From assembly GCA_028824715.1 (NCBI GenBank), contig JAPPCV010000104.1:1-34680 (forward strand): 34,680 bases of DNA, given 5' to 3'. Shown in pieces: positions 1-34,680 of this stretch. Positions within the stretch are counted from its first letter, which is position 1, and every line of letters begins with the position of its first letter. The position numbers and the translations under genes are program-made. The notes beneath the pieces are model-generated. The model saw only the letters and a program-made list of their open reading frames with translations, was not told the origin of the DNA and searched no databases. This stretch comes from Boseongicola sp. GTDB taxonomy: Bacteria > Pseudomonadota > Alphaproteobacteria > Rhodobacterales > Rhodobacteraceae.

Positions 1-233
1 GGAACGAGAAGATCAGCTACAAGGTTCGGGAGCATTCGGTTGGCAAGGTGCCGGTCATCCTGGCGGTCGGTCACCGCGAAGTGGCCGACGGGACCGTGAG
101 CGTCAGGAAGCTTGGCAGCAAGGCGACCGAGACCCGTTCGCTCGCCGAGGCTGTCCGGGAGCTTGCATCGGAAGCTCTCCCGCCAGATCTTCGGCGGGAT
201 GACGAGATGCGTTCCAGGGACGGCACGGCATAG
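1..233 (+). CDS. thrS: Threonine--tRNA ligase, C-terminal fragment (5' end outside window)
   Basis: The frame is open from the first base (reading phase begins at base 3) to a TAG at 231-233. The visible ~76 residues match the end of the anticodon-binding domain of class II Thr[11 protein letters not shown], then K-V-P-V-I-L-A-V-G, then a T-V-S-V-R-K-L-G strand. These are the last beta-alpha-beta elements that read the Thr anticodon. The tail after the final helix is slightly extended and rich in charged residues. The catalytic core and TGS/editing domains lie to the left of the window. The next gene starts 149 bases downstream after a short T-run at 269-273, so thrS probably ends its own transcription unit. 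Confidence rests on the EHS-x-x-KVP signature; the call is limited by the short fragment. Confidence 0.9.
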
Positions 234-272
234 ACGTCTCCGATGGCTGACGGCCGGCGATATTTCAGTTTT

Positions 273-286
273 TGACAACACTGTCA
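273..286. promoter_or_regulatory. Palindrome TGACA-N4-TGTCA in the upstream region of the bufferin operon
   Basis: A perfect 5-bp inverted repeat with a 4-base spacer lies about 100 bases ahead of the precursor gene. Its left arm overlaps a TTGACA hexamer (272-277) that could serve as a -35 element. No good -10 hexamer is seen at 17-18 bases, so the promoter itself is only tentative. The overlap of a dyad with a -35 is what an operator would look like. No specific regulator can be named. The rest of 234-381 shows nothing else beyond the ribosome binding site GAGGA at 370-374. Confidence 0.3.
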
Positions 287-381
287 GCACACGCAGCCGT
301 GAGTGGAAGTTCGTTCCAATTCCCGTCTTGAATGCACAAGTCGATCCAACGACGAAAATTCAACTGAACGAGGACACGAAA

Positions 382-687
382 ATGTCGAAAACGACCAAGA
401 CCTTGGCGGCTGCGGGCGCAGTTGCAACCGCATTGGCTGCGTCACTGGCTGTACCCGCGCAAGCCCAGACGAAGGAGAAATGCTACGGCGTTTCGCTTGC
501 CGGCGAGAACGACTGTGCAGCCGGTCCCGGCACCACGTGCTCCGGCACCTCCACGGTCGACTACCAGGGCAATGCCTGGACACTTGTCGACACGGGCACC
601 TGTGCCGAGATCGAGTTGCCTGCAATGGCCGACGGCACGGCACGCATGGGCTCGCTCGAGCCGCTCGATCGCGACCTGCCGAGCTAA
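382..687 (+). CDS. bufA: DUF2282 bufferin-type RiPP precursor (BufA)
   Basis: A 101-residue secreted peptide precursor. ATG 382 follows GAGGA (370-374) at 7 bases. Residues 1-28 form a Sec signal peptide: K-rich start, Ala/Leu core, and VPAQA before the likely cut after A28. The mature part holds four cysteines, C34, C45, C53 and C74, in the DUF2282 pattern: K-C-Y-G-V, then [13 protein letters not shown], a D-Y-Q-G-N-A-W strand and G-T-C. A 27-residue acidic tail follows C74. In characterised bufferins, cysteines of this core are converted by the MNIO enzyme to thiooxazole-type heterocycles and the exported product binds copper in the periplasm; that role is inferred here from family and operon. 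It is the first gene of an operon with bufB, bufC and a doxX gene. Longer upstream start codons exist in frame but would bury the signal peptide. Confidence 0.9.
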
Positions 688-703
688 GTCTCTGAAGACT
701 GAC

Positions 704-730
704 GGCGTCTCCCGCTTTGCCGGGGACGCC
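704..730 (+). promoter_or_regulatory. Intercistronic hairpin between bufA and bufB
   Basis: Arms 704-712 and 722-730 pair over 9 bp (one G-T wobble) around a 9-base loop. The hairpin starts 16 bases after the bufA stop and ends 20 bases before the bufB start. No T-run follows, so a full terminator is unlikely. The position suits a 3' stabiliser of the precursor mRNA or a partial attenuator, either of which would give more precursor than enzyme. That role is inference from position. Confidence 0.55.
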
Positions 731-750
731 TCACCTTCCGGATTCCGTCA

Positions 751-1611
751 ATGCTGGATGCCACCGCCCACGAATTTGCCCGCCTGCCCGATGCGCCGGG
801 GGTCGGCTACAAGCCGCAGCACTTCAGCGAGATCGCGGACGATGCCGGGCCGGTTGCGTGGCTTGAGATTCACGCCGAAAACTACATGGGCGACGGCGGT
901 CGGCCCATCGCCCAGCTCAGGCACCTCGCCGAGCGCTTCGCGTTCTCGGTACATGGCGTCGGTCTCTCAATCGGTGGCGAGGGTCCGCTGGATTCCGAGC
1001 ACCTTGCTCGGCTCAAGCACCTCGTCGACTGGCTTGATCCGGCGAGCTTCTCCGAGCATCTGGCATGGTCGACCCACGACTCCGCGTTTCTCAACGATCT
1101 GCTGCCCCTGCCCTACACCGAGGCCAGCCTCGCCCGCGTGGCGGAGCATGTCGACGAAGTCCAGGAAGTCGTAGGACGACGCATGCTGCTGGAAAATCCC
1201 TCGTCCTATCTCGCGTTCGAAGAATCCACGCTGACCGAGACCGACTTCCTGCGCGAGGTCGCCAAGCGAACGGGTTGCGGGCTCCTGCTCGACGTGAACA
1301 ACGTCTTTGTCAGCGCAACGAATCTCGGCACCGATCCGGTTTCGTATATCAACGCGTTCCCCGTCGAACTTGTCGGAGAAATCCACCTCGGCGGACATGA
1401 CGACGATGAAGACGACCATGGTGCGCCCCTGCTGATCGACAACCATGGCAGCGAGGTCGCGGACCCGGTCTGGTCGCTGTTCGAATACACGATCAGGAAG
1501 TCGGGTCCCAAGCCAAGTCTCATCGAATGGGACAACGATGTCCCCGAATGGCCGGTTCTCAAGGCCGAGGCCAACCGTGCGGCCAAAGTCCTGGAAGCCG
1601 CGACCGCATGA
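751..1611 (+). CDS. bufB: DUF692 multinuclear non-heme iron oxidase (MNIO), BufB
   Basis: A 286-residue TIM-barrel enzyme of the MNIO family (relatives MbnB, TglH, ChrH), predicted to oxidise cysteines of the BufA core using two or three iron ions and O2. Nearly every family signature is visible in order: GVGYKPQH (17-24), E39 then H41-A-E-N-Y (41-45), [11 protein letters not shown] (66-76), EHLAWS (102-107), L-L-E148-N-P-S-S-Y, LLLDVNN (178-184), EIHLGGH (210-216), ID230-N-H232-G and IEWD (258-261). The conserved His, Glu, Asp and Asn of these motifs supply the iron ligands in crystallised relatives. Length is normal for the family. ATG 751 has a weak ribosome site, but homology begins within 16 residues of it. 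The TGA stop overlaps the bufC start as ATGA, indicating translational coupling. Acts in the cytosol before export of the precursor. Confidence 0.94.
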
Positions 1612-2357
1612 CGGTCGACCAGACCATGTTCCGGGAAGCGCTTCTGGATCCGGAGGCCGCACGCCCGGATGGCCTGAGCGACGGCAAGGGCCGACCGGCC
1701 GGGCGCCGATTCGACGTGTATCGCAACAACGTCTCCGTCTCGTTGACCGAGGCGCTGGAAGTGGGCTTTCCGGTCATCCGCAAACTGGTCGGGCAAGAAA
1801 ATTTCAGGTTGCTTGCCTCCGCGTATCTGCGCCGACATCCGCCGCATTCGCCGTTGATGATGCATTTCGGGGCCGACATGCCCTCGTTTCTGGCCAATTT
1901 CGAACCCACGAGGCAAACCGGCTACCTGCCGGACGTTGCGCGGCTCGAACTTGCCATCCGGGAAAGCTACCACGCGGCCGATGCGGACCCGCTCAGCCCT
2001 GCGGAACTCGAGGCGCTGCCTCCGGAAGCGTTGGTCGGCTCCCGCGTGCAACTTGCCACCTCCGTGCGCCTGGTGCGATCACCCTGGCCGATCCTCTCCA
2101 TCTGGCGTTTCAATGCCGAGGAGGCCGCGAAAAGTCCGGAAATGGCCGCCGAAGACGTGCTGGTCGCCCGGCCGGACCTGGATCCGGTTCCCGAGCTGCT
2201 GCCTCCAGGCGGGGCGGAATTCATCAATGCGCTCTTGACGGGTGCGACATTCGGGGATGCAATGGACATGGCATCAGAAGCATCCCGGAACTTTGACTTG
2301 CCGGCGGTGCTCACCGTCTTGGTCAAAATGAAGACCATGATCGAAATCGGAGGATAG
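1608..2357 (+). CDS. bufC: DUF2063 MNIO partner protein (BufC)
   Basis: A 249-residue protein starting at the ATG that overlaps the bufB stop. The N-terminal half shows the DUF2063 signature: [11 protein letters not shown] (32-42), then a F-P-V-I-R-K-L-V-G helix, an [11 protein letters not shown] segment and [10 protein letters not shown] with Y-H-A-A-D after it. In MbnC/TglI-type partners this region pairs with the MNIO and presents the peptide; the C-terminal half resembles the RRE-like winged fold that grips the leader. No catalytic residues are expected. An alternative start 27 codons upstream would overlap bufB and carries low-complexity residues unlike the family. The downstream SD of the doxX gene (AGGA 2351-2354) sits inside the last codons, so the two are tightly linked. 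Confidence 0.92.
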
Positions 2358-2362
2358 CTTTC

Positions 2363-2914
2363 ATGTCCAGCAACATACTGCTGCTGCCGGACCGGCTGCT
2401 TGCGCTGGTCGAACCGGCGTCCACGCCGGTCCTGACCACGCTTGCGCGCTTCATTTTTGCTGCGGTCCTGCTTGTCTACTACCTCAACTCTGCGCTGACC
2501 AAGATCCCCGAAGGCCTGATCAATCTGGTATCGCCGAGTTTCAACGCCTTTGCGCAGATCTTCCCCAAGGAGGCCGAAGCCGTGCTCTATGACATCGGGC
2601 AGGCAACGATCTTCCAGAAACTTGTGATCCTCGCCGGCACCTGGGCGGAATTCGTGCTTCCGTGCCTCGTTGTCATCGGCTTGTTCACCCGCGCGGCCGC
2701 GCTTGGCATGATCGGCTTCGTGACGGTTCAGAGCCTCACGGACATTTTCGGACATGGCGGCGAGACCGGTGCATGGTTCGACCGGCTTTCGGACGCGGTG
2801 ATCCTGGACCAGCGCGCGTTCTGGGTGTTTCTGCTTCTTTACCTGGTCTTCCGAGGCGGCGGACCGATTTCAGTCGACCGATTGCTCTACGCGGCCTTTG
2901 ATCGGAACAGGTAG
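2363..2914 (+). CDS. DoxX-family membrane protein closing the bufferin operon (BufD-like)
   Basis: A 183-residue integral membrane protein of the DoxX/DoxD type. Four hydrophobic segments are visible at about 25-45, 82-102, 105-125 and 143-162. The N-terminal helix region carries an A-R-F-I-F-A-A-V-L-L stretch and a conserved-looking S-A-L-T-K-I-P motif; loops face an A-E-F-V-L-P helix typical of the family. DoxX proteins are frequent last genes of DUF2282-DUF692-DUF2063 operons. Their job there is not settled; redox support or handling of the copper peptide at the inner membrane has been considered. The start ATG 2363 lies 8 bases after AGGA and 5 bases after the bufC stop. The next gene is convergent, so this ends the operon. 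Confidence 0.87.
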   Translation: MSSNILLLPDRLLALVEPASTPVLTTLARFIFAAVLLVYYLNSALTKIPEGLINLVSPSFNAFAQIFPKEAEAVLYDIGQATIFQKLVILAGTWAEFVLPCLVVIGLFTRAAALGMIGFVTVQSLTDIFGHGGETGAWFDRLSDAVILDQRAFWVFLLLYLVFRGGGPISVDRLLYAAFDRNR

Positions 2915-2948
2915 GGCGGAACCGGGCATTCAAGCCGGCGAGCGGGAC

Positions 2949-3281
2949 CTATTCGCCGAGATGCCGCCTCCTCACCGCGGCGTCCCAGCCAAGGGTGACC
3001 ATTTCGCCGTCAACGATTACGGGACGCTTCATGAGTGACGGATACCTGGCGATCAGATCTGCCGTCGCTCCCTGACGCTCGGAGTCGGTCAGATTGCGCC
3101 AAGTGGTCGAGCGGCGATTGACGAGAGCGTCTCCAAACGCCTGAAGCAAGCGTTCGATCGTGCCGGGATCCAACCGGCTCTCGCGGACATCCACGAATGT
3201 GACGTCCATGCCAGCACCTTTCAGGTCCTGACTTGCCGTTCGGCAAGTACTGCAGTTCTTCAGCCCGTATAGCGCAAGCAT
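2949..3281 (-). CDS. ArsC/Spx-family thioredoxin-fold protein (YffB-like)
   Basis: A 110-residue protein with an N-terminal thioredoxin-like strand and a C10-S-T-C13 pair in the context L-Y-G-L-K-N-C. The middle has the R-R-S-T-T-W-R segment and the end the L-M-K-R-P-V-I-V strand shared by ArsC, Spx and YffB. Real arsenate reductases carry a downstream Arg in a defined R-x-P loop that is matched only in part, and YffB-like proteins act as GSH-dependent thiol reductases of unknown target. A specific arsenate role is therefore not claimed. ATG 3281 follows GAGGC on the minus strand. It converges on the bufferin operon across a 34-base gap, with no arsR-type regulator nearby. Confidence 0.85.
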   Translation of the reverse strand: MLALYGLKNCSTCRTASQDLKGAGMDVTFVDVRESRLDPGTIERLLQAFGDALVNRRSTTWRNLTDSERQGATADLIARYPSLMKRPVIVDGEMVTLGWDAAVRRRHLGE

Positions 3282-3457
3282 TCTGCCTCATGCCCCTGTC
3301 ATGGAAGGTTTCGCTTGTGTTTTTTGGAAATTGCCTCAGACTCCGGCCAGCATCGGACGTCAAGTCGTCTGCCTCACCTTGGCATTCGTCCAGACTTTTT
3401 TTGCTGTTCGAAGACAGGCCCGGATTTTCCGGGCAAAAGGACCAAAGGAAAACTACC

Positions 3458-3664
3458 ATGCCTACTGGCACCGTGAAGTGGTTCAATACCCACAAAGGTT
3501 ACGGGTTCATCGCACCCGACGAAGGCGGAAAGGACGTGTTCGTTCACGTCTCTGCCGTGCAAAAGGCCGGATTGACCGGATTGAGCGACAACCAGAAAGT
3601 CGAATACGAACTGGCCGAAGGCCGTGACGGCCGCCAGATGGCGGACGATCTGAAGGCCATCTGA
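3458..3664 (+). CDS. CspA-family cold-shock RNA-binding protein
   Basis: A 68-residue single cold-shock domain. RNP1 is seen as K-G-Y-G-F-I and RNP2 as V-F-V-H-V, preceded by the G-T-V-K-W-F-N start of the OB fold. Residues 50-68 complete the barrel with a V-E-Y-E-L strand. The protein binds single-stranded RNA and melts secondary structure in the cytosol. ATG 3458 follows AAGGA (3445-3449) at 8 bases; longer in-frame starts would add unrelated residues. The long leader (about 175 bases from the divergent ArsC-like gene) contains a T-tract at 3396-3402 and fits the long structured 5' leaders common for csp genes, but no specific element was recognised. Confidence 0.95.
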   Translation: MPTGTVKWFNTHKGYGFIAPDEGGKDVFVHVSAVQKAGLTGLSDNQKVEYELAEGRDGRQMADDLKAI

Positions 3665-3691
3665 TAAATCAGCACTGAAACTGTCGGTGTT

Positions 3692-3736
3692 CATGAACCC
3701 GCCGTTGCGCAAGCATCTGGCGGATTCATGTTTGTT
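3692..3736 (+). terminator. Probable intrinsic terminator after the cold-shock gene
   Basis: Arms 3692-3703 (CATGAACCCGCC) and 3719-3730 (GGCGGATTCATG) pair over 12 positions with one mismatch. The 15-base loop contains the smaller palindrome TTGCGCAA. TTTGTT follows directly. It starts 28 bases after the csp stop. Confidence 0.6.
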
Positions 3737-3983
3737 CTGAGTGGCTTTTGCGCGTCGAACGTGCACGAAGGATTTGCAGCGCACAAGTTTGCTTGCAAAT
3801 TCTCCGAAACTTCGGTCCCGGCCAATGCCTGAGGACGCCGGGGTGCAAACGCGACTGCCAAGGACACTCAGCGCGACCTTGCGCACGACCGCACCTGCGG
3901 ACAGTCGATGCCAGACTCAAGGCGACAGTGACGGCGGCAGGTCCCGCACGAGCGTGTCGCGGGCCGCAGCCATCCCAGGACAA
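3737..3983. other. Gap between cold-shock terminator and thyX, no gene seen
   Basis: No frame here shows a recognisable protein or good start site. A GC-rich dyad, CCCGC with GCGGG, lies at about 3943-3963 just past the thyX stop and could help end minus-strand transcription, but it lacks a T-run. Confidence 0.4.
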
Positions 3984-4895
3984 TCAGCGAATCAGGCCTA
4001 CGAATTCCCTCCACTCGCCCTTTGACATGCCGGATTCCTCCTGCGTCACGTCCTCGCCCGCCAGCATCCTGCGAACGCAGTCAAGCGCCGCTGCCGAAAG
4101 CGTCGCGCCGCCCAGCCGATAGTCCTTGAACGCCCTGTAGGCGAACGGAACCCAGTCGGCGACCAGCTTGCAGACTTCCTTTGCGTACACGCGAATTTCG
4201 TATTGCGCGTGGGCATCCGCCCTCAATCGCAGAAAATGGAAAAGGTTGTGCAAGTCCGTTTTCCAGTACCACTGGGTATAGACGTTGGCGGGAAGGTTCA
4301 TGCGCGCAAGCTCCCTGGCCAGCCCCTTCTGGCCATCCTGGGAAATCATTTGCTCATAGTGGTCGTAGCAGAGCATGGAATCGGTCTTCAGGAATCCCAA
4401 GACGCGGGCCGCCTCCTCTCCCGCCAGCGCCTCGCCACGGCCTTGGCTGTTGACGGTCGATTGCGCGGCAAGGTCGTCCGGGCCCGGAATGTAGAATTCG
4501 CGATCCAGAATCGAATAGCGCGCCGAATACTCGTTCACGTTGGCGGTTCGGTGACGTATCCACTGGCGCGCAACGAACACGGGCAGCTTCACATGCAGCT
4601 TGATCTCGCACATCTCGAACGGGGTCGAATGCGAATGGCGCATCAGGTAGCGGATCAGGCCTTCATCATTGGAAACCGATTTCGTTCCCTTTCCGTAGCT
4701 CACGCGAGCCGCCTGGGTGATCGCAGCGTCGTCACCCATGTAGTCGATGACCCGGACAAACCCATGATCCAGGACCGGGTAGATCGTGTAGAGGTGAACC
4801 TCCATCCCTGGTGCCGTCACGCGCCGTGTCGACCGCTTCGCCGCTCGCATCTCGGAAATTTCCGTTTCGGGGTCCTGGATCGCGTCCTCTGACAT
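3984..4895 (-). CDS. thyX: Flavin-dependent thymidylate synthase
   Basis: ThyX makes dTMP from dUMP with methylenetetrahydrofolate, FAD and NADPH. The hallmark motif [14 protein letters not shown] is complete, and H-S-T-P-F-E precedes it as in the family. The [17 protein letters not shown] segment near the N-terminus and the [15 protein letters not shown] helix bind FAD and dUMP. Length is 303 residues from ATG 4895, normal for alphaproteobacterial ThyX. A TTG at 4922 in the same frame would add nine residues, but the ATG is preceded by GAGAG and fits better. No thyA is in the window, and the dut gene at 11.2-11.6 kb supplies the dUMP substrate pathway. Divergent from gloA across 240 bases. 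Confidence 0.96.
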
Positions 4896-5135
4896 GCTCT
4901 CAATTCGCTTCAATCGACTCAACCGGCGGCCACAGCATAGTGGGGTCTCGCCCCATCACAACACAATATGAAGGGCCGCAAGCGTTTTTTTCTGTTTCCA
5001 GCCATAAAGCGCATTGATGGCGCGGAGGATTCGTTCAGGACACGTCGCCAATGCACAAGGGCACCTGCTTCGACGGTTCGGTGTTGAGCGCGCCCAGCAA
5101 TGCGATAGGTTGCCCAGGAAAAAGGAGTGTCTCAC

Positions 5136-5564
5136 ATGGGAATCGAATACCTGCACACGATGGTGCGCGTGAAGGATCTTGAGAAGTCCAAGGCCTTCTA
5201 CGAGCTTCTGGGTCTCGAGGAAACGCGACGGATCGAGAACGAAAACGGACGGTTCACGTTGGTGTTCCTGTCGCCCCCGGGGCAGAAAGACGCGGATGTC
5301 GAACTCACCTACAACTGGGATGGTGATGACGGGCTCCCCTCGGACAGCAGGCATTTCGGACATCTCGCCTACCGGGTCGATGACATCTATGAGACATGCC
5401 AGCACCTGATGGACAACGGCGTCACGATCAACCGTCCTCCGCGTGACGGTCACATGGCCTTTGTCCGCTCGCCCGACAATGTCTCGGTCGAGTTGCTTCA
5501 GCGAGGCGAGCACCTGCCACCCGCCGAGCCGTGGGCGAGCATGGAGAATGTCGGACACTGGTGA
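5136..5564 (+). CDS. gloA: Lactoylglutathione lyase (glyoxalase I)
   Basis: A 142-residue enzyme that isomerises the methylglyoxal-glutathione hemithioacetal to S-lactoylglutathione. The four metal ligands of the Ni-type glyoxalase fold are placed as expected: H7, E56, H76 and E119, in two paired beta-alpha-beta-beta-beta modules. The short bacterial form (no long insert) suggests Ni/Co rather than Zn use, by family rule. AAAGGAG at 5121-5127 is spaced 8 bases from ATG 5136; a GTG at 5127 overlaps that site and is rejected. The glutathione it needs would come from gshB in the same window at 13.1-14.1 kb. Its 3' end faces sdhE. Confidence 0.95.
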   Translation: MGIEYLHTMVRVKDLEKSKAFYELLGLEETRRIENENGRFTLVFLSPPGQKDADVELTYNWDGDDGLPSDSRHFGHLAYRVDDIYETCQHLMDNGVTINRPPRDGHMAFVRSPDNVSVELLQRGEHLPPAEPWASMENVGHW

Positions 5565-5787
5565 CCGGGCTCTCCGGCTTCGCACTGGCAGGGAACTCTC
5601 TGAGACAGTCGAGTGCGTCGAGGAGCGCCTCGGTCCCGTTGCCGGGATTGAATGTGCACATGCCCTGCCAATCCGCCATGCGACCGGATCCATTGCTTGT
5701 GGAGTCGACTCGACTTGTCCGCAAATGCCGCCGAACGTGATGTCGTCCGGTTGATTGCAGGCCGAATGGCGAAACTTGCTTGTGGAG

Positions 5788-6051
5788 CTAGGCGGAAGCT
5801 GTCCCGTGTGCGTTGATGCGTGCAATCAAGCAGATGAAGCGATCGGGAGGCTCCGCCTGCCCACTGAACCACGCGTACAGGTCCTGATCGTTCTCGCAAA
5901 GCAGGTCTTCGTACAGATCGAGTTCGGATGCGTCGAGCGCCTGTCCCGCTTCATCCCAGAACCGGCCCAAGACCAGGTCCACTTCCCTGGTGCCTCGTCG
6001 CCAGGAACGAATGCCCAGCCGGCGAAGCCGAATGTCACGATCCTCGGTCAT
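5788..6051 (-). CDS. sdhE: FAD assembly factor SdhE (succinate dehydrogenase assembly)
   Basis: An 87-residue SdhE/DUF339 protein, which promotes covalent FAD attachment to SdhA. The R-G-x-x-E motif is present as R19-G-T-R-E23 within a R-S-W-R-R-G-T-R-E segment, followed by D-L-V-L-G-R-F, a helical E-L-D-L-Y-E-D-L-L run, and the E-N-D-Q-D-L-Y-A-W signature before a Gly-Gln turn. ATG 6051 is preceded by GGAGAGG; a TTG 12 codons upstream is less likely. Its start lies inside the end of the XRE regulator gene (17-base overlap), so the two are translated from one message. No sdh structural genes are in the window. Confidence 0.92.
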   Translation of the reverse strand: MTEDRDIRLRRLGIRSWRRGTREVDLVLGRFWDEAGQALDASELDLYEDLLCENDQDLYAWFSGQAEPPDRFICLIARINAHGTASA

Positions 6052-6439
6052 GCGCCTCTCCGGCCGCTTGACCCAGGCGCTTCTCAAGAACGCCGAGCCG
6101 CGCGACGGAACGTTGCATCTCGGCTCTGAGCATTCGCATTTCGTGCAGGAGCTCGCTCATTCGTACCGACCCTGCCTCGGATTCCGAGCCTACGCCCTGT
6201 CCCTCACCTGTCAGCAGCCAGGAAATCGAGACGTCCAGCACGCCTGCCAGCATCTGGAGCCTGTTTGCGCGCGGCTCCCGTACGTCGTTCTCCCAACCCT
6301 CCAGGGTCTTCAGGGAAACGCCGAGACGGCGGGCGAGCGCCTTTTGCGTCATGCCCTGGGCACTCCTTGCCGCGGCAAGCCTGTCCCCGAAAGTCGCAGC
6401 GTCCTCCGCAAACCAGTTCTTCCCGTCGTTGTCTTCCAC
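6035..6439 (-). CDS. XRE-family HTH regulator cotranscribed with sdhE
   Basis: A 134-residue protein with a Cro/C1-type helix-turn-helix at about 17-76: F-G-D-R-L-A-A-A-R, then G-M-T-Q-K-A-L-A-R-R-L-G-V and L-E-G-W-E-N-D-V-R-E-P-R-A-N-R-L. The W-L-L-T-G-E-G end of the domain is as in the phage repressor-like family. Residues 95-130 form a Leu/Met-rich amphipathic helix, probably a coiled coil for dimers. GTG 6439 is chosen because TTGAGGG precedes it and the protein then begins close to the domain; longer frames run into the divergent aminotransferase start. It probably controls its own operon; a target in respiration or flavin supply is possible from the sdhE link but not shown. Confidence 0.85.
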   Translation of the reverse strand: MEDNDGKNWFAEDAATFGDRLAAARSAQGMTQKALARRLGVSLKTLEGWENDVREPRANRLQMLAGVLDVSISWLLTGEGQGVGSESEAGSVRMSELLHEMRMLRAEMQRSVARLGVLEKRLGQAAGEAHDRGS

Positions 6440-6461
6440 GTTGCCCTCAATCCGCTTGTGA

Positions 6462-7718
<1,257 letters not shown>

Positions 7719-7820
7719 GCGTGTTGCAGCTGACGTTCGCCTGGAACGCGCCGCGTTGGCCAAGACAGGGCAACATCCAGAGTTCGGTCAATCGACGCAC
7801 ATACTGCGATCTTGCCAACT

Positions 7821-8369
7821 TCAGCCTCGGTGGAGTTCCGCGCGGTGCAGCTCTTCCCAAGGCGTCACGTCGCCCCTCACGCCGTTCCAAGCCCGCGCGA
7901 CCAGCTCCCTGCCAAGGACTCGCTCAGGATTCGTCGGCGGCGGCATTCTCACGCCGACAAGCGGCTTGAACCCGAAACGACCATAGTAAGGCGCATCCCC
8001 CACGAGCATGACCCGTTCCCAGCCCGCGGCTTTCGCGAGTGCCCCTTCGATCAGCAACCCGCCCACACCTTCGCCCTGCCTGGTAGGGTGCACTGCGACG
8101 GGCCCGAGGAGCAGGGCCGGTGCTCCGCCCACCCTCACGGGCCAGAACCGGATCGCGCCGCCAAGTATGCCGTCCTCGTCCCGCGCGGTGAGACAAAGAT
8201 CGCGCACGGGATCGGTGCCGTCGCGCAAACGATAGGACGACAGGGCCTCGCGCCCCGGCGCAAAGCTGAGATCGAACAGCGTCTCGACCTCCCACCAATC
8301 CTCTTCTGTTTCGACGCTGAGTTGCACCGCCCGACCCCGGCAATTCGCTATGGAGCGCCCGTAACACAT
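7821..8369 (-). CDS. GNAT-family N-acetyltransferase (YhbS-like)
   Basis: A GNAT acyltransferase of up to 182 residues. The acetyl-CoA motif A is L-G-P-V-A-V-H-P-T-R-Q-G-E-G-V-G-G-L-L, with the usual Q-G-x-G-x-G pyrophosphate loop, followed by the Y-Y-G-R-F-G-F motif B. Such proteins carry acetyl groups to small amines or protein termini; the substrate is unknown. ATG 8369 is used; GTG 8327, 14 codons in, sits closer to the start of homology and is a real alternative. The ATG abuts the upstream region of the divergent flavin reductase gene, so the two probably share a bidirectional promoter zone. Confidence 0.85.
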   Translation of the reverse strand: MCYGRSIANCRGRAVQLSVETEEDWWEVETLFDLSFAPGREALSSYRLRDGTDPVRDLCLTARDEDGILGGAIRFWPVRVGGAPALLLGPVAVHPTRQGEGVGGLLIEGALAKAAGWERVMLVGDAPYYGRFGFKPLVGVRMPPPTNPERVLGRELVARAWNGVRGDVTPWEELHRAELHRG

Positions 8370-8403
8370 GCGTTATGCGGTGCACAAATCCAGAGGAAGG
8401 CAC

Positions 8404-9009
8404 GTGTCCTACCGACCCGAGGATGGCCACGGACTCCCCCGCAACCCCTTCAAGGCAATCGTGACGCCACGACCCGTTGGCTGGATGTCGTCGAGGGACG
8501 TGGACGGCACGGAACGCATCGCTCCGTACTCGTTCTTCAATGCCGTTGCCGACGAGCCTCCCCAAGTGATGTTTGCCTCAACTGGCGCAAAGGCCGATCA
8601 GGAAACCTCCAAGGACAGCGTCTCCAACATCCGCAGAACAGGCGTCTTCTGCGTCAACATCGTGGAATTCGCAATGCGGAACCCGATGAACGCCACCTCC
8701 GGCGACTATGGCAGGGACGTTGACGAGTTTGAGCAGGCCGGGCCGGCCCGTGCGCCTTGCACGACAATTCCGTGCTCTCGGGTCGACGGGGCTCCGGCCG
8801 CGCTTGAGTGCCGGCCTACGGAAGTCGCCCGGCTCAGAGGCGAAGCGAACGGCATGGTGCCTGGAGAGGTGAAAGGCATCCACCTCCGAAACGACTGCCT
8901 GTCGGACGGACGCTTCGACGTCCTCAGGTACCAGCCGCTGGCAAGACTGGGCTATCGAGACTGTTCGCGGATAACGGGACTGTTCGAAATGATCCGGCCA
9001 TCGGACTGA
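8404..9009 (+). CDS. Flavin reductase-like FMN-binding split-barrel protein
   Basis: A 201-residue DIM6/NTAB-type flavoprotein. The N-terminus carries N-P-F-K-A-I-V-T-P-R-P-V-G-W-M-S-S, the FMN phosphate-binding strand and loop, then A-P-Y-S-F-F-N-A-V, and G-V-F-C-V-N-I-V. The C-terminal L-E-C-R-x-T-E-V, G-E-V-K-G-I-H and P-L-A-R-L-G-Y strands finish the barrel. GTG 8404 is selected over the ATG at 8368 because GAGGAAGG (8393-8400) stands directly ahead of it. Members reduce FMN with NAD(P)H or serve as oxygenase partners; no oxygenase is next door, so a specific pathway is not assigned. Confidence 0.88.
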   Translation: MSYRPEDGHGLPRNPFKAIVTPRPVGWMSSRDVDGTERIAPYSFFNAVADEPPQVMFASTGAKADQETSKDSVSNIRRTGVFCVNIVEFAMRNPMNATSGDYGRDVDEFEQAGPARAPCTTIPCSRVDGAPAALECRPTEVARLRGEANGMVPGEVKGIHLRNDCLSDGRFDVLRYQPLARLGYRDCSRITGLFEMIRPSD

Positions 9010-9065
9010 GCGGACGCGACGCCAGACAATCCCGATACCTCGAGCGACGCCGCGCTTTGCCAGCT

Positions 9066-9518
9066 TCAGTTGGTTCTCTGCCTGGGGATGAACGGCAAGG
9101 GCAGTGCCGGCACTCCGTCTTCGATCAGTTTCCGGGCCTCGTCTGAACGCGCTTCTCCGTGAATCGACCGTTGCGGCATCGCGCCTTCATGCATCGCACG
9201 CGCTTCCTTCACGAAACGGTCGCCAACATAGTCCGAATTCTCCTCGACATGCGCCTTCAACTTGCGGATCGCGTCGGCGATTTCTGGGTCAGTCCCCGCT
9301 GCCATGGATGTAGGCGTATTGTCATGAGCCCTTTCCTTGACAGCCTTCTTGCGCGAGGCGCGCACAGGTGGCGCCATCAGGTCCTTCGAGATGCTGGCAC
9401 TGTCGCACTCCGGACATGTCACGTGGCCAGCCGACACGAGATCAGCGAACTTCTCGCTCGAGGCGAACCAGCTCTCGAAGCCGTGGCCATTGGCACATTT
9501 GAGCGCGAACCGGATCAT
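9066..9518 (-). CDS. DUF1178 family protein with N-terminal zinc-ribbon-like knuckle
   Basis: A 150-residue conserved alphaproteobacterial protein of unknown function. It starts I-R-F-A-L-K-C-A-N-G-H-G-F-E-S-W-F, which is the DUF1178 signature; C8, H12, C35 and C38 could hold a zinc ion. After a basic linker (about 53-65) a helical part carries N-S-D-Y-V-G-D-R-F-V-K-E-A-R and ends in a P-x-L-P-F-x-P tail, both family hallmarks. AAGGAGGT immediately upstream of ATG 9518 is the strongest Shine-Dalgarno in the window. It lies 65 bases downstream of the NUDIX gene on the same strand. Confidence 0.9.
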   Translation of the reverse strand: MIRFALKCANGHGFESWFASSEKFADLVSAGHVTCPECDSASISKDLMAPPVRASRKKAVKERAHDNTPTSMAAGTDPEIADAIRKLKAHVEENSDYVGDRFVKEARAMHEGAMPQRSIHGEARSDEARKLIEDGVPALPLPFIPRQRTN

Positions 9519-9583
9519 GGAACCTCCTTACCGCGGAAGTCTTGCTACGCTTGCCGGGCGCGGTTGGCAATGCAGGAGCCGAA

Positions 9584-10066
9584 TCACACGTTCGCTGGAT
9601 CGAAGCCCCTTATGATCGCGGCCAGTTCGGGTTCGCTCACAAGCGTTGCTGCCTTGGCCAGCGAAAACCACTTCCGCTTCCGTTGGGACGCTTCGGGAAA
9701 GTCCCGGCGCAGTTTCTTGACGCGCATCGGGAAGATGGCGACCACGCAGGGCGCAACCTGCCGTGCCGTGACGAACTTGTCGTAGCTGAAGATTCCGAGG
9801 CATTTCGCCTTTGCCTTGCCCTCTACGCCGGCCTCTTCCCAAGCCTCCATCACGGCGGCCTTGACGGGCGTGGCGCGATCCTGCGGCCAGCCCTTGGGAA
9901 TGATCCATCGCTTGCGGCGCCGTGAAGTCACAAGAAGCACCTGGATCTCGTCGCCGCGCCGCCGCCAGCACAACGCACCAAACTGGGTCCGCACCCCTTG
10001 TTTGCCGCCGTTGGAAAGCCTGAGCGGGCGTTGCCTGTCGCCCTGGACGCTCATTTTCATTGCCAT
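9584..10066 (-). CDS. NUDIX hydrolase (DIPP-like)
   Basis: A 160-residue Nudix protein similar to diphosphoinositol-polyphosphate-type bacterial hydrolases. Strand F-G-A-L-C-W and V-L-L-V-T-S-R-R-R-K-R-W-I-I-P-K-G-W lead into the Nudix helix. The box runs from G59 to V81; E74, E77, E78 and G80 are intact for metal and pyrophosphate, but the usual Arg before E74 is Met73 and the first Glu position is Ala65, the latter common in this subgroup. The start is one of three close Met codons (1, 3, 5). Substrate is unknown; Nudix enzymes of this size split nucleoside-diphosphate-X compounds. It shares strand and short spacing with the DUF1178 gene. Confidence 0.88.
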   Translation of the reverse strand: MAMKMSVQGDRQRPLRLSNGGKQGVRTQFGALCWRRRGDEIQVLLVTSRRRKRWIIPKGWPQDRATPVKAAVMEAWEEAGVEGKAKAKCLGIFSYDKFVTARQVAPCVVAIFPMRVKKLRRDFPEASQRKRKWFSLAKAATLVSEPELAAIIRGFDPANV

Positions 10067-10155
10067 TTCAGCTCGATTTGCCCTTGGAGAAGGACACTAG
10101 CACCAAGTTCGCATCTTGAGAAGAAGACTGTTGCGCATATGTCCGGCTCGAAGTT

Positions 10156-11184
10156 TCAGGCGCAGACCGGGCAATCCGGACGCCTCGAAAGCTTGATGCT
10201 TCGCGTGTCCCCATAGAGCGCGTCGTATATGAGCAGGCTGCCCATCAGTGTCTCGCCCGCCCCTGAAATCACTTTGATCGCCTCCACCGCCATCATCGTG
10301 CCCAGAACGCCAGGCAACGGGCCAAGAACGCCGGCTTCGGCACAGCTCGGTGCCAATCCGGGTGCCGTAGCTTCAGGAAAAACGCATGCATAACAAGGTC
10401 CTCCGCGCGCGGGATCAAAGACGGTGACCTGACCTTCCCATTGCGCTATGGCGCCCGAAATCAACGGAATTCTTGCCCTTACCGCAAATTCGTTGACCAG
10501 GTAACGGGTCTCCACGTCATCCGTGCCATCAAGGACCAGATCATAGTCCGCAAAAAGATCTGCGGCGATCTCGCGGGTCAGCCTCCGGTTGTAGGGACGG
10601 ATGCTGACGAAGGGATTCTGGTCGGCCATCGCCTTCTGCGCAGAGAACACCTTGGGCATGCCGATTCGCGCATCCGAGTGGATTACCTGTCTCTGGAGGT
10701 TCGAATTCTCGACCGCGTCGCCATCGATTACGCCGATGGTGCCAACGCCTGCAGCTGCCAGGTATTGGAGGACCGGTGCGCCGAGGCCGCCCGCGCCGAC
10801 CACCAGAACACGGGCGCCCTTCAATCGCTTCTGGCCGGTTCCACCTATTTCGCGAAGGGCAATGTGACGCGCGTTTCGCTCGACCTCGGCGGTCGAAGCA
10901 CCGGAACCTGCCCCGTCCCGATCTTCGGGATGAACACGCCCCCTTAGGTGGCGCAAGACGCGCCAGTAGCCCCAGATCGCCGCCGCCAGCGCCCCTGCCA
11001 CAAGCCACGCGGCCGCCGATCCGCCGGTGGCTTCGCGCAGTGAATTGCCCGCAGGGAGCGCAAGCTGCATCGAAAGCACCGCGAGGTAGAGAACCGCAAT
11101 CAGGATGAAACGCACGCGCGTGGGAACCCGAAAGAGCCGCCCCGCGAACCAGAGCGCCACGGCCAACGCTACGACCAACACCAT
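10156..11184 (-). CDS. Membrane-anchored HesA/MoeB/ThiF E1-like adenylyltransferase
   Basis: A 342-residue protein with two parts. Residues 1-75 hold two or three hydrophobic helices (about 2-15, 27-45, 58-74). From ~100 on is a MoeB/ThiF domain: R-H-I-A-L-R-E-I-G-G-x-G-Q, ATP loop V-G-A-G-G-L-G-A-P (129-137), D-G-D-A-V-E-x-S-N-L-Q-R-Q, and L-D-G-T-D-D. The structural zinc cysteines are C264, C267, C338 and C341. Such enzymes adenylate the C-terminal Gly-Gly of MoaD/ThiS-like sulfur carriers. The membrane anchor is absent from E. coli MoeB. The ATG overlaps the dut stop by one base (TGATG), so it is the third gene of coaBC-dut-moeB-like. Whether it serves molybdopterin, thiamine or another carrier cannot be told here. 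Confidence 0.9.
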   Translation of the reverse strand: MVLVVALAVALWFAGRLFRVPTRVRFILIAVLYLAVLSMQLALPAGNSLREATGGSAAAWLVAGALAAAIWGYWRVLRHLRGRVHPEDRDGAGSGASTAEVERNARHIALREIGGTGQKRLKGARVLVVGAGGLGAPVLQYLAAAGVGTIGVIDGDAVENSNLQRQVIHSDARIGMPKVFSAQKAMADQNPFVSIRPYNRRLTREIAADLFADYDLVLDGTDDVETRYLVNEFAVRARIPLISGAIAQWEGQVTVFDPARGGPCYACVFPEATAPGLAPSCAEAGVLGPLPGVLGTMMAVEAIKVISGAGETLMGSLLIYDALYGDTRSIKLSRRPDCPVCA

Positions 11185-11648
11185 CAGCCGCGCCCCGTCG
11201 ACCCAAATCCGCCGGCGCCTCGCACGGTATCGGCAAGCGACTCGACGACTTCGAAGCTGGCCCTTGTCACGGGCGCCAAGACGGCCTGGGCAATGCGCTG
11301 GCCATGCTCGACAACCACCGGATCGCTGCCGAGGTTGATCAGGATCACGCCTAGGGGACCTCTGTAGTCGCTGTCGATCGTGCCGGGTGCATTCGCCAGG
11401 CTCAGACCTTCATTGAGCGCAAGGCCCGAACGCGGACGGATCTGCATCTCGAATCCGTCAGGTATCCCGACATGGAACCCGGTCGGCACCAGCCGGCGCT
11501 CGCCCGGCGCGAGCTTGATGCCTGGCCGGTCCGCCTTAGGCAGGTTTGCCCGAAGATCGGCACCGGCGGCACCGGGAGATTCGTAGGCCGGGAGCGGGAG
11601 ACTTCGGTCCGCGCCTTCGGCCCAGGACATGGCAATCTCGGCTTTCAT
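11184..11648 (-). CDS. dut: dUTP diphosphatase
   Basis: A 154-residue trimeric dUTPase, converting dUTP to dUMP and PPi. All five motifs are seen: [11 protein letters not shown] (24-34), P-R-S-G-L-A-L (72-78), the uracil loop with catalytic D92 in [18 protein letters not shown] (116-124), and the C-terminal R-G-x-G-G-F-G-S-T-G (143-152) that closes over the triphosphate. Its start overlaps the coaBC stop (ATGA), and its stop overlaps the next start, so expression is coupled. The dUMP made feeds ThyX, encoded at 4.0-4.9 kb. Confidence 0.97.
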
Positions 11649-12841
11649 GAAAGCGCGTCGGCGATCCGCTGCGCGAGCCTGCGGGCCACATGTTCCTTTG
11701 AGGCGCGAGGCCAGGCTTCCTCGCCCGCCCGGTCAATGACGGTCACCGCGTTTTCGTCACCACCCATGATACCCGTCGCCGGCGAAACGTCATTGGCAAC
11801 GATCCAGTCGCACTTCTTGCGCTTGAGCTTTGCCCTGGCGTTGCCGATCACGTCGTCGGTCTCCGCCGCAAAGCCGACGACCAGCCCGGGACGATTCTTG
11901 CGCATGCGCGATACCGTCGCGAGGATGTCCGGATTCTCCGTCAGGCTGAGTTTCAGGTCCGTGTTTGCGACCCCCTTCTTGATCTTGGTCCCAGATTCCG
12001 CCTCAACATGCCAATCCGCCACCGCCGCCGCGAACACGGCCGCATCCGCGGGAAGTGCCGCCTTGACGGCGTCAAGCATCTGGCTGGCCGTCTCGACCCG
12101 CACCACGGCGACGCCCGGCGGCGGCGGCACGGACGCCGGACCGGTCACGAAGGTGACGTTTGCCCCAAGCCCCGAAAGCGCTGCGGCAATCGCCGATCCC
12201 TGGGCGCCGGAAGAACGGTTGGCAATGTACCTGACGGGATCGATGGGTTCGTGCGTTGGCCCGGACGTGACCACTACATGCCTGCCGGAAAGAGCCCCGG
12301 TACCGAGCTGAGCAACGATGGCGTCAACGATCTCGTCGGGTTCGGCCATGCGCCCGGGACCGTATTCGCCGCACGCCATTTCCCCCTCGGACGGCCCGAC
12401 GCGGGCGACGCCGTCGTCCTCAAGCAAGGCCATGTTTCGCTGGTTTGCCGGGTGAAGCCACATGCGCATGTTCATGGCCGGAGCGATCAGGACCGGCGTG
12501 TCGGTCGCCATCAACAGCGTTGACGCCAGATCGTCGGCATGGCCGCCGGCCATCTTGGCAGCGAGATCGGCCGTCGCTGGCGCCACGACAAGCATGTCTG
12601 CGCTGCGCGACAGCTCTATATGGCCCATCTCAGCCTCGTCGGTCAGGTCGAACAGATCGGTATATGCCTTCTGCCCGGCAAGCGCCGAGGCCGAGAGCGG
12701 CGTGATGAATTCCATTGCCGCGCGCGTCAGCACAGGCGTCACCGCCCCTCCGGCCTTGCGGACCAGGCGGATCAGGTCAAGCGACTTGTAAGCGGCGATT
12801 CCGCCGCCCACGATAAGGAGAACGCGCTTCCCGTCCAGCAT
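11645..12841 (-). CDS. coaBC: Bifunctional phosphopantothenoylcysteine decarboxylase / phosphopantothenate--cysteine ligase
   Basis: A 398-residue fusion enzyme for two steps of coenzyme A synthesis. The CoaC flavoprotein half (1-~182) has G-G-G-I-A-A-Y-K (12-19), active-site H74, P-A-M-N-M (N124), and the substrate-flap Cys157 in [12 protein letters not shown]. The CoaB half opens with [16 protein letters not shown] and N-R-S-S-G, and has the A-K-L-K-R-K-K loop near the C-terminus that binds CTP. It heads the coaBC-dut-MoeB-like operon. ATG 12841 begins the family's M-L-x-G-K-R-V-L-L-I strand. Confidence 0.97.
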
Positions 12842-13144
12842 GTCTTGCCGCTCCTTGGGTTGTCACAAGTGTTAAGTTCCAGAAGTGCAATGGGCAAGGC
12901 ATTGCGCATCCGGTGCTGGCCTGTCCCCTTCCACGCGCATTTGCCCTCGGACGTGCCCGACCATTCCGGGTTCGTGACCTTCGCCATGATCAAGCATCGC
13001 CCGGCAACAATGCCAGCAGATCGCCGAGGCAGTCCGGTGGTGTCTGCGCGGCCCAACCTTTCGCCCGGCGAATTGCTTCAAGCCGGGCCTCCGACGAGAC
13101 CGAAAAGGAGACCGGGTCGTTCGCGCTAGCCGGCCGAACAGTTC
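12842..13144. other. Gap between coaBC and gshB, no gene seen
   Basis: Neither strand gives a start site plus recognisable protein. It must contain the coaBC promoter near 12845-12900 and the 3' end of the gshB message; no convincing terminator with a T-run was found. Confidence 0.4.
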
Positions 13145-14080
13145 CTAACTGGCGAGGCGCGCGTCGATGGCGTCCCAGATGGTGCCGGCAACGTTCATGC
13201 CGTCGAACCGCTCAAGCTCCTGAATGCCGGTGGGAGAAGTGACGTTGATCTCGGTCAGGTATCCGCCAATGACATCGATTCCCACGAATACCTGCCCCTT
13301 CTCCCGAAGCAGCGGACCGATGGCATTGCATATCTGGTGGTCACGCGCAGTCAGGCCGGCCCTTTCTGCCCGGCCACCCACGTGGAGATTCGAGCGCGTC
13401 TCGCCTTCGGGCGGAATGCGGTTGATTGCACCGACAGGCTCCCCGTCAACCAGGATGATGCGCTTGTCGCCGTTCGTGACTTCCGGAAGGAACTTCTGCG
13501 CAATCAGGGGCTCGCGCGATGCCGCAGTGAACATTTCGTGCAGCGAGGCAAGGTTTCGGTCATCACGCGTCAGGTGGAATATCCCTGCGCCGCCATTGCC
13601 GTAGAGTGGCTTGAGAATGATGTCTCCATGTCGTGCCGCGAATTCGCGAATTGAATCGAGGCGACGCGCGATCATCGTCGGCGGCGTCAGATCCGGAAAC
13701 TGCAACACGAGCAGTTTTTCCGGAAAGTTCCTCACCCAGAACGGGTCGTTGACCACGAGCGTGTCCGGTACCAGTTCGAGCAGATGCGTGGTCGTGATGT
13801 AACCCGTGTCGAAAGGCGGATCCTGGCGGAGCCAGATGACGTCGAACGTGTCCAGCGACGCGACCGCCTCTTCTCCAAGCCGGAAATGGTCGCCCTTCAC
13901 ACGACGCACTTCCAGAGGCCAGCCGCGCGCGGCGACTTGCCCTTCCTCCCAGAAGAGACTGTCCGGATGATAGTGGAACAGTTCCGCACCCCGGGCCTGG
14001 GCCTCTTCCGCCAGCCGGAACGTCGAGTCGGCCTCTATGTCTATCGGGCCGATGGGATCCATCTGTATCGCGACTCTCAT
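13145..14080 (-). CDS. gshB: Glutathione synthetase
   Basis: A 311-residue ATP-grasp ligase joining gamma-glutamylcysteine and glycine. It opens with [11 protein letters not shown] and shows [22 protein letters not shown], the ATP-grasp [13 protein letters not shown], the Q-K-F-L-P segment, [10 protein letters not shown] and E-I-N-V-T-S-P-T-G near the end. ATG 14080 has GAGG five bases ahead; a GTG two codons earlier is less likely. Glutathione is used by gloA in the same window. The expected close neighbours in relatives (yraN, rsmI) are displaced by the GH116 island to its right. Confidence 0.97.
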
Positions 14081-14451
14081 GCGCACCTCGCGGAAGCTTT
14101 CTGGCCCAACGCGACGCGAGCATCAATGGCGGTCATGCAACAGCTGGTCCTGTCATGCTGCCCTGCCAAAGAGTCCCAGCCCCTTCCGGTCTACATTTGC
14201 GGCAGCGCAGTCCCGTGGTCCATTGCCATTGCCGGTTTGGCAGTGGCATGCCCTTGCACGAGAGTTCGCCATCCCAACATAGTGGGGAACCATCGCAAGC
14301 AGTCCTTCGCACCGTGTCGACCGCCGGACACGCAACGCATTGAACGCTGGCACGTAGAAAGTCATGTGTCTTGTCCCAAGTGGGCAAATTCTGATTCGCG
14401 GCGCGGAAGACGCGCGGGGATGCGCCACAAGCCGACAGGTTCTCATTCGTC

Positions 14452-14616
14452 ATGTACGATGCCGGCATGGTCGACACAGCGACCGTGGCGCGGGTGCCGA
14501 ATGTCCTGTTGGCGACCGAGACGCTCCCGGTGACGCTTGATCTGGACACATTGCGCAACCCGCCGAGGCTGGATCTTGGTGCCAGTATGACGTGGCTCTG
14601 CCACTACGATGCATAA
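14452..14616 (+). CDS. Small 54-residue frame of unknown identity, possibly a gene remnant
   Basis: The frame runs from ATG 14452 to TAA 14614-14616. Codons have mostly G/C third positions and the middle reads T-L-P-V-T-L-D-L-D-T-L-R-N-P-P-R-L-D-L-G, which looks protein-like. There is no Shine-Dalgarno ahead of ATG 14452 or the internal Met at codon 6. No family is recognised. It could be a fragment of a transposon gene or chance. Confidence 0.2.
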   Translation: MYDAGMVDTATVARVPNVLLATETLPVTLDLDTLRNPPRLDLGASMTWLCHYDA

Positions 14617-14657
14617 GCCATTGGCAACACGTTAAATTCCACACGTAGGGGAGGAAG

Positions 14658-14694
14658 TAATGAGCAATTGGTGGGTCTCCTAATGAGCAAATGG
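14658..14694. repeat. Pair of direct 14-base repeats
   Basis: TAATGAGCAATTGG (14658-14671) and TAATGAGCAAATGG (14681-14694) match at 13 of 14 positions with a 23-base period. Two spaced direct copies near a gene-poor, AT-richer spot could be multiple transposase binding sites from the end of an element, or operator repeats. No transposase lies beside them. Confidence 0.55.
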
Positions 14695-14858
14695 CGACTA
14701 TTCCAATAGACAACTCATGACAGGACAGCAGGCCACTCGACAAGATGCCTCACGTGACATGCTTCCCGCGAGCAGTCTCCAGAGCAATGTCGACACATAC
14801 GGCGTCGCGATCAGATTTCAGGAAAGGGCCACGCTCGTCCAGCGACACGGCAACATGG

Positions 14859-17186
14859 TTAACTCGCCTCGACGATCCACCAAGCCGCAAGCGGCCGCAT
14901 GTTAAGAACCGCCCGGCATGTCAGCCGGCCCCTGTCAAAGGCGGCCGGTGTCTGGAACACCAGATTCCGTCGTTCGTGGAGCTCTCGGCACAGTGCACGG
15001 CGAAGCACGTCGGCTTCGCGCGACATGCCCCACGCCTCCAGTTGGGCCGCGAAGCTGAAATTGAATCCCGGCTGTATCTCGGCCGTCTGAAAGCTCGTGT
15101 CCTCCTGGTGCGGAAGCAAGGCCATTGCGTCGTCCGGAATGCCTGTCAAGGACACGGCACCCTCTCCGCCACCGGCCTCGAGAAAGTTCCGCTCGTAGAT
15201 CGTCCTCAACGCACTTTCCGCGCTGTGTTGCGGCACGATGTCTCCAAGTCCAAGGCGGCGCGCCAGGAAAGGGCCGAAGAGCTGCTCTATGAAGCACGCT
15301 TCAGAGAACGGACCGTCCGTGTCGACGCGAAACCACGTCCCGTTGAAAAGCCTTTCATTGTACGCGACCGCTGCGCGGTCAGCCTGATCCTTCCAGCTCA
15401 CCGCGAGGCTCGCTGCACCGATCTCCTCGGCCAGCTCTGCCGCGGCGAGGAGCGCTGCGACCCAGAGACCGCCGCAATAGCTTGACGGACCTGTCATCGG
15501 GATGTTGTCGAATGTCTGGTCCGGGATGCCGTCGTTCTCGATCAGTCCGTCCCCGTCCCGATCGAACTGCTGCAGATGATCGATGGCGGCACGAACAGCC
15601 GGGAAGAGCTGCGACCGCCAACCGGCATCCATGTGCCTTCCTTCCCGATACACGCACAGCACGAAGTCGCAATTCAGGTCCTTCCAAAGGGTGCCGTCGC
15701 GATAGGTGTAGGAATTCGGGGTGACAAAGGGATCCTCGCCCGGACCGCCGAGATCGTGCGGACAGGCGCGGTCCAGATTGATCGGGAACAGCTTCCGTTC
15801 CTGGCCGTGGTGGCGAAGTCCCGAATCTCCAGGAACCAGGAAATCCGCGTAGTCACGCGCGACACTCGCGGCAAGTTCCGGAAAGAACCGTGCCACCGCC
15901 TCCGCGGCGTAGATCCAGAGATCGAGCGTGTTGTAGAGTGCATAGTCGTGGCACTCGATGATCCCGAAGTGCCGCCGTCCGTCAGGCGAGCCATGGGCCG
16001 AAGTCAGCACGGTGAGGCCGTCCACGAGAAAGTAGCTCTCGTTGATCGTCATCCCAGCACGATGCGGCGCGCTGCCAAGCTCCTCGGTGACATGCTCGTG
16101 CCATTCGGAGATTCGCCGCTCCCAGTCCGGCGCCGACCGATGGGCCAGTTCCGTGATTCGCTCGGCGTTCCGACCATTCCGGCCCCATTCGTCGGTGTAG
16201 CCGCGAAACCACGTCCGGCCCTGCCCGAACGAGATCCTCGGCAAGTCCCAGACAAGGGTCGCCAGCATCTCGCGGCTTTCGCCGGGACTCATGGAAACCC
16301 GCGCGGAGACGGCAGCAGCAGGATGTGCCGGCGGAGTCTCGCGAAACCCGCTCTCGGCGACCCAGCCGCCGCCAAGATCCGGCGCATCGCCGCGCGCGAG
16401 AAACTCGTCCCAGAATTCAGCGCCATTGCCTGCGCCATCGAAGCAAACCGTGCGAGAGAAGACGGTGCCTGCGTCGGCGGATACCGCGATGGCCCACTCT
16501 CCCGTGCCCTCCGCCGGTTCGTCCGAAGTGCGGCGACGGTCCAGGACGACCCCGGCTCCTCCGGGAAATTCCGACGGCCTGTTGAAGCAGCCGGCCGCCA
16601 CCCTGACAGGACGGCCTTCATGAAAGGAACCGAACCATCCGTTCAGGTTGGCGAAAGCAAGCGCGAGCGAGACGTCGGCGGCCGTTTCTCCGGTGTTGGT
16701 CAGCCGCCATTTGAAGAGTGCGACCGGAAGCGTCGAGCAGGACAGGTCGCGTGGAATGACAGGAGAGAATGAGAGGCATTCCGCTTCGACGCCTGCCACC
16801 GGTGCGTGCCGATGCCACGAAAACGGAAAGAGACCGCCCCACTCGGGCGACGCCTGTTCGTACCTGAAGGAATCCAGTTCGCCACTTTCGGGCGCCGGCT
16901 GCAGGGCGATGGCAACGGGTTCCTCGTCCTGCCGCAGGACACGGACGAGGAACCCGTTGCAAGGCATCGCAAACCTTGCCACGCCCCCGCCCTTGATCGT
17001 CCACCTGCTGAAGCGTCCGTCTGAAGCGCGGGTCATTCCCCCTGTTCCAATGCCGCCAAGCGGGACACCGGTGGCGGTCAGCGGCTGGAACAACCGTTTC
17101 ATCTTTCCTGATGAAGACGACAGCGCATGACCCTCTGGACGTCGCAGCGACGCAGGAGAAAGGGAGAACGGATCGTTGCGCAACAT
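14859..17186 (-). CDS. GH116 beta-glycosidase (non-lysosomal glucosylceramidase family)
   Basis: A 775-residue protein from ATG 17186. It has an N-terminal beta-sandwich (residues to ~330; P-L-G-G-I-G-T-G-G and F-S-R-W are typical) and an (alpha/alpha)6 barrel with F-G-I-I-E-C-H-D-Y and Y-N-T-L-D-L-W-I-Y around the nucleophile Glu, then D-R-D-G-D-G-L-I-E-N-D-G-I-P-D-Q-T-F-D with the acid/base Asp, and S-Y-C-G-G-L-W. Family members split beta-glucosides or glucosylceramide with retention; bacterial substrates are mostly beta-glucosides and xylosides. No signal peptide, so cytosolic. Other starts are GTG 17261 (longer) and ATG 17102, which has AGGA close by. No transporter or other sugar gene is adjacent. 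It interrupts the usual gshB-yraN-rsmI order, suggesting insertion. Confidence 0.9.
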   Translation of the reverse strand: MLRNDPFSLSPASLRRPEGHALSSSSGKMKRLFQPLTATGVPLGGIGTGGMTRASDGRFSRWTIKGGGVARFAMPCNGFLVRVLRQDEEPVAIALQPAPESGELDSFRYEQASPEWGGLFPFSWHRHAPVAGVEAECLSFSPVIPRDLSCSTLPVALFKWRLTNTGETAADVSLALAFANLNGWFGSFHEGRPVRVAAGCFNRPSEFPGGAGVVLDRRRTSDEPAEGTGEWAIAVSADAGTVFSRTVCFDGAGNGAEFWDEFLARGDAPDLGGGWVAESGFRETPPAHPAAAVSARVSMSPGESREMLATLVWDLPRISFGQGRTWFRGYTDEWGRNGRNAERITELAHRSAPDWERRISEWHEHVTEELGSAPHRAGMTINESYFLVDGLTVLTSAHGSPDGRRHFGIIECHDYALYNTLDLWIYAAEAVARFFPELAASVARDYADFLVPGDSGLRHHGQERKLFPINLDRACPHDLGGPGEDPFVTPNSYTYRDGTLWKDLNCDFVLCVYREGRHMDAGWRSQLFPAVRAAIDHLQQFDRDGDGLIENDGIPDQTFDNIPMTGPSSYCGGLWVAALLAAAELAEEIGAASLAVSWKDQADRAAVAYNERLFNGTWFRVDTDGPFSEACFIEQLFGPFLARRLGLGDIVPQHSAESALRTIYERNFLEAGGGEGAVSLTGIPDDAMALLPHQEDTSFQTAEIQPGFNFSFAAQLEAWGMSREADVLRRALCRELHERRNLVFQTPAAFDRGRLTCRAVLNMRPLAAWWIVEAS

Positions 17187-17697
17187 TGCGGGATCCCCCG
17201 ACGCCCCTCCCCGCCGCAACGCGTGCGGGAACAAGGCTGAGCGACCATTGACACTCAACACTCAATACCCACAGAACCTCCCGCTGCAAATCAGTCTTTG
17301 CCTGCCTCTCTCCAGGTTCCGCGACACTCCTTCGTTCCAGATGCTGCGGCGACGGGCCCTTCCACGGTGAAGCCGGCCACTCCGCGGGGAACAATTCGGG
17401 ATGCACCATGGACTGGCGTCCGCCACGGGGGCGATGGCCGATGCATTTGGCGCTTGGGAGCACGCGTGACGGCATGCGTGGTCGCTGTATGGCGGCAATA
17501 AGTGATCCGGTGTTCTTGCGCGCCACCAAATGCTGGCGCTGCGGCATTCCTAGGCGTGCGAAGGCCTCCCGAAAGACCCTTGTCCCGGCACCGCTGCCGC
17601 GCGCGGTCTGGTCGCAACGAGAATGTCACCCAGTCACATGAGCGCCGAGCGCACCGAGACCCGCGATCCTCTTGCCCGGGCAACCTGGCGGCAAAGA
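17187..17697. other. Region between the GH116 gene and rsmI; no gene seen
   Basis: Frames here are shadows with no recognisable domain. Many relatives keep a yraN gene at this position next to rsmI; no YraN nuclease-fold motif was found on either strand. The right part holds the 3' flank of rsmI. Confidence 0.4.
17247..17266. promoter_or_regulatory. ATTGA-N10-TCAAT dyad with tandem ACTCAA repeats upstream of GH116
   Basis: The inverted pair ATTGA (17247-17251) and TCAAT (17262-17266) encloses the heptamers ACTCAAC and ACTCAAT in tandem. It stands about 60 bases ahead of ATG 17186, a natural place for an operator controlling a sugar-responsive gene. No regulator gene is adjacent. The arms are short, so this is tentative. 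Confidence 0.25.
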
Positions 17698-18594
17698 TCA
17701 ATTGCCGATCCTGATTCCCAATTGGTAGATGTCACGTCGCGAAAGGCCAAAGCGGCGTGCCACTTCGCTTGCCGCGTCACGGAGTTGCCGGGACTTCAAC
17801 GCCTCCCGCAGCGCCTGCTCCACCTGTGCCGGATCGGGTGGCGTTTCGCGATTCCCGACCAGCAGCACGATTTCGCCCTTGAGCGGCGCCCCGGCAAGGG
17901 ATTCCGCCAGGGCACCGAGGGTATCCCGGCGGATTTCCTCGAATTTCTTGGTGAGTTCCCGACACAGGGCTGCAGGTCGGTCAGCACCCAGAACGTCGGC
18001 CGCATCCTGCAACGTCGCGCCCGCGCGGCGAGGACTTTCATATAGAATGAGTGTGCCGGGCACATCTGCGAGCCTTTCCAGAAACCGCCTTCGCGCACTG
18101 CGCCGCGAAGGCGGGAACCCCGCAAACGCAAACCGGTCGCATGGCAGACCTGCCACGGTCAGGGCAGCAATCAGGGCAGAGGGGCCCGGCACAGGCAAGA
18201 CCCTGTGCCCTTCACCGATCACTGCCCGCACCAAGGCAAATCCCGGGTCGGCCACGAGGGGCGTGCCCGCCTCCGAGGCGTAGGCCACTGACGCGTTCTG
18301 CCCCAACGCCTCAAGCACGGCCTTTCGGTCCCGATCCCCGCTATGGTCGTGGAAAGCCAAGATTCTTCGTCCGGCGAGCGGGACACCGTGGATGTTCATC
18401 AGCCGTCTCAGGCTTCGCGTGTCCTCTGCAACCAACAGGTCGGCATCGCGGAGAACGTCAAGCGCCCGAAGCGTGATGTCGCGTGCATTGCCCAGCGGCG
18501 TGGAAACGAGATGAAGCCCCGCATCCAGGGCTACGCCGTCAGATGCTTTGCTCACCGCTGCGTTGCGTGATTTACTAGGGACGTGTTTCTGCAT
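17698..18594 (-). CDS. rsmI: 16S rRNA (cytidine1402-2'-O)-methyltransferase
   Basis: A 298-residue tetrapyrrole-methylase-fold SAM enzyme that 2'-O-methylates C1402 in the ribosomal P site. Motifs: L-H-L-V-S-T-P-L-G-N-A-R-D-I-T-L-R-A-L, L-V-A-E-D-T-R, S-E-A-G-T-P-L-V-A-D-P-G and P-V-P-G-P-S-A-L. The C-terminal R-D-A-A-S-E-V-A-R-R-F-G-L-S-R-R-D-I-Y is the RsmI-specific helical tail. The start is uncertain: ATG 18594 gives about 26 residues ahead of the first strand and leaves only 32 bases to the divergent lipoprotein gene; a GTG at 18555 would be closer to the family length. Confidence 0.95.
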   Translation of the reverse strand: MQKHVPSKSRNAAVSKASDGVALDAGLHLVSTPLGNARDITLRALDVLRDADLLVAEDTRSLRRLMNIHGVPLAGRRILAFHDHSGDRDRKAVLEALGQNASVAYASEAGTPLVADPGFALVRAVIGEGHRVLPVPGPSALIAALTVAGLPCDRFAFAGFPPSRRSARRRFLERLADVPGTLILYESPRRAGATLQDAADVLGADRPAALCRELTKKFEEIRRDTLGALAESLAGAPLKGEIVLLVGNRETPPDPAQVEQALREALKSRQLRDAASEVARRFGLSRRDIYQLGIRIGN

Positions 18595-18626
18595 AGGCTC
18601 GCACCGAACTGTCCGAGGAGAATCCA

Positions 18627-19784
18627 ATGCTTGCCCGATTGCCGCTTTGCCGCAAGGTCATGACCTGGATGACTGCGCTTGCCTTGCTTGCCGCATGCGA
18701 ACCCACAACGTCTGCGATAGGGCCCTTGATCAACCCGAACGAGGAAGTGCCGGTTGCATTGCTTGTGCCAAAGACCGCTCCGAACGGCTCAATGCTGGCG
18801 CAGTCGCTCGAGAACGCGGCATTGATGGCGGTGGAGGACCTGGGCTCGATCGAAGTCGGCTTGAGGGTGTATGACACCGTCGGCACGCCCGACGGTGCTG
18901 CGGAAGCGGCACGACTGGCGATCCAGGACGGCGCAAAGATCATTCTCGGACCGCTGTTCGCCGAAAACGCACGCGCCGTCGGCGAGGTGGCCGCCGCCAG
19001 CGGCATCAATGTCCTGACATTCTCCAACAATCCGGCCGCTGCGGGGGGCAATGTCTTCATTCTGGGAAACACTTTCCAGACCACCGCCGAGCGGCTTGTG
19101 GAATACGCGCTCAGCCAAGGCAAGAGCGGCATCTTCATCGTGCACGCAGACGATCCCGCGGAACGCGTGGGCGCCGAAGCGATCGAGCAGGCCGCACGCG
19201 AGGCGGGCGGACTCGTGCTCGGCGTCCAGTCGTTCGCCCTCTCGCAACAAGGCGTGGTCGATGCGATTCCCGGCATCGCGAACAGCTTCCTTGCCTACGG
19301 CGCGGACACGATTTTCCTGACCTCCGGCAATTCGGGCGCACTGCCCTTTTTGGCGGCGTTGTTGCCGGAGTACGGCATTGACAGGGACACGGCGCAGTTC
19401 ATCGGGCTTCAGAGGCTCGACGTGCCATCGAGCGCGCTTTCCCTCAAGGGGCTTCAAGGGGCCTGGTTTGCGACTCCCGCACCGGTGCTGGCCCAGCAAT
19501 TCAACCGCCGCTATGCCGGAGCCTACGACTCGCAACCCAGTCCGATCGCGAGCTTGGCGTATGACGGCATTGCAGCGATCGGCGCGCTTGTCGCGCAGGG
19601 CAAGAGCAATGCGCTGCGAGCTGACGCCTTGACCCAGGCGGCCGGATTTGCTGGCGTCAACGGACCGTTCCGCTTGCTGCCAGACGGCACGAATGAACGT
19701 GGACTTGCCGTCGCGCAGGTCGAGAACAACCAGGTGATCGTTATTGACTCCGCCCCAACAAGCTTTGGCAGCGCGGGCTTCTGA
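18627..19784 (+). CDS. LpoA-like penicillin-binding protein activator lipoprotein
   Basis: A 385-residue lipoprotein with the lipobox L-A-A-C24 after a hydrophobic signal. The mature part is a type 1 periplasmic-binding fold like the C-domain of E. coli LpoA: V-A-L-L-V-P, A-A-L-M-A-V-E-D-L, G-A-K-I-I-L-G-P-L-F, V-L-T-F-S-N-N and F-L-T-S-G-N. In E. coli, LpoA reaches through the peptidoglycan to activate PBP1a; the alphaproteobacterial homologues lack the TPR-like N-domain and their role is inferred. GAGGAG (18615-18620) sits ahead of ATG 18627. Divergent from rsmI and overlapping glnD at its 3' end. Confidence 0.87.
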   Translation: MLARLPLCRKVMTWMTALALLAACEPTTSAIGPLINPNEEVPVALLVPKTAPNGSMLAQSLENAALMAVEDLGSIEVGLRVYDTVGTPDGAAEAARLAIQDGAKIILGPLFAENARAVGEVAAASGINVLTFSNNPAAAGGNVFILGNTFQTTAERLVEYALSQGKSGIFIVHADDPAERVGAEAIEQAAREAGGLVLGVQSFALSQQGVVDAIPGIANSFLAYGADTIFLTSGNSGALPFLAALLPEYGIDRDTAQFIGLQRLDVPSSALSLKGLQGAWFATPAPVLAQQFNRRYAGAYDSQPSPIASLAYDGIAAIGALVAQGKSNALRADALTQAAGFAGVNGPFRLLPDGTNERGLAVAQVENNQVIVIDSAPTSFGSAGF

Positions 19785-22566
19785 GCCCCCACGGGACCCG
19801 GACGGTCCTGCCTTTCCGGATCTGGGTCTGAGCGCGGTTCAGATTTATGACGGCGCGTCCGTGCTCGCAAGAATGGCGGATGACATAGGTGGCCTGACTC
19901 CCGGGCGCGGCAACAGGACGCGAATTCGGACAATCGAGCATCTGAGACGGGCTGTCCACAGCGGGCGCGCCACCATCACTGAAGCACTGGAGGCAAAGCC
20001 GTTCGCGTCGCGCGACACGGTACTTGCATTTCGGCACCTGACCGATGGCGTCGTTGAGACCGCCTTCCAGGTCACGTCAACCTGGCTCCACCCCAACCCC
20101 AACCCGACGGACGGCGAACGCATCGCGGTTCTCGCCGTCGGCGGCTACGGCCGGGGCGAGATGGCGCCATACTCGGACGTGGATCTTCTGTTCCTCATGC
20201 CTTGGAAAGTCACGCCCTGGGCCGAGAGCCTGATTGAGAGCATGCTCTACGTGCTCTGGGACCTGCATCTGAAAGTCGGGCATTCTACAAGGAACGTTTC
20301 CGACTGCATCCGGCTCGGGCAGGACGACCACACGATCCGCACGGCGCTTCTGGAACATCGCTTCCTCGTCGGCAACAGCGCCCTGGCAGACGAGCTGGCG
20401 GTTCGGTTGAAGAGGGAGCTCTTCAGCAAGACGGTTTCCGAGTTCATCGAATCCAAGCTGCAGGAACGCGACACCCGTCACCGCCGTCACGGTGGCCGAC
20501 GATACATCATCGAGCCCAACATAAAGGAGGGCAAGGGCGGCCTGAGGGACCTCCAGACGCTCTTCTGGATCGGGAAGTACATTCACGGCGTATCGGATGC
20601 GGCGGAGCTGGTAAGAACAGGCCTGCTGAGCGCCGAGGAATACGAGAAGTTTCGGGCAGCCGAGACATTTCTCATGGCGGTCCGGTGCCATCTCCACGTG
20701 CTTGCCGGCCGCGCGGTGGACCAGTTGACCATAGACGTTCAGCCAACGCTTGCGGAACGGCTTGGCTACAAGGACGGGACAGACCGTCCCGCCGTCGAAC
20801 GCTTCATGCTGGACTACTTCCGTCACGCCACCGTGGTCGGGGAACTCACCCGCATCTTCCTGACAGCGCTGGAGGCGAAACACGTCAAGAAGGCGCCGTC
20901 GCTCGCAAGCTTCTTCCAGCGCCGAAGGCGTGTGAGCGACCAGTACATGCTGCGCCACAACCGCATCGACATTGCCGACGAACACACCTTCCTGGCGGAC
21001 AAGCTGAATCTGTTGAGGATCTTCGAAGAAGCGCTGAGCACGGGGTACCTGATCCACCCGGACGCCATGCGGCTGATCACGGCGAACCTGGGCCTGATTG
21101 ACAACGAAATGCGTCGTTCGCCCGAGGCAAACCGGATTTTCTTCGATACGCTTCTGGAACACGGAAATCCCGAAAGAGCGCTCCGGCGCATGAACGAACT
21201 CGGCGTGCTCGCGGCACTTGTCCCGGAATTCGAGCCCATCGTGGCGATGATGCAGTTCAACATGTACCACCACTACACGGTGGACGAGCACACCATCCAG
21301 TGCATCTCGAACCTGGCAAGGATCGAGCGCGGCGAACTGGTCGAGGAACTGCCGGTGGCGAGCGGCATCCTGGCGAGAGGCGTCAACAGAAAGGTCCTCT
21401 ACACGGCACTGCTGCTGCACGACATCGGAAAGGGCCGCAAGCAGGACCACTCGATCCTCGGAGCACAAATCGCCCGCAAGGCCGCGCGACGGTTCGGGCT
21501 CTCGGAGGGCGAGGTGGAGACGGTCGAGTGGCTTGTCCGCCACCATCTCCTCATGTCTGACGTAGCCCAGAAGCGCGACCTGTCGGAACCCCGCACGGTG
21601 CGCGACTTCGCGAAGGCGGTTCAATCCCGGGAAAGGCTCGACCTGCTGACCGTGCTGACGGTCTGCGACATTCGGGGTGTCGGCCCGGGCACCTGGAACA
21701 ACTGGAAGGCGCAGCTTCTGCGCGACCTTCACGCGATGACGGCCGACGCCCTCGAACGCGGGATGGAGGCCATCAATCGCGGAAGCATGGAATCAGAGGC
21801 CAAGTCGGCGCTACGCCAAGCGTTGGCGAACTGGGACGAAGAATCCCTCCAGCACGAGACCTCGCGCCACTACGGGCCCTATTGGCAGGGTCTGCCGCAT
21901 GACGCGCACCAGGTCCTTGCGCGCTTGCTCTCCGGTATCGGCGACAGCGAAATCCGGAGTGACGTGATGCCTGACGAGGCAAGGGATGCGACTCGAATCT
22001 GCTTTGCGCTCGCGGACCATCCAGGCATCTTCGCCCGGCTGTCCGGCGCGCTGGCACTTGCAGGCGCGAATGTTGTCGACGCGCGGACCTACACGTCCTC
22101 CGACGGCTATGCGACCGCCGTCTTCTGGATTCAGGACAGGGACGGAAGCCCTTACGGCACGGACCAGATGCGGCGACTGCGGGGCGTGATCGAAAAGACG
22201 TTGAAGGGCGAGACATTGCCGCGTGAATCGCTCGTCAGCAAGGATCGGCGGAAGATGAAGGAGCGCGCCTTCGGGGTGCCGACTTCCATCTCGTTCGACA
22301 ACGAGGGCTCGGACATCTACACGATCATCGAGGTCGACACTCGCGACCGCCCGGGGCTGCTCTACGACCTTGCACACGCGCTCGCCCAGTCGAATGTCTA
22401 CATTGCAAGTGCGGTCATCGCGACATACGGCGCCCAGGTCGTCGACACGTTCTACGTGAAGGACATGTTCGGCCTCAAATACCATTCGAAGTCTAAGCAA
22501 AGGACGCTTGAAGCACGTCTCCGCGCCGCCATCGAGGCAGGCGCCGAACGGGCCGCCGCGCCATGA
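19744..22566 (+). CDS. glnD: Bifunctional PII uridylyltransferase/uridylyl-removing enzyme
   Basis: A ~940-residue nitrogen sensor that uridylylates PII when glutamine is low and removes UMP when it is high. Domains in order: nucleotidyltransferase with V-G-G-Y-G-R-G-E-M-A-P-Y-S-D-V-D-L-L at about 131-148, the UTase linker, an HD domain with L-H-D-I-G-K-G near 557-562 for UMP removal, and two ACT domains at about 755 and 858 to the end that bind glutamine. The start is not certain: the frame has no ATG before 19873, yet residues ahead of it (V-Q-I-Y-D-G-A) look like family sequence, so TTG 19744 or 19765, or GTG 19861, may be used. The first gives a 41-base overlap with the lipoprotein gene. 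Followed by murJ, 43 bases on. Confidence 0.95.
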   Translation: MTPPQQALAARASEPPRDPDGPAFPDLGLSAVQIYDGASVLARMADDIGGLTPGRGNRTRIRTIEHLRRAVHSGRATITEALEAKPFASRDTVLAFRHLTDGVVETAFQVTSTWLHPNPNPTDGERIAVLAVGGYGRGEMAPYSDVDLLFLMPWKVTPWAESLIESMLYVLWDLHLKVGHSTRNVSDCIRLGQDDHTIRTALLEHRFLVGNSALADELAVRLKRELFSKTVSEFIESKLQERDTRHRRHGGRRYIIEPNIKEGKGGLRDLQTLFWIGKYIHGVSDAAELVRTGLLSAEEYEKFRAAETFLMAVRCHLHVLAGRAVDQLTIDVQPTLAERLGYKDGTDRPAVERFMLDYFRHATVVGELTRIFLTALEAKHVKKAPSLASFFQRRRRVSDQYMLRHNRIDIADEHTFLADKLNLLRIFEEALSTGYLIHPDAMRLITANLGLIDNEMRRSPEANRIFFDTLLEHGNPERALRRMNELGVLAALVPEFEPIVAMMQFNMYHHYTVDEHTIQCISNLARIERGELVEELPVASGILARGVNRKVLYTALLLHDIGKGRKQDHSILGAQIARKAARRFGLSEGEVETVEWLVRHHLLMSDVAQKRDLSEPRTVRDFAKAVQSRERLDLLTVLTVCDIRGVGPGTWNNWKAQLLRDLHAMTADALERGMEAINRGSMESEAKSALRQALANWDEESLQHETSRHYGPYWQGLPHDAHQVLARLLSGIGDSEIRSDVMPDEARDATRICFALADHPGIFARLSGALALAGANVVDARTYTSSDGYATAVFWIQDRDGSPYGTDQMRRLRGVIEKTLKGETLPRESLVSKDRRKMKERAFGVPTSISFDNEGSDIYTIIEVDTRDRPGLLYDLAHALAQSNVYIASAVIATYGAQVVDTFYVKDMFGLKYHSKSKQRTLEARLRAAIEAGAERAAAP

Positions 22567-22609
22567 TCTTCGCCGCGACTTGCCGAATGCTTCGAAGCAC
22601 GGTGAATTC

Positions 22610-24181
22610 ATGACCGCGATTCGGCTGATATCCGGTGCCGTGACAGTGGGGGCCTGGACGTTCCTGTCGCGCATACTCGGCTTTGTCCGTGACATCCTGA
22701 TCGCGGCATGGCTTGGGAGCGGCCCGGTGGCGGAAGCATTCCTCGTGGCCTTCGCACTGCCCAACATGTTCCGACGGTTCTTCGCGGAAGGCGCCTTCAA
22801 CATGGCGTTCGTCCCCATGTTCGCAAAGAAGCTGGAGGTCGGCGAGGATGCACACGGCTTTGCGCGAGACGCCCTGTCGGGACTGACGCTGATCCTGATC
22901 GCCATCGCGATTCTCGGCACGGTTTTCATGCCGTGGCTCGTTCTTGCAATGGCCAGCGGCTTTGCGAACGACATGCGCTTCGACGCAGCCGTCACCCTTG
23001 GGCGGATCGTGTTTGTCTATGTCGTGTTCATCTCCCTCGCCGCACTCTTTTCCGGCGTCCTGAACGCGGGCGGAAAGTTCGCCGCTGCAGCAGCCGCCCC
23101 GGTGCTTCTGAACATCATTCTGGTCGGCGTGCTGATCCTTGCCGAGCTTGGCCACGGCCGATCCGTGATCGGGGACGCGGACAGCGCTCGCCACGGCACG
23201 CTTCTGGCGTTCGGCGTGGTTCTGGCCGGCGTCGCGCAGCTCGCCCTCGTCTGGATTGCGGCGCGGGCGGCCGGTTTCGGACTCCGGCCTGGCTGGCCAC
23301 GCTGGACCCCGGAACTCAAGCGACTTGCCGTGGTTGCCGCGCCCGCAATGCTGGCTGGCGGCGTCGTGCAGGTCAATCTCCTCGTGGGTCGGCAGGTGGC
23401 AAGCTACTTCGACGGTGCCATCGTTTGGCTGTCCTTCGCGGACCGGCTCTACCAGCTGCCCCTTGGCGTTGTCGGCATCGCGATCGGGATCGTGCTCCTG
23501 CCGGACCTGTCGCGTCGCCTGGCGGCCCGCGACACGGATGGCGGCCAGTTCGCGTTCTCGAGGGCGGTCGAGATGTCCCTGGCGCTGGCCATTCCCGCCG
23601 CTGCCGCGCTAGCGGTGATTCCGGCGGCGATCGTGCGCACGCTCTTCGAGCACGGGGCGTTCGGTCCGGCCGACACGGCTGCCACGGCGCTGGCCACGGC
23701 GGTGTACGGCCTTGGCCTTCCGGCGTTCGTGCTGCAAAAGGCCTTGCAGCCGCTCTATTTTGCACGGCAGGACACGGGCCGCCCGTTCCGCTTTGCCGCC
23801 GCTGCAATGCTGGTCAACGCGATCCTGGCGATCGGGCTTGCGCCGTTCATCGGGTACATCGCCGCAGCCATCGGCACGACGCTTGCAGCGTGGTTCATGC
23901 TGGCATTGCTTTACCTTGGATCAAAGAAAATGGGCCGGGCCGCCGAGCTGGACACGCAGGTCCGGAAGCGCGTGCCGCGCATGCTCATGGCAACGGCAGT
24001 GATGGCTGCCGGGCTCTGGCTCCTGGATCGCTTGCTGCACCCCGTCGCGATGACGGGCGAGCTTGCGGCGATCGCCAGCCTCGCCCTGCTCTGCATCCTC
24101 GGGCTCTTGATCTATGGCGCAGCGGGCATTGCCCTCGGGGCATTTTCGATTGCCGAATTCAGGAAAGCGGTGCAGCGGTAG
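22610..24181 (+). CDS. murJ: Lipid II flippase MurJ
   Basis: A 523-residue MOP-superfamily membrane protein with about 14 hydrophobic helices, moving lipid II across the inner membrane. Family motifs include [10 protein letters not shown] near the N-terminus, the [20 protein letters not shown] region with the key Arg, A-F-V-P and [18 protein letters not shown] 22610 (after GGTGA) begins the first helix; an upstream start in the same frame would add 34 residues overlapping the glnD end. It is cotranscribed with glnD at 43 bases, an order kept in many Rhodobacterales. Convergent with the rhomboid-like gene. Confidence 0.96.
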
Positions 24182-24192
24182 ACGGGAATCGG

Positions 24193-24879
24193 TCATCGCC
24201 GCCGCATCCGGTCCAGCAGCCCGCGAAAGGCGCCGCGTGCAAGCGCCGGAGCAAGCACGAATCCCAACGCGAAGCCGGCCGCGTCCGCCACCCAGTCATT
24301 CGACCCGCCGAAGATGATCGCGAAGCCAAGCTGGATGCCAAGCAGGAAACCGATCAGCGTGAAGGCGCGATACTGGTTCTGCCCGGCCGCGCCATACCCG
24401 ACCCAGAGCAGAAAGGTGTAGGCGCCGATCAGGCCGTAGACCGACGGGAAGCCGCCGATCAGCGGAAACTCGTCACTTGTCAGACCGGCAAAGATCAGGG
24501 CGCCAAAGGCGCCGCAGCAGAAGAACAGGACAAGGACGGCGAGGTTGCCCAAGACCTCGCCCACGAGCTTCCCCATGGCAAGAAGGAACACGATGACGAA
24601 CGTCGCATGGGCGAATCCCTGATGGACGAAGGGATAGGTAACGAACCGACGGAGATGCTCGGGCGACCAGTTGCCGGTTTCGATGATCCAGGCCAGCAGC
24701 GGGCCATAGAAGGCAAAGTCGCGAATCGCTTCCGTGCGCCAGCCAATGGCGGCTGGTCCGCCGACGTAGCCCCGGGCTCCAAACGCCAGAACCACCTCGA
24801 TCACGAAAATCAGCGCCGCCAAGGACGCGACCGCCGGCGGCAGGGCATTGAAGGTCGGTTGCAAACCATCGTCTCGCAT
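24193..24879 (-). CDS. Rhomboid-like membrane protein, predicted catalytically dead
   Basis: A 228-residue protein with six or seven hydrophobic segments in the rhomboid layout. The second-helix H-Q-G-F-A-H-A-T-F region and the G[12 protein letters not shown] core are recognisable. At the catalytic serine site (GxSG, just before V-Y) the sequence reads G143-F144-P145-S146, and at the catalytic His (x-H-x-x-G) it reads A-D199-A-A-G. Both residues of the Ser-His dyad therefore appear lost. S146 is displaced by two positions. ATG 24879 is preceded by AAAGG. It lies between murJ and trpS, facing both oppositely; function would be binding rather than cleaving membrane proteins, as in iRhom/derlin relatives, by analogy only. 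Confidence 0.8.
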
Positions 24880-24954
24880 CGCTTGCCTTTCTTGACGGAG
24901 AAACAAGGTCTCGGTAAGGCCCGCGAGCAGGAAAATCCAGAGGATCGCAGCCAC

Positions 24955-25980
24955 ATGCCGGCCCAAGCATTCACCCCCCGCGTGTTTTCGGGAATCCAGC
25001 CCTCCGGCGGATTGACGCTCGGCAACTATCTCGGGGCGCTCAAGCGCTTCGTCGACATTCAGGATGACGGCGAGCTGGAGTGCATCTACTGCCTTGTCGA
25101 CCTGCACGCGATCACGACGTGGCAGAAGCCCGACGAACTGGTCCGTAACACGCGCGAGGCCGCAGCGACGTTCATGGCGTGCGGCATAGATCCTCGGCGG
25201 TCGATCCTCTTCAACCAGAGCCAGGTGCCGGAACACGCGCAACTGGCATGGATCTTCAATTGCGTCGCGCGCATGGGATGGATGGGCCGGATGACCCAGT
25301 GGAAGGACAAGGCGGGGAAGAACGCGGAGAACGCCTCGCTCGGCCTCTTCGCCTACCCTGCGCTCATGGCGTCGGACATTCTTGCCTATCACGCAACCCA
25401 CGTGCCCGTGGGCGAAGACCAGAAACAGCATCTGGAGCTCACGCGCGACATCGCCGCGAAGTTCAACCACGACTACGAGGTGGATTTCTTTCCGATTGTC
25501 GAACCGATGATCGAAGGTCCGGCCACGCGGGTGATGAGCCTGCGTGACGGCACGAAGAAGATGTCAAAGAGCGATGCCTCGGACATGAGCCGGATCAACC
25601 TTTCGGACGATGCCGACACGATCGCGCTCAAGTTCCGGAAGGCAAGAACCGACCCGGAGCCCTTGCCAGGGACCTACGGCGAACTGGAGGAACGGCCAGA
25701 AGGCCGCAACCTGATTGACATCTATGCCGGCCTGACGGGGCACACTCCGGATGCGGTGATGACGGAGGTTGCCGGCCAGGGATGGGGCAAGTTCAAGCCG
25801 CACCTCGCCGAGGTGGCCGTTGAGACCCTGGCGCCGATCACGAGCGAGATGAACCGCCTTCTGGGTGATCTTCCCGAAATCGACCGCATCCTGGGCGAAG
25901 GTGCGACCCGTGCTCGCGAGGTCGCAGCGCCAATTCTTGCGAGGGCCTACGAAATCATCGGCATGATCTCGTCCCGATAG
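24955..25980 (+). CDS. trpS: Tryptophan--tRNA ligase
   Basis: A 341-residue class I synthetase. The first signature P16-S-G-G-L-T-L-G-N-Y replaces HIGH as in all TrpRS, and K202-M-S-K-S206 is intact. The intermediate [14 protein letters not shown] and [15 protein letters not shown] motifs bind tryptophan and ATP. ATG 24955 follows GAGGA (24940-24944). Divergent from the rhomboid-like gene across 75 bases. The reading frame stays open far upstream through murJ, but that is a property of GC-rich DNA and not part of the protein. Confidence 0.97.
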
Positions 25981-26166
25981 GGGGCGCCGTTCACGGGCTG
26001 CGCTGCCGGTCAAGGCCAATGACAACCGGCAGTTTGCGACCGCGATTTCCTGCCATTCCCAGACGCGGAAGAGCGCGAGTGGTTTCGACATGGAAGTCCA
26101 GATCTTGGCCACGGATACCGCACGATTACCACCGCAGACGTGGCCTTTCGGTCAGAGAATCCCGCG

Positions 26167-27141
26167 CTAATTCAGGTAGGGGCCGGGATCCACGCTGTTG
26201 AAGCCCTCGCGCACCTCGAAGTGAAGGAACGGCGGATTCGCGTTGCGCACGACCGCGATTCGCTGGCCGCGCCTGACATTGTCGCCCTTTTCCACCGCAA
26301 TATTGTCCAAGCCTGCATAAACCGTCAGCAGGCTGCCTTCATGCCGAAGCACCAGGATCGGCACCTGATCGGTATCGCGCGTGATCGCGGCGACCGTGCC
26401 CGCACCTGCCGCGACAACGGCAGTGCCAGCCGGCGCCGCAATCCCGATGCCTTCGTTCGAACCCTTCTGGAAGGGCCGCACGATGCTGCCCTGGACCGGC
26501 ATCCTGAGGCGGGAATTGTCCGAAGCGGCAGTTTGCCGGTCCTCAAGGCCTGCCGGTCTCGCCGCCGGCGCAGTCGCTGCAGTCGCAGCGGCCGGCAGCG
26601 GTTTCGAAGCCGACGGTGGCAAGGGCGTTTTCGATCCTGAACCCGGCATTTCCACTGTCGTGGTTTCTATGGCTCCCGAGGCGTCCGCTGGCGGAATCAC
26701 CAGGTACTGGCCGACCCGAAGCTCGGGGCTTGGGCCAAGCCCGTTCCTCTCGGAGATGCTCTCGGCGGACACGCCATAGTGCCTCGCAATCGTGAACACG
26801 GTCTCTCCGGCAACCACCCGATGGCGTACAGGAACCGATGCAGGTGAAGCTCCGGTTGTTCCGTCGGCCCTGTCTATCGCTGAACCGGCGAGTTCAACAA
26901 CGCTTGCCGAACCTGTGCCGGTACCAGGCACATTGCGCGTCAGCGAGGGGTTCTCGACCCGATTGTCGGACGTCGGCGCGGAACCAAGAGCGGCACGCAC
27001 GGCATCCGACGTGTCCAGCTGCCCGGTCGTTCCACGAAAATCGAAATCGAAATCGCGAAGACGGTCGCCGCCGCAGGCGACAAGCGCCATCGTGCCGGAC
27101 AGCAGGACAGCCAGCCGAATCGGAAACGCCAAATGAGTCAT
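26167..27141 (-). CDS. NlpD-like lipoprotein: LysM plus degenerate LytM (M23) domain
   Basis: A 324-residue lipoprotein with lipobox L20-V-A-C23. A LysM domain (106-150) binds glycan strands; a Pro/Ala/Ser linker follows; an M23 fold occupies about 212-316. The metal ligands expected of an active M23 peptidase are gone: the H-x-G-x-D box reads N229-E-G-I-G233, and the Y-x-H box reads Y275-A-G277; only H307 of the final H-x-H remains. The protein should therefore activate amidases rather than cut peptidoglycan, as E. coli NlpD and EnvC do. ATG 27141 is chosen because GAGGAG precedes it. It lies downstream of surE-pcm, the classical order, but a terminator intervenes at 27272-27298. The gap 25981-26166 before trpS holds nothing seen. 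Confidence 0.9.
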   Translation of the reverse strand: MTHLAFPIRLAVLLSGTMALVACGGDRLRDFDFDFRGTTGQLDTSDAVRAALGSAPTSDNRVENPSLTRNVPGTGTGSASVVELAGSAIDRADGTTGASPASVPVRHRVVAGETVFTIARHYGVSAESISERNGLGPSPELRVGQYLVIPPADASGAIETTTVEMPGSGSKTPLPPSASKPLPAAATAATAPAARPAGLEDRQTAASDNSRLRMPVQGSIVRPFQKGSNEGIGIAAPAGTAVVAAGAGTVAAITRDTDQVPILVLRHEGSLLTVYAGLDNIAVEKGDNVRRGQRIAVVRNANPPFLHFEVREGFNSVDPGPYLN

Positions 27142-27271
27142 GTGGTTGCTCCTCATGCCTGATGCCGCAGCCATCTCCGGACTGTCGACAATGTCGCGTG
27201 ACGCACCTGCCTGCACTTCACCGTCGCGACACTGTCCGCACCATAACATTGATTGCCCGATCCACGCCAAC

Positions 27272-27298
27272 AAAAAAAGGGTCGGCCGCGCCGATGCC
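27272..27298 (-). terminator. Probable intrinsic terminator after pcm
   Basis: On the minus strand TCGGC and GCCGA (27290-27294 with 27282-27286) form a 5-bp stem around a 3-base loop, with two further G-C pairs outside a 2-base bulge. Seven T residues follow at once (27278 down to 27272). It is placed between the pcm stop and the NlpD-like gene. Confidence 0.6.
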
Positions 27299-27356
27299 GC
27301 CGCTCGCCCGATGCTGATGCACGCTGCAGGCTCGGGACGTCCCTCCAGGTTAGGTC

Positions 27357-27998
27357 CTATCCGTCGCCCATGCCCTCGATGAGCGGCACGAAACGCACCT
27401 GCAAGAGCTCGTCGTAATCGAATCCGGTTTCGGTCCGGGTGACCTTGATCAGGACCTGCACAGCGTCGGACCGACCCACGGGCACAACCATGATTCCGCC
27501 GGTCTTCAACTCGGCAAGGAGTGGTCCTGGAGGGTCCTCAGCGGCCGCGGTCACGATGATCCGGTCGAACGGAGCCTGTTCGGGGAATCCCCGGGATCCA
27601 TCCGATGTCATTGCCGTGATGTTGGCAAGCCCCAGGCGCTCGAAAACCTCCTGCGCCTCGCGAACCAGCCGCCCGTGCCGGTCGACCGTGTAGACCCGAC
27701 GTGCCAGCAGGCTGAGGACGGCCGCCTGGTAGCCCGATCCGGTGCCGATCTCCAGCACCTTGTGGCGCGGCGCGACGGCGAGCGCCTGCGTCATGAGGCC
27801 AACGATGGCCGGCTGGCTGATCGTCTGGCCGCAAGCGATCGGAAGCGGCGTGTCCTCATAGGCTCGCTCGGCGAAGATGCCTTTCACGAAGTCCCCCCGG
27901 TCAATCGTCTCCATGGCTTCAAGGACGCGCGCATCCGTCACCCCGTGCTGGCGGAGCGAAAACACGAACTGCATGCGCTGCTCGTCCTTGAGAGTCAT
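27357..27998 (-). CDS. pcm: Protein-L-isoaspartate O-methyltransferase
   Basis: A 213-residue SAM methyltransferase that repairs isoaspartyl residues in aged proteins. It has the family-specific Y-E-D-T-P-L-P-I loop, G-Q-T-I-S-Q-P, SAM motif [14 protein letters not shown], and I-V-T-A-A-A. The start codon overlaps the surE stop (ATGA), so translation is coupled to surE, as in the widespread surE-pcm pairing. Confidence 0.96.
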
Positions 27999-28783
27999 GA
28001 ATCGAGCCGGCCACGCAGAGTCTCGATCACGTCATGCGCCGTCAGGTCCGCCCGAAGCGGCGTCACCGAGATGAATCCGTCAAGATTCGCGGCCACGTCC
28101 GTGCCAGGCTCCGTCGGCGTGTGCTGAGGGCCGCCCCTGACCCAGAGGAACATGCGGCCCGACGGCGAGCGGTGCGGTTCGATTCCGAAACTGGTTCCCT
28201 CGCGCCAGCCTTGGGACGTGACCCGAACGCCCCGAACGGCAGCTGCGGAATTCGGCGGGAAGTTTACGTTGTAGAAGACCCGATAGGATTCGTCCTCCCA
28301 GATCCCGTCTTTCAGGAGCTTTCGCACGGTCGCGGCTCCGTGTTCGAGGGCGGCTTCGAACGGGTTTTCCAGCTTGGCGCTTTCCGGTCCGAAGAACTGG
28401 CTGAGCGCGATCGCGGGAATGCCCTGCAGCGCCGCCTCCATGGCCGCCCCCAATGTACCGGAATAGAGGACGTTCTCGGCTGCGTTGTTGCCCCGGTTCA
28501 CTCCCGAAAGCACGAGATCGGGTGGCGCATCCTTCATCACCTGATGCAGACCCGCGAGAACGCAATCGGCCGGCGACCCTTCGGCGGCGTAGCATTGCGG
28601 GCCGAACTCGGACAGAAGAGTGGGATGCGTATAGCTGATGCAATGTCCGACGCCAGACTGCTCGAATGCGGGCGCCACCGTCCAGACCTCGCCGTCCTCG
28701 CCGACGATTTCACGTGCGATTTCGTCCAGGACCCTGAGGCCAGGTGCGTTGATGCCGTCGTCATTGGTGATGAGAATGCGCAT
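27995..28783 (-). CDS. surE: 5'/3'-nucleotidase SurE
   Basis: A 262-residue Rossmann-like phosphatase acting on nucleoside monophosphates. Metal ligands D8, D9, S43 and N96 are all present, in I-T-N-D-D-G, E-Q-S-G and L-S-G-V-N-R-G-N-N. The H-P-T-L and G-S-P-A-D-C-V segments are also typical. It heads the minus-strand surE-pcm unit, with the NlpD-like gene behind a terminator. The 28784-28977 gap ahead of it would carry its promoter. Confidence 0.97.
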
Positions 28784-28977
28784 GCCCCTGCTTTAGGGGA
28801 GCGCGTCGCGCCGGACAAGGCGCGGTTGTCGCCCATGTGGCAGTGCGCCCGAATCTTCTTGAAGGACTGGTGCCGCGGCATGGGACTTTGCCGTGCCGTG
28901 GCCGAATGCGCCAAGAGTCATGCCTCGGCCGGTCACTCCAGTCTTTGGATGAGCGAACTGCCGACCCTCGCGACCGG

Positions 28978-29622
28978 TCAGCCGATGGCAGCCAGGATGC
29001 TGCGCGCGGCTGCAGCTGGCGAGGTCAACGCGCTCTTGTTCTCGCCCGGAAAGAACCTTGCCCGGGTAGCCGTCGGCATGGGCGGTGGCGTGAGAATCGT
29101 CACGCGCGGACCTGCGCGCGCCGTCTCAGCCTCCCAGGATCTGGCAAGCGATACCTGTGCCGCCTTCGTCGCGCCATAGGCGGAGAAGAATTTTGCGCCT
29201 GCGCGGGGATCGTCGAAGAAGACCGCCTGGCCGTCTTCGGCGGCCTCAAGAAGCGGTGCCATGCAGGCGATCAGCGTGGCCGTCGCTGTAACATTGGTTG
29301 CAAGGGACTTCGTCAGGTCCTTGGGATCAAGGTGTGCGGCGGGTGCCAGCGGCGCAACATGGATTGCCGCATGCGCCCAAAGGTCGGCGCGCGCCCATCG
29401 TTCCCGAACGCTGCTGCACACGGCCGCGCAGGCGTCGGCATCGGTCAGGTCGACAGGCACGAGCGTCGCGCTTCCGCCAGTTGCCCGGATTCGGTCGTCA
29501 AGGTCTTCGAGACCGCCGGACGTTCGAGCCATGGCTATGACATGATGGTCTTTGGCCAAGGCCTCGGCAAGTGCGGCCCCAAGCCCGCGCGAGGCTCCGG
29601 TTACAATGGCGACTTTGCTCAT
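28978..29622 (-). CDS. Short-chain dehydrogenase/reductase family protein, atypical active site
   Basis: A 214-residue SDR fold. The cofactor loop is T-G-A-S-R-G-L-G (8-15) and the catalytic Tyr-Lys pair is Y149-G-A-T-K153. The usual N-N-A-G is replaced by H-A-A-I, and the catalytic Ser, normally about 13 residues before Tyr, falls in F135-F-D-D138. It may still bind NAD(P) but a normal Ser-Tyr-Lys reduction is doubtful. The substrate is unknown. It stands alone between surE (same strand) and the divergent lytic transglycosylase. Confidence 0.83.
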   Translation of the reverse strand: MSKVAIVTGASRGLGAALAEALAKDHHVIAMARTSGGLEDLDDRIRATGGSATLVPVDLTDADACAAVCSSVRERWARADLWAHAAIHVAPLAPAAHLDPKDLTKSLATNVTATATLIACMAPLLEAAEDGQAVFFDDPRAGAKFFSAYGATKAAQVSLARSWEAETARAGPRVTILTPPPMPTATRARFFPGENKSALTSPAAAARSILAAIG

Positions 29623-29732
29623 TGTGACCCTTTTGCCACAGCATTTTCGATCGTCAATGCCTACCCGTTGCCGGAATCAGGCCCCAAGGCTATGTTGCGA
29701 CCTTCTCGGCATGGAAGCCTTGGGGGGATTTC

Positions 29733-30335
29733 TTGCATCGATTCGTCTGCATAAGTAGAGCAGTCCTTCCCTTGTGTCTGGCGCTGGCATTTCCCGTCAT
29801 GGCGGAATCGCCGGTGTCGGAGGACAAGGCGGAACTGTCCCTAGGCCAGGCTGCGACATCGGACACCCATGTTCCGAAGAGAATCAGTTCGCTTCGGCCG
29901 AGACTTCGGGATGCATGCGCATCAGAAAGCCCGGAAGTGATGGCTCTGAATGAGAAGCCGGTCGCGGATTCGCCGCAGTTCCTGAGGGTCGCTTGCGAGT
30001 TGGCGTGGCGCTACGACATCCCGGAAGACGTGTTCCTTCGGCTGATCATGAAAGAGTCCAGATGGGACGCGGAGGCGCGTTCGAGCAGGGGCGCCATCGG
30101 ATTGACTCAGCTTATGCCTGCAACCGCCAGGTCTCTTGGCATCAACCCCCGCGATCCAGTCCAGAACCTTGAGGGTGGCGCACGCTACCTTGTCGAACAG
30201 TACGAATTCTTCGGGTCATGGCCGCTGGCTGTTGCCGCGTATAACGCCGGTCCCTACGCAGTGAAGAAATATGGCGACGTTCCTCCGTACCGCGAGACCC
30301 AGCGCTACGTGAAGGAAGTTCTCGGACAGGTCTGA
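29733..30335 (+). CDS. Periplasmic lytic transglycosylase (SLT family)
   Basis: A 200-residue exported enzyme that cuts the MurNAc-GlcNAc bond of peptidoglycan, forming anhydro-MurNAc. Residues 1-24 form a signal peptide (core L-P-L-C-L-A-L-A-F, cleavage after V-M-A). The catalytic E108 is in K-E-S-R-W-D, followed by G-A-I-G-L-T-Q-L-M-P-A-T-A and A-Y-N-A-G (169-173), the complete SLT set. A TTG at 29733 is the best start because GGGGGGA precedes it and the first ATG in frame (29799) would remove the signal. It is 165 bases ahead of rlmE on the same strand. Confidence 0.9.
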   Translation: MHRFVCISRAVLPLCLALAFPVMAESPVSEDKAELSLGQAATSDTHVPKRISSLRPRLRDACASESPEVMALNEKPVADSPQFLRVACELAWRYDIPEDVFLRLIMKESRWDAEARSSRGAIGLTQLMPATARSLGINPRDPVQNLEGGARYLVEQYEFFGSWPLAVAAYNAGPYAVKKYGDVPPYRETQRYVKEVLGQV

Positions 30336-30500
30336 ATCGCGCGCCTCCGTTTCGTCCGGAACATCCAGTCGGATCACTCGAACGCTGAAAGAGCATGCAC
30401 CGAATGCTCGCGGAGAATCGTGGCGAGCGGCACCAGTGGCAATCGACCAATCCAGGCGCTGCGTATTGCAAATCTTGCGTGCTTCGGATCAGTGAGACTC

Positions 30501-31220
30501 ATGGCACGGCAGACTAGCGGACGAGCGGAACGCGACCTGAAAGTTCGCGTCTCGACAGCCCGGCGACGGAAGCTGTCCTCGACCCGCTGGCTTGAGCGGC
30601 AACTGAACGACCCGTATGTACGACGCGCAAAGGCCGAAGGCTATCGGGGGCGGGCGGCCTTCAAGCTTATCGAAATCGACGACAAGCACCGGTTCCTGAA
30701 GCCGGGTGCGCGGGTGCTGGACCTCGGTTCCGCTCCGGGTGGCTGGTGCCAGGTTGCGGCAAGACGCGTGAATGCGCTCGGCGAGCAGCGCGGCAAGGCG
30801 GCCGGGCGGGTCATCGGTATCGACATGAAGGAGGTCGACCCTATTCCAGGTGCGGAAATTCACGTGCTGGACTTTCTGTCCGATGGCGCGGATGACCGCA
30901 TCCGGGACTGGCTCGGCGGCAAGGCCGACGTCGTGATGTCGGACATGGCGGCGAATTCGTCCGGGCACCGGCAGACAGACCACGCAAGGGTCATGGCGCT
31001 CTGCGAGGCGGCGGCCGATCTTGCATTTGACGTGCTCGACGAAGATGGAACCTTTGTCGCCAAGGTGCTTGCAGGCGGGCCGGATTCCAGCCTTCAGGTC
31101 GTTCTCAAGCAGCGATTCGGCAAGGTCGTCAACATGAAGCCCCCGGCGAGCCGCGCCGATTCGCGAGAGAAATTCGTTGTTGCAACGGGGTTTCGGGCCG
31201 AGCGCGGCACAAGGGAGTAG
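30501..31220 (+). CDS. rlmE: 23S rRNA (uridine2552-2'-O)-methyltransferase
   Basis: A 239-residue RrmJ/FtsJ-type SAM enzyme. It begins with a basic stretch, then R-W-L-x-R-Q-L-N-D-P-Y-V and [11 protein letters not shown] motif I is [11 protein letters not shown]. The K-D-K-E catalytic set is visible: K55, D148 (in M-S-D-M-A), K188 and E223 (in S-R-E-K-F). ATG 30501 is used; a longer frame from 30420 adds residues without family resemblance. It modifies the A-loop of the large subunit late in assembly. Confidence 0.96.
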
Positions 31221-31919
31221 TCCATCCGACTCAGGCAGCCTGGGGCCGATCCGGACCAAGGTTTCTGCTTCCAGCACAATAACCTCCCGCGCGACTCCGG
31301 TGCAATGTTGACTGACCGATTCGCAACATGCCGCTCTTCATGAGGTTCAAGACCATCCTTATCCTGTATCGTGGACAGCCAGAGGGATAAGCCCCTTTCC
31401 CTGCCCCGGGTCAACCAACCAGCATCGGGCCACACTCCGGCACGTTCTGCTCGAACTCGGACAGCCTGCTCTGCCGGTGACAAGAATGTCGCGCAGTGGG
31501 ATGGGACGGTTCCATCCTGTTCAAACCCTTGACCTCGATCGACTCCGTCGTCGGTTTGGCAGGCAACGGAGCCAATCGAGCGACCAACGGCCGACGATGC
31601 AATGCGACAGGTTCCGGCCATGCCGACCCGTGGCGTTTCGAAAATCCTGACTGTTGGTGAAGACGTGGTCCTGCCTGTCTGGTGCCCTGCCTGGTGGCAT
31701 CAATGGGAAACGTCACACGGTGGCGGGAAAAACCGAAACGAACCCGATGGGACCTGCCGCGCGCGATCCCGGTTGCCGAGACGTGGGCGCGGGAAAAGGT
31801 TCGGGACATGGGCCGCCTCTTCGTGAATTGGCAGTCGAAACTGCAATCGTGTTTCGCGGCGTTGCAAGCTGACTGTCGGAAGGCCTTTCTGGGCCTGTCC
31901 GCAACCGGTCCCTTTCGTC
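31221..31919. other. Gene-poor region between rlmE and the Fic gene
   Basis: About 700 bases with no recognised gene. One weak coding-like frame (31703-32017) starts here and runs into the antisense of the Fic gene. No terminator with a T-run was found after rlmE. The region marks the left edge of what looks like an accessory segment. Confidence 0.4.
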
Positions 31920-32017
31920 CTACACGGCCGAAACATTGGCGAGCGGTTCGGTGCCTTCGCTCAGGATTGCAAGGTAAGGACGATATCCAAAAACGCGGCC
32001 GCGGCGCCGACCGGTGA
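31703..32017 (+). CDS. Doubtful small basic Trp-rich ORF
   Basis: A 104-residue frame beginning M-G-N-V-T-R-W-R-E-K-P-K-R, with a helical-looking A-E-T-W-A-R-E-K-V-R-D-M-G-R-L-F segment. Its first ~60 residues have protein-like character and a possible GGTGG site ahead. The last third is antisense to the Fic 3' end, where it is probably meaningless. No family is recognised. It may be a remnant or chance. Confidence 0.2.
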   Translation: MGNVTRWREKPKRTRWDLPRAIPVAETWAREKVRDMGRLFVNWQSKLQSCFAALQADCRKAFLGLSATGPFRPTRPKHWRAVRCLRSGLQGKDDIQKRGRGADR

Positions 32018-33107
32018 CTTCGTCGACGATGCCAAGGCGTTCCAGATCAGCGAGCGCGGCATTGACAGTTGGGGCCGAGCGGCCAGTGCGTTCCGCCAAC
32101 TGGCTGGCAGTCAAATACGGTTTCTGCTGGAAATGGTCGTGAATGCGCAATGCCGAACCGGCTCGATCGCTTTCTCGTGTGATGAGCTCCCGATCCGCAT
32201 TGAAGAGCTCAACTATACGCGTTCCGGCTTCAAAGGCTTGGTTGGCTGTTTCGGCAACACCGGCCAAGAAAAACTCGAGCCACGCCTCCCAGGCACCGTT
32301 CTCCCTGACTTCTTGAAGCAGGCGATAGTAGTCGGCGCGGTTGGCCTTCAAGAACAGGCTCAGGTAGAGAAGCGGTTCGCGCAATACGCCCTCCGCGCAG
32401 AGGAACAGCGTCATGATCAGTCGGCCTATCCGACCGTTTCCGTCCAGGAATGGGTGGATTGTCTCGAATTGAACGTGGATGAGCCCGGCCTTGATCAAGG
32501 CCGGCAGCCGTGACACTTCTTCGTGCACAAATCGCTCGAGGTCTCCAAGACATGCGTCCATTTCCGTTACAGGAGGTGGTACGAAAAGGGCGTTTCCTGG
32601 CCTGGTCCCTCCGATCCAGTTCTGCGAGCGTCGGAACTGGCCAGGGTTCTTTGTCTCGCCGCGACCACTTTGCAGAAGCCTGGCATGCATGTCCCTGATG
32701 AGTCCGAGTGACAGAGGCAAGGCTTCCAATCGCTCCAGCCCGTACATCATCGCATCGACATAGTTTGAAACCTCGCGAATGTCATCGATGGGCTCTCCGG
32801 CCTGCGCCTCGGATTCGAAACGCAGCAGATCCGAAAGAGTCGATTGCGTCCCTTCGATCTGGGACGACAGAACCGCCTCCTTGCGGACGTACATATAGAG
32901 AAAGAGCTCCTGATGCGGCAGGAGCGTGATGAACCCGTCAAGGCGGCCCAAGGCTCGCTCTGCCAAGCCAAGCGGCTCCATTAGTGATAGAAGATCAATG
33001 GGAGGCGTCGGCGGCAACGGTGGCGGCACAAAGGCACGTACCGTTTCCCCTGCTACAGCCGTTTCGACAAATCGTCCCAGTCTTTGGCGTTCGAAGTCCG
33101 TGTTCAT
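31920..33107 (-). CDS. Fic-domain protein with N-terminal inhibitory helix and C-terminal winged helix
   Basis: A 395-residue protein. A Fic_N region (F-V-P-P-P-L-P-P) leads to the inhibitory motif S81-S-Q-I-E85-G86, then the Fic domain with H218-P-F-L-D-G-N-G-R-I-G-R229, the complete AMP-transfer motif. Residues about 325-365 are a winged helix (L-T-A-S-Q-L-A-E-R-T-G-R-S-A-P-T-V-N). Fic proteins move AMP from ATP to a Tyr, Ser or Thr of a target; E85 should clamp the ATP pocket until released. The own-chain motif makes this a class II Fic, not a toxin needing a separate antitoxin. ATG 33107 is used; ATG 33131 lies within the palindrome described separately. The wHTH and palindrome suggest self-regulation. 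Confidence 0.9.
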   Translation of the reverse strand: MNTDFERQRLGRFVETAVAGETVRAFVPPPLPPTPPIDLLSLMEPLGLAERALGRLDGFITLLPHQELFLYMYVRKEAVLSSQIEGTQSTLSDLLRFESEAQAGEPIDDIREVSNYVDAMMYGLERLEALPLSLGLIRDMHARLLQSGRGETKNPGQFRRSQNWIGGTRPGNALFVPPPVTEMDACLGDLERFVHEEVSRLPALIKAGLIHVQFETIHPFLDGNGRIGRLIMTLFLCAEGVLREPLLYLSLFLKANRADYYRLLQEVRENGAWEAWLEFFLAGVAETANQAFEAGTRIVELFNADRELITRESDRAGSALRIHDHFQQKPYLTASQLAERTGRSAPTVNAALADLERLGIVDEVTGRRRGRVFGYRPYLAILSEGTEPLANVSAV

Positions 33108-33130
33108 GCGCGAACCATGCAGCGGGCACA

Positions 33131-33164
33131 TTATTTAAGCAATACCCGCTTGGCTTAAATAAGC
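33131..33164. promoter_or_regulatory. Palindromic operator at the 5' end of the Fic gene
   Basis: TTATTTAAGC (33131-33140) and GCTTAAATAA (33153-33162) are perfect inverted arms with a 12-base spacer. The right copy extends to GCTTAAATAAGC (33153-33164), itself nearly palindromic. The AT-rich dyad is 24 bases upstream of ATG 33107 and covers the alternative ATG 33131, fitting a promoter-embedded operator. The Fic protein's own winged helix is a candidate binder. Confidence 0.65.
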
Positions 33165-33383
33165 ATCTGCAACAGATAAGCCAACTTGAATTACCGCTGC
33201 GACCGGTGGTCTCGATGATTCACCGAAGCCAGACAGCGCAATCTTCGGCTTCATCGTTCATCGCTGCCTCTGCGGGCTTCTGTCCCCAATCCGGCCATCG
33301 TATCGCGGATCGTCCCTACTTGTTGTGAGGCGTGGCTTTGGACCGTGGAATCGTATAAGCAGGCCAGAATAGTGGAACGCACA

Positions 33384-33995
33384 ATGAAGCGACAGCTCAA
33401 CCCCGTCATGTTCACCAGGCTTTTGGTTTGCGTTCTCTGGGTCTGTGCATGGATGGCGGCGTTGCAGTTTGGGTCGCAACGTGCTCACGCTGGCAGCGAT
33501 ACGTGGGCCGATGTCAGCGACTTCACCCAGTACGTGCCGCTTGCCTGGGCGGTCGGGCGCACGTTTCATGCAGCGGACTCTGAGGGTGCATTTCAGCTTG
33601 CCGCTGCGGGAATCGCCACGGTCGGTTCCTCGGAACTGCTGAAGCGGGCCATCAACGAGAGGCGCCCGAACTACAAGCCGGGAGATCGAAGACGCTCGTT
33701 TCCGTCCGGACATGTGGCGAAGGCATGGTTCGCGGCTGCGCATTTGCAGCGGCGGTTTGGGTGCTACGAGCTTGAATGGAGTTGTTGGCGCGGATCGACG
33801 ATTCCCTATGCGGCGGCCGTCGCCACGGCGGTTGGTCGAGTCCGCGCCGACCGGCATCACGTCAGGGACGTGATCGCGAGTGCGGTCATCGCCGAAGCAT
33901 GGGTTTGGTTCACGACGGACAGGTTCGACGTCGACGCGGGCGTCGCTCCGTCGTTCGACAACGGATTCGGCATCGCGATCTTCAAGAAGTTCTAG
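33384..33995 (+). CDS. Periplasmic PAP2-superfamily phosphatase
   Basis: A 203-residue exported phosphatase. Residues 1-36 form a long signal peptide ending A-H-A. The three acid-phosphatase motifs are present: K88-R-A-I-N-E-R-R94-P95, S-F-P107-S-G-H110, and R152-x5-H158-x3-D162, with H158 the likely nucleophile. It would remove phosphate from lipids or small phosphoesters in the periplasm. Only a few hydrophobic segments remain after the signal, so it is probably soluble or peripheral, like class A acid phosphatases. ATG 33384 is preceded by GTGGA. It lies divergent to the Fic gene in the accessory end of the window. Confidence 0.87.
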   Translation: MKRQLNPVMFTRLLVCVLWVCAWMAALQFGSQRAHAGSDTWADVSDFTQYVPLAWAVGRTFHAADSEGAFQLAAAGIATVGSSELLKRAINERRPNYKPGDRRRSFPSGHVAKAWFAAAHLQRRFGCYELEWSCWRGSTIPYAAAVATAVGRVRADRHHVRDVIASAVIAEAWVWFTTDRFDVDAGVAPSFDNGFGIAIFKKF

Positions 33996-34219
33996 GCTTG
34001 CAGGGTGTCCCTTGATCCTGCTCCAAGAAGTCTCTTGCCCAATTGCCCCTAGTGGCGTTTGAATCGACCGAAATTTGGATCGTGCGGTTTCGCGCGAGGC
34101 GTGTAATGACGGTAAGGCCGTGGTGTCGATCAACTGGCGGATCGTGCCTAGCAGGTCAGGCATTTGGTGTCGGCCTCGATGTCGCTGCCGGTCTTCGGGA
34201 CGGTGCGGCTGGTGAGGCG
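33996..34219. other. Short gap between PAP2 gene and recombinase remnant
   Basis: No gene or clear signal was seen. Frames here are shadows, and no attachment-site-like direct repeat was spotted. Confidence 0.35.
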
Positions 34220-34680
34220 TCATCGCGGACCGCGGCTTGAGCAGGCCGCGCCAGGTCATCCCCCGTTCCATCGCGTTCAGGAGCGGGTGGCGGTCGGGAA
34301 ACCCGGGACGGATGGAGAGCCATGTCCCGAGCGCACTGCCCGTTTCCTTTCAGAGCGGCAGGACGCGGGTCGAACGCCCTGTGCCCATGGCCCGAACCTC
34401 GTCGAACTGCGGCATCCTGGCATCGTCGAGTCCGAGGCCGACAAGCTTGGTGACGCGGAGCCTGGCGTTGCAGGCGAGACACAGCATCGCCCCGGCCCCG
34501 GTTTCCGGAGCTGGTGGCGGCTTCCGGAGTCTTGAACAGCGCCTTCACGTCGTCCCGGTCGAGATGCCTGAGCGCGGGAACGTCGCCCTTCTTCTGCGGG
34601 AACGCGAGCACCCGTGCAGCCTTGTCTAGTACCTCAACTTCATTGGACTGATGGGTAAAGCGACTTCAGCTTGATGCGGG
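34220..34680 (-). pseudogene. Decayed tyrosine recombinase/integrase (frameshift plus nonsense codon, truncated)
   Basis: Minus-strand pieces in two frames join to one integrase-like protein. The right piece reads V-L-A-F-P-Q-K-K, then L-R-H-L-D-R-D-D-V-K-A-L-F-K-T-P. The left piece reads M-L-C-L-A-C-N-A-R-L-R-V-T-K-L-V-G-L, D-D-A-R-M-P-Q-F-D-E-V, then R-V-L-P-L, stop, K-E-T-G-S-A-L. Removing one base from the C4 run near 34490-34495 would merge the frames as R-G-R-A-M-L-C-L. The stop at 34350-34352 replaces an expected Trp (TGG to TGA). The region has the first catalytic Arg of the family (in the L-R-V-T-K-L segment), but similarity ends near 34220 before the H-x-x-R and Tyr motifs. A further in-frame stop lies near 34664. 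It probably belonged to a mobile element. Confidence 0.72.

Follow-up and report, generated by a model that had tools for sequence, protein, structure and literature searches.

We identified a putative paired palindromic operator (positions 273–302, forward strand) ahead of the bufferin operon bufA-bufB-bufC-bufD in a 34,680-nt Boseongicola contig, and found that, at a limit of two mismatches, its matches fall at the bufferin operon and hardly anywhere else. The contig (C167; hereafter the window, meaning the whole stretch analysed) belongs to a 5.24-Mb genome that is 98% complete. Among the genomes we searched, the operator and the pairing of nrsF with a sigma-F promoter were mutually exclusive, and the presence of a conserved paired site instead of a sigma switch points to a dedicated regulator. 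The operon itself is one more member of a known family; its control region is the variant aspect. For the gig operon of Legionella, the authors suggested a unique regulator together with an influence of RpoS (PMC5413113). An operator with nearly a single target would serve as direct bait for its regulator. As far as the literature was searched, the control described here, with the operator, its exclusion with nrsF and a hairpin between bufA and bufB, is unreported: we found no publication on how Rhodobacteraceae control their bufferin operons, in a search judged mostly by title and with the original bufferin paper outside it, and the available part of PMC12452194 does not mention thrS, a hairpin, a regulator, a promoter, Rhodobacter or an operator.

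The operator consists of box 1, TGACA-ACAC-TGTCA (273–286), a 3-nt spacer and box 2, CACG-CAGC-CGTGA (290–302). Aligned across seven loci of the genus, the block before bufA is nearly unchanged: the operator is identical in six of them, the window included, and the seventh (L032) carries one change. From 104 upstream regions we derived the family consensus TGACG-N4-CGTGA-N2-CACG-N4-CGTGA, the spacer being 3 nt in the window's genus. Scored against the same upstream regions from which it was derived, this consensus was found with at most 4 mismatches of 20 in 73/104, compared with 0/520 shuffled sequences (1/520 at 5 mismatches). The regions came from 108 loci, four of which (L051, L052, L072 and L119) gave no bufA start, and they include three second copies (L055/L028, L092/L030, L124/L035) and five loci of other families; after dropping second copies and other families, 70/96 still carried the operator at the same limit. 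An RTGG directly behind box 2 is also conserved, and a weaker TCAC(A/G), perhaps a further half-site, starts 10 nt before box 1. Among the bacteria whose bufferin operons have the operator are marine genera that can be cultured, such as Ruegeria and Phaeobacter, and the operator accompanies bufA where a gene for a Hint-domain protein separates it from thrS (L037, 4 mismatches; L083, 5 mismatches).

To what extent the site is confined to bufferin operons emerged from whole-genome scans. Across 149 genomes, one per genus and partly overlapping with the genomes behind the consensus, a limit of two mismatches gave 36 operator matches in 35 genomes, compared with 2 matches for a reversed control pattern. 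Twenty-nine of the 36 lay 63–108 bp upstream of bufA, one lay between bufA and bufB, and the six elsewhere all fell inside stop-to-stop open frames of at least 240 codons. At this stringency the scan is selective rather than exhaustive: bufB was present in 105 genomes of the draw, 29 of which had the operator upstream of bufA, and the window's own genome is missed because its spacer is one base longer. Searched with the window's pattern variant, that genome contained a single exact site and, at another place, a single match with 3 mismatches.

We then compared the distribution of the operator with that of the sigma-F/NrsF system, whose Caulobacter promoter is GTAACC-N16-CGAA (PMC3511200). NrsF was found in 8 of 77 genomes searched, taken from a first list of 105; dropping six genomes of other families, two of which (G028 and G034) have NrsF, left 71 Rhodobacteraceae with six carriers (L036, L040, L045, L061, L074 and L102). 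A promoter within one mismatch of GTAACC-N16-CGAA at −130 to −60 occurred in exactly these six among the 71. With at most 5 mismatches, the operator was found in 0/6 carriers and 54/65 non-carriers (Fisher p 9e-5, the genomes being related and the counts thus not independent); raising the limit to 6 mismatches gave 1/6 carriers (L040) and 62/65 non-carriers. Eleven of the 65 NrsF-less genomes stood at 6 or more mismatches, and by eye seven of these (L056, L060, L066, L078, L090, L114 and L126) have degenerate copies. Of 14 loci sampled from the family's other genera, seven had the operator at 5 mismatches or fewer, three were of sigma type and four (L038, L043, L044 and L046) had neither NrsF nor a clear operator.

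The sigma-type loci also bear on the order of events. In L040, thrS, nrsF and sigF (both on the minus strand) and bufA stand at the same chromosomal place, and by eye all six carriers retain a single box-like TCAC-N5-CGTGA (CGCGA in L036) immediately preceding the −35 element of the sigma-F promoter. The constant spacing between this box and the promoter suggests that the activator may be older than the sigma-F switch. On a maturase tree that was quickly made and weak at many branches, the two control states required at least four changes. A reading in which an undescribed metal-sensing activator, essentially devoted to the bufferin operon, replaces sigma-F/NrsF at the same site in many Rhodobacteraceae, with repeated switches and the activator the older state, is one we hold tentatively, at slightly less than an even chance.

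The position of the boxes relative to the promoter suggests the direction of control. In the window, a −10-like hexamer, TTGAAT (328–333, forward strand), lies in a putative promoter 25 nt after the operator, as read from the sequence and from the geometry of relatives. In 51 of 70 regions from relatives, all with a spacer of 2 nt and no more than 5 mismatches, a set that does not contain the window's own genus, a TANNNT followed box 2 at a distance of 24 or 25 nt, and conservation was low between RTGG and TANNNT. A scan of positions 1–4200 for sigma-70 promoters found no consensus promoter, and an Rfam search of positions 1–6000 returned nothing at gathering score. With the −10 hexamer 24–25 nt behind them, the boxes would sit just upstream of the −35 element, a usual place for an activator.

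The operon downstream of this region had been described in a first-pass annotation as a complete bufferin-type locus, and profile searches bore this out: all four open frames are present and intact, the bufferin identity is right, and the operon is of the Buf1 type. The precursor gene bufA (382–687, 101 aa) matched PF10048 (DUF2282) with 82.3 bits (cut-off 22.4, E 2.3e-23), and the maturase gene bufB (751–1611, 286 aa) matched the MNIO profile PF05114 with 345.8 bits (cut-off 25) and NCBIfam MNIO_BufB NF050167 with 374.3 bits (cut-off 310). The gene for the DUF2063 partner protein of the maturase, bufC (1608–2357), reached 86.6 bits with PF09836 (cut-off 27.2) and 45.2 bits with NF050145, below the cut-off of 142, and its product had no PDB match by sequence. 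Thus the DUF2282, MNIO and DUF2063 profiles that the annotation had proposed as a check each matched their gene above cut-off. The DoxX-like membrane protein encoded by bufD (2363–2914) fell just under the PF07681 (DoxX) cut-off, at 22.9 against 23.6 bits; of eight relatives' BufD proteins scanned, seven were above it and same-genus L030 also scored 22.9. All four genes are on the forward strand. The genome holds one MNIO and one DUF2282 protein, and a search for BufA2, the second bufferin family, matched neither this genome nor any control. By itself, this is an ordinary intact Buf1-type bufferin operon of a published family.

The precursor's cysteines and the maturase motifs are retained. 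By inspection of the sequence, BufA appears to have a typical Sec-type signal peptide ending near AQA, and the four cysteines that the precursor had been said to keep (Cys 34, 45, 53 and 74) are conserved in 104/104 aligned BufA proteins, three second copies from the same genomes among them. Aligned to the solved MNIO 3bww (E 4.6e-44), BufB retains the HG, S(E/D)H, EN, DVNN, IH..GHD, D.HG and E.D motifs, in agreement with the earlier observation that its visible motifs are intact; some of these residues presumably bind iron. In the published model of Buf1 bufferins, only the two central cysteines become thiooxazoles, while the first and last form a disulphide (PMC12452194); Sec is the export route, and the peptides chelate copper (PMC12452194, PMC13097082). 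Because the four cysteines are kept in all 104 BufA proteins and BufB keeps the 3bww motifs, the operon is expected to make the same product as its relatives, a thiooxazole-bearing, Sec-exported, copper-binding bufferin.

The likeness extends to the known systems. The Caulobacter Buf1 operon CC3254-CC3257 has the same order of precursor, MNIO, DUF2063 partner and DoxX genes (PMC3511200), the last of these being DoxX-like in the window, and shares the four conserved cysteines and, judged by inspection, the Sec signal. The gig operons of Cupriavidus metallidurans and Legionella pneumophila are likewise bufferin operons, and those respond to gold and copper (PMC12452194, PMC5413113). Two captophorins with EGKCG repeats, oxazolin and fontiphorin, share the pairing of MNIO and DUF2063 partner and carry a cysteine thiooxazole, with a reported loss of 4 Da for each modified cysteine in fontiphorin (PMC13097082), but their precursors are repeat-containing and not of the DUF2282 family. 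Against the HvfB model, the window's maturase scored 240.3 bits, below the cut-off of 360.

The four genes had also been called translationally coupled. This holds for bufB and bufC, which share 4 nt (ATGA at 1608), and for bufC and bufD, separated by 5 nt, but not for bufA and bufB, which lie 63 nt apart (688–750) with a predicted hairpin between them. Neither this hairpin nor the conserved operator had appeared in the first-pass annotation. The hairpin (704–730, forward strand), recognised by fold prediction and conservation, has a 9-bp stem, GGCGTCTCC/GGGGACGCC, with no T run behind it. Stems of at least 9 bp, with G-U pairs allowed, were found between bufA and bufB in 94/95 Rhodobacteraceae loci, three second copies included, as against 63/950 dinucleotide shuffles and 7/95 equal-length stretches 5' of bufA. 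This count leaves out L037, L064, L081 and L083, where the intergenic region exceeds 200 nt, and five loci of other families, in which the stems measured 3–7 bp. The folding z-score of the window's stretch alone was modest (−1.9).

We considered and rejected a terminator, as the window has no T run and no terminator was called there. A T run does stand behind the hairpin in some relatives (L034, L056 and L060). We infer that the hairpin is an mRNA element favouring the precursor over the enzymes, which would explain how one transcript gives much peptide and little enzyme. Its closest known counterpart is the intercistronic hairpin of Rhodobacter puf, which also lies between early and later genes and has been tied to segmental mRNA stability (PMC6238624). 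The two differ in that the genes are unrelated and the bufA-bufB stem varies in sequence between genera.

Taken together, these elements suggest the following mechanism. A metal-sensing activator, with copper the probable signal, would substitute for sigma-F/NrsF by binding positions 273–302, immediately before a weak promoter, and the hairpin at 704–730 would protect the bufA segment of the mRNA and so allow many precursor molecules for each enzyme. BufA would be made in the cytoplasm, where BufB, with BufC as the substrate-presenting partner, would turn Cys 45 and Cys 53 into thiooxazoles; the peptide would then leave by Sec and form the Cys 34–Cys 74 disulphide, and the mature bufferin would bind excess copper in the periplasm, with BufD a probable accessory membrane protein. 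We consider this joint explanation, a Buf1 bufferin with an activator at the paired palindrome and a hairpin-protected bufA message, to be likely. We infer that the regulator is an activator rather than a repressor and that copper is its signal.

The paired site could instead be bound by a repressor, for example of the TetR family, that is released by metal. TetR-family operators are often 5-4-5 palindromes, and the two short palindromes with N4 centres, as well as the near-single target per genome, would suit such a protein. However, the boxes end 24–25 nt before the −10 element, upstream of the −35 or only touching it, which is more usual for activators, and in the loci examined the thrS-bufA interval showed no regulator gene: in ten loci where this gap is long, no frame was recognised as one by eye, and eight of these frames searched with profiles gave four Hint domains, nothing over cut-off in the rest and no DNA-binding family. 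The negative result for this interval also counts against the activator that we favour. A repressor therefore seems rather unlikely to us. We give about the same limited weight to a two-component response regulator of the CusR/CopR type that senses periplasmic copper. In the window, TGACA-N4-TGTCA (box 1) agrees with TGACAAnnTTGTCAT, the palindrome given for E. coli CusR at pcoE (PMC11195947), and an operator just upstream of the −35 suits an OmpR-family activator; lower-scoring OmpR-type regulators occur in 33/33 genomes searched, and the OmpR-type family in the wide sense is a possible source of the operator binder. The family-wide consensus TGACG-N4-CGTGA, however, differs from the E. coli CusR site, and a near-single target would be surprising if such a regulator also controlled copper efflux genes. 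The CusR/CopR equivalog itself was rejected, since none of the 33 genomes, the window's own included, exceeded the TIGR01387 (CusR/CopR/SilR) cut-off of 279.2 bits, the best scores being 180.2 in the own genome and 256.2 overall.

The peptide might also serve to buffer a different metal, or a stress, instead of copper. The relatives in Legionella and Cupriavidus respond to gold as well as copper (PMC5413113), and Caulobacter sigma-F responds to chromium and cadmium (PMC3511200), but the bufferins characterised so far chelate copper (PMC12452194), and we regard this reading as improbable. Control by a sigma-F/NrsF-type ECF switch with its sigma factor encoded elsewhere, which has precedent in Buf1 operons with sigma/NrsF (PMC12452194, PMC3511200) and in the thrS-nrsF-sigF-bufA arrangement of L040, is most improbable, as a profile search of the window's genome found no NrsF although control Caulobacter matched, and the region from −130 to −60, unlike in Caulobacter, has the paired palindrome instead of a promoter within one mismatch of GTAACC-N16-CGAA.

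The dedicated activator that we favour would act in a chromosomal setting shared with relatives. The 3' end of thrS (3–233, forward strand; the contig starts inside the gene) encodes the anticodon-binding domain of threonyl-tRNA synthetase (PF03129, 38.3 bits; TIGR00418 profile positions 508–564 of 565). The first-pass annotation had presented the place directly behind thrS, with no sigma/anti-sigma pair, as unlike Caulobacter; thrS does adjoin and no NrsF was found in the genome, but neither is a peculiarity, given that NrsF is absent from 65/71 Rhodobacteraceae genomes and the thrS setting is common to many members of the family. On the same strand and within 1.3 kb upstream, thrS was found in 6/6 same-genus loci, in 67/77 named loci (best matches, and thus near relatives, 75 of which hold enough sequence for this check) and in 5/14 of the loci sampled from other genera of the family, rising to 8/14 within 4 kb, with 0/7 outside the family. 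The maturase shares 99% identity with its counterpart in a MAG titled Boseongicola sp. SB0665_bin_10 and 92% with the one in a MAG titled Silicimonas sp. p16x43bins.5, the next best named matches being Rhodobacteraceae. Downstream, outside the operon, lies a convergent gene for an ArsC/Spx-like protein (2949–3281, reverse strand; PF03960, 44.8 bits), a conserved neighbour that is syntenic in 6/6 same-genus, 67/77 named, 8/14 other-genera and 0/7 other-family loci.

At the sigma-type loci L036, L040, L045, L061, L074 and L102, bufferin loci of relatives in which a Caulobacter-type sigma-F promoter precedes the precursor gene bufA and the genome carries nrsF, one TCAC-N5-CGTGA box stands directly 5′ of that promoter at a constant distance from its −35 element. 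The L036 variant of this single box has CGCGA in place of CGTGA. The combination of box and promoter looks as if the activator site and sigma-F might act jointly there. At the Rhodobacteraceae loci, a more weakly conserved TCAC(A/G) lies upstream of the paired operator, the putative site of the inferred activator, 10 nt 5′ of box 1, and this motif is perhaps a fifth half-site.

Among the relatives' bufferin loci, a tandem pair of bufA-like genes lies 5′ of a single bufB in L037, L064 and L083, and inserted Hint-domain genes occupy the thrS-bufA interval in L037, L083, L090 and L091. Among maturase copies in other genomes, the bufB match at G123:C45:4545-5327 contained one in-frame TAA, and genome G149 held three MNIO matches (contigs C62, C57 and C29), one of which fell under the BufB cut-off. 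Relatives of the window's maturase were found on 355 plasmid records; the nearest among the matches listed (H1-H15), at 75.7%, was on Tritonibacter mobilis replicons of >1 Mb.

Elsewhere in the window, a cold-shock protein gene lies on the forward strand at 3455-3664, and the same gene follows the bufferin locus in 66 of the 77 best-matching loci. The forward-strand 1090-codon frame at 22708-25980 gave a sole Pfam match, to class I tRNA synthetase (residues 757-1041); its long N-terminal part is probably non-coding. On the reverse strand, 31920-33131 encodes a Fic/DOC protein that has a Fic N-terminal domain and ends in a winged helix at the C-terminus.
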